Of a DNA stretch of 38,189 nucleotides, positions 1-38,189 are shown in pieces (position 1 is the first letter of the stretch; each line of letters opens with the position of its first letter). Made by a program: the position numbers and the translations under genes. The DNA is from a virus, in IMG/VR virus record IMGVR_UViG_3300017991_000222, positions 1 to 38,189 of that record; one strand, given 5' to 3'. Under the pieces are notes generated by a model that was not told the DNA's origin, did no database searches, and saw only the letters and a list, made by a program, of their open reading frames with translations.

Positions 1-1
1 C

Positions 2-76
2 TTATCACCTGGTCGGGACTGCCTGCCCGCTCCGAACAGACCGCTTCCCTGTTTGTCAGAGGCGGCGGCAGGATGA
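2..76 (+). CDS. 3' end of an upstream gene (possible terminase small subunit)
   Basis: Frame 2 is open from the window edge to a TGA at 74-76, which overlaps the terL ATG in an ATGA junction. This overlap style is used repeatedly in this phage and small terminase genes usually sit just before terL, so a coupled terS end is plausible. The 24 visible residues carry no recognisable motif. Frames 1 and 3 are also open here; frame 1 would extend TerL upstream, so the call is weak. Confidence 0.3.
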   Translation, partial: LSPGRDCLPAPNRPLPCLSEAAAG

Positions 77-1647
77 TTAAGATTCACTCTGACGGCTCCG
101 TGCCTAAGGAGTTTGAATCTTCGGAGAGCTTTATCGAAGCCTGCCTCAACGATTTATTTTTTTTATGCACCATCGTTTTACGCCACGGGAAGAGGCTGGA
201 GTACAAGGACTTCAACTGGATACACAGAGACCTCTGTGATTTTCTTGACATGGTGAAGAACCCCATCCCGCAAAAATTGGTGCTCATGTCAAGAGACTCA
301 TTCAAGAGCACGGTTGCCAGAGCCCTGGTTATCCAATGGTTCCTGCGCAAAGCCTACAAGCGGGAGGACGGAAAGATATTTATCTATGGCGGGAAAATCG
401 AATTGCCGACCGACCACCTCAGCAGGCTTATATGGGAAGTCTTGAACAACGACCTAATCCAGGCTTACTTCCACAGGTACATACCGAACAAGCGAAAAGG
501 CTTTGACACCATCGCTCTTGACAAGGGGAGAATTCGATACAAGGGAATCGAGATTGATGTCGGAGCCCCAGACTCCCCACTCACGGGACACCACTATGAG
601 GGCGGAATCAATGACAACCTGGTGAACGAAGTGAACGTAAGAACCCCAGAGATGAGGAAAAAGATTGTTGACCTGTGGAAAGCCCAGGAGTCAATCCTGA
701 TTAAGGACGCCTGGGAGTTTGTCTTCGAGACCACCTGGGAGAAGGATGATGTGTCTGGTTATATCCTGGGAAATAAATTCAACTACAGGAAGCTCTACAG
801 GAATCCAGCGTTTCAGTTTATCTCAAGGTCTGGGTATGCGGTGTTTAGCTGCCCTGCAAGAGACAAGCAAGGAGAGGTGGCTATTCCAGGCAAGATGGAT
901 GAGAAGTACCTCCAGAGGAAAAGAGTGAAGCAGGGGGCTGCCCTTTACAACAGGCTGTACGAGCTTCAGCCCGCATCGAGCGATGAGATTGTTTTTAAGC
1001 CTGAGTGGATAAAAACTTATGACCACCTTCCACGGGATTTCATACGGACTATGACCATTGACTGCGCTGGCACTAAGAGCAAGAGCAGCGCCCAGTCAGC
1101 AATAACCATGGCAGACACAGACCCCGATGGGGTTCAATACATACACTACGCAGAGAAGAGGAAGGTCTCAATCCTTGAGCTTCTTGAATGGGCGGCAGAG
1201 CTTGTCAGGGAATCTGAGAAAGAGGGCAGACCTGTTAGCCACGTAGGGATAGAGCGAGAGAAGTTTGGGATAGCCCTGGCTGAATTGATGGAAGAGCGGT
1301 TTCCGAACATGCTCATCTGGGAGGTTAAAATCCAGGGAAGACCAAGGCATTGGAGAATCGGAAAGCTAGCCCCTCTGGTCGAGGGCGGCAAGATGCTTTT
1401 TAAGCAGGGGCTTCACAGCCTCGAAGATGAATTCGGAGCCTACAAGATAAGTCCAGACGGGAAGGCTCCCGACAAGAATGTGGACTTACTAGACAGCCTT
1501 TTCTATCAGACCGAGGTGAGGATAATCCCAAGGGAGGCACCAGAGGATGAGGAAGAAGAGAAGGACGATGGCTTCGAGGAGCAGCTTGAAAGAGAGCGGA
1601 GCATACAGGGCAAGCCACTTAGAAGGCATGTCCAGGGTATGTTCTAG
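73..1647 (+). CDS. terL: Terminase large subunit
   Basis: Packaging motor: the ATPase drives DNA into the prohead and the RNase H-like nuclease cuts it. Residues 73-80 (SRDSFKST) are a Walker A-like P-loop, and a candidate Walker B/coupling segment lies at about 178-187. The nuclease domain shows D330 (TIDCAG), E394 (GIEREKFG) and D471/D474 (NVDLLDSLFY) as the likely acidic triad. The 524-residue length is normal for the family. The ATG overlaps the stop of a possible upstream gene. An AGAGG lies 10 nt ahead, weaker than most SDs here, so a start upstream of the window edge cannot be excluded. It opens the packaging/head operon, followed by a small membrane protein and the portal gene. Confidence 0.95.
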   Translation: MIKIHSDGSVPKEFESSESFIEACLNDLFFLCTIVLRHGKRLEYKDFNWIHRDLCDFLDMVKNPIPQKLVLMSRDSFKSTVARALVIQWFLRKAYKREDGKIFIYGGKIELPTDHLSRLIWEVLNNDLIQAYFHRYIPNKRKGFDTIALDKGRIRYKGIEIDVGAPDSPLTGHHYEGGINDNLVNEVNVRTPEMRKKIVDLWKAQESILIKDAWEFVFETTWEKDDVSGYILGNKFNYRKLYRNPAFQFISRSGYAVFSCPARDKQGEVAIPGKMDEKYLQRKRVKQGAALYNRLYELQPASSDEIVFKPEWIKTYDHLPRDFIRTMTIDCAGTKSKSSAQSAITMADTDPDGVQYIHYAEKRKVSILELLEWAAELVRESEKEGRPVSHVGIEREKFGIALAELMEERFPNMLIWEVKIQGRPRHWRIGKLAPLVEGGKMLFKQGLHSLEDEFGAYKISPDGKAPDKNVDLLDSLFYQTEVRIIPREAPEDEEEEKDDGFEEQLERERSIQGKPLRRHVQGMF

Positions 1648-1655
1648 GAGGAATC

Positions 1656-1901
1656 ATGGATATTTTTTTAGGCATAGCGTTGACTGTTTCGGTTATTAGC
1701 AACGTAGTTATTGTCCGCCTTTTCCTGAAGGAGATGCAGGACTACAAGGATAGGTTCATGGCAAAAGACTACAGGGAGTTTCACGAGCTTCGAGTTGATG
1801 TGTCGAAAGCCCTGAGAGAGAGACTTGAGGAGCCTGCCGAGCAAACGGAAGAGGAAGAGGGCGGAAATCAAAGACTTCGAGAAATTGCAAGGGGAATGTA
1901 A
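1656..1901 (+). CDS. Small membrane-anchored protein between terL and portal
   Basis: An 81-residue protein with one N-terminal transmembrane segment (about residues 3-23) followed by a charged, Glu-rich helical tail. A clear AGGAGG precedes the ATG by 4 nt, and its TAA directly abuts the portal ATG, so it is translated as part of the packaging operon. No family is recognised. The position suggests a head-assembly or membrane-associated role, but a lysis or superinfection role is equally open. Confidence 0.75.
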   Translation: MDIFLGIALTVSVISNVVIVRLFLKEMQDYKDRFMAKDYREFHELRVDVSKALRERLEEPAEQTEEEEGGNQRLREIARGM

Positions 1902-3920
1902 ATGGGAAGAAAGAAAAAAGAAGACATCGAGAAAGAAGAAAACACAGGCAAGTTTAAGCCAGTCCAGCTCGTAGAGCAGGATGATGAGCAGAAGACGCTC
2001 ACGAATTTTGCAAACGAGCAATGGAAGAGCCACGTTTTTGTGAAGAATTATCATCCAAGCTGGCGTGAGTGGATTGCCTGGTGGGAAGGAGACCAGTATA
2101 AGCTCAACAACCCAGATAACAACGTACTGACCGATGTGACCCCCATGGTGGAGCGGGAGACAAAAAATGTTTACAACAGAATTATGCCCCTGGTTCGCCA
2201 GGTATGGAGCGAGCTTCGGTACGAGCATGAATTCTTTATAATCCCGAACACGGCGGAGAAAGAAGATGTGAGGGCTTCAAAGGCTGGCTCCCTGGTCATC
2301 GAGTTTACCAACGAGAAGGGCATGTTCAACACAAAGCTAAACAGAGCAAAGCTCTGGGCTGTCCTTACTGGGGCTGCCTACTGGAAAGAATGGTGGAACC
2401 CCAGTCTTGAGGGTGTTGTCGAAGGCGGCGGGAAAGAGAGCGGGGACGTTGACTACGATTATGTCAACCCCTTCAATGTGAGACCAGACCCCCTTGCCAT
2501 GCCTGGCAAGTGGCGATGGTTTGTCGAGGCTAAGAGAGTCCCGCAGGCTGCCGTGGAAAAGGAATTCGGTCTTGAGAAGGGAAGCCTTGAGTCTGTGTCA
2601 TATCAGTCCGAGGAATCGAAACTCTTTGAGCGAACAGACCAGGAACACCCAGACGAGCCCACGGTCATCAGAATAGAATACTGGGAGAAGGCATCGAAGG
2701 AACGCCCGAAGGGAAGGTTCGCCGTCATCTGTGGCAACTGGCTGCTTTATGATGGAGAGAACCCATCCCCAGGTCACAAGATTCCGTACTTCCAAATCCC
2801 AGGAATTGTACCCCGTATGGGTGAGCAGGTCTATGACAGCATCGTAAGAATCGCTCAGAAACCACAGGCGCAATTCAATCGCCTGTGCTCCATGGTTGAT
2901 GAGCATATCGAAAACTTCAAAATAAAGGGCATGATTCCGTGGGGCTCCCTGAAGAAGGGAGAGCTTCAGAAATTCACGAGCGGGAATGTTGACTACGTTA
3001 TATACAACCCAAGACTAGGCGGGACTCCCCACTACCAGTCACCACCTTCGATACCAGAGACCATCATAAGCTGGCTGAATTTTCAGGAGAATGAATTACA
3101 GATGCAGCCCTCTGTCAGAGAGGTGAGCTATGCAAGGCTGCCGCAGTATTCCACACGGGCGTCTGGGGTTCTTTTCGAGGGACTCAAGAGGCAGGACGAG
3201 GCTGTAATACTGCCCATGGTGGAAGACATTGACAGGGCTTGCCAGGAGATAATGAAATTCAGGCTTGAGCTTATACAGAAACACTACACCCAGAAGCGGC
3301 TAATCAAGACCGTTGGCAAGAACAAAGAGGTCACAATCAGTTATTTCTCAGAGGCAGACATACGTGATAACACAGATGTCAGGGTCAAGAGCGGCGTTGA
3401 CATCTTTACCACGAAAAGGAAAAAGCACGAGGTTGTAATGGCGATGATTGACAAGGGAATGATTGAAGACCCGAAGAAAGCCCTAGAGCTTCTGGACGTG
3501 AAAAACATGGACGACTTCATGGAAGACGAATTCATTGACCAGAGACAGGCAGAGAGACACCTGGAGATTATGAAGAAGGGAAGCACTTATATCGCACCCG
3601 ACCCAAGAGATGCGCACGACATTCATCACACGGTATTCAACAACTTCAGAAAGACCGAGGAGTTTGAGACCCTGAGCGAGAAGGCGCAGAAGAACATCAT
3701 CAAGAGGATTGACGAACATGAAATGCTGATGCAGCAAGGAGCGGCAGAGGAGGGAGTAGAGGGTGAGGGCGTTGCGCATCCAGGCGAGGCTACACCTGAG
3801 GCTGCACCCGAAGCCCCGATTCCCCCTGAGGCTGCAATGGGCATGCCGCCTGAGCTTCCCGCTGGAATGACCCCAGAAATGATGCTTGAAATTCTCAGGT
3901 CTCTGGGGTACGGAGGATAA
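1902..3920 (+). CDS. Portal protein
   Basis: Dodecameric vertex protein through which DNA enters and leaves the capsid. The 672-residue length, the place after terL and before scaffold and coat, and the sequence fit the P22-like podovirus portal group: an N-terminal aromatic-rich region (PSWREWIAWWEGDQY), a central alpha/beta body, a helical stretch around residues 385-480, and a Glu/Pro/Ala-rich tail after about 600. The tail ends in PPELPAGMTPEMMLEIL, typical of the disordered or barrel extension of such portals. The ATG follows the previous stop without a gap; a GGGGA lies just upstream. Identification rests on context and general pattern, not on a single catalytic motif. Confidence 0.88.
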   Translation: MGRKKKEDIEKEENTGKFKPVQLVEQDDEQKTLTNFANEQWKSHVFVKNYHPSWREWIAWWEGDQYKLNNPDNNVLTDVTPMVERETKNVYNRIMPLVRQVWSELRYEHEFFIIPNTAEKEDVRASKAGSLVIEFTNEKGMFNTKLNRAKLWAVLTGAAYWKEWWNPSLEGVVEGGGKESGDVDYDYVNPFNVRPDPLAMPGKWRWFVEAKRVPQAAVEKEFGLEKGSLESVSYQSEESKLFERTDQEHPDEPTVIRIEYWEKASKERPKGRFAVICGNWLLYDGENPSPGHKIPYFQIPGIVPRMGEQVYDSIVRIAQKPQAQFNRLCSMVDEHIENFKIKGMIPWGSLKKGELQKFTSGNVDYVIYNPRLGGTPHYQSPPSIPETIISWLNFQENELQMQPSVREVSYARLPQYSTRASGVLFEGLKRQDEAVILPMVEDIDRACQEIMKFRLELIQKHYTQKRLIKTVGKNKEVTISYFSEADIRDNTDVRVKSGVDIFTTKRKKHEVVMAMIDKGMIEDPKKALELLDVKNMDDFMEDEFIDQRQAERHLEIMKKGSTYIAPDPRDAHDIHHTVFNNFRKTEEFETLSEKAQKNIIKRIDEHEMLMQQGAAEEGVEGEGVAHPGEATPEAAPEAPIPPEAAMGMPPELPAGMTPEMMLEILRSLGYGG

Positions 3921-3938
3921 ATTTTTTTAAATTCGCTA

Positions 3939-3968
3939 TTGACAACTGTAGTTAATACAGTATATAGT
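3939..3968 (+). promoter_or_regulatory. Promoter PA for scaffold/capsid genes
   Basis: TTGACA at 3939-3944 with TATATA at 3961 (16-nt spacer) or TATAGT at 3963 (18-nt spacer), preceded by a T-rich UP-like stretch. It lies in the only sizeable gap of the head operon, 50-80 nt before the scaffold start, and carries two copies of the recurring operator motif. It would allow extra transcription of the abundant scaffold and coat proteins. Confidence 0.75.
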
Positions 3969-3976
3969 TAATAACG
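3939..3976 (+). promoter_or_regulatory. Operator motif, two copies (A1, A2)
   Basis: A1 (GTAGTTAATACAG, 3948-3960) is the right half of an imperfect palindrome, TTGACAA-CTG-TAGTTAA at 3939-3955, which overlaps the -35 box. A2 (ATAGTTAATAACG, 3964-3976) overlaps the -10 box and contains the perfect palindrome GTTAATAAC. Related copies lie at 10922, 28476, 32897, 33643 and 35510. Binding here would block RNA polymerase. Confidence 0.6.
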
Positions 3977-4020
3977 ATGGGAACCGCACGAGATGTGGTG
4001 CCCACAAATGGAGGTTGATG

Positions 4021-5142
4021 ATGGGAACAGAATCTTCCCAGACAGAACAGGCTACGAATGGGCAAGAAGCCCAGGCTAATGAGCCCTCTGGTGTTGCGGA
4101 AGCTCTAGCGATGTTTCGTCAGGAACAGGCTAAGAATGAGCCCTCCGAAGGAAACGAGGAAACTCATCAGTCTCAGGACAACAAGGGTGAGTCTCAGGAA
4201 ACCGAGACTCAAGGCGAGGAAAACGAAGCTAGTAAATCCGAAGCGCAGAAAGGCGAAGAGAGCGAATCTCAAGAGTCACCTTTCCGCTTAGTGGACGCCG
4301 AGGGAAAGCCAGTCCCACTTTCGCTGAAGGTTGATGACGAGGAAATTGCCCTAGATATTTCCAACCCCAAAGACCTTAACAAGCTGAAAACATGGGCGCA
4401 GCTCGGCAGGTATGGCACCAGGCGGAACGAGGAGCTTAATCAAAGAGAGGAAAGTCTCAAACAAGCCGAGGAAATGCTCAATCAAATCACAGGCGCTATC
4501 AAGGATGGAAGACTCGTTGTTAATCCTTCTTCCTCTGACAAGAAGGTAGAGCCCTCCGAAGCGGAAAAGGCTCTCAAGACTGAATTAGCCGAGTTAGAGG
4601 AAATTGACGACCCTGAGCTTCGCAAGGAGCGAGAGGGTAGGCTGAAGCTCCAGCAAGAACACGAGCTTCTCAAGAAGGAATTTTCAGGGCTTAAGGAGCT
4701 GGTTACTGGAAAGTTTGTCGAAGAGATGAAGACCACCATGGATAAAGAAATCCAGGGTCTCATCAGCGATAAGTACCCATACGCCAAAGAAAAGGACGTC
4801 TGGGATTTACTTTCCGTGAAAGAAAACGGCAAACCCAAGTACGCCACGATTGAAGATGCCGTGAAAATTTCTCACGAAGAGGAGCGGAGCAGGGTCAGGT
4901 CTTTGATTGATAAAGACCCCGACCTTAAGCAGAAGTCAGAGGAGGACAAACAAACGATTATCTCCCAATACCTGAAAGAGAAAGCCGAGAAAGAGAAAGC
5001 CCCAGTTTCGGCGCCGTCAGACACCACGGCAGATGCCAAGTCTGGCGAAATCGAGGTGGGGGAAATTACGGGTGTTTCCGATGCCATCGCTAAATGGAAG
5101 CAATGGCACAAAGGGCGTAAGGAGGCTAGCGCTAATATCTAA
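4021..5142 (+). CDS. Scaffolding protein
   Basis: Internal assembly protein that guides coat-protein polymerisation and leaves before or during packaging. The protein is highly acidic and Gln/Glu/Ser-rich for its first 90 residues. It continues as long charged helices with heptad character (about 140-290) and ends in a basic patch (WKQWHKGRKEA), a common scaffold layout with C-terminal coat binding. It lies directly before the coat gene. A TTG and two ATGs are possible starts; ATG 4021 has GGAGG at 6 nt and is preferred over 4018 and 4015. No protease motif was seen. Confidence 0.8.
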   Translation: MGTESSQTEQATNGQEAQANEPSGVAEALAMFRQEQAKNEPSEGNEETHQSQDNKGESQETETQGEENEASKSEAQKGEESESQESPFRLVDAEGKPVPLSLKVDDEEIALDISNPKDLNKLKTWAQLGRYGTRRNEELNQREESLKQAEEMLNQITGAIKDGRLVVNPSSSDKKVEPSEAEKALKTELAELEEIDDPELRKEREGRLKLQQEHELLKKEFSGLKELVTGKFVEEMKTTMDKEIQGLISDKYPYAKEKDVWDLLSVKENGKPKYATIEDAVKISHEEERSRVRSLIDKDPDLKQKSEEDKQTIISQYLKEKAEKEKAPVSAPSDTTADAKSGEIEVGEITGVSDAIAKWKQWHKGRKEASANI

Positions 5143-5156
5143 CACGGAGGAAAGAA

Positions 5157-6389
5157 TTGTTTGATTTAACGACTGAAGATAAACTCTTCAACGAATTCGT
5201 GCCTAAAGGCGTTACCGCCGAGATAAAAGCTCGTTCAAAAATGTTTGACCGAGTTAAGAAAGACTACTCCAAGGTAGAGCTTGGTGGAAAATACGCCAAA
5301 ATCAGACTCCTGATGGCTGGCTCTCAGGCAACAGGAGCCTCTTCGACAAGCTCCTATCCGACTCCCCAGGAAAGCACCCCTGGCGAAGCCTTCATCTACA
5401 TCAAGAGAGCCCAGATGTTCTCGATGAAATTTGATGGTCTTGCCTTAGAAAGTGCCAAGAAGGGCGGAGCGGCTATGGACGCTTTCGATTTCGAGCAGGA
5501 AGGTCTTTTCATTCAGGTTGCAGAAGACCTCAGCCGACAGCTCTTGCTGGATGGCTCTGGTCATATCTGCCAAATCAATGATGCCGACCCTGACGATGGT
5601 GACAAGACTGTTACCGTTGATAGCCCGTTTTACGCCAAAGCCACAATTTTCGTTAAGGCTGGTAGGGTTCTGGTTCTGGATGCGGCTGGCGCCGCTGACG
5701 AGCTGACCGTTGACGAAGTTACTGACACCACAATCAAATTTCTAACGGAACCCGATGCTGGTGTCGCCAACAATGAGTGGATTCACGGGTGGAACACCTA
5801 TACCGCTGCGGAAGCCGCTGGTAAAGGTGAGATGATGGGCTTGGAAGGCATTATCAGCTACGCAGACCCTCCAGTCCCCAACGATGGTGGACTTCAGGGA
5901 TTGCCCGTGGCTACCTATCCTGAGTGGAAGGCTGGTTACGTCAATAACGTGGCTGGCGACTTGACCGAGACCGAGATGACCAAGGTTTTGGATGAGCTGT
6001 CGCTCTATGCAATGCCGACCGTCATTCTTACCAACCATGGTGTACGGCGTTTTTACGCTGACCTCCTGACTTCCTACAAGGGAATCTACAATCAGAAGGT
6101 ACTGTGGGGTGGATGGGCTGGACTTCCTTTCGTCTATGACGGCAAGGAGCTGCCCGTGGTCGCCGATAGGTTCGTGCCTGACGGAACCATGTACTTCCTT
6201 TCAGAAAAACACCTGACCCTGTATCACACGACTCCCAACATCATCAAATTCGAGCAGGGCGATTCTGGAAAGTATTTGCAGAAAGTCGCCCAGAAGAATG
6301 AGTATGTTGCCGAGGGTCACTTCTTCGGAAACCTTGGTACAGACCTCAGGAAAGCCTTTGGCAAGCTGTATGGTTTGAACGAAAAGTAG
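5157..6389 (+). CDS. Major capsid protein (HK97-fold type)
   Basis: A 410-residue coat protein following the scaffold gene. The body is rich in short strands and turns, with a C-terminal half (VWGGWAGLPFVYDGKELPVV followed by MYFLSEKHLTLYHT) typical of phage coat proteins: a loop, then the axial-domain strands, then a terminal Lys-rich helix. The start is TTG with a perfect GGAGG at 6 nt, and the next in-frame ATG lies more than 50 codons in, so TTG initiation is well supported. A hairpin terminator follows the gene, as is usual after highly expressed coat genes. There is no catalytic motif; the call rests on position, length and composition. Confidence 0.85.
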   Translation: MFDLTTEDKLFNEFVPKGVTAEIKARSKMFDRVKKDYSKVELGGKYAKIRLLMAGSQATGASSTSSYPTPQESTPGEAFIYIKRAQMFSMKFDGLALESAKKGGAAMDAFDFEQEGLFIQVAEDLSRQLLLDGSGHICQINDADPDDGDKTVTVDSPFYAKATIFVKAGRVLVLDAAGAADELTVDEVTDTTIKFLTEPDAGVANNEWIHGWNTYTAAEAAGKGEMMGLEGIISYADPPVPNDGGLQGLPVATYPEWKAGYVNNVAGDLTETEMTKVLDELSLYAMPTVILTNHGVRRFYADLLTSYKGIYNQKVLWGGWAGLPFVYDGKELPVVADRFVPDGTMYFLSEKHLTLYHTTPNIIKFEQGDSGKYLQKVAQKNEYVAEGHFFGNLGTDLRKAFGKLYGLNEK

Positions 6390-6412
6390 AACGAGAGCCA
6401 ATCTGAATAGAT

Positions 6413-6446
6413 GGGGGCGGTGAGGAGAGTTAACTCTCCCCGCCCC
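6413..6446 (+). terminator. Hairpin terminator or attenuator after the coat gene
   Basis: GGGGCGG (6414-6420) and GGAGAGTT (6424-6431) pair with AACTCTCC (6432-6439) and CCGCCCC (6440-6446), leaving a 3-nt bulge. A flanking CGAGA/TCTCG pair can extend the stem. No U-run follows, so it may act as an attenuator or an mRNA 3'-end stabiliser for the coat transcript rather than a full terminator. Confidence 0.7.
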
Positions 6447-6471
6447 AATTCTCGCTTCTAAGGAAAAGGCA

Positions 6472-6879
6472 ATGGACATTACAGTTAAAGGACGCATCGA
6501 GCCTAAGCCTTACTCATGGCTTGAGAGAGAGCTTAAGTGTATTGACCCTGACCTCCGATTCTTCTGGCACAACAAGTGGCAGAGGTGGGCGGTCATAAGG
6601 AGAGTACCCGCCAATGTATTCAGGCGAGGCTATATCATCGAAGCCCTGGTGCATGACGGCAGGAATGGATACGCCCCGCTTGATAGGCGTGTCATTGGCA
6701 GGCTCAAGCAAGCCATCTGGGAAAGAGAGCATCTGTTTGATACTCCAGATAAATTTTTCAGAGCAGAGAAACAAGAAGAGCAGAAGAAAGCAGAGGACGG
6801 AGCGAAACAAAGACGTGACGCCATGAGGGAGTTTCAAAGACAAGTTTACCGCCATAGAAAAACGATGACCTTTGTGTAA
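6472..6879 (+). CDS. Conserved phage head-region protein, function unknown
   Basis: A 135-residue protein whose N-terminal 80 residues (LERELKCIDPDLRFFWHNKWQRWAVIRR) resemble small proteins often found just after phage coat genes. The last 45 residues form a very charged helix (RAEKQEEQKKAEDGAKQRRD) ending in a basic tail. An AAGGAAAAG SD precedes the ATG. It could be a capsid-associated or head-completion protein; no enzymatic motif is visible. Confidence 0.7.
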   Translation: MDITVKGRIEPKPYSWLERELKCIDPDLRFFWHNKWQRWAVIRRVPANVFRRGYIIEALVHDGRNGYAPLDRRVIGRLKQAIWEREHLFDTPDKFFRAEKQEEQKKAEDGAKQRRDAMREFQRQVYRHRKTMTFV

Positions 6880-6903
6880 TGCCTATTACATTAGGAGGTT
6901 GTT

Positions 6904-7575
6904 TTGGACAGAGAAGACATAAGAACCCACGTCAGAACCCTGGCAGATGAATTGACTGAGGCGCCGCTAGGTCTATTCACAAACACAGAGTTAAACAGCT
7001 TTATCAATATCGCAATGAGAGCTGTCTATGTGGACTTGATTGAGCATATCCCGTGGTACTTCAGAAAGACCAAGGAGTTTAGCGTAGCGGCAAATACAAA
7101 AACCTACAGCATCGCATCAGACATTGGGGTTTCAGACCTATTCCTTATCGAGACCCTCCTAAACAACACTTCTGGTGAAAAGCCCACCCCCCTGATTTAC
7201 TTGGAAGACCCTGAGGATTTATGGCAATACGGGAATGTCGGGGAGACAGGCAAGCCAAAGGTTTACTACTACGAATCGAACACACACCTTGGGTTCCACA
7301 AAACCCCAGATTCAGCCTATGGGTACAAGATGTATTACTTCAAAAGAATCCCAGAGCTGAGTACAGAAGATGCTGTTCCTGAGCTTCCAGATGAGACCCA
7401 CGAGCTAATCGCTTTCCAGGTTCTTATGAGGTGGTACATCAGGGACGAGAGCAGCATGGGCTACTCGAAACTCTTGGCTAGGTATGAGACCAGGATAATG
7501 GATGCAGCCTACCAGCTCTCCACGAGCCAGGGGCAAACCTACAGGGTGAGACCCTCAATAAAGGAAAGCAGATAA
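6904..7575 (+). CDS. Head-tail adaptor protein (SU10-like)
   Basis: Adaptor ring that docks under the portal and carries the tail hub. The N-terminal helices (LGLFTNTELNSFINIAMRAVYVDLIEHIPWYF) followed by a beta-rich middle (VAANTKTYSIASDIGVSDLF) and C-terminal helices match the adaptor family exemplified by phage SU10. The 223-residue length and position between coat and hub fit. The start is TTG with AGGAGG at 5 nt, the second TTG start in this operon. The TAATGA junction couples it to the hub gene. Confidence 0.78.
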   Translation: MDREDIRTHVRTLADELTEAPLGLFTNTELNSFINIAMRAVYVDLIEHIPWYFRKTKEFSVAANTKTYSIASDIGVSDLFLIETLLNNTSGEKPTPLIYLEDPEDLWQYGNVGETGKPKVYYYESNTHLGFHKTPDSAYGYKMYYFKRIPELSTEDAVPELPDETHELIAFQVLMRWYIRDESSMGYSKLLARYETRIMDAAYQLSTSQGQTYRVRPSIKESR

Positions 7576-9893
7576 TGAAGCAGTTTTATAAGAGGCGGTT
7601 CCCTAGCTTTGCTGGAACGCTGAACGAGCTAGACCCCTCGACAGAGATGCCTGACCACCATGTTGTACTGGCAGAAAACTTCCCCGTGTCCGAGGATGGC
7701 AAGTCCAGAGAGAAGCGAAGGGGATATTCACAAACGGGTGGAGACTATAACTTTGCCTTAGCCATAAAGGGAATCTCACACCTCGAAGACCCCAACGGGG
7801 TGCTTAGGCGGGTTGTTATTACCAATAAAAAAATCTTTCTTGAGAAGGCTGTGGGAAATGATTTCGAGCAGCTTTATTACCAGGCTACCGATAGCCTCAG
7901 GGTCAAGAAGCCAGTCACCTACGAGAGCGGGAGACCTATTATTGTTGGGTTCGATAAGAATTACTACATTGACGTTGATACCCCTGCATCACCCGTTGCC
8001 CATCAGGTTGGCATAGATGCCCCGACCAGCGGGATTAGCGCAGGAAACGGCTCCGCTGGCAACCTTACTGGGGACTATAAGTACCTGGTCACCTTTTATA
8101 AATCAGGAAACTTTCCAGCGGAAAGCAACCCATCCCTAGAATCAGAGCAGCTCCCTGGAGGTGTTCTCACGGATGGCGGATTTGAAAACTGGACTACCCC
8201 GACCGACCTGACAGACTGGGCAGAGGCGATTGGGGGCACGTCAACGGTCAACAGGGAATCGGTCACAAAACTCTATGGTTCTTATGCCGTGCGCCTTGAC
8301 GTTGATGGCGGCGGTAACTGGGCTCGGGTTTACCAGGACGTAACCCTTAGCATTTCAAAGACATACAGATTTAGGTTTTGTTGGAAGAATTCGGCTGCCG
8401 ATAAAAAAATTATAGTAATGATTCGGGATACGGGGGGCAATATTTATTTGGACGGAAATCAGGAGTGGCAAACATCTTCACAAAATGCAGTCGAGGAGGG
8501 CTCGACAGACTGGAAGGAAAAATTCATAGATTTTGAACCACACCCAGACTATACCAGCTATAGGGTTCAATTTATTGGAGGTGGGCTCGCCGCCTCAACC
8601 TCTATTTACATTGACGGCGCAAGCCTTCGACCCATAGAGGCTATTAGCGTTTCTGCAAAAAAAATTAATCTTTATAATATCCCAACATCAAGCGACCCCC
8701 AGGTAACCGCAAGGCGAATTTACAGGACAAAGGCGGGTGGAGAAATATATTACTGGCTTGATGACATAAATAACAATACGGCAAACACATACACAGACAA
8801 TATCCCAGATGCCTCGCTTGGGCACCACAGTCAAATCAGTTATGACAGGGGCGTACCGCCCGTGGCGGATGATGTCGAGGTGTGGGATGATAGGGTGTGG
8901 TTCATGGTCAGCTCAGAGAATAAGGTTTATTTTACGAATACTGGAGAAGAGTATGAGATGGCTGACGAAAACTTTATCCCATTCGAGTCGAGAGAGCCAG
9001 AGAACCTGACGGCGATAAAAGCCTTTGGTGGTTCCCTCTATGTGTTTAAGCCCAACTCTGTGTTTAGGCTCAATAAGGTTGGGGACTCTTATTACGAGCT
9101 TGAGAAGATGCCCTTTAAAGCTGGGTGCGATTCACACGGCTCTGTCGTGGCTACGGAAAATATGATGATATGGAAATCCAAAACTGGTGTCGAGCTTTTC
9201 AATGGGTACAACATTCTAAAGCCAGCGTTATCGAGGTACATTAAAAATACATTTAGCGAAATAGATGTCAGCAAGCTGATAGAGGTTTTCGGAGAGTTGA
9301 ATGTAAAGAAAAACCAATACTGGCTTACCCTTCCCGCACCAGCAACGGGGGGAAAGTCCATGGTCTTAAACCTCACCACTAACACCTGGGACGTATATAC
9401 TTTTGCTGATGACCTCACGGCGTTTTACAACTTTATTGATTCCAACGGGGCTATTCAATGGCTGTCTGGCACCTTTACTGGAGAGCTTATGCTCCATAGC
9501 GATACAGACTACACAGATGACGGAACGGCAATTACGGCAAGGTTTAAGACAAAGTGGTTTCCAGTTGACGATGACGAGGGGGCTTGGAATGTACTAAGGG
9601 AAATGCGGGTTAAATATATTTTAACCCAAGCGGGTGGCGAGTCAAGATACCTAACATTGAAGGTGTATTCAAATTTTAGCAGCTCGGCTGATATAACTAC
9701 GAATCTGGCAGGGATAGTTATGGGCGACAAAACAAGGCGGGATATTTTAAGGGTTATTCACGCTGGCGTTAAGGGGGCACACATCTGTTTTGAGTTTTAT
9801 AACAGCGATTTAAATACTGGAGACCTTAAGGTAATTGGGCTCGATGGTTATTTTCTAAGGAAGTATAGAAAAACCAGCGTTTACGCTGCATAA
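7575..9893 (+). CDS. Tail hub/nozzle protein with an inserted carbohydrate-binding-like domain
   Basis: A 772-residue beta-rich protein with the pattern of podovirus tail hubs of the P22 gp10 type. An N-terminal arm with the phrase VVLAENFPVSEDGKSREKRRGY is followed by repeated beta-propeller-like blades (VWDDRVWFMVSSENKVYFTN; LTAIKAFGGSLYVFKPNSVF) and a C-terminal strand domain. Residues about 195-355 interrupt a fibronectin-like unit (DYKYLVTFYKSGNFPAESNP before, IYRTKAGGEIYYWLDD after). The insert looks like a jelly-roll carbohydrate-binding module: GGFENWTTP at its start, YGSYAVRLDV in the middle, IYIDGASLRPIE at its end. Such an insert on an exposed loop would help surface binding. The family assignment is by pattern, not search. 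Confidence 0.78.
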   Translation: MKQFYKRRFPSFAGTLNELDPSTEMPDHHVVLAENFPVSEDGKSREKRRGYSQTGGDYNFALAIKGISHLEDPNGVLRRVVITNKKIFLEKAVGNDFEQLYYQATDSLRVKKPVTYESGRPIIVGFDKNYYIDVDTPASPVAHQVGIDAPTSGISAGNGSAGNLTGDYKYLVTFYKSGNFPAESNPSLESEQLPGGVLTDGGFENWTTPTDLTDWAEAIGGTSTVNRESVTKLYGSYAVRLDVDGGGNWARVYQDVTLSISKTYRFRFCWKNSAADKKIIVMIRDTGGNIYLDGNQEWQTSSQNAVEEGSTDWKEKFIDFEPHPDYTSYRVQFIGGGLAASTSIYIDGASLRPIEAISVSAKKINLYNIPTSSDPQVTARRIYRTKAGGEIYYWLDDINNNTANTYTDNIPDASLGHHSQISYDRGVPPVADDVEVWDDRVWFMVSSENKVYFTNTGEEYEMADENFIPFESREPENLTAIKAFGGSLYVFKPNSVFRLNKVGDSYYELEKMPFKAGCDSHGSVVATENMMIWKSKTGVELFNGYNILKPALSRYIKNTFSEIDVSKLIEVFGELNVKKNQYWLTLPAPATGGKSMVLNLTTNTWDVYTFADDLTAFYNFIDSNGAIQWLSGTFTGELMLHSDTDYTDDGTAITARFKTKWFPVDDDEGAWNVLREMRVKYILTQAGGESRYLTLKVYSNFSSSADITTNLAGIVMGDKTRRDILRVIHAGVKGAHICFEFYNSDLNTGDLKVIGLDGYFLRKYRKTSVYAA

Positions 9894-9905
9894 CAGAGGG
9901 TAATG

Positions 9906-10889
9906 ATGGACGAGGAAGTAAGAAGATTCAAAGAAGAGATGGAGCGAATGAGAGACAGGGCGGGGTCTGCCTTATCACCAGGCTCCGTAAAGCCAATCTT
10001 CTTGTCTGGAAAAACAGCCGCAAAGGAAACCATCTATACTATCGAAGAGGTGGTCTCCCCCACCAGAGATGTCATTGTCCCCTTTTATCTGTCAAGCCTT
10101 GTAAAGGACATTACATACGTTAAGATGAATATCTACTTCCCTGGTCTTCAGCCTGGCGACTACCCCTTTAATACCGACACTCTGTATATTTCCCCTGTGA
10201 GCAAAGGGGTGATTGAATACGGCAACGGGTCTTTCTCACGCCTGCGCTCAGAATATTCCCTGTTTTCAGGAAATGGTGCCGCAGGTGGAAATTATTACTG
10301 GTACAGAGGCTATACCCGCTTCCAGGTTGCCCCCATCCACGGGTTCAAGCTGACCTCTTGCAACCTTTACTGGACGTTAGGGGACAGGAATAGCGTTGGG
10401 GCTGGTGGGAACACGCAGCGACCCAACATACTCCATGCCATAGATGACTACGATATTTTAGACAAGAACGACTGGAGCCTTGCAACCCAGGTTAATTACG
10501 GGAACGTCAACATCTACACAGACACCATTGGAAACGCCTACAACAAGGACGTCAAGACCCGTGTACAGAGCCTTGTGAATAATCTGACCGACTACTCCTG
10601 TTTCAGATTCTTAAGCTCAGAGCATGCGGATACATCAAACGCAAATAATTACTGGCTCAACGAGCCGCAGCTTAAGTGCGTCCTTGAGGAAGACACGGAT
10701 GGTGAGGTTGGTGTTTATATGGACAATGGCGATGGATTCGGCTCGATGGTGGACTACTACAAGGTGAATGCGGAAGATACAGAGCTTACTCGGTTCATCA
10801 GCGGGTCTGGCAAGAAGCAACTCAAACTCAGTTGCAGTAAGACCAGAAGGGTAAATATCCTTCTGAGGATTGGGTTTAGGTCGGGGTAA
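9906..10889 (+). CDS. Tail appendage protein with DNRLRE-like beta domain
   Basis: A short N-terminal helix with basic residues (EEVRRFKEEMERMRDRAG) could anchor to the hub. The remainder is beta-rich. The middle (YTRFQVAPIHGFKLTSCNLY, then ILDKNDWSLAT) resembles the DNRLRE family of cell-surface beta-sandwich domains, and the last 60 residues form a small strand domain. It lies between the hub and a putative glycosidase, so a receptor-binding or appendage role is likely. ATG 9906 is preferred over 9903 because the AGAGGG SD is then 5 nt away. Confidence 0.6.
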   Translation: MDEEVRRFKEEMERMRDRAGSALSPGSVKPIFLSGKTAAKETIYTIEEVVSPTRDVIVPFYLSSLVKDITYVKMNIYFPGLQPGDYPFNTDTLYISPVSKGVIEYGNGSFSRLRSEYSLFSGNGAAGGNYYWYRGYTRFQVAPIHGFKLTSCNLYWTLGDRNSVGAGGNTQRPNILHAIDDYDILDKNDWSLATQVNYGNVNIYTDTIGNAYNKDVKTRVQSLVNNLTDYSCFRFLSSEHADTSNANNYWLNEPQLKCVLEEDTDGEVGVYMDNGDGFGSMVDYYKVNAEDTELTRFISGSGKKQLKLSCSKTRRVNILLRIGFRSG

Positions 10890-10912
10890 TGAAATGTTTT
10901 TTTATTTTACTG

Positions 10913-10941
10913 TTGACTATTTTAGTTATTATACAGATAAT
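10913..10941 (+). promoter_or_regulatory. Promoter PB with operator copy B
   Basis: TTGACT (10913-10918), 17 nt, GATAAT (10936-10941). The spacer holds TTGACTA-TTT-TAGTTAT, an operator palindrome related to those at 3939, 28467 and 32888, and the motif copy TTAGTTATTATAC (10922-10934). A T-rich tract precedes it, as at 3921. Its presence argues that 10892-10950 is regulatory and not coding. Confidence 0.6.
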
Positions 10942-10957
10942 AAACATAGGGAAGCCA

Positions 10958-12250
10958 ATGAACGAAAAAGATAGAAGCCAGGTGATACTGGGCAGAGATT
11001 TATTCAACGAGCAAATAAGTCCGCTAAGGGACAACCATGCCGAGCTGAAGCGGATACAGGACGTTATGAATAGGGACATCAATCTATTTTTGAATCCGCC
11101 TCCAGAACCACCTCCTCCCCCCACTCCCGTGTTTGAAAAGATACCCTACTTCCACTTTGACGCCCTCGGAATTTTCCTCGATGTGCTTGAGCATGGGTGG
11201 GAGGAAGAGAGAGAGGATGAAACCTTCAACAGGATTGAGGCTGTGATAGCGAAGGCTGCATCCTATGGATGCTCTGCCGTCAGCTTTTTCTCGTGGCTGG
11301 ACGACAACAAGCCAGAACACATAAACCTCAAAAGAAAGATTCCTTGGGAGGTAACTGGGATTCTTACAAAGAAGTGTGACTTTACGAAACCAAACGAAAG
11401 GTATTGGCACCTGTACAAGAGGTTCCTAAAAATTCTCAGGAGATATGAGCTTCGGGCAATCCCGCAGGCGTTCATGTGGAAATACACCTTCTATCACTTT
11501 ACGAATAACAGGAATGGGGTCGAGGACTTTTTTGACGGAGCCGCCCTTAAGCACCAGAGGTGGATGGCATGGCGGCTGCTTGTCGAGCAGGAGAGGCTTG
11601 GTATGACCCCAATGATTAAGTTTGTGAATGAACCTAACCATCGGGGAAGGTGCGAAGGGGCTGGCGGAGGTCATTGGATTGCCAACTGGCACAGGGATAT
11701 GTGGTTCCATGTTTATAAGGAAACCCCTCTCAGGCTTGAGGATTTAGTCATAGACGTTCACGCCTCAGAGTTTGCGGCTGCGCAGCTCGTGTACCACAGG
11801 GGCGCCCATGCACGGTGTACCAAGTGCGGGGTGTATGAATGGGACAATATCGAAGCTAATGACAGAAAACCCCTGCGGGAACAGCACAGCGTCAGCATCA
11901 TAGACGACCTTGAGGATGAGCATAAAAGCCTGACTGTTTTCGTGAACAATCTTCACAACTGGCAGGTCAAGTATTCAGAGGACGGTTCCCGACATGGGAA
12001 CATTGTGCCTGTCCCTGGTATGAATTGGAGGCTAGGAGACAGCAACCAGGTTTACGCCATGTTAAGGAGAGCATGGGGAGCCTGTAAGGAATCGAGCATG
12101 AGGAAAGACTTTTACTGGGGTATCTACCCAATGGAGTGTCTCAGTAAAAAAGATGGTGTCTTCGAGGATTATTACGACACCAGCGAAATAAACTGGCAGA
12201 GATTCGAGGCTGCCAGGAGAGCGTATAACGAAATCTATAAGAGGAGATAG
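10958..12250 (+). CDS. Putative virion glycosidase, clan GH-A-like TIM barrel
   Basis: A helical N-terminus leads into a proline run (NPPPEPPPPPTPVFEK) that looks like a stiff linker, then about 370 residues of alternating strand/helix character. IKFVNEPNH carries the Asn-Glu-Pro signature of the acid/base glutamate in clan GH-A glycoside hydrolases. GIYPMECL, about 168 residues later, could hold the nucleophile glutamate. A polysaccharide depolymerase or cell-wall glycosidase on the tail is the natural inference. The frame is also open from ATG 10889, which would add MKCFFILLLTILV, a signal-peptide-like stretch. That stretch coincides with promoter PB and has a weak SD, whereas ATG 10958 has AGGGA at 5 nt. 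Enzymatic activity is unproven. Confidence 0.6.
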   Translation: MNEKDRSQVILGRDLFNEQISPLRDNHAELKRIQDVMNRDINLFLNPPPEPPPPPTPVFEKIPYFHFDALGIFLDVLEHGWEEEREDETFNRIEAVIAKAASYGCSAVSFFSWLDDNKPEHINLKRKIPWEVTGILTKKCDFTKPNERYWHLYKRFLKILRRYELRAIPQAFMWKYTFYHFTNNRNGVEDFFDGAALKHQRWMAWRLLVEQERLGMTPMIKFVNEPNHRGRCEGAGGGHWIANWHRDMWFHVYKETPLRLEDLVIDVHASEFAAAQLVYHRGAHARCTKCGVYEWDNIEANDRKPLREQHSVSIIDDLEDEHKSLTVFVNNLHNWQVKYSEDGSRHGNIVPVPGMNWRLGDSNQVYAMLRRAWGACKESSMRKDFYWGIYPMECLSKKDGVFEDYYDTSEINWQRFEAARRAYNEIYKRR

Positions 12251-12252
12251 AA

Positions 12253-12660
12253 ATGTTTGGAATACCAGCGGGAGCCGCAACAGCGGGAAAAATGGCATTG
12301 CCAGCGGCAGCGGGAGCGCCCTGGTCTATGATTTTACCCATAGCCTTTTCATTGCTTAGTGGAATGGGTGCCTTCGGTGGAGGCTCAGACCCAGATGCAG
12401 AATACAACGAGTACAAGCAGAGAAGAACAGAGGGACAGTTGGATAGTCTTCTGCGGTCAATGATAGGGCAGGGGAAGTATTGGAATTCACAAGCCATGGG
12501 GCTTAACCCCAAGGTCTTACAGGCTGTCCTGAATAACTATCAAAGACTGGCAAACTTTGGATACCCAGGTGGTATGCAGATGGACATAGACTTTCTGAGC
12601 CAGTTATTCCCAACCGATAGCGCGGGAATGAATTACTCAGGCGTGAAGAAGCGGGGCTAA
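12253..12660 (+). CDS. Small virion/internal protein with hydrophobic N-terminus
   Basis: A 135-residue protein with a Gly/Ala-rich hydrophobic segment at residues 5-42 (one or two membrane-like helices) followed by a helical region and a basic end (SGVKKRG). It has a GAGGAG SD and only a 2-nt gap from the previous gene. It begins the block of internal or ejection-type proteins; membrane insertion during DNA ejection is a reasonable inference. No named family was recognised. Confidence 0.6.
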   Translation: MFGIPAGAATAGKMALPAAAGAPWSMILPIAFSLLSGMGAFGGGSDPDAEYNEYKQRRTEGQLDSLLRSMIGQGKYWNSQAMGLNPKVLQAVLNNYQRLANFGYPGGMQMDIDFLSQLFPTDSAGMNYSGVKKRG

Positions 12661-12671
12661 GGAGGAGCGAA

Positions 12672-14111
12672 ATGACTATGATGTACAGATGTAAAAGATG
12701 TAAGGATGGTGATATTGAACACTACTCCTCTATAAAGCCATGTAACCAGTCGGGTGGTGTCTTAGCCACAGCCCCAGACCCCCCTTGCAGCAAAGGTGGG
12801 GACTCAATCACGGACTGTGCGTATAAGTGTCGGCAGAAATACGCAGGCGGTGATGAGCTGGCTAAGTGTGTTGAGGCATGCAAGGGAGATGAGGGTGGAG
12901 ACAACTGCCCTTATGGTAATGTACATTACGTTCCAACCGCCCAGAATTGTCCAGAAGGCTATCGAGATGCTGGAATTGTCGGGGGTGGAGGAGGCGGCGG
13001 AGGAGACAGAGATTGCGTAGCTAATTGCCGCCAACAGCACAGGAGAAACCCAGACGAGCTTCAGCGCTGCATTGATAATTGCAGGAACCAGGAAGGAGGG
13101 GGCGGCGGAGGAAGTCAGCGAAAGTGTATTTGCGAAAGCACCACCAAGCCAAAAGACAAAGAGGAAAAAGGTGGTGACGGAGAGGGGTGTAGTGGTGGAT
13201 ACAAGCTCTCTGAGAGCCCGCTAAAACCAGAGGGCGGAAAAGTGTGGTCGCACCCCAAGTATGGTATTACCCCAGAAATGGGATTCATGCGGAATTCTCA
13301 GCACGAAGCTCATTGGATGCACAAGGACGGCAAGTGGTATTACGAGCCCGATGTTATTGATGCAATCAAAGCTGGTACGCTTGACCAGCTAGAGGGGAAG
13401 AGCGGATTCGTATGCAAGAAAGGATATAGCCAGAAGAACGTAGATGGTGAAACCTGGTGCTGCCCACAGGAAGGCGGGGGCGGCGGTAAGGATAATGCTG
13501 GTGGAGAATGGGACTGGAGTAACCGAACAAAAGGTTTGTTTGAAAGCCTTTATGACAAAATCAACTACCTGTTTGAATACCCACGAGGACTGACTGATGA
13601 GGAGAGGAACGCCGTAATAAACTACATGACAACTGGAGTGTTAAAGGGTGAGCGTGGAGCTAAGCACGCAACGAGAGACAGGCTGGCAAGAATGGGTCTT
13701 CTTGGCTCTGGGTTTGAAGAGTCTCGAATGGCGGATATAGAGCGAGGGACACGAGAGCAAGTGGCTGATGTGAGGCAGGGCGTAGCTGTTGATGAGCTTA
13801 ATAGGAGATTTCAGGAGCTTATGAGTACGCTAGGTATGGCACAGAATCTTACTGGAACCCTGATGACCTCCGAACAAATCAAAGAAGCCCTTAATGCAGG
13901 AAGGCGTGGTGAATCGAGCCAGGGTCTTCAGAACCTTATTGCTCTTTTGCAAACATATATGGGTGGTGGCAACCTATCTGGAGCTATGGGTGGGCTGCTA
14001 AACCAACTCAGCATGTACGGAAAGGGCGGAAATGTTGCTGGTGGAGGAGGCGGCGGTGGCACGGAAAGCTGGATACCATGGCTGCTTTATCTATTAGGCG
14101 GAAACCTCTAA
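12672..14111 (+). CDS. Cys-rich, polyglycine-linked virion protein
   Basis: A 479-residue mosaic. The first 160 residues contain many cysteines, including two copies of a twin CX3C unit (C49/C53 with C66/C70; C115/C119 with C133/C137). These are joined by runs of six to eight glycines. A compact middle part (about 185-275) has more Cys pairs (GFVCKKGYSQ, TWCCPQ). After another Gly run comes a helical C-terminal half (about 300-440), then a Gly-rich end with a hydrophobic WIPWLLYLLGG tail. It lies among internal proteins. It may be a disulfide-stabilised tail or ejection protein; the sequence gives no enzymatic motif. Confidence 0.65.
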   Translation: MTMMYRCKRCKDGDIEHYSSIKPCNQSGGVLATAPDPPCSKGGDSITDCAYKCRQKYAGGDELAKCVEACKGDEGGDNCPYGNVHYVPTAQNCPEGYRDAGIVGGGGGGGGDRDCVANCRQQHRRNPDELQRCIDNCRNQEGGGGGGSQRKCICESTTKPKDKEEKGGDGEGCSGGYKLSESPLKPEGGKVWSHPKYGITPEMGFMRNSQHEAHWMHKDGKWYYEPDVIDAIKAGTLDQLEGKSGFVCKKGYSQKNVDGETWCCPQEGGGGGKDNAGGEWDWSNRTKGLFESLYDKINYLFEYPRGLTDEERNAVINYMTTGVLKGERGAKHATRDRLARMGLLGSGFEESRMADIERGTREQVADVRQGVAVDELNRRFQELMSTLGMAQNLTGTLMTSEQIKEALNAGRRGESSQGLQNLIALLQTYMGGGNLSGAMGGLLNQLSMYGKGGNVAGGGGGGGTESWIPWLLYLLGGNL

Positions 14112-14124
14112 TAGGAGATTTTAG

Positions 14125-15048
14125 ATGGCACAGAGAATGGGTGAATTCAACGATTTTATGACTCAGTTTATGCAGCTTCTCGTGCAGCAAAAGCTGGAAA
14201 AGGACAGGGCAGACCTCTGGCTTCAGAAGTCCCTAAAAGAATACGGTGCATGGGAAGAGTCACAGAAGAGAGTGATGCTCGAAGGGTTGATAAGAGATGT
14301 CTTTGATAAGCAGTTTGGAGCTGCTAAGGAATGGGCTGGCGACCAGCCGTATTCACCTTATGAGGTAAATCGCTTAATAAGGAATATACTCCCAGAGAAC
14401 ATCAGGGGCAGAATACCAGAGCTACAGGCTCCTGGGTCTCCGACCGCTGCGGCAGGAAGCATGGCTGACCTTATTGGAGCGATGGGCGCTGGAGAGCATC
14501 CATCAGAGGAAACCCTTAAAGGCGTTCTTCCCGCATACGGATTCGAGGAAGCCATGGACGTTGCCAAGAAAGTACAGTCTGGCAAAGAAGAGAGGGCAAG
14601 ACTGGGAATGAGAGAGAAGGAGCTTGAGATTGACAAGAAAAGAATAGAGCAGGAATGGAGTAGGCTTAACCAGCAAATAAAAGAATTCAATAAAGAGAGT
14701 GAAGAAGACAAGAAGGGAGAAAAGAAAGACGAGATTCTCGACTCTTATAAATCGCTGGCTGACCTGTACGATGACCAGATTGAAATGCTTAGAAGCGCTC
14801 TTGATAACCCACAGAACCTTACCGAGGGGGGTGCTTCGGAAATACAAAGGAAGATTGATTCTCTTGTGAATAATAAGGAGCGCCTAATTAAGAAGGTGGA
14901 AAAGCTGGTTGACGTCAATGCGACTGATAGTGGCGAGCTTTCCATCGAGGAAGCCAGGGCTCTGTACATAAAAACCCTTATCGAAAAAGGTGTGCCGAGA
15001 GAGGCTGCGGAGAATCTAGCACGGCAAAGGTTTGGAGGTAATGGATAA
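14125..15048 (+). CDS. Coiled-coil internal virion (ejection-type) protein
   Basis: 307 residues, almost entirely helical: an N-terminal amphipathic region, an Ala/Gly-rich hinge (AAAGSMADLIGAMGAGEHP, about 112-130), then a long coiled coil (about 150-280). The end (REAAENLARQRFG) overlaps the giant protein gene by 8 nt. The location before a giant protein matches the internal-virion block of podoviruses. The function is inferred from position and shape only. An AGGAGA SD precedes the ATG. Confidence 0.6.
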   Translation: MAQRMGEFNDFMTQFMQLLVQQKLEKDRADLWLQKSLKEYGAWEESQKRVMLEGLIRDVFDKQFGAAKEWAGDQPYSPYEVNRLIRNILPENIRGRIPELQAPGSPTAAAGSMADLIGAMGAGEHPSEETLKGVLPAYGFEEAMDVAKKVQSGKEERARLGMREKELEIDKKRIEQEWSRLNQQIKEFNKESEEDKKGEKKDEILDSYKSLADLYDDQIEMLRSALDNPQNLTEGGASEIQRKIDSLVNNKERLIKKVEKLVDVNATDSGELSIEEARALYIKTLIEKGVPREAAENLARQRFGGNG

Positions 15049-18000
15049 ACAAGATGTCATCAGGCTTGCACAACAGGATGCTGCGCTGTGGCAACAGCGT
15101 CAGTCTATATCAGAAGAAGAGGTTGTTTCCCAGGCAATAAAAGATGCTGAGGGGTGGCAAACCCCGCCTGAATTATCAGAAGAAGAGATAGCAGAAAGGG
15201 GTAGAGCCCTAAAATCGCAGGCTGCTTTTATGCCTGGGATGGTACTTCCCGAATATGAGGGAATGGAACCTCCAGAGGAGGGGCTGACCGAGCCGCTTTC
15301 ATGGAAAGAACAGGTAGAGCAAGAGGCGGCTGAGAGAGAGTGGGGCTCTCACATCAAGGACGTGAACCTCAAAAGAAAAGGAAAGGCTGCGGAGTGGTTT
15401 GTCAAGAGGATAGCAGCCCCGATAGTTAAGGGCGGAGCCCAGTCTGGAGCCCAACTTAGCTCGATGTTCGGATGGCTTGCAGATAACCTCTCGACTGGAA
15501 TATCTAAACTTACTGGGATGGACAAAGAAAAGCTCGAAACGGAAATTTTTGACGAATCCAAAAAGCAATGGCAGGAAACAGGCATGACGGCTGAAGACCT
15601 CCTGCATAAGGATAAGGCTTCTGAATTCGTCAATGCCGTCCTTTCTGGTGTGACGTCTGCGGGAACGAGCGTGATTCCCCTGGCTTGGTCTTTAGGAGGC
15701 TCTCTTGGGCTTGCTTACTATGGAGCCTGGAGCGGTGCTGCGGAACCAAGGGAGGGGCTGACAAGGGCAGAGGCGGCTCTTGAGGGAGCCATCTCTGGCG
15801 GTCTAACCCACGGAATACTCGGAGCCATGGGTGTTCTTCCAACTGCCTTAAAATATCCCGCCGCAGTTGGGTTTGGAATGATAACCCAACCTGGGAACCT
15901 TGAAGAAAAAATAAAGTCTGGTGCTGTGTGGGCTGCGCTCATGCCTGGTGGGAAGCGAGTATCTACCAGGGAGTTTCTCGATGCGTACCCCAAAATCAAG
16001 AACAGGTTGATGGAAAGAGACTATATAAGAGCCTTACAGACGGCTATGCCTGGGGTTACGGCAAAGCAGCTAAGGGCTGTCGGTGGAGCAAAGAAGGTAT
16101 TTGACAGCGCTCTCTGGAGGGTTACCGATATTGTCGGCAAGCCTGAGTCATGGGAACGACTTGGCGAGAAGAGACCTCAGCTACCAGAGGCGGATAGAAA
16201 AGCAATGATAGAGCGAGAGCTTTCCAAGCTGGAGCCAGATTTTCTCGCTGGCGAGCTTGGAGCCGTGATGAAGCCTGGCGTGTCAGAGCGTGAGCGTGTC
16301 CAGGCTTTATACGATGAAGCCAAGAGACCAGTTGAGACAACCATAAGAGTGGAGCCCAGGGCTGATGGTACGGTAGATATTCGCATTGTACCGACTGGCG
16401 AGCAGGTAAAAAAAGAAGACGTTGCCATCCTGCAAGACTTGGCAAAAGAGAGGACTCAGCTTCAGGGGTTGTTCGAGCAGGGAAAGATTGGGAAGGATGT
16501 CCTTGAAAGCCATGACCAGCTATCTAAAACCATACGTGATTCCCTGTCTGAGCAGTATGAAGCCCCCGCATATCAAATAACAGAAGCCCTGGAAAAAAAT
16601 TTACCGAGGGGGTTGACGACTGAGCCAACGCCTGAAGTAGTTAAGAGTGGAGTAAGAAGTAAGGACTTCACAATCAAGGCTGACCGAGCCGCCGAGGAGG
16701 TTTCTAAAATCCACAGCGAGCAGGGCGGTTCTACAATCAATCTAAGCAGGGGAAGCCTGGGAAGAAGAGAAGGTTATGCCGTATCGCTGTACCCAGAAAT
16801 TTCCGAGGTAATTCCTGGCAAGGACATATCCCCTGGGCGTGTGAGAAAATTCATCGAGAAAAACTCAGAGCTGCTTAAAGACCCTCGCCTGTCTATCGGT
16901 ACGTGGTACGACAAGGAATCAGGGAAATCCTACCTCGATGTATCTGCTGTAATAAAAGACAGGGACAGGGCTGTAGAGCTTGGCAAAAGATATAACCAAA
17001 AGGCAGTTATGAACCTGAAAAATTTTGAGGAAATACCCACAGGCGGGACTGGAGAATCCCAAGGGTTCGAGACCCCAATGCAGGAAAGGCTGCGGGTTGG
17101 CGGCGGTGAAACCCAGACTCTTTACCACTTCTCTCCCCTGGAGGGCGATACTGCGATTATTGACCCGCATGCCATGGGTAAAGGAAAGATGGGTGCGGAG
17201 GGCAAGCAGCTTAAAGAGACTGGAGAAATAGCTAGCCCCTTCTTACTTAAGTCAAACTGGTATAGCCCAACAGCAAAAACTATCGAGCCCCATAAATGGG
17301 TAGGCAAGAACCTGTATAGGGTAGAGGTTCCAAAAGACGAGTTACTCTATGTTGATAAGCCTGGAATGGATGCGGATATAAAGGCTGCCGAGGCTGGCAA
17401 GATGGGATGGTTTAGCAAGTCCCATGGACAGGGGCGGCTGATTGTCCCCGTTGAGGCTGAGAAGGTGGGGGCTGCCCGATTCAATAAATCAACTAAGGTC
17501 AGCGGCAAGAATGTGATGGAGTTTATCGAGACTGGAAAGCCTGAGGCTGGAGCTGCTGCCGAACACGCTGGAGCTGGAGGCTGGAGCCCTGAAGCCCTGA
17601 GCCGTGGCAAGACGGTAGAGTTTGTCACATACAACGGAAAGAACGGGAAGGTAACCCCCATCCCTGGAGTCGAGGCTGTTGACACCCCTGCTGGAAGCAA
17701 TGAGGTTAAGGCTCAGATAGACAAGACAAATGGAAAAGTCACCATCCTAGATAAAGGTAAAAATGTAAAGCACATTACAAATAACCAGGTATCCAAGGCT
17801 GTCCAGAAAGAATACCAGAAGCTCACGGACAAGATAAATAAAGCCAGAAAGAAGACTGAATTCCCTTACGAGACAGAGGAGTTTCAGCAAATGCTGGAAC
17901 GGCAAGAGGAGCTGAAGCGCCAGGTTGAGCCTGAGAAGGTCAAGGAGAAGCTGCCCCCGCTGTTCGATAAGGGGGAAACCGTAACCAGGGGAGGTGTTGA

Positions 18001-20788
18001 CTACGAGGTTGTTGACGTAAAGGGTGACAAGTATAAATTCAGAAACAAAGAGAGGGGCACCGAGACTGGATATATCGAAAGGGATGAGCTGCAAGGCATG
18101 GGTTTTACCCGTGGCGCCGAGAAGGAGAGAACCGTAAGGACGACAGAGCAGCGCAAGCAGCAAAGGATGGAGAAGGTTGAGGAGCTGGTCGAGGAGGGCA
18201 AGCTAAAGGCTGAGGCTGAGGAACCCGAGTACGATGTCGAAGCTGTCAGAGCCTCGATGGAGCGCATAGAGGCTGCGAGGGCGGCAGAGAAAAGGGTTGA
18301 GGAGCTGGCTGAGACTGAGCCAGAGAAGATAGCGCAAGAGGTTCCAGAGGTGAGCGGGGGAATAATGAAGAAGGGCTTTGCCTACGCCACCATGGAGGCT
18401 CCGAGGGAGGTTATGAGTAGGCTGTCTCAGAAGTCTGGAACCCTCAGTAAAATGATTAGAAATAATTTCGATGGGAGCAGATTGCATAAACCTAGCACCA
18501 TCCGTGGTCAATTCGAGAAGGCTGGTCTTAAGCCTGATGACGATATTATGCGGGCTCTTGAGCAGGACTACGCCTACAAGAAAGCACAGACAGCGCGGGG
18601 TCATGTCGAAAGATTAGTCAAAAATCTACGTGATGCTGGCGTGAGAGAAGAGATTATCAACAGCACAAAGATTATGGACAGACACAGGATTGAAGATGTT
18701 GTCAAGGTTAAGCGTGAAGCTGACGGCACACAGAGCGTAGTCATAAGGCAGGACACCCTGGACTGGATAAAGAAAAACTGTAAAGCAAAAGACAGGCTCC
18801 CGTGGATGCGAAAATTCAGTAAAAGATGGCTCAAGAAGCAGGCTGGCGCCTTTGCAAATCTATTCGAGGTGCCTCAGCTATTCTTCGAGCGAATAGGTCT
18901 GAAGCCAATAATTTATGACCCGATACGAGCTGGAGAAAGAGCCGCTGAAGTCCTTAAGAGAGAGACAAAGAAAGAGGTCGAGGATATTTTCAAGGGTATA
19001 AGCAAGAAGGGTCGCCAGAGAATCTTTGACTTCCTCTCGTCTAAGCAGGGTAAGGCTGAAGATATGAAAAAAGCGGGCATAAGTCCTCCTAAATTGAGCG
19101 ACCTGTCCACACGGGAGCAGCTCGCCATTGTTAAGTGGCGCAGATTCCTTAAGAAGTACAGTCCAAGAGTGCTTGACCTGGCTAAGAAGCACGGAAGAAC
19201 GGTCAGGGAAATCGAAAGCTATTTCCCGATGTACACAAAAGATAACATCGTGTTCGTTGACGGGGCTAATTTTTATGATGTCATAGCCAGAAAAGACCCG
19301 TTCTTTAAATCCCTGCTTGAGAGGGACATGAACGTGCCTTACACCCTGTACGAAAGGGACGCCTTTAAGAACGCAGGTGCTTTTGCGGCTGCCATGTCCA
19401 ACTTCCTTGAGATTGGAAAGCGCAGTATGAGGGTAAAGTACCTGATTGATAGCACGGAATTCAGGGATATGGTTGGCGGAGAGGCTTCAAAGTACATCGC
19501 TGAATGGTACAAGAACATCGTAAATCCAGACATTCCTAAGTTTCCCGCTGTATTCAGAAGGTGGGCTTACAGAGCATACCTGGGTCTTAATCCGATAGTC
19601 ACGGCAAAGCAGGGCATATCTTTTGTTGATGTGATGATGACAGAAAAGACCCCGCTCATGCTATCTAAGGACGTAAAGCAGATTATTAAGCGCCTGGAAA
19701 AGCCGACTGTTACGGAGCGTGTTCCTGAAATAGCCGTGGCTGACATGAAATCCAAGGGCGATAGGGCCCTCCTGGCTGGTATAACCATTGCTGATAAGCT
19801 GTTTGCCAAGGGTGCATACAACAGGGTGCTAGGGGCAGAGCTTATGCAGATGAAGAAAGAGGGAGTCCGCTTCAATAACAAGACCCTGAGAGAGGCTGTA
19901 AGAAGGGTCTCTGACAGGATAGACCTAGCAATGGGAGGCATGACCAGGGCTCAAAGACCTAAGGCATACAGGTCTGAGGTTGGTAAGTTTGCCTTGATGT
20001 TCACATCTACCATCAACTCAAGGTTCCAGTATTACATCAAGAACGCCGTAGAGGGAATCCAAGACAAGGACTCTATTCATGTCGCAAAGACCTTGACCGC
20101 CTTTGCGCTTGGAGCATACCTCGAAGCTGCTATATCAAGAATGTCTCTCGACTGGAGCGATGCCGAGGATATGAAGTCAGACATCATCAAGACCGCCGCA
20201 GGTAATATACCCCCGATGGCGGGCTTAATCTACGCCCTGGATTCTGGGGCATGGATGCCATCTGCGGCACTAAAGAACATATCGGACGTTTTTAAGTATT
20301 CAAAGAGGTGGACTGAGACTGGAAAGCAGGGCGCACCCAAAGCGCTCTTCACAATCGCAGAGGTCTTTGGTCTTCCCAAGCAGGTTGGTAAGGTTTACGA
20401 GGGTCTCGAAGCTATTGATAAGGGCGTGAAGGTTGCTGGCGATAAAAGGATTGAGCTTGACAGCGATGTTGAGAAGGTCAGGGCTCTCATTAAGGGGAAG
20501 TGGGGTTCCCTGGGCGCCCAGAGATATTTTACAGAGGTTGAGGAAAAGCAGGATTGGCACAAGGAAATTGCCAAGAGACTATCGAAGATTGAGGGTAAGT
20601 ATTTTAGGGGCAGAATCAAGAACATAAAGACCTCCTCGTTCAAAAAGAATTTCTGGGGATATGTCGGAGCCCTTCCCGATGAGCAGAAAAAAGAAATAAA
20701 AGAAATCATACGGCTTGCAAGGAAGAGAGAGGAGACCCTCAACTGGACGTCAATCCTGAATTATCTAAAGAGGTATATCGGTGAATAA
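15041..20788 (+). CDS. Giant internal virion protein (1915 residues), multi-domain
   Basis: The largest gene here, at the end of the ejection-protein block. Visible parts: an acidic helical N-terminus; an Ala/Gly-rich hydrophobic region (about 200-290) suited to membrane insertion; an alpha/beta unit (about 555-670: YAVSLYPEISEVIPG ending QKAVMNLKNFEEIPTGG) of a type seen in phage polyvalent proteins; a unit at about 690-830 starting LYHFSPLE with GKGKMGAEGKQL, possibly ADP-ribosyltransferase-like; a charged coiled-coil region with a small beta domain; and a long helical, basic C-terminal half (about 1110-1915). ATG 15041 is chosen with GGAGG close by; an in-frame TTG at 15032 is less likely. 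A role in ejection is inferred. Confidence 0.7.
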   Translation: MDKQDVIRLAQQDAALWQQRQSISEEEVVSQAIKDAEGWQTPPELSEEEIAERGRALKSQAAFMPGMVLPEYEGMEPPEEGLTEPLSWKEQVEQEAAEREWGSHIKDVNLKRKGKAAEWFVKRIAAPIVKGGAQSGAQLSSMFGWLADNLSTGISKLTGMDKEKLETEIFDESKKQWQETGMTAEDLLHKDKASEFVNAVLSGVTSAGTSVIPLAWSLGGSLGLAYYGAWSGAAEPREGLTRAEAALEGAISGGLTHGILGAMGVLPTALKYPAAVGFGMITQPGNLEEKIKSGAVWAALMPGGKRVSTREFLDAYPKIKNRLMERDYIRALQTAMPGVTAKQLRAVGGAKKVFDSALWRVTDIVGKPESWERLGEKRPQLPEADRKAMIERELSKLEPDFLAGELGAVMKPGVSERERVQALYDEAKRPVETTIRVEPRADGTVDIRIVPTGEQVKKEDVAILQDLAKERTQLQGLFEQGKIGKDVLESHDQLSKTIRDSLSEQYEAPAYQITEALEKNLPRGLTTEPTPEVVKSGVRSKDFTIKADRAAEEVSKIHSEQGGSTINLSRGSLGRREGYAVSLYPEISEVIPGKDISPGRVRKFIEKNSELLKDPRLSIGTWYDKESGKSYLDVSAVIKDRDRAVELGKRYNQKAVMNLKNFEEIPTGGTGESQGFETPMQERLRVGGGETQTLYHFSPLEGDTAIIDPHAMGKGKMGAEGKQLKETGEIASPFLLKSNWYSPTAKTIEPHKWVGKNLYRVEVPKDELLYVDKPGMDADIKAAEAGKMGWFSKSHGQGRLIVPVEAEKVGAARFNKSTKVSGKNVMEFIETGKPEAGAAAEHAGAGGWSPEALSRGKTVEFVTYNGKNGKVTPIPGVEAVDTPAGSNEVKAQIDKTNGKVTILDKGKNVKHITNNQVSKAVQKEYQKLTDKINKARKKTEFPYETEEFQQMLERQEELKRQVEPEKVKEKLPPLFDKGETVTRGGVDYEVVDVKGDKYKFRNKERGTETGYIERDELQGMGFTRGAEKERTVRTTEQRKQQRMEKVEELVEEGKLKAEAEEPEYDVEAVRASMERIEAARAAEKRVEELAETEPEKIAQEVPEVSGGIMKKGFAYATMEAPREVMSRLSQKSGTLSKMIRNNFDGSRLHKPSTIRGQFEKAGLKPDDDIMRALEQDYAYKKAQTARGHVERLVKNLRDAGVREEIINSTKIMDRHRIEDVVKVKREADGTQSVVIRQDTLDWIKKNCKAKDRLPWMRKFSKRWLKKQAGAFANLFEVPQLFFERIGLKPIIYDPIRAGERAAEVLKRETKKEVEDIFKGISKKGRQRIFDFLSSKQGKAEDMKKAGISPPKLSDLSTREQLAIVKWRRFLKKYSPRVLDLAKKHGRTVREIESYFPMYTKDNIVFVDGANFYDVIARKDPFFKSLLERDMNVPYTLYERDAFKNAGAFAAAMSNFLEIGKRSMRVKYLIDSTEFRDMVGGEASKYIAEWYKNIVNPDIPKFPAVFRRWAYRAYLGLNPIVTAKQGISFVDVMMTEKTPLMLSKDVKQIIKRLEKPTVTERVPEIAVADMKSKGDRALLAGITIADKLFAKGAYNRVLGAELMQMKKEGVRFNNKTLREAVRRVSDRIDLAMGGMTRAQRPKAYRSEVGKFALMFTSTINSRFQYYIKNAVEGIQDKDSIHVAKTLTAFALGAYLEAAISRMSLDWSDAEDMKSDIIKTAAGNIPPMAGLIYALDSGAWMPSAALKNISDVFKYSKRWTETGKQGAPKALFTIAEVFGLPKQVGKVYEGLEAIDKGVKVAGDKRIELDSDVEKVRALIKGKWGSLGAQRYFTEVEEKQDWHKEIAKRLSKIEGKYFRGRIKNIKTSSFKKNFWGYVGALPDEQKKEIKEIIRLARKREETLNWTSILNYLKRYIGE

Positions 20789-21161
20789 CACAATGAAGAG
20801 AATCATCTTCGTGAGGAAGCTGGCTGCCCTTACAGAGATTGCAGCGCTCAACGGGATAGGTTTTATCATCACGTGCTTTCATCGTACAGCCGAAGACCAG
20901 GCTGATAGATATGCCCAGGGCAGGACAAAGCCAGGCAGCATTGCGACCTACCTTGATGGCTACAAAAAGAAATCGAACCACCAGCGATGGCTTGCCGTGG
21001 ATATAGCTATTGTCGAGAAGGGAAGGATTGAGTGGGGCAGGACGGAGGAATATGAGATGTTGGGCAGAATATGGAAGGAAGCCCTTGGTGGAACCTGGGG
21101 AGGAGACTGGGGCTTGAATGACATCTACCACTTCGAGTGGACTGGAGAAAAAAATGAATGA
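20781..21161 (+). CDS. Endolysin, M15-family peptidoglycan peptidase
   Basis: A 126-residue zinc peptidase of the VanY/M15 type that would cut peptide crosslinks in murein. SNHQRWLAVDIAI supplies H67 and D74, and DIYHFEW supplies H117, the usual zinc ligands. RTAEDQADRYAQGRTKPG is typical of phage M15 endolysins. There is no signal peptide, so a holin is needed, and a holin-like gene overlaps its end. The start is GTG with AGAGG about 7 nt upstream, overlapping the giant gene's stop; ATG 20793 lacks an SD. Confidence 0.88.
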   Translation: MNNTMKRIIFVRKLAALTEIAALNGIGFIITCFHRTAEDQADRYAQGRTKPGSIATYLDGYKKKSNHQRWLAVDIAIVEKGRIEWGRTEEYEMLGRIWKEALGGTWGGDWGLNDIYHFEWTGEKNE

Positions 21162-21324
21162 TAAGACAAGGCTAAAGTTTGGGATGATTGCCTTCTTTTC
21201 CATGCTGGCAACAGCGATAGCGAAGCATTGGCTGTCTGGCATTTCAGAGACCCTGGTGATAAGCGCATGTGTACCAGTTGTAATGTACATCATAGGTGAA
21301 ACGTGGAGGTCAAGCAAAAAATGA
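21154..21324 (+). CDS. Holin-like small membrane protein
   Basis: 56 residues with two hydrophobic segments (about 9-24 and 30-46) and a basic end (WRSSKK), the shape of a small two-TM phage holin. It overlaps the endolysin by 8 nt and has a GGAGAAAAA leader, so ATG 21154 is chosen over an in-frame upstream start at 21118 inside the endolysin gene. Its stop overlaps the next start (ATGA). Confidence 0.7.
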   Translation: MNDKTRLKFGMIAFFSMLATAIAKHWLSGISETLVISACVPVVMYIIGETWRSSKK

Positions 21325-21971
21325 AAGACCTAAAGGGCGTGATTCAGATTGTGGCATTGATTGTAGTAATTCTCTTTATCTCATTCCTGATGCTGCAACT
21401 GGATAAGCGAGGCAGGCTTTCACCCCAGGTTGAATCGAGTGAATACCTGGTGCCAACGAAAGTCTATCGCCCGCCCATTATAAGAATACCGTTTGTGAGG
21501 TATAAAACCCCCATACCTTTTGATGCCTTACCCATCCCACCCGAAGACATTGACAGAACGATAACGATAACCACCATTGGCGAGACCCCTGTTGAGGCAA
21601 CCCTCGTTGTTGACCGCAGGGGCAACGTCTATAAAACAATCAACTTTCCCGAAGGGGTTAATGTGGAGGTCGTAGAGTGGGAGCCCCCCGTGTTCCAGGT
21701 TGCACCACGGTTCGGGTACTCACTTGTTTACTCAGGGGAGCTTTACCATTGCCTATCTGTTGACTTGATAAGGCTGTGGCGCCTCCAAATTGGCTGCGAA
21801 ATTGGAATCCAGCTTGCCAAAATCAGCGTATCCGATGCCCTCGTTGGAGCATCACTCAAGTATCGCTTTGGTACCATAGAATTATTTGGTGCCGAGGGGG
21901 ACATCAGGGCTTTGTTGGGCTGGAATTTCATAAATCAAAAACCATATTTGGGGGTGAGTATAGGATGGTAA
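21321..21971 (+). CDS. Membrane-anchored beta-rich protein in the lysis cassette
   Basis: 216 residues. A single N-terminal TM (about 5-27) leads to a Pro-rich stretch (VYRPPIIRIPFVRYKTPIPFD). Then comes a beta-rich part whose last 85 residues alternate polar/apolar and end in a C-terminal Trp (PYLGVSIGW), like an outer-membrane strand signature. A protein tethered in the inner membrane and touching the outer membrane would fit a spanin-like role, but this is inference and no spanin family was recognised. The ATGA overlap with the holin-like gene fixes the start; a GTG 18 nt upstream is possible. Confidence 0.6.
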   Translation: MKDLKGVIQIVALIVVILFISFLMLQLDKRGRLSPQVESSEYLVPTKVYRPPIIRIPFVRYKTPIPFDALPIPPEDIDRTITITTIGETPVEATLVVDRRGNVYKTINFPEGVNVEVVEWEPPVFQVAPRFGYSLVYSGELYHCLSVDLIRLWRLQIGCEIGIQLAKISVSDALVGASLKYRFGTIELFGAEGDIRALLGWNFINQKPYLGVSIGW

Positions 21972-22375
21972 AGTGGCTGGCTTTATTCTTAGCGATGATG
22001 TTTTTGATGCCGTCCACCCTGGGTCTTTATCAAATACGCTGTGATTCCACAGAGCTTAAACCCTGGGTTGAGCCGATAGAAATCTGCTACATTATCACCT
22101 ACACGGGCAGGGTGATTAGAGTAACGAGCGGCAGGAGCGATAGCGTCTGGTTTATCCCTACCTTTGAAGAGGTTATTGCAAGGCATGGGGTTAAACTCGA
22201 TGATGTTTTTATCATAATACACAACCATCTTGTTCCGTCTGGTTTTTCCACGCCAGATGTAAGGCTTTATAACAGGCTCGTGCAGAGAGGGTTTGTTGGG
22301 ATTTACGCCCTACGCACCCCAGGGGATAATGTGCTGATGGTTTACCCAAAGAAAGGAGAGGTGAATAATGAGTAA
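21965..22375 (+). CDS. Exported JAB/JAMM-like protein
   Basis: 136 residues with an N-terminal signal peptide (VKWLALFLAMMFLMPSTLG) and a C-terminal unit with H86-N-H88, then S95-x2-D98. This resembles the JAMM/RadC zinc motif H-x-H-x7-S-x2-D but is one residue shorter between the second His and Ser. A glutamate among residues 36-69 could complete the site. An exported peptidase or amidase-like activity in the envelope is possible. The start overlaps the preceding gene by 7 nt; the upstream extension of the frame is a shadow. Confidence 0.6.
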   Translation: MVKWLALFLAMMFLMPSTLGLYQIRCDSTELKPWVEPIEICYIITYTGRVIRVTSGRSDSVWFIPTFEEVIARHGVKLDDVFIIIHNHLVPSGFSTPDVRLYNRLVQRGFVGIYALRTPGDNVLMVYPKKGEVNNE

Positions 22376-22643
22376 CGGTAACGATGAGCTGAAATTCAAA
22401 ATGAAAGTTGCGGAGTGGCGAGGTTATGTTGGAAAGGCACTTGAATCAATAGAGCAGAACCAAAAAGATATATGCGAAAGACTTACGAGACTAGAAACTA
22501 AGATGGATGAGCGAATGGATGAGACCGAGAGGGAAGTGAGCGACCTGAAATCCAAGGTTTCCAAGCTGAGCGGGACAATCTCGCTTATCGTAAGCGTAGC
22601 CGTGAGCGGCATTGGCTTCCTATTGAAGAAGCTGTTTGGATAA
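22368..22643 (+). CDS. XhlA-like coiled-coil protein with C-terminal TM
   Basis: 91 residues: a long coiled coil (about 15-70, with ERLTRLETKMDERMDETE) and a C-terminal hydrophobic helix ending in LLKKLFG. This is the layout of hemolysin XhlA-like and similar small phage lysis proteins. It overlaps the JAMM-like gene by 8 nt and has a GGAGAGG SD. Its likely role is holin-associated membrane activity; the family call is by shape. Confidence 0.6.
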   Translation: MSNGNDELKFKMKVAEWRGYVGKALESIEQNQKDICERLTRLETKMDERMDETEREVSDLKSKVSKLSGTISLIVSVAVSGIGFLLKKLFG

Positions 22644-22648
22644 TGAGT

Positions 22649-22699
22649 TGACGAAATGCTATGCGAATTAGATAAGGAGGTGACGAAATGCCATACGAA
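22649..22699 (+). repeat. 19-bp direct repeat around the start of the next gene
   Basis: TGACGAAATGCTATGCGAA (22649-22667) recurs as TGACGAAATGCCATACGAA (22681-22699) with two differences and a 32-bp period. The second copy spans the start codon of the 47-residue gene; the first is a degenerate start that reads only 15 codons. This looks like a small local duplication of the SD-start region. Confidence 0.7.
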
Positions 22700-22831
22700 A
22701 TAAGAAAAGAAGGTAAGAAGTGGTGTGTTTATAATGAAGATACAGGAGAGAAGAAGGGCTGTAGCGACACCAAAGACAAGGCTACGGCACACATGAGGCT
22801 CTTATACATGAAGGCTAAGGATAAAGATTAA
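22688..22831 (+). CDS. Conserved small phage protein (MPYEIRK type), function unknown
   Basis: A 47-residue ORF with a strong AAGGAGG SD. Its pattern (MPYEIRKEGKKWCVYNEDTG, with KDKATAHMRLLY near the end) matches a very widespread small phage family of unknown role. It is the last plus-strand gene of the late operon. Its stop overlaps the stop of the convergent minus-strand operon, so there is no room for a terminator between them. Confidence 0.75.
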   Translation: MPYEIRKEGKKWCVYNEDTGEKKGCSDTKDKATAHMRLLYMKAKDKD

Positions 22832-23118
22832 TGCCACTTGGGGAGCCATCTGATTTTCCTCACAATTTCATAGGCAACATGAAATAAGTTGCTCAGCCTG
22901 TGAATCAAGAGCGGGAGAAGGATATACCAGAGACCCGTATATATTGTAATGCACACTACAGTTGCCACCCAAACACTCAAGCACCAACCGCAGGAAAATA
23001 TCTCCCTGAAAAACCAAGCCCTCGCTAAGAATTTTCGAGGTCTTCTAAATAGGTTCGAGTGGAGAAGAATCTCGGTTATGGCTTCCGTGGCTACGACAGC
23101 CAGGATTATGTACTTCAT
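22828..23118 (-). CDS. Small membrane protein (CGWC motif)
   Basis: 96 residues: an N-terminal hydrophobic helix (KYIILAVVATEAITEILL), a basic loop with arginines, a CGWCLSVWVA motif leading into a second hydrophobic helix, and a basic end. The layout is reminiscent of the DUF1360 group of small membrane proteins. The start is fixed by a TGATG overlap with the zinc-ribbon gene; an upstream in-frame ATG would overlap that gene entirely. It is the last gene of the long early operon. A membrane role such as superinfection exclusion is possible but unsupported. Confidence 0.6.
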   Translation of the reverse strand: MKYIILAVVATEAITEILLHSNLFRRPRKFLARAWFFREIFSCGWCLSVWVATVVCITIYTGLWYILLPLLIHRLSNLFHVAYEIVRKIRWLPKWH

Positions 23119-23315
23119 CAGTAAGCCCCCCTCTTTGTCCAGCCTCCACCCTTGAAGGCAATGCCCACCCTTGGTGGCTGCCTGTTCTCCCACCCGTTAA
23201 ATAATTGACCACACTCAGCGCACTCGACATGATTAATGACGAGCGGGTTCGAGTCGAGGTGGACGTCCTCGTTTTTTGCCCCACAGTACGGGCATTTACA
23301 ATCAAATATCGGCAT
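23118..23315 (-). CDS. FmdB-like zinc-ribbon protein
   Basis: 65 residues beginning MPIFDCKCPYCGAKNEDV, the classic opening of FmdB-type regulatory zinc ribbons, with the second pair in VECAECGQLF. The C-terminus is basic and Gly-rich. Four cysteines in two CxxC pairs should bind one zinc. GAGGAGAAAAAAG precedes the ATG. Role unknown; phage copies may be regulators or protein-binding adaptors. Confidence 0.7.
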   Translation of the reverse strand: MPIFDCKCPYCGAKNEDVHLDSNPLVINHVECAECGQLFNGWENRQPPRVGIAFKGGGWTKRGAY

Positions 23316-23403
23316 CTTTTTTCTCCTCGTCCACTATTCGTGGACTTACTAGCTTTTACGGTGGTGGTATTATTAGCTTTTTCTACACGCCCCGATTTAG
23401 TCA
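23316..23403 (-). other. Short intergenic stretch with an inverted repeat
   Basis: It contains GTCCAC-TATTC-GTGGAC (23329-23345) just upstream of the zinc-ribbon SD and a 17-bp repeat (23382-23398). An ORF starting at 23404 in a TGATG overlap runs through this stretch and on across the zinc-ribbon gene in another frame. Its composition (Ser/Thr/Arg-rich) looks non-coding, so no gene is called. Confidence 0.4.
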
Positions 23404-23770
23404 TCAGCGTCTACCCCAAATATTACATTCTTTCATCCGCGGCTTTATTCCTTGGGATACCCAAATTTGATACCAGCTCAACATATAAAACCGATATCCA
23501 TTTCTAAAGCTTCTAAACACATTCCTTAGCGTTCTTACTTTTCGACAGTCTCCCCTTGGAACCCATCCATGACGCTCATTCGACAAGTTTCGCAATCGCC
23601 AACTACGAGGTATGGTCCCGTTAATAACAAAGTATTTTCTCCCTGCATACCAAACCTGGTCACCAACGCATATTTTCCAACACCACCGCAAACTTAACCG
23701 AATAATAAAAATCTTCCAGAACATTTTTCTAATCATCCCCCCCCTCCTCATCCTCTACACGCCCCGATTT
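23382..23770. repeat. 17-bp direct repeat flanking one gene
   Basis: TCTACACGCCCCGATTT occurs exactly at 23382-23398 and 23754-23770. The 355 bp between the copies hold essentially one whole gene (23404-23736). On the minus strand the downstream copy reads KSGRVE just after a start codon and the upstream copy reads KSGRVE near the end of the preceding protein. Confidence 0.7.
23404..23736 (-). CDS. Conserved uncharacterised phage protein
   Basis: 110 residues, strongly basic and aromatic. The core VGDQVWYAGRKYFVINGTIPRSW, then WVPRGDCRKVR and SFRNGYRFYMLSWYQIWV, resembles a known widespread phage/bacterial protein type of unknown function that starts with a small SH3-like strand unit. The start at ATG 23736 has GAGGAG at 7 nt and overlaps the upstream stop; the longer in-frame start at 23751 lacks this. 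Confidence 0.65.
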   Translation of the reverse strand: MIRKMFWKIFIIRLSLRWCWKICVGDQVWYAGRKYFVINGTIPRSWRLRNLSNERHGWVPRGDCRKVRTLRNVFRSFRNGYRFYMLSWYQIWVSQGIKPRMKECNIWGRR

Positions 23771-23926
23771 GTCAGAACTGCGACTTCCCACTTCTGACGA
23801 TTCTACGGGGGTGCAGGGTCTATACTTTGGACAAACATCACGCAGATACCTTGATATGCAATGACTCCCCTCTAAAATACAATGCAAATCTTTCTCATGG
23901 ATACAGCAATCAGATACTTTACTCAT
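23729..23926 (-). CDS. Small Cys-rich acidic protein
   Basis: 65 residues with five cysteines in the first 40 (SDCCIHEKDLHC, then SHCISRYLRDVC and RPC) and an acidic tail (DKSGRVEDEEGGDD). It could bind a metal. It overlaps its neighbours on both sides (8 nt each), which supports it as a real coupled gene; GGAGG lies about 9 nt before the ATG. Family not recognised. Confidence 0.6.
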   Translation of the reverse strand: MSKVSDCCIHEKDLHCILEGSHCISRYLRDVCPKYRPCTPVESSEVGSRSSDKSGRVEDEEGGDD

Positions 23927-24194
23927 GCTTCACTACCTCCAGGAGTGCGGAGAGCAGGGCTTCGTGGACAACTTTAATGTCAGCACAATTTCCCAACTTC
24001 TCCAAGCAATCCGAGATTGAGGGGATGGGATATTCATCATCAACCCAAGTGGAGTCAAAAACTTCATGCACCATAAACAAATATCCAACTTCGGCATCCC
24101 AAAACCAACACCCCTCGTAAATCTCCATACGCCAATACTTTGCTATCTCCTTGCTGAGCCTGATTGCCTCAGGTGTTATGTCACTTTGTTTCAT
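23919..24194 (-). CDS. Uncharacterised small phage protein
   Basis: 91 residues: a helical start (TPEAIRLSKEIAKYW), then an aromatic strand region (EGCWFWDAEVGYLFMV), then a helix with Cys (DCLEKLGNC). This resembles small early proteins in other phage genomes that help no known pathway. The SD/start string GGAGGCAACCGATG is shared almost exactly with the next upstream gene, showing reuse of one RBS cassette. Confidence 0.6.
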   Translation of the reverse strand: MKQSDITPEAIRLSKEIAKYWRMEIYEGCWFWDAEVGYLFMVHEVFDSTWVDDEYPIPSISDCLEKLGNCADIKVVHEALLSALLEVVKHE

Positions 24195-24543
24195 CGGTTG
24201 CCTCCTTTTCCTCTATCTCTATGCCCAACTCTTCCAACATCGCCTCAATATGAGGCTCTACGTGCTTCGATGTTTTGTGGCTATAGAAATCATCGTTCCA
24301 AAAGTTGGCCCATTTTTTTATCCACTCTCTCGTCACGCTTGGCTTCTGCTGGGTTCCAAATTTCAAAGCTATTTCCTTTGGCCAGTCATTTCTCATAGAC
24401 CACCACTCGATTATCTCCTTGAGCTGGTTGTGGGCTTGAATAGCCAAATCCTGAGCTTCGTCATCGGCAGCATTTGGGATATATCTATCAAAGACTTTGT
24501 TCAATGTGTGCACCAATTCTTTTTCCCCTAGCTTCTCACTCAT
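24181..24543 (-). CDS. Uncharacterised helical early protein with two possible starts
   Basis: 120 residues from ATG 24543, mostly helical and acidic at the end (EELGIEIEEKEATDETK), with aromatic motifs (EIIEWWSMRNDWPKEI; EWIKKWANFWNDDF). A second in-frame ATG at 24591 adds 16 residues. Both starts have an almost identical GGAGGCAACYR leader, so either or both may be used. No family recognised. Confidence 0.6.
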   Translation of the reverse strand: MSEKLGEKELVHTLNKVFDRYIPNAADDEAQDLAIQAHNQLKEIIEWWSMRNDWPKEIALKFGTQQKPSVTREWIKKWANFWNDDFYSHKTSKHVEPHIEAMLEELGIEIEEKEATDETK

Positions 24544-24583
24544 CGGTTGCCTCCCTTTCAACGTTTTCCATTTTGGAAACACT

Positions 24584-24763
24584 TCATTCATTAGTTGCCT
24601 CCTTTACTTCCAGACATAATGTATCCAGACCCATGCTATCTGGTACGCCCTTGTCCACTAAAGGTGGACATTCTTGGGTATCTTCAGGCTCTTTTTCGAG
24701 CTTATCCCAATACTCATAATACTCATAGTGAGCCTCGAAATCTCTGCGGTCAGTCCTATTCAT
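24584..24763 (-). CDS. Small acidic protein, function unknown
   Basis: 59 residues (MNRTDRRDFEAHYEYYEYWDK then an acidic end). ATG 24763 overlaps the upstream stop by 8 nt and has a GGAGATGGGAG leader. The in-frame extension to 24934 is a shadow of the upstream gene. An inverted repeat GTCCAC-TAAAG-GTGGAC lies inside it at 24653-24669. Confidence 0.5.
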   Translation of the reverse strand: MNRTDRRDFEAHYEYYEYWDKLEKEPEDTQECPPLVDKGVPDSMGLDTLCLEVKEATNE

Positions 24764-24995
24764 CTCCCATCTCCTCAATATCCACGCCCTCAAGATTGTA
24801 CCTGTACCCATAGCGTCCGTTACCGTAAGAGTCTGGCGGGAATTCTTTTGTGAGAGCCTCGTCTGCGAATTCAAGCACGTCCTTAAATGATTTGGCGGTA
24901 ACGGTAAAGGCGTAGGTAACCTTGTACCTCTCATCTCTTCTCGACCTGTCGTGAAAGTCTTTCCTGTATATCGTAGCGTATAGTTTGCACCTCAT
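24756..24995 (-). CDS. Uncharacterised small protein
   Basis: 79 residues with an alternating strand opening (RCKLYATIYRKDFHDR, YKVTYAFTVTAKSFKDVLEFADEAL), a small alpha/beta shape that could be a ferredoxin-like fold, and an acidic tail. The ATGA overlap with the upstream zinc-binding gene and an AGGAGG-type SD (about 10 nt away) support it. No function can be assigned. Confidence 0.6.
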   Translation of the reverse strand: MRCKLYATIYRKDFHDRSRRDERYKVTYAFTVTAKSFKDVLEFADEALTKEFPPDSYGNGRYGYRYNLEGVDIEEMGDE

Positions 24996-25177
24996 CTCTT
25001 CTTACCTCCTTTTTTGTGGGTGTAGTATTCACACGGGGAGGGAGTCCTAATCAACCCAAAGGCATTGTCCTGAATCAAGGGCTCCTTTCGTTTTTTGCAA
25101 AACATTTCAGACGCCCTCCCCGTTTTTTTCCACTCGAAGTGCCTGCAATTCGGGCACTCGAAGATGTTGTAAATCAC
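24992..25177 (-). CDS. Small zinc-ribbon-like protein
   Basis: 61 residues: FECPNCRHFEWKK supplies a CxxC pair, and C27 and C49 (EMFCKKRKE; PSPCEYY) could complete a zinc site. The start is GTG at 25177, overlapping the preceding stop as GTGA, with AAGG about 8 nt upstream. It resembles the small CxxC early proteins common in phage replication operons. The function is unknown. Confidence 0.6.
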   Translation of the reverse strand: MIYNIFECPNCRHFEWKKTGRASEMFCKKRKEPLIQDNAFGLIRTPSPCEYYTHKKGGKKR

Positions 25178-25590
25178 TTATTTACCTTCCAATCCTTAGC
25201 CTCTCCTTGCATTAGGGCTTTTTCAAGTTTTCGTATTCGCTCTTGGTCGGCGTAATGTGGCATGTCGTCCAGCTCAGGGTGGGTTTCCTCAAAATGCAGG
25301 AGCGCCATCAGATTCCAGGCTCCATGAGCCAGGTGGTCTTCATCCTCCATGCCCATCATGTACTGGATTATGTGTCGGATGGCACTGTCAAGGACACGAG
25401 AGAATGGAAAGCCTTTCTCCCAATTCCTGTCCTCGTACTTTACCGCACCTTTCTCACAGACCTGGGCGATACGCCACAGGGCAAAGGGGCTCATTAAATC
25501 GAACCTGCCCTTTCCTGTCCTCTTATCACGAACAGCGCCGCTTTTATGCTGCTCTCTTTTGCCGCTGTCCTTCATCTCATATTCCCTCAC
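25174..25590 (-). CDS. dATP/dGTP diphosphohydrolase N-terminal-domain family protein (DUF5664)
   Basis: 138 residues. Phrases SGAVRDKRTGKGRFDLMSP, CEKGAVKYEDRNWEKG and EDEDHLAHGAWNLMALLHFEE are characteristic of the phage family annotated as dATP/dGTP diphosphohydrolase N-terminal domain. It would hydrolyse purine dNTPs or alter their pool using clustered acidic residues and metal. Length is normal for the family. The start is GTG with GAGGAGG upstream and a GTGA overlap with the preceding gene. It fits the DNA-metabolism operon; activity is inferred from family only. Confidence 0.75.
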   Translation of the reverse strand: MREYEMKDSGKREQHKSGAVRDKRTGKGRFDLMSPFALWRIAQVCEKGAVKYEDRNWEKGFPFSRVLDSAIRHIIQYMMGMEDEDHLAHGAWNLMALLHFEETHPELDDMPHYADQERIRKLEKALMQGEAKDWKVNK

Positions 25591-25955
25591 TTCTTTTCCT
25601 CCTCTTTGAATTCACTCCTCAGCACGAAGTAAATCACGGTTACATACTCGAAGATGTTGAAGTCATCGCCATAGGCTTCCCTCATGGCATCAACGAGCCC
25701 GTCAAAACAACAGCACTTAGGGTCGTGCTCCCAACGAAGGGTGATTGCTGGCATCTCAGAACACTTATAAATGTCCGTGCCAAGGATGATAATGTCTGTA
25801 GAGTCTTTGATTCTCTCGTCGGTAGGCTTTGCTTTGTACACCCCCGATGCGCCAAACCATTTCAATCCCCTACGAACAGTTACGTTGATTCCCTTTCGGA
25901 AAGCATAGGTTCCAAAGAGAAGCTCTCTTTTTTTCTGATTGCTTTTTCTTTTCAT
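25587..25955 (-). CDS. Uncharacterised phage protein (GINVTVRRG motif)
   Basis: 122 residues. The segment YAFRKGINVTVRRGLKWFGASG with a downstream EHDPKCC and FEYVTVIYF pattern resembles an ASCH-like small beta-barrel family frequent in phages. It could bind nucleic acid or a nucleotide. ATG 25955 has GGAG at 6 nt; an in-frame ATG at 25985 overlaps the HAD gene's stop as ATGA and is also possible. Confidence 0.6.
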   Translation of the reverse strand: MKRKSNQKKRELLFGTYAFRKGINVTVRRGLKWFGASGVYKAKPTDERIKDSTDIIILGTDIYKCSEMPAITLRWEHDPKCCCFDGLVDAMREAYGDDFNIFEYVTVIYFVLRSEFKEEEKK

Positions 25956-25981
25956 TTTTCTCTCCTTTATTATTGGGGTGC

Positions 25982-26368
25982 TCATTCGTTCATCCCCTTA
26001 TTCTCCAACTGAGCCACGAAGTCTAAGACCTCATGCCAGTTGTCCTCAAGCCTAAACCCCCTGTCGTCTATGTAGAGCGAACCGAGGGGTTTACCCTTGT
26101 CAATCCAGACCTCATCGTATGGGATTTGATGAAGGCGCAGGATGCGATGAACGCGCCTGTTTAAGTCCCCAATGCCGTACTTCTTATTGATGTGCACGTT
26201 GTTGATGCGACAGGTCTGAATGACTATCCTGTGCCCCATTGCCCTGAGTTTATGGAGGGTCTCGATTGCCCCAGGCTTGGGCTCACCGTAGTAGTTATGC
26301 TCGTGCTTCTGCCATTTCTCCATATCAAACTCAAGAATGGTTCCGTCAAGGTCAACCACTATTGTCAT
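25982..26368 (-). CDS. HAD-superfamily phosphatase
   Basis: 128 residues starting MTIVVDLDGTILEF, giving the nucleophile D6 and acid/base D8 of HAD motif I. QTCRINN is at the motif II Thr position, DKGKPLG supplies the motif III Lys, and YIDDRGF gives the motif IV acidic pair. It is a minimal HAD hydrolase, likely acting on a nucleotide or a nucleic-acid 3' phosphate. It lies between a metallophosphoesterase and the diphosphohydrolase. A GGAG SD precedes ATG 26368; the longer in-frame start lacks one. Confidence 0.82.
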   Translation of the reverse strand: MTIVVDLDGTILEFDMEKWQKHEHNYYGEPKPGAIETLHKLRAMGHRIVIQTCRINNVHINKKYGIGDLNRRVHRILRLHQIPYDEVWIDKGKPLGSLYIDDRGFRLEDNWHEVLDFVAQLENKGMNE

Positions 26369-27713
26369 CTTTCTTCTCCTTTCTGGGCTCACCGTAATAG
26401 TCTTTTAGTAGCCCCTTGAGGTATGCTCCAGCATCAAGCTCGTGGCTGTACTTATAGGGCTTAACCTTGTGTACGTCAGGAAGGTCGAGCCGAAGCGGAT
26501 ACCGCCAAGTCACGCCGTAGTCTTTATGGATTCCAAAGAATAACTGTGTCGGTCTGCTAAACTCAAAGGAGCTGATGAGCGAAAATTCATTCCCGCCTAC
26601 TACGGAGCCGTTTATGATTAACTCGCCTGGAGTCCTGTCAAGCTCTCCTGTGTTGTGGAAGTGCCCAAGGATTCTGTAATGCACATCAATGCCACGTCCT
26701 TGAAGCAAGTCTCCGAGGCGCCACATAGCCCGCTCGATTCCATACCAGGGAATTCTCATCCAGCTTCTAATAGAGTCTCCGTGCATGACCAGGAAATTCC
26801 ACCCCCTTATCTCCTTCACGAGGAAGAAAGATTTAGGGAAGTGGCACTTAATCCTGTCGTTACCGATGAGGAATGTGGATAGGAATTGATAGAACACGAA
26901 GTCCCAGTTTGTGTACCTTCTCTTGAAGCGCACTTTTTTTGTAAGCCTGCCGTGGTTCCCAAGGACTCCATGAAGCTCTATCTCAGGGAATACCTGGGAC
27001 AACTCAAGGATGAATTGAGCCGTGACGTATGCTCCGTTGAGAACCTGGAAGATAATATCCTCTGCGTTCTCGATAAGCTCTTCATGGATTCTCCCGCTGA
27101 CCATATCGCCAAGCCCGAAGATGTGCAGCTTGTCTATCTTGTACCCCTTAAGTTTTTTTGTGGCTATGCTCTTGATTGATTTGGCGAGATACTTCATTCT
27201 CCTGGTGAACACATCGAAGTTGTATTCGCCAAGCCCATACACATCTTCTGCCCGAACAATTTCCCCGATGTGAAGGTCTCCCAGTAAAAGCACCGCTGAC
27301 TCGTTTGACGGCTTGTCAACGTCTGGTTTCCACGCCAGGTCAATCTTCGGGAGCGACTTAGCTACACCCCTAAGCACGGCTACCATCCTGTCTCCGATTG
27401 TCTTCTCCTTCTCCAGCACCTTGTACTTCGAGGTTACTATCTGGAGTTGCTGGACAACCTTGTGCTTCTCTGTATCCCTCCTTACCGCCTCCTTAGCCCC
27501 GCTTCCCTTGATTTTTTTCTTTTCCTCTTTGGTTGCTAAGGAGTAATAGTCTATGCCATAACGCCTACACGCCGACTCGACAGCATGTTCCGTGCGGGGA
27601 ATCTCAAACTTCCCACGAATCTCAAGGGCAACATCTTTTGGATGAACCCTGTCTTTCTCCACTCGTTTTTTTAGGTATCTGATTTCTGCATCAGACCACT
27701 TTCTTCCTGCCAT
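26352..27713 (-). CDS. Metallophosphoesterase with N-terminal Myb/SANT-like domain
   Basis: 453 residues. Residues 1-60 (KWSDAEIRYLKKR... ESACRRYGI) look like a Myb/SANT-type DNA-binding unit; a coiled segment joins it to a calcineurin-like phosphoesterase. Metal motifs are visible: GDLHIGE (145-151), GLGDMVSG (201-207), GNHGR (252-256), MHGD (310-313) and GHFHNTG (350-356). It resembles phage and archaeal phosphoesterases of the SbcD/Mre11 superfamily. With the DNA-binding head it may process DNA ends or cyclic nucleotides. A GGAGG SD is 7 nt upstream. The SANT-like call is tentative; the phosphoesterase call is firm. Confidence 0.85.
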   Translation of the reverse strand: MAGRKWSDAEIRYLKKRVEKDRVHPKDVALEIRGKFEIPRTEHAVESACRRYGIDYYSLATKEEKKKIKGSGAKEAVRRDTEKHKVVQQLQIVTSKYKVLEKEKTIGDRMVAVLRGVAKSLPKIDLAWKPDVDKPSNESAVLLLGDLHIGEIVRAEDVYGLGEYNFDVFTRRMKYLAKSIKSIATKKLKGYKIDKLHIFGLGDMVSGRIHEELIENAEDIIFQVLNGAYVTAQFILELSQVFPEIELHGVLGNHGRLTKKVRFKRRYTNWDFVFYQFLSTFLIGNDRIKCHFPKSFFLVKEIRGWNFLVMHGDSIRSWMRIPWYGIERAMWRLGDLLQGRGIDVHYRILGHFHNTGELDRTPGELIINGSVVGGNEFSLISSFEFSRPTQLFFGIHKDYGVTWRYPLRLDLPDVHKVKPYKYSHELDAGAYLKGLLKDYYGEPRKEKKDDNSG

Positions 27714-27725
27714 TGTTTTCCTCCT

Positions 27726-28187
27726 TTATGCTCTCCACTCGAAACCCTCGTATCCCCTATTGGACAGCTCTTCCTTGATTTGCTCTGGGGTGTACGCCAA
27801 CAGCCTGTTCCTCAACCTTGTGTGGTCAAGACCTATTAAGGTGCAAGTATTGTAAAAGCTAAATACATACTCCTGGGCTTCGCTCGTGTTGATTGGCAGC
27901 ATGATATATTCGAGAGCCTCTGCCCCACGCTCAATGATTCTTCTTTGAGCCTGGGTTCTCTTATATCTCTTCAGGTAGTCTCCAACCATTGCTGTTCCGT
28001 ATGCTTTCGACCTGTGGTACTTCGACATTCTTATCAGCTTCGCCTCTCTCATCAGCGACTTGTCGTTGCCAGCCATAGCTTTAGCCACGAGGTAGTCCAG
28101 GCATTGAGTAAGCAGGCACCTGATTAAAAGTTTTCTCTCACCAGAAAACTCTATGTCCTCGCTGAGTTTGTCTGCCAGGTCAAACAT
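27726..28187 (-). CDS. Uncharacterised helical early protein
   Basis: 153 residues, mostly helical with basic stretches (MREAKLIRMSKYHRSKAYG; YKRTQAQRRIIERG) and an acidic end (EELSNRGYEGFEWRA). It has no catalytic signature. A GAGG SD is about 7 nt upstream and it sits between a Cys-rich protein and the phosphoesterase in the replication operon. It could be a nucleic-acid-binding accessory protein; the family was not recognised. Confidence 0.6.
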   Translation of the reverse strand: MFDLADKLSEDIEFSGERKLLIRCLLTQCLDYLVAKAMAGNDKSLMREAKLIRMSKYHRSKAYGTAMVGDYLKRYKRTQAQRRIIERGAEALEYIMLPINTSEAQEYVFSFYNTCTLIGLDHTRLRNRLLAYTPEQIKEELSNRGYEGFEWRA

Positions 28188-28188
28188 T

Positions 28189-28452
28189 TCAGAACCTCAT
28201 CCTTAGCTTTGGGGGCAACTTAAAGAGAGTCAGGCTGAGCCAGTCTCTCTTTAAGAAGTATTTGCAGTCGTTGTCCTTATTTTGCTGCGAAGGGTTTATG
28301 GGGTATTCGTAGCTATACCCAAACCACGTAGGGTTCTCCTTAACAATCCTCGTGCACACGCCTATCTCTGCCATCACGCCAGGGGCTACACGGTTCGACT
28401 GCCTCTTCATAAACACGCAGTCCTTGCAAAAAACTCTTTTCACCTTAGTCAT
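28189..28452 (-). CDS. Small Cys-cluster protein
   Basis: 87 residues. FCKDCVFMKRQ, GVCTRIVKENP and DCKYFLKRDW place four cysteines in a pattern typical of small zinc-binding phage proteins; the C-terminal part is basic. A strong GGAGGTAAAAAATG start lies just downstream of operator copy C. Confidence 0.65.
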   Translation of the reverse strand: MTKVKRVFCKDCVFMKRQSNRVAPGVMAEIGVCTRIVKENPTWFGYSYEYPINPSQQNKDNDCKYFLKRDWLSLTLFKLPPKLRMRF

Positions 28453-28816
28453 TTTTTACCTCCTTGTTAACTAAAGTAGTTAATACCTCTCGTAAAAAAG
28501 GGGGAGCCTCGCTCGGCTGATATATAAATTTCTTCCACCCTTTATAATCAACCCATACCCATATCTCCTTCAGGCAGCACGAGGGCATCCTGAAGCTGGC
28601 TATCGCCTCTCTCGTTTGCTTTCTACACCTGTTTGATTTCACCTGGATGAACCTCATGTACCTCCTGCATGGGCTGATTGCCATAATGTCAAACAGGTTG
28701 AACATATCCTTGCTCTGGTAGGTGCTCCATGTGGGAGACCAGACTTCATAGCCGTCACGAATCAACGCCTTGCGGCATCTGGCTTCGTTTATCCGCCCCT
28801 TTCTTGTAGTGTTCAT
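28445..28816 (-). CDS. PD-(D/E)XK nuclease, Holliday-junction-resolvase-like
   Basis: 123 residues. RKGRINEARC (E11), NLFDIMAI (D43) and IQVKS (Q58, K60) reproduce the E-D-(E/Q)XK order of archaeal Hjc-type and related small phage resolvase-like nucleases. A resolvase acting on recombination intermediates fits the recombination genes in the operon. The TAATG junction with the upstream gene fixes the start. It could instead be a small endonuclease of another role. Confidence 0.7.
   Translation of the reverse strand: MNTTRKGRINEARCRKALIRDGYEVWSPTWSTYQSKDMFNLFDIMAISPCRRYMRFIQVKSNRCRKQTREAIASFRMPSCCLKEIWVWVDYKGWKKFIYQPSEAPPFLREVLTTLVNKEVKND
28467..28488. promoter_or_regulatory. Operator copy C inside the early operon
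   Basis: TTAACTA-AAG-TAGTTAA (28467-28483) is a perfect 7-bp inverted repeat with a 3-bp spacer, continuing as GTAGTTAATACCT (28476-28488). It lies inside the 3' end of the nuclease gene, directly before the SD of the next gene, with no convincing promoter around it. It looks more like a roadblock (stoperator-like) or internal operator. Confidence 0.6.
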
Positions 28817-29313
28817 TACGAAAACCTCTTTGCTGTATCCTTCACCAGGGCTTTAATCGTTGCATCCGTGGGCTGCCATTGCTCGCCCTGGTCTTCGTTA
28901 TCGTCCATCACCCCTCTTTTTTTCTTATCAAGCCGCTCCCAATTCCTGCGCCACCTATCCCCTACTTCGCACTTATCACACGGGACGGCAACGATATACG
29001 TCCCGATTCTGTACTTCTTTTCTTGTAGTGTTACGCCCACGTCAGCGCACTTCTTACACCTAACCTCCCTCCCTTCATCCTCGTAGATGTGTTGACTACT
29101 CCCGCTCACCTCGCCTATCGCACGCTCGAATGTCGCCGGCATGGGAAACCAACTGCCCTCGTGGGTTCCCCTCACTTCATCAACAGCCTTCCTGAATATC
29201 TTAATGTCCACATCTTTGAAGCCCTGGTAGTGAGTGTCGAGGGCTCCGTCTGAGATGGGGAGACACACCTTCAGCAAGGGCTCTACAGCTTTCATGTATT
29301 CTTCCTTGGTCAT
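28816..29313 (-). CDS. Helicase-loader-like protein with zinc finger
   Basis: 165 residues from ATG 29313. The N-terminal 75 residues (EEYMKAVEPLLKVCLP ... FPMPATFERAIGEV) have the helical pattern and FP..A end of G39P-type helicase loaders. Then comes a CxxC...CxxC zinc unit (VRCKKCADVG; VPCDKCEVG) and an acidic and then basic tail. It lies next to the replication initiator, as loaders do. No helicase is visible in the window, so it may recruit the host helicase. The family call is tentative. TTG 29319 is less likely than ATG 29313. Confidence 0.5.
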   Translation of the reverse strand: MTKEEYMKAVEPLLKVCLPISDGALDTHYQGFKDVDIKIFRKAVDEVRGTHEGSWFPMPATFERAIGEVSGSSQHIYEDEGREVRCKKCADVGVTLQEKKYRIGTYIVAVPCDKCEVGDRWRRNWERLDKKKRGVMDDNEDQGEQWQPTDATIKALVKDTAKRFS

Positions 29314-29390
29314 TACCAATCCTCTCTGTTGTCAAAGAATATCCAGATAATCACCAAGGCAATCATCGAAAATAAAATTACTTCACACAT
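29313..29390 (-). CDS. 25-residue single-TM peptide
   Basis: MCEVILFSMIALVIIWIFF then a charged end (DNREDW). It has an AAAGGAGACTAAG leader ending at its ATG, starts 1 nt after the initiator stop, and ends in a TAATG overlap with the loader-like gene. That placement and SD make a real coupled micro-gene more likely than chance. Likely inserts in the membrane; function unknown. Confidence 0.6.
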   Translation of the reverse strand: MCEVILFSMIALVIIWIFFDNREDW

Positions 29391-29391
29391 C

Positions 29392-30168
29392 TTAGTCTCC
29401 TTTCCTAGCCCATCTCTCGGCTATTTCCATGTTAGACAGGCGCTTCTTTTTATACTGACCCTCCAGTACCTTGATGTAGTTAGAGGGCTTGAGAATCCAA
29501 TCGAAGGTTATGACCCACCCCTCTTTGTTGTCGCCGAGGAGAAACGCCTGCTCTGCCGCAGCACTCAAGACCTCATCGAGGTTGAAGCCATTGTCCTTCA
29601 TTCGTGCCCTCAACTGTCTCTCCCTCGTGGAGCCTGAGACAATACCCCTCACCTTTGGAAGGCTGTGTTCCTCAGCAAAGGCGTTCCATTTTTCGAGAGT
29701 CAACATAATTATTTCTTTATTCTTTTCCTTCTTTTCTTTCTTTTCTTCTTCTTTCTTCTCTTCTTTTTTAAGAGTAAGAGAAGTATTTACATAGGTACCG
29801 CTTGTTGTCCGTTTGTTGTCCATTTGCTGTCCATTTTGTTGTCCACCCTCCTGATATTTTTCCCAGTAAGTTATTGATACTATTGAGTATTTATTGGTAG
29901 ATTTGATGTCCACTTTGTTGTCCATTTTTAGAATGCTAAGGTATCTTATTAGTGTCGTGGGTCTGATATTTAAGAACCCGCTAGCGTCTGGTCTCTTGAA
30001 AACAAACTGACCTGGCTTTAGGCGAACCACTTGATTCCCTATCATTTCCTCTCTCTCCTTGTAGGCTGCGCTGCATAGGCACCATATCCACACCTTGAGC
30101 AGTCCCTCGTTTCTAAACATCGGGTTATCAATTATCTTTCTCCACAGCTTTATGTATCCTGGTCTCAT
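29392..30168 (-). CDS. Replication initiator (phage O-like/replisome organizer)
   Basis: 258 residues. An N-terminal winged-helix domain (1-100: YIKLWRKIIDNPMF, GQFVFKRPDASGFLNIRPTTLIRYLSIL, STNKYSIVSITYWEKYQ) typical of phage replisome-organizer proteins is joined by a Gln/Asn linker and a Lys/Glu run to a C-terminal domain (about 155-258) with WNAFAEEHSLPKVRG and FDWILKPSNYIKVLEG, a DnaT/loader-interacting type. It would bind iterons in its own gene and recruit the helicase through the loader. The GGAGAGGAAATGA leader supports this ATG. Confidence 0.85.
   Translation of the reverse strand: MRPGYIKLWRKIIDNPMFRNEGLLKVWIWCLCSAAYKEREEMIGNQVVRLKPGQFVFKRPDASGFLNIRPTTLIRYLSILKMDNKVDIKSTNKYSIVSITYWEKYQEGGQQNGQQMDNKRTTSGTYVNTSLTLKKEEKKEEEKKEKKEKNKEIIMLTLEKWNAFAEEHSLPKVRGIVSGSTRERQLRARMKDNGFNLDEVLSAAAEQAFLLGDNKEGWVITFDWILKPSNYIKVLEGQYKKKRLSNMEIAERWARKGD
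29700..29930. other. Candidate replication origin within the initiator gene
   Basis: Six copies of an 11-12-bp iteron TTTGTTGTCCA (plus strand) lie at 29802, 29811, 29823, 29834 (tandem) and 29902, 29913. An AT-rich gap between the two clusters has the inverted repeat ATACT-ATTG-AGTAT (29877-29890). A 60-bp tract at about 29708-29770 is almost pure pyrimidine on the plus strand. Iterons next to an A-rich, strand-asymmetric tract inside the initiator gene is the lambda ori layout. Confidence 0.65.
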
Positions 30169-30269
30169 TCATTTCCTCTCCGAGTTGAGATGGGGCAGCG
30201 GCAGCCACAATGAAAGCAAAGCATGGAGGGGTTGGAGGATGAACCGCCGCCGCCCCTTATTGTCGTCAT
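30165..30269 (-). CDS. 34-residue Cys-rich micro-protein
   Basis: Begins MTTIRGGGGSSSNP and has CFHCGCRCP, a tight cysteine cluster that could bind a metal. It overlaps the SSB stop (ATGA) at its start and the initiator ATG (ATGA) at its end, filling the gap exactly. A GAGG is about 10 nt upstream. This double coupling is the main evidence; the sequence is too short for a family call. Confidence 0.5.
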   Translation of the reverse strand: MTTIRGGGGSSSNPSMLCFHCGCRCPISTRRGNE

Positions 30270-30679
30270 TTAAATGATACCTCTTCGTCATCAGATTCTT
30301 CTGGGGCTTCCCATAGTTCTTCGTGCTCTTTTCTTTCTTGTGCATCTTTTTTTGAGTCTAGGAATATCAACTCCGTTGCGTTTATGTATGTGTTCTTTCG
30401 CTTATTACCCTCGTTGTCTTCCCATATACGAGTCTTCAGGGCTCCGCTGACCAAGACTCTTGAGCCCTTCTTGAGATACTTTTCTGCCAGCTCTGCGAGC
30501 TTGCCCCATACGGTAACCTCTATCCAGCTTGCATACTTAGCCCCGCCTCGGAAAATCTCGTTGACGCCTATCGTAAATGACGCCAACTTTCTGCCCGACT
30601 CCTTTACCGTGTGAACCCTGGGGTCTTGAGCGACATATCCCGCCACGTCTGCTTTTGAAAACGACCTTACAAACGCCAT
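30266..30679 (-). CDS. ssb: Single-stranded DNA-binding protein
   Basis: 137 residues with the OB-fold phrases of SSB (GYVAQDPRVHTVKESGRKLASFTIGV; SWIEVTVWGKLAELAEKYLKKGSRVLVSGALKTRIWED). It coats ssDNA and binds replication and recombination partners. The C-terminal tail is acidic but ends EEVSFK rather than the usual DDDIPF, so partner binding may differ. The start overlaps the preceding stop (TAATG). Confidence 0.93.
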   Translation of the reverse strand: MAFVRSFSKADVAGYVAQDPRVHTVKESGRKLASFTIGVNEIFRGGAKYASWIEVTVWGKLAELAEKYLKKGSRVLVSGALKTRIWEDNEGNKRKNTYINATELIFLDSKKDAQERKEHEELWEAPEESDDEEVSFK

Positions 30680-30870
30680 TATTCTTTACCTCCCGATGAT
30701 ATGTATTTCCTGATAGAACCCCTCAGTCCTTCGAGGCAGCCGCTACACACATCTGTGAGTAAGAGCTGAAGCGCTGCGCACTCAACCTTAAAGGAGCCGT
30801 TGAGGACTATCCCATCCTTCGTGTCGAATTCCTTCCCGCAAATATCGCAGAACACCTTGACTTCCTTCAT
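30679..30870 (-). CDS. Small zinc-finger protein
   Basis: 63 residues: KVFCDICGKEFDTKDG supplies a CxxC pair, and TDVCSGCLEGL a second. It starts at ATG 30870, with GGAGG about 8 nt away; the longer in-frame start overlaps the exonuclease gene. Coupled to ssb by TAATG. Likely binds zinc; role unknown. Confidence 0.65.
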   Translation of the reverse strand: MKEVKVFCDICGKEFDTKDGIVLNGSFKVECAALQLLLTDVCSGCLEGLRGSIRKYISSGGKE

Positions 30871-31673
30871 TTCTTTTTCCTCCTTGCCAGGCTCCTCTCT
30901 TTGCGGAGCCACCATATATCCACGAAGCGGCAGAATTCCTCAAAGAAACTATCAAGGACTTGACGCTCTATGATGTGCCACTCCATGTCGCCAGTATATT
31001 TATCTAGCCTCAGCATCGCTCCGCAATCTACGGTCTGACCGCTTCTTTCTTCCCACGCATGAACGTAGCTTGCCAGTTGCAGCTTGTGGTCGTGGTACAA
31101 TCCGTTGGCAGTCTTGAAGTCTATGACGAACAGGTACCTGCTTTTTTTTGGCAGCGCTTTAACGCCAAGGTGTTCGGGAATACTCAGGTTCGCAACCAAA
31201 TCAAGAGTGCCTGCGTAACGATGCTTTTCTGAGTAAACCCTTTCCTCTATCCCGACTGGCTCGACACAATACTCCCGAAGCCATTGATAGAATTTCTCGA
31301 CTTGCTCTTTAAACTCAGGGGGCACAGACTCCATCCTCCCTGTCCTGAAGTATTCCTCGATGAGCCCATGCACTATAGTCCCCTTCTCGGCACCCTCTTT
31401 CGCAGCCTCTTCGGGTCTTTCCTTTGCCTTCTTCATCATCAGGGGGACGTCCAGACATTCGAGGAAATCCTTAGTCATCATGCCCTTTCCTGTAATGTGC
31501 ATTTCATAGATGAGCTGGCTAACAAAGCTCTCCACCGCCGTCCGTGCATACCAGGAGTGAAGCCCTATCTTCTCGTTGATATTCAAGACAGTCGTTGACG
31601 AGGGCAGCTTAACGCCGAGGTCATCAACGAAATACTCCCTACCTTCTTTACTTTCAACTCTTCTTATTCCCAC
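30867..31673 (-). CDS. RecB/Cas4-like exonuclease (PD-(D/E)XK)
   Basis: 268 residues from GTG 31673 with GGAG at 7 nt. KGTIVHGLIEEYF (H102), YAGTLDLVA (D158), FVIDFKTAN (D185, K187) and LQLASY (Q199) reproduce the RecB-family nuclease signature. Together with the adjacent annealing protein it would form a two-component recombination pair: the exonuclease makes 3' ssDNA and the annealer pairs it, as with lambda exo and beta. It overlaps the annealing gene's end by 20 nt. There is no Cas4 Cys cluster in this sequence. Confidence 0.8.
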   Translation of the reverse strand: MGIRRVESKEGREYFVDDLGVKLPSSTTVLNINEKIGLHSWYARTAVESFVSQLIYEMHITGKGMMTKDFLECLDVPLMMKKAKERPEEAAKEGAEKGTIVHGLIEEYFRTGRMESVPPEFKEQVEKFYQWLREYCVEPVGIEERVYSEKHRYAGTLDLVANLSIPEHLGVKALPKKSRYLFVIDFKTANGLYHDHKLQLASYVHAWEERSGQTVDCGAMLRLDKYTGDMEWHIIERQVLDSFFEEFCRFVDIWWLRKERSLARRKKK

Positions 31674-32733
31674 TTTTTTTCTCCTTTCCTTTCTTTGATT
31701 TAACGAAAGCATCCAGGGCTGTCTGCATGTTCTGAGCCAGGTACCACAAGTCTTCCTCGTTTCCCTCTGTCAGGGACAGGTTTCCGTATTGCTTGCCGAT
31801 AAACCTTTTCCCCATCTTGCCTTGAACACCGTACAGATATTTTTTGAATTCCGTGTAGTCCAGATTGTTCATCTTCTCGACCGTTACCTTTACCATCTGG
31901 ACAATATCTTTCACGGCATCAGACACCTCTGGTTTTTTCTTATCGCCAGACGCAATCTTGCTCTGGTCTATGCCAGGGAGGGGCGAGTCGTCCTCCCCTT
32001 CTTCTGGAATATAAGGAGCGAAGGGAGCGTCCCCCTCGGTATTATCCTCATCAGCTTTTTCCCCGTCCTCCTTTCGTTTGGATTTGCTAGTATGCCCCTT
32101 GGGTTCATCTCCCTTCTTTCTCCATAGATACTTACCTTTCTTGCCTCTTCGAGCGTCCCAGGCATTGTTGTCCCAGCATTTCTCGGCATACTTTTCTTTC
32201 CATGCCTTGATAAAACTGGGCTTCCACAGCTCTAAGCCTATGCCTATCCCCTTGCAAAGGCGCATGAGTGCGTTACTCTTTGCCCCCTCGCAGGCGTCAC
32301 TCCACGACATGGCAGGATTATTCTCGTGATACTCCTGCTCGCCGATGGCATAGCCGTATGGCTTTCCATCCACGAATAAATAGAATCCCCACATGAGAGA
32401 GTTACCACTTGGGCTCATCTCAGGCTTGGGTGTGGCGGGAATGATTGCCCACTTACCACCGAAGGCATCCCTAAGCCTCGTAACATACTCCATCCATGGT
32501 AGGTATATGAGCCCATCAGGTCTTATCTCGACAATCTCGTCCTCGATGGGGGCGAACAGGATTTCCTTCTGCTCGCCTGTAAACTCCACGGTTGCAGCCA
32601 CGCCAAGCATGTCAATGACCTTATCGGATACAGTCTCAGACCTGGACACAGCCATTGGAGCCGCTGAGGGCTGCTCCGACTGGAGCCCTCCGCCCTCGTG
32701 CTTTACGATTGATGCTTCCTTACCTTCTGACAT
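31654..32733 (-). CDS. Mgm101/Rad52-like ssDNA annealing protein
   Basis: 359 residues. IYLPWMEYVTRLRDAFGGKW, YLFVDGKPYGYAIGEQEYH and WSDACEGAKSNALMRLCKG form the core of the Mgm101/Rad52-fold phage recombinases. After about residue 200 there is a long, charged, low-complexity stretch, then a smaller helical C-terminal domain (about 270-345) and a Lys-rich tail. It anneals complementary ssDNA and pairs with the neighbouring exonuclease. The SD AGGAGG is close to the ATG. Length is longer than typical because of the linker. Confidence 0.8.
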   Translation of the reverse strand: MSEGKEASIVKHEGGGLQSEQPSAAPMAVSRSETVSDKVIDMLGVAATVEFTGEQKEILFAPIEDEIVEIRPDGLIYLPWMEYVTRLRDAFGGKWAIIPATPKPEMSPSGNSLMWGFYLFVDGKPYGYAIGEQEYHENNPAMSWSDACEGAKSNALMRLCKGIGIGLELWKPSFIKAWKEKYAEKCWDNNAWDARRGKKGKYLWRKKGDEPKGHTSKSKRKEDGEKADEDNTEGDAPFAPYIPEEGEDDSPLPGIDQSKIASGDKKKPEVSDAVKDIVQMVKVTVEKMNNLDYTEFKKYLYGVQGKMGKRFIGKQYGNLSLTEGNEEDLWYLAQNMQTALDAFVKSKKGKEKKSGNKKS

Positions 32734-32875
32734 GAGCCTCCTCCTGTTGAGCCTCGAAATAAATTTGCCTTCGGTTCTGATACATCTTCTTGTGAAGCTT
32801 GCAGGCGCCCATGTTCTTACCTATCGGAGCGCCACACACAGGGCAGAACCGCCTTTTCTTTGATTTTCTACTCAT
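32720..32875 (-). CDS. 51-residue zinc-finger protein
   Basis: MSRKSKKRRFCPVCGAPIG then GACKLHKK: a CxxC...CxxH pattern that should bind zinc, in a very basic context that suits nucleic-acid binding. AGGAGG lies 5 nt before the ATG, and the stop overlaps the annealing gene's start by 14 nt. Too short to name. Confidence 0.65.
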   Translation of the reverse strand: MSRKSKKRRFCPVCGAPIGKNMGACKLHKKMYQNRRQIYFEAQQEEAHVRR

Positions 32876-32887
32876 TTAATCCTCCTG

Positions 32888-32909
32888 TTGACTAAAATAG
32901 TTAATACCC
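32888..32909. promoter_or_regulatory. Operator copy D upstream of the recombination genes
   Basis: TTGACTA-AAA-TAGTTAA (32888-32904) and ATAGTTAATACCC (32897-32909), nearly identical to copy C over 21 bp and likewise directly before an SD on the minus strand. It sits in a 125-bp gap (32876-32999) that otherwise holds no clear gene; only weak minus-strand -10 candidates are seen. Confidence 0.6.
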
Positions 32910-32999
32910 ACTCCAAAAAAACACCCCGAATTTGGGCTGAGAGCCCGCAGGAGCCAAAAACTATGGCGGGTGAATGGTTTGGTATGGGCATCATGTTTT

Positions 33000-33212
33000 T
33001 TACCTGCCTTTTCTGCTTCGTTTTAACCTGTTTCTTACCCTGGGAGACAGCTTTTCGTCAGCCTCCCTGTCTTTTTTCTCTGCGATTTGCTTTGCCTTGG
33101 GTCTTACACACAGCGCCATGGTACACCTGTCACACAGCACCTCCCTGCAATCCTTTCCTACGTTGTACTTTCCTAACCCTCGCCCGCAATCACAGCAATA
33201 TGGCTCAGTCAT
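33000..33212 (-). CDS. Small zinc-ribbon protein with basic tail
   Basis: 70 residues: YCCDCGRGLGKYNVG and VLCDRCTMALC provide two Cys pairs; the last 35 residues are Lys/Arg-rich (KQIAEKKDREADEKLSPRVRNRLKRSRK). A nucleic-acid-binding regulator or antiterminator-like role is possible from composition and position near the start of the early operon. An AGAGG SD supports the ATG. Confidence 0.6.
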   Translation of the reverse strand: MTEPYCCDCGRGLGKYNVGKDCREVLCDRCTMALCVRPKAKQIAEKKDREADEKLSPRVRNRLKRSRKGR

Positions 33213-33213
33213 T

Positions 33214-33393
33214 TTACCTCTCCATTGAGTACGAGTGAGAATTTACCCACTCGATAGCCCTAGCCCTCGGAATAATAATCCTGCCCCGCTTCCTTATCTG
33301 TACATGGGGCAAGCCTGCACCGCACCACCGCCTGATAGTCCTGGTGGATACCTTGAATAGGTCAGCAGCTTCTTTTAAGGATATGTATTCCAT
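33214..33393 (-). CDS. Excisionase-like / HTH_17 DNA-binding protein
   Basis: 59 residues: MEYISLKEAADLFKVSTRTI, then RRWCGAGLPHVQIRKRGR and IIIPRARAIEWVNSH. This is the winged helix of MerR/excisionase-type helix_turn_helix_17 proteins. Next to a Cro-like gene in a temperate phage it is a likely excisionase steering integrase toward excision, though some such proteins are early regulators. It begins 4 nt after the Cro-like stop with no strong SD, suggesting coupling. Confidence 0.7.
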   Translation of the reverse strand: MEYISLKEAADLFKVSTRTIRRWCGAGLPHVQIRKRGRIIIPRARAIEWVNSHSYSMER

Positions 33394-33397
33394 GGCT

Positions 33398-33613
33398 TTA
33401 TTTAATGCTTAATACCCATACGTCTGACACCTCTTCCCCAAGGGCATTGGCAATCCTCATTGCAAGAGATAGCCGAGGGTCTTTGATTCGACCGTTGGCT
33501 AGGAAGCTCATGTGCATTGGAGATATGCCGACCTCATCAGCTATTTGCTTTTGGGTCATGCCCTTCATTTTTAGGATTTGTTTGATTCTTATTTCTTTGA
33601 CCAAGGTTTTCAT
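33398..33613 (-). CDS. Cro-like HTH regulator
   Basis: 71 residues, a single HTH_3/Xre fold (GMTQKQIADEVGISPMHMSFLANGR as helices 2-3), Cro-sized with no second domain. It is the first gene behind the leftward early promoter, the place of Cro. It would repress the divergent repressor promoter during lytic growth. A GGAG SD lies upstream. Confidence 0.82.
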   Translation of the reverse strand: MKTLVKEIRIKQILKMKGMTQKQIADEVGISPMHMSFLANGRIKDPRLSLAMRIANALGEEVSDVWVLSIK

Positions 33614-33642
33614 GCCCGCTCTCCTTGATGTTTCAATCTTAC

Positions 33643-33678
33643 GTTAATAACTATAAGCGATAATGCCTCAGTTGTCAA
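33643..33678 (-). promoter_or_regulatory. Leftward early promoter with operator copy E
   Basis: Minus strand: TTGACA (33673-33678), 17 nt, TATAGT (33650-33655), a near-consensus sigma70 promoter starting the early operon. The motif ATAGTTATTAACG (33642-33654, minus strand) overlaps its -10 and contains the perfect palindrome GTTATTAAC; the arrangement TTGACAACTG...TATAGTTAWTAAC is shared with PA at 3939. Confidence 0.8.
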
Positions 33679-33718
33679 TAGTTTTTGAAAAAAGTTTTAA
33701 TTTTTTTATAGGCTTTTC

Positions 33719-33746
33719 TTGACATTGATGAGTTGTGTGTTATAGT
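33719..33746 (+). promoter_or_regulatory. Repressor-integrase promoter
   Basis: TTGACA (33719-33724), 16 nt, TATAGT (33741-33746), 36 nt upstream of the repressor ATG. It faces away from the early promoter 40 bp to its left. It has only a partial match to the operator motif (TATAGTTTG), unlike the lytic promoters. Confidence 0.75.
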
Positions 33747-33781
33747 TTGAGTGTATTAAATGATTGGACGGGAGGGATAAA

Positions 33782-34087
33782 ATGGACGGCGAGTTAGTAC
33801 CCTTCGGGGAGGCGTGCAGAAAAATCAGAGAGGCAAAGGACATGAGCCAAGGGGACATCTTCAGAATAACTGGACTGGAGCGCTCGTACATTAGCCGCTT
33901 CGAGAGCGGGAGGGTGCCGTACCCACGGCTGCAAACAGTTGCGAAGATTGCCAAGGCGCTCGGCGTTACCATCGAGGAAGTCCTGAAGACGGCAGTAGAG
34001 TTAAAGAAGATGAAGAGGAAGCAGCGAGAAGATTTTGTATGGGAAAAAGAAATGTGGGACAAACTTGAAGAGGGGGTATCAAAGTAA
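33782..34087 (+). CDS. CI-like lysogeny repressor (short, single HTH)
   Basis: 101 residues: an HTH_3 domain (FGEACRKIREAKDMSQGDIF, then RITGLERSYISRFESG as the recognition region) and a basic helical tail (ELKKMKRKQREDFVW). No LexA-type cleavage domain is present, so induction must work differently from lambda. Gene order repressor-integrase from a shared promoter is typical of immunity regions. GGGAGG at 5 nt selects ATG 33782; TTG 33764 is not preferred. Its role as the silencer of the scattered operators is inferred. Confidence 0.75.
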   Translation: MDGELVPFGEACRKIREAKDMSQGDIFRITGLERSYISRFESGRVPYPRLQTVAKIAKALGVTIEEVLKTAVELKKMKRKQREDFVWEKEMWDKLEEGVSK

Positions 34088-34089
34088 AG

Positions 34090-35151
34090 ATGGGGGTTTA
34101 CCTTCGAGGTAACCGATACCATTTCAAAAAGATGGTAGAGGGCAAGGTTTATTACAAGCCGCTGCGCATACGCAAAGGACAGGAATCCCTTCTGTCTGCC
34201 AGGGTGAAGCAAGTCGAGGAGGAAATAATAGCACAGCACTACGGCATACCATACAAGGGGAGTGACAGCACCACCTTTCAGGACTATTCCCTCACGTACC
34301 TCAGCCAGAAAAAGTATAAGAAAACATGGGAGCGTGACAAGCAGAGACTTGCCATAATGGCAGAGATAGTGGGCGACCCACCGCTGCGCTCGATGGGCAA
34401 GCCAGATATTCAGCGGCTTGAGAAAGCGTTATTCGCCAGGGGGCTGAAGCCCTCGACAGTCAATAGGTACTTCGAGATACTAAACAATATGTTCAACACA
34501 GCCATCGAGGACGAGGTACTGGATAAGAATCCATGCAGGTTTTACAAGAGGTACACCGAGGACGGCAGCCGCAGAGCCTTGAGCCAGGATGAGTTGAGAA
34601 AAATACTGAGCGCAGCCAAGGAAATTCAAGAGAGTCCAAGGTCAAACATTCAGTCCCTCATATATGACATTATTATTCTCGCCCTATCCACGGGCATGAG
34701 GCTATCCGAGATGCTCAATCTAAAAAGAATCCACGTTGACCTGGAAAGAAACCGCATCACTCTACCGATTTCTCATACAAAGTACAAGAGAAGAGGTGGC
34801 GGAAGGCAACGGGTGAAGGTTATTGTAATGAACACTACAGCTATGCGCATCTTGAGTAAGCACTTAGCCAGGTCTGAGTATGTGCTTCCCGTTGGGTGGC
34901 GGGACGCAAGCACGGTGTTCCATGTGGTCAGGAAGATTCGCAAGATGACGGGCATCGAGGACTTCACGTTCCACCAGTTGAGACATACAGTTGCTACCTT
35001 TCTCACATCAAAGGTTGACATTGCCACGAGCCGCATAATCCTGGGGCACTCTGACATACAAACCACGCTTAAATACTCCCATCCCTCCAGTCTGGAAGAG
35101 GGTGTTGCAAAATTAGATACACTTGTGGCAGACCTCCAGGGTAATGCGTAG
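34090..35151 (+). CDS. int: Tyrosine integrase
   Basis: 353 residues with an N-terminal arm-binding unit, a core-binding SAM-like domain (about 60-155) and a catalytic domain. Catalytic residues are visible: R204 (STGMRLSEML), H296 and R299 (FHQLRHTVAT), H320 (LGHSD) and nucleophile Y329 (TLKYSH). It recombines attP with a host att site that here looks like a tRNA-Leu 3' end. The stop is 2 nt before the attP core. The start lies 2 nt after the repressor stop, suggesting coupled translation. Confidence 0.95.
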   Translation: MGVYLRGNRYHFKKMVEGKVYYKPLRIRKGQESLLSARVKQVEEEIIAQHYGIPYKGSDSTTFQDYSLTYLSQKKYKKTWERDKQRLAIMAEIVGDPPLRSMGKPDIQRLEKALFARGLKPSTVNRYFEILNNMFNTAIEDEVLDKNPCRFYKRYTEDGSRRALSQDELRKILSAAKEIQESPRSNIQSLIYDIIILALSTGMRLSEMLNLKRIHVDLERNRITLPISHTKYKRRGGGRQRVKVIVMNTTAMRILSKHLARSEYVLPVGWRDASTVFHVVRKIRKMTGIEDFTFHQLRHTVATFLTSKVDIATSRIILGHSDIQTTLKYSHPSSLEEGVAKLDTLVADLQGNA

Positions 35152-35153
35152 TT

Positions 35154-35177
35154 GTTCGAGTCCCCCCTTCGGCACCA
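35154..35177 (+). other. attP core, matching a tRNA 3' end
   Basis: Positions 35155-35177 read as T-loop TTCGAGT, T-stem half CCCCC, acceptor half CTTCGGC, discriminator A and CCA. The acceptor partner would be GCCGAAG, as in bacterial tRNA-Leu (E. coli leuX ends with the same CTTCGGCACCA). No 5' tRNA half exists upstream, so this is an attP identity segment rather than a tRNA gene. Confidence 0.8.
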
Positions 35178-35255
35178 ACTATCCCACCAGTTACCCCATA
35201 TAATTCAATAGTTTAAGTCGGCATATATGGACATCTGCGGCATGGATTGACATTC

Positions 35256-35275
35256 ATTGTTGCATTATTGTTGCA
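35256..35275 (+). repeat. Direct repeats in the attP arm
   Basis: ATTGTTGCA at 35256-35264 and 35267-35275, period 11 bp (one helical turn), about 85 bp from the att core in an AT-rich 140-bp gene-free stretch between int and the next gene. Helical spacing suits integrase arm sites or an excisionase site. No other structure stands out in 35178-35295. Confidence 0.45.
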
Positions 35276-35295
35276 GATAATTGACGGGCTGTGTA

Positions 35296-35481
35296 TTATT
35301 GTTTCTTTATACTTGGCACAGATAATTCTTCAACGCCCTCGTCTGATACCATCGTCATAAACCTTACGCTCTGGAAGTGGGATAATGTAAAGCATCCTCC
35401 GAATTCTTCGTCCCACAACATGCAGGCTTCCTCGATACAGCAAGTCCTGAGCCATGGGCATATCTTTTTTTGTCCCGCCAT
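35296..35481 (-). CDS. Small Cys-rich protein
   Basis: 61 residues: KICPWLRTCCIEEACMLWDEEFGGC supplies five cysteines, possibly a zinc or Fe-S site; the remainder is a small strand region. A GGAGGTAAGG leader precedes the ATG, and a promoter with an operator copy lies just upstream. It converges on int across attP. Function unknown. Confidence 0.6.
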   Translation of the reverse strand: MAGQKKICPWLRTCCIEEACMLWDEEFGGCFTLSHFQSVRFMTMVSDEGVEELSVPSIKKQ

Positions 35482-35509
35482 TTAAACCTTACCTCCGTTT
35501 ACTTTTAAT

Positions 35510-35546
35510 GGGTAATAACCATAGCGTATGATATAGAATCTGTCAA
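35510..35546 (-). promoter_or_regulatory. Promoter PG with operator copy G
   Basis: Minus strand: TTGACA (35541-35546), 17 nt, TATGGT (35518-35523). The motif ATGGTTATTACCC (35510-35522) overlaps the -10 in the same geometry as the early promoter. It drives the small Cys-rich gene toward the attP region. Confidence 0.65.
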
Positions 35547-35567
35547 CCCCCCTTTAAGGGTGAAATT

Positions 35568-35888
35568 TTAGGCGGGGAGAGTCACCCCTCTCTTTCCCTC
35601 TTTCTCACATTGATTGCACCCCTGTTTTCTAAGGGGGCACAGCCTATAATCTATCGGGTTAATCCTGACAACCTTGAAGTTTTCCATAGAGTCATCCTCT
35701 ATAACGTAAAGGGCGTCGCATGCCATAGCCCTGCCAGCCTTGCAGGTTGCCCAGTTATTATAAAATTTAACCCTGTCATATCCAGCGACCTCCAGCAGAG
35801 GTATCTGTAGGTCTGGCTTATAGTACCCCCTGCCCTTATCGTCCCACCACTCCCACTCTATATCCCTTGTAATATCTATTGCTTTCAT
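35568..35888 (-). CDS. Uncharacterised small protein
   Basis: 106 residues: an acidic/aromatic opening (DITRDIEWEWWDDKGRGYY), a mixed middle with a Cys and an acidic loop (VIEDDSMENFKVVRINP), and a Cys-rich end (LCPLRKQGCNQCEKEG) that may bind a metal. AGGAGG lies 5 nt from the ATG. Family unknown. Confidence 0.6.
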   Translation of the reverse strand: MKAIDITRDIEWEWWDDKGRGYYKPDLQIPLLEVAGYDRVKFYNNWATCKAGRAMACDALYVIEDDSMENFKVVRINPIDYRLCPLRKQGCNQCEKEGKRGVTLPA

Positions 35889-35920
35889 TGCATCCTCCTT
35901 GCCTCATCTTTCAGGGAGGC

Positions 35921-35947
35921 GGGAGGGGCAGCGATGCAACCCCTCCC
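35921..35947 (-). terminator. Hairpin between the SprT-like gene and the next gene
   Basis: GGGAGGGG (35921-35928) and CCCCTCCC (35940-35947) form a perfect 8-bp GC stem with an 11-nt loop, after the SprT-like stop on the minus strand. No U-run follows; it may be a partial terminator or processing site. The quasi-palindrome TGTAATGTACACTACA adjoins it at 35949. Confidence 0.55.
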
Positions 35948-35963
35948 TGTAATGTACACTACA

Positions 35964-36959
35964 TTACACCTGCTCGATGAGTGCTTTGTCACAGTCCAGG
36001 CATAGAATCTTGACGCCATGCTTTGCCCAGACATTCAATCCGCATACTGGGCAGGTGTACTTTGTCCTTTTCCCAGACCTGGGAGCCCTGGCTTTACTGC
36101 TGCTGCCGCTGCCCTCGCCGCCGCTGCCTTGTGGCTGCTGAGGGTCGGGGCTGCCTGTGTTAATTGTCATCCATGGAAAGATAGCATCGTCTGGCATCTC
36201 TGCAATCATCTGCTCTGCTTTCCCCCCTGGCTTCAAGTTGGTCATTACAGCCTGCCCTGGCTTGTCTTCTTCTCCCTTTTCATTCACGCCGCCGAACCCC
36301 AGAGACAGAGCCTTGTCCATCCATTCTTTATTGTGGTATCCGTTGCGAGTCGGCTTTCCCTGTTCATGCTGCCATTGATGGGTCATCTCGTGGATTAGTA
36401 TATGCATCAACTTGACTATATCCTCACCGTCCATGTGGTTGGCATTGATAGCTATCTCGTGAATTTTGCTGCCCTTTTCATCGTGCCACTTTTCAGCCGA
36501 GAAGTACCCGCCTATGATGGATGAATTGCGGGAGATGCAAAGCATGGGTCTGGAAAGAGCCCCATCGAATAGTTTGTCATTAAAAAAATCAAACGCTTTA
36601 GAGTATGCTTCGCTCAATTCTATGTTCGGCTTCCCGCTGCCAGTCCCGCCAGTGCCGCCGCCCTTTTCTTCCCAGTCCTCTGCTTTTACAAGGCTGCCAG
36701 GATGAAAAAACCACCCAGTGTCACCTGGCAGGGTGTCCTTATCGGGCACGCAATCACTCCCTCTGTGCAATGCCAGGCTCCCATGCTTTTTTTTCATCTC
36801 CCTTATGTTCTCTGCAAAGTCCACGAGAACGGATGGGCTGCCACTCGATGCGAAGCCTGCCACTCTGCCAGTCCATCCCTCTAAGTGCTTTATGCCCTCG
36901 CCCTTTACAATTCTTACCTTGTCACCATGTTTGAATTCTCTCATTTTTTCCTCCCTCAT
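35964..36959 (-). CDS. SprT-like zinc metalloprotease with C-terminal zinc ribbon
   Basis: 331 residues: an N-terminal SH3/KOW-like unit (HGDKVRIVKGEGIKHLEGWTG, about 9-55), a Gly-rich linker, then the SprT domain with H190-E191-M-T-H194 (ILIHEMTHQWQHE) and a further His at 209 (YHNKEW). A Pro/Ser/Gly-rich linker leads to a zinc ribbon with C303, C306, C320 and C323. SPRTN-like enzymes cut DNA-crosslinked proteins; a phage version may clear or remodel proteins on DNA. It is operonic with the AAA+ and VWA-like genes. Two in-frame starts (36959, 36944) have identical SDs. Confidence 0.85.
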   Translation of the reverse strand: MREEKMREFKHGDKVRIVKGEGIKHLEGWTGRVAGFASSGSPSVLVDFAENIREMKKKHGSLALHRGSDCVPDKDTLPGDTGWFFHPGSLVKAEDWEEKGGGTGGTGSGKPNIELSEAYSKAFDFFNDKLFDGALSRPMLCISRNSSIIGGYFSAEKWHDEKGSKIHEIAINANHMDGEDIVKLMHILIHEMTHQWQHEQGKPTRNGYHNKEWMDKALSLGFGGVNEKGEEDKPGQAVMTNLKPGGKAEQMIAEMPDDAIFPWMTINTGSPDPQQPQGSGGEGSGSSSKARAPRSGKRTKYTCPVCGLNVWAKHGVKILCLDCDKALIEQV

Positions 36960-36981
36960 TTTTTCCTCCCTTATTTTTTCC
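36942..36981 (-). repeat. Tandem duplication of an SD-start cassette
   Basis: CATTTTTTCCTCCCT repeats exactly at 36942-36956 and 36957-36971, and a third partial copy carries the preceding gene's stop. On the minus strand each copy is GGGAGGAAAAAATG, giving the SprT-like gene two in-frame ATGs with the same SD spacing of 5 nt. Confidence 0.8.
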
Positions 36982-37717
36982 AGGGAGCCACTTCCCTGGA
37001 TATTCTTGACGAGTCTATCACAATGACCTCGTCATCCTCGAATTCGCCGCCGAGGTATGTTGTCTCGGCATGCCCATTGCCTGCATCTTTCGTCCCGATT
37101 AGAAAGTCTGCTATCGCATTCGCCAAGCAATTCGATGCTTTGTTTGTTTTCAGGGCGCCCCAGATTCCTGTGAATATCGGGTCTTTATAGTCCTTAATTG
37201 TAATGTACAATACAAGGGGATTCCTTTTCTCTGGAATGCCAAAAGCTATGACTGCTATGACTCGGCATGGGCGCCCCTCGGCTTCAGCTTCAGCCACGAT
37301 GCGATATATTTTATCGTGGCGCTCTTTCATCTTGCTTCCCTCCCGCTCGTTCCAGGGGATAATGGCATCCATGACGATTGTAATAGCAGGCTTATAAGAC
37401 TCGACCTTTATCCACTCGTCAAAAGGCTTGTCATCTCCCTCTATATATCGCTCCAGAATCAACTCGCCGCCGTCTGATTTTGTGGGGACGACCTCATAAT
37501 CTTTCCTAAAGGTATCCTCATAGGCGTCTGCCAGTCCATCGGGAGCGGCATGCTTTCCCATCTCGCTCTGGAATTCATCGAACACAGCCCTATTCGGGCT
37601 GCCGTCCTTATATGCGGTCTGTTTTGTATCGCCCTGGAGAATATGCTCAAACAATTCGAGTCCGTAAAGATGCGCCTCGTCTGGTCTTTCCTCTATAAAT
37701 TCTTTAGGTGTTAACAT
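36971..37717 (-). CDS. VWA-like phage protein (DUF7192-type), partner of the AAA+ ATPase
   Basis: 248 residues. ERYIEGDDKPFDEWIKVESYKPAITIVMDAIIPW, then KIYRIVAEAEAEGRPCRVIAVIAFG and LVLYITIKDYKDP resemble the VWA-like phage proteins grouped as DUF7192, found beside MoxR/CobS-like ATPases. The strand IVMDAI would hold a MIDAS-like region but the DxSxS motif is not intact. ATG 37717 has GGAGG at 5 nt and is preferred over an in-frame ATG at 37729 that overlaps the SD. Likely works with its neighbours as an ATPase-adaptor system. Confidence 0.65.
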   Translation of the reverse strand: MLTPKEFIEERPDEAHLYGLELFEHILQGDTKQTAYKDGSPNRAVFDEFQSEMGKHAAPDGLADAYEDTFRKDYEVVPTKSDGGELILERYIEGDDKPFDEWIKVESYKPAITIVMDAIIPWNEREGSKMKERHDKIYRIVAEAEAEGRPCRVIAVIAFGIPEKRNPLVLYITIKDYKDPIFTGIWGALKTNKASNCLANAIADFLIGTKDAGNGHAETTYLGGEFEDDEVIVIDSSRISREVAPWKK

Positions 37718-37745
37718 TTTTTCCTCCATGTTCGGAGGGGCTCCC

Positions 37746-38189
37746 TCAGAGCCCCACCTTGCTGCGCTCGCCCTTGCTCAGGCTGCTGAGAAAAGTATAT
37801 TCGAATGCTTCTTCGTTTTTGAGTCCGCATTTATAAACCTTGATGCAGTTTATCAGCCGCCTAGTCGAGGGCGAAAAGGCAATGTTATTTTGCCTGACCG
37901 CATCCCTCAGGGTCTTTAAGGACTTGAGGAAATAGTCGCCTGCAGGCTTCTCAATTCCAGAATTCTCGATGAGTTTTTTCTCGACCTTTTCATCGTATCC
38001 CATATTGACAGAGACAAAGCGGTCGAGTAGTGAATCATCGGCTCTTTTGGCGCCAGTATATTGCTTATCGAATTGACGCCCTGAGGTATTAGCAGCGGCG
38101 CAAATTTTGCAATCATCGTGTACTTTTATCGTGCCCTTGGGAGTCTCAATCGCCCTGATATTTTGCTCCGTTATAGGATTGAGTCCTAA
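37746..38189 (-). CDS. AAA+ ATPase, MoxR/CobS-like (C-terminal part; runs off the window)
   Basis: The minus-strand frame is open to the window edge, giving 147 residues of the C-terminal part. CAAANTSGRQ is a sensor-1 strand; KRADDSLLDRFVSVNMGY matches the DxSLLDRF box and arginine-finger area of MoxR/CobS ATPases; PSTRRLINCI is a sensor-2/lid helix. Walker A and B would lie beyond 38189. It is transcribed with the VWA-like and SprT-like genes. The ORF from ATG 38003 is internal and not the true start. Confidence 0.8.
   Translation of the reverse strand, partial: LGLNPITEQNIRAIETPKGTIKVHDDCKICAAANTSGRQFDKQYTGAKRADDSLLDRFVSVNMGYDEKVEKKLIENSGIEKPAGDYFLKSLKTLRDAVRQNNIAFSPSTRRLINCIKVYKCGLKNEEAFEYTFLSSLSKGERSKVGL

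Follow-up and report, generated by a model that had tools for sequence, protein, structure and literature searches.

Iterons inside a phage initiator gene: a probable replication origin that encodes part of the protein expected to bind it

Can the DNA that encodes a replication initiator also be the origin on which that initiator acts? The question is raised by a gene in virus record IMGVR_UViG_3300017991_000222, whose whole length of 38,189 bases was analysed here and is referred to as the window. The window codes for a terminase, a portal protein and an integrase and contains an internal virion protein match. Neighbouring the initiator gene are genes for a single-strand binding protein (SSB), a PD-(D/E)XK exonuclease and an Mgm101-like single-strand annealing protein (window 31654-32733, Pfam PF06420, 7e-37), the last being part of the phage recombination module. 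The ORFs scanned included no recognisable phage helicase or loader gene. Elsewhere in the window, a 1918-residue reading frame (15032-20788) had no PHROG match at E 0.001. Just past the integrase gene (34090-35151), GTTCGAGTCCCCCCTTCGGCACCA at 35150-35180 resembles a tRNA gene 3' end and is a possible phage attachment site; ARAGORN found no whole tRNA in the window. The initiator gene and the parts discussed below are as follows.

29392..30168, minus strand: initiator gene (P0001, 258 aa), with N-terminal winged helix, linker, Lys/Glu helix and O-like C-terminal part
29842..30141, minus strand: code of the DNA-binding domain, a predicted winged helix (aa 10-109) supported by AlphaFold2 pLDDT and structure matches
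29431..29694, minus strand: code of the C-terminal part (aa 159-246; PHROG 19658, 6e-17), akin to phage initiators, O-like ones among them
30266..30679, minus strand: SSB gene, just upstream of the initiator gene on the same strand (Pfam SSB, 1e-25)

Profile searches place the protein among phage initiators: residues 3-150 match the DnaD-like helicase loader family PHROG 2514 (2e-28), and residues 110-244 match PHROG 10469 (5e-20) and the O-like PHROG 345 (1e-16). An AlphaFold2 model built with 78 relatives gave a confident winged helix at residues 10-109 (pLDDT mostly 94-98 per 10-residue block over residues 11-100), followed by a disordered stretch at residues 110-132 and a long helix at residues 136-167. 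In structure comparison, the predicted domain best matched proteins that bind DNA through a winged helix (Z of about 9-11 across some 65 residues), and these matches speak to its fold, that of winged-helix DNA-binding proteins in general, rather than to its function. The C-terminal part presumably contacts the replicative helicase or its loader.

Six 11-bp repeats lie inside this gene, arranged as a pair (29924-29902) and a tetrad (29845-29801), all in the same orientation on the coding strand and separated by steps of 12, 67, 12, 11 and 11 bp.

29914..29924, minus strand: iteron 1, TGGACAACAAA, exact; reads M-D-N-K; codes the last part of the recognition helix plus the turn leading to the wing
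29902..29912, minus strand: iteron 2, TGGACATCAAA, 1 mismatch; reads V-D-I-K; codes the first wing strand, aa 86-90
29835..29845, minus strand: iteron 3, TGGACAACAAA, exact; reads G-Q-Q
29823..29833, minus strand: iteron 4, TGGACAGCAAA, 1 mismatch; reads G-Q-Q
29812..29822, minus strand: iteron 5, TGGACAACAAA, exact; reads M-D-N-K
29801..29811, minus strand: iteron 6, CGGACAACAAG, 2 mismatches; reads R-T-T

Thus, two of the six iterons fall within the code of the DNA-binding domain, and the array otherwise occupies the stretch between the DNA-binding and C-terminal domains. Six iterons in two clusters had been proposed from the sequence alone, and the copies themselves, simulations and codon shuffles bear this out: the window holds 6 copies within 130 bp on one strand, as compared with a maximum of 2 in any 130-bp stretch across 60 Markov-1 simulations, and the 11-bp periodicity score of the gene is 26/33, as compared with a mean of 20 in synonymous-codon shuffles (p = 0.005).

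Could the repetition belong to the protein, with the DNA merely looking repetitive? The tetrad does code for a disordered linker, and a low-complexity linker rich in Q, N, T and K would be a natural source of repeats. However, along the array one DNA word is read in all three codon frames (MDNK or VDIK, GQQ, RTT). Since 11 bp cannot be divided into whole codons, the word codes for different peptides in successive copies (MDNK, GQQ and RTT), and a repetitive protein therefore cannot account for the iterons. The period is moreover lost in synonymous shuffles and absent from neighbouring ORFs, and the copies in the wing code, described below, match the iteron of their own gene. We accordingly give the linker-only explanation next to no credence. 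The 11-bp period, the use of three codon frames, the synonymous shuffles and the neighbour-ORF control all point to repeats selected as DNA and not as protein.

Two further elements accompany the iterons.

29846..29901, minus strand: AT-rich gap between the iteron clusters (68% AT, as compared with 56% for the gene)
29712..29769, minus strand: A-rich purine tract coding KKEEKKEEEKKEKKEKNKE (57/58 purines on the coding strand), a candidate unwinding element

The AT-rich gap was correctly anticipated by the original prediction, and its composition stands out from that of the gene. The inverted repeat that the same prediction placed in the gap (ATACT-CAAT-AGTAT, with 5-bp arms) occurs at chance level (P = 0.24 in shuffles), and we attach no meaning to it. 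A strand-asymmetric tract of about 60 bp had also been described as coding for a Lys/Glu linker. The tract is real, with 57/58 pyrimidines on the plus strand and a score of 53 as compared with a simulation maximum of 26, but the linker part of the description did not hold: the tract codes mainly for the start of the predicted long helix (residues 136-167), and the disordered linker (residues 110-132) corresponds to the iteron tetrad plus the spacer behind it. By composition, then, a putative AT-rich unwinding region adjoins the iterons.

To place the window gene within its family, we collected 160 loci by two protein-based scans of viral contigs; adding annotated records of phages and plasmids, and three loci that a pattern had turned up first, gave 180 genes. 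Of these, 92 remained when identity was limited to less than 70% of amino acids. The strongest period that was not a multiple of three was 11 or 22 bp in 85/92 relatives, mostly positioned 320-370 nt into the gene, the same place as in the window gene. A strict score cut-off was passed by 72/91 initiators and by none of the 257 neighbouring ORFs in the same loci, and in 62/92 genes the period went beyond what synonymous shuffles gave (p<=0.01). Iterons used all three codon frames in 65/92 genes, a count made with an automatic consensus that failed in a few genes, among them that of the window: there it took the purine tract in place of the iterons, and TGGACAACAAA was set by hand for later steps. 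Every gene had an iteron of its own, built on a common core CANCAA and differing among genes at positions 1-4, 7 and 11. Within the genes of the relatives, AT content (73%) and purine content (74%) were highest in the 30 nt past the last iteron. One candidate relative, TP901-1 rep, was dropped from the same-type set when the 11-bp period was not found in it. In Listeria phage vB_LmoS_P9 (MZ361825.1; L037, 640-2412), an annotated tail tape-measure frame runs into an iteron-bearing initiator of the family, which is either a fusion or an assembly error.

The pair of iterons in the window lies where the gene codes for the wing, and we asked whether relatives also carry their own iteron there, using for each gene a consensus built only from its downstream array. 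A match of at least 9/11 was present in the 40 nt coding for the wing in 81% of 67 genes, as compared with 0-9% in other 40-nt stretches. The wing code fitted the consensus of its own gene better than consensus sequences from elsewhere in the family (p = 3e-12), and its match exceeded synonymous shuffles (p = 1e-12; individually significant in 26/67 genes), p-values that are optimistic because the tests treat related sequences as independent genes. In 36/57 genes with both sites found, the last wing site and the first array site were 66-68 bp apart; this constancy may partly be due to fixed protein length. Positions of sites relative to the reading-frame anchor are approximate, since in some relatives the anchor is misplaced by one or two repeats. 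The wing sites occupied the three codon phases in 41, 13 and 3 genes, and since more than one phase is used, the encoded amino acids differ while the DNA site is kept. The binding site may thus double as code for the wing of the very domain that binds it, the wing copy changing together with the array in a self-referential specificity lock, an interpretation that we offer tentatively and rate slightly below an even chance. If such a lock exists, the specificity of the origin could not change without a change in the element through which the protein itself contacts DNA, and vice versa.

Across the family, the iteron goes with the DNA-binding domain and not with the rest of the protein. Over 711 pairs, the correlation of iteron similarity was 0.25 with identity of the N-termini and -0.01 with that of the C-termini, and the partial r of iteron identity was 0.26 for the N-terminal domain and -0.06 for the C-terminal domain. 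For example, the S. aureus phages HSA84 and phiSa2-NARSA676 have C-termini that are 96% identical, N-termini that are 32% identical, and different iterons. These results agree with the expectation that relatives would keep iterons matched to their own initiators. In two loci (L214, L215) a C-terminal domain of the window type is joined to unrelated N-termini and 11-bp iterons are lacking, which indicates that this domain is reused by other initiator types. Within the recognition helix, residues 71 and 74-76 were associated with iteron position 4, R74 occurring with C at this position (18/20 vs 5/38). On the tree the label changes about six times, and well-supported branches require three of these changes; with the tree taken into account, the test of the association had only three independent contrasts, such that ancestry could explain the link; we therefore do not regard a code relating the recognition helix to position 4 as established.

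Exchange of C-termini raises another explanation, in which the repeats are a recombination joint for swapping C-terminal domains between phages and are kept for that purpose. The array does sit at the domain boundary, and C-termini have been exchanged; yet the iteron sequence varies among phages, which would hinder such recombination, and the wing-encoded copies lie upstream of the joint. We consider this explanation highly improbable, though slightly less so than a repetition of the protein linker alone.

A more substantial alternative is that the repeats are operator sites through which the protein represses its own gene or operon, the origin lying elsewhere. Tandem sites within the gene of a winged-helix protein would fit autoregulation too, and many fold-level winged-helix relatives are transcription regulators. 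Against this, the sites lie 240-370 nt into the gene and not at a promoter, a promoter scan having returned chance-level matches only; an A-rich asymmetric tract follows the array throughout the family; and characterised lambdoid relatives use in-gene iterons as their origin (PMC3349717, PMC7466680). An operator function in place of an origin thus appears unlikely, and autoregulation and origin roles could coexist at the same sites.

What is observed is a set of repeats conserved at the DNA level in all codon frames, present in gene-specific form across the family and linked to the DNA-binding domain. Considering these together, we think it very probable, judging from sequence, that the gene contains a theta-type origin that is bound, opened and loaded by its own initiator. 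In the mechanism that we propose, the N-terminal winged-helix domain would bind all six iterons, which point the same way and come one per helical turn of 11 bp; two of these sites are code for the protein's own wing and four are linker code. Once assembled, the nucleoprotein complex would open the neighbouring purine tract, which is A-rich, and recruitment of the replicative helicase or its loader would fall to the C-terminal part, by analogy with lambda.

Two other sources of information were set aside. The sign of the GC skew follows gene direction, positive to about 22.5 kb and negative to about 33.5 kb, and was dropped as origin evidence, supporting neither side. The bare doublet pattern was likewise dropped as a specific marker or proof of an origin: in all 15 viral contigs found with the pattern the doublet sits in an initiator-like gene, but bacterial genomes contain 14 further occurrences of the doublet TGGACANCAAATGGACANCAAA (loci among L022-L035), none of them in an initiator gene. 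In four of these loci (L024, L026, L027, L035) the doublet lies within about 250 bp of tRNA genes, and in one (L025) it overlaps the 3' end of an integrase gene. As a guess from sequence, the bacterial doublets may be integrase arm sites; a crude regular expression, itself a weak probe, gave no match to integrases near them.

If the origin reading is true, then origin, initiator and specificity move as one cassette, which helps to explain how replication modules are exchanged and how phages remain self-compatible without being mutually compatible. With the 11-bp signature, likely origins could be located by a simple sequence test in many phages and prophages that are still uncharacterised, and a specificity code becomes testable because both iterons and recognition helices are diverse. 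The wing copy would be a natural case of one DNA stretch evolving under two demands.

In-gene iteron origins are already known as a kind, and it is the family-wide rule and the wing-encoded copy that are apparently unreported; we found no account of them in the open-access full-text literature searched, and an earlier description of the wing copy may exist. Gene 18 of the P22-like Salmonella phage L carries six imprecise 11-bp repeats, TGTCCAACGGA, proposed as its origin, and distant relatives of that initiator have different iterons, according to the authors (PMC8022706). Compared with this description, the window gene likewise has six imprecise 11-bp repeats, but their sequence differs, and a wing-encoded copy is not described for phage L. 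The O protein of HK022 gave a weak homology match, and its gene has 11-bp copies, TTACCAGCAAA, with no wing-encoded copy seen. The RepA_N initiators of plasmids and satellites (pSK41, pTZ2162, PLE RepA) resemble the window initiator, whose winged helix is predicted, in combining a winged-helix N-terminal domain, iterons and a variable C-terminus, their iterons being described as semi-palindromic direct repeats (PMC7145576). The initiator structure 4pt7 was among the Foldseek matches of the window domain, with weak E-values (0.08) and a generic fold, and at the sequence level no relation to RepA_N initiators was found.

Lambda is similar in layout. Lambda ori proper has four 18-bp iterons with hyphenated dyad symmetry at steps of 20-24 bp (PMC3349717), whereas the window has 11-bp direct repeats at steps of 11-12 bp, two of them inside the domain code, and we do not class it as lambda ori in the strict sense; no lambda-like palindrome was noted past the window tract. 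In both, the initiator gene itself contains the origin, putative in the window, beyond the DNA-binding domain (PMC3349717, PMC7466680). The lambda-like order that had been predicted, iterons followed by a strand-asymmetric A-rich tract, was read in lambda O as well, where a purine tract on the coding strand follows the iterons as it does in the window. The composition of this tract is also alike, with 76% AT and 82% purine over 78 nt in the window and 79% and 71% over 42 nt in lambda. That one sequence serves as both coding region and lambda-style origin, as originally suggested, is thus the best-supported reading through the order of its elements and the relatives' own iterons, in a form that differs from lambda in detail.
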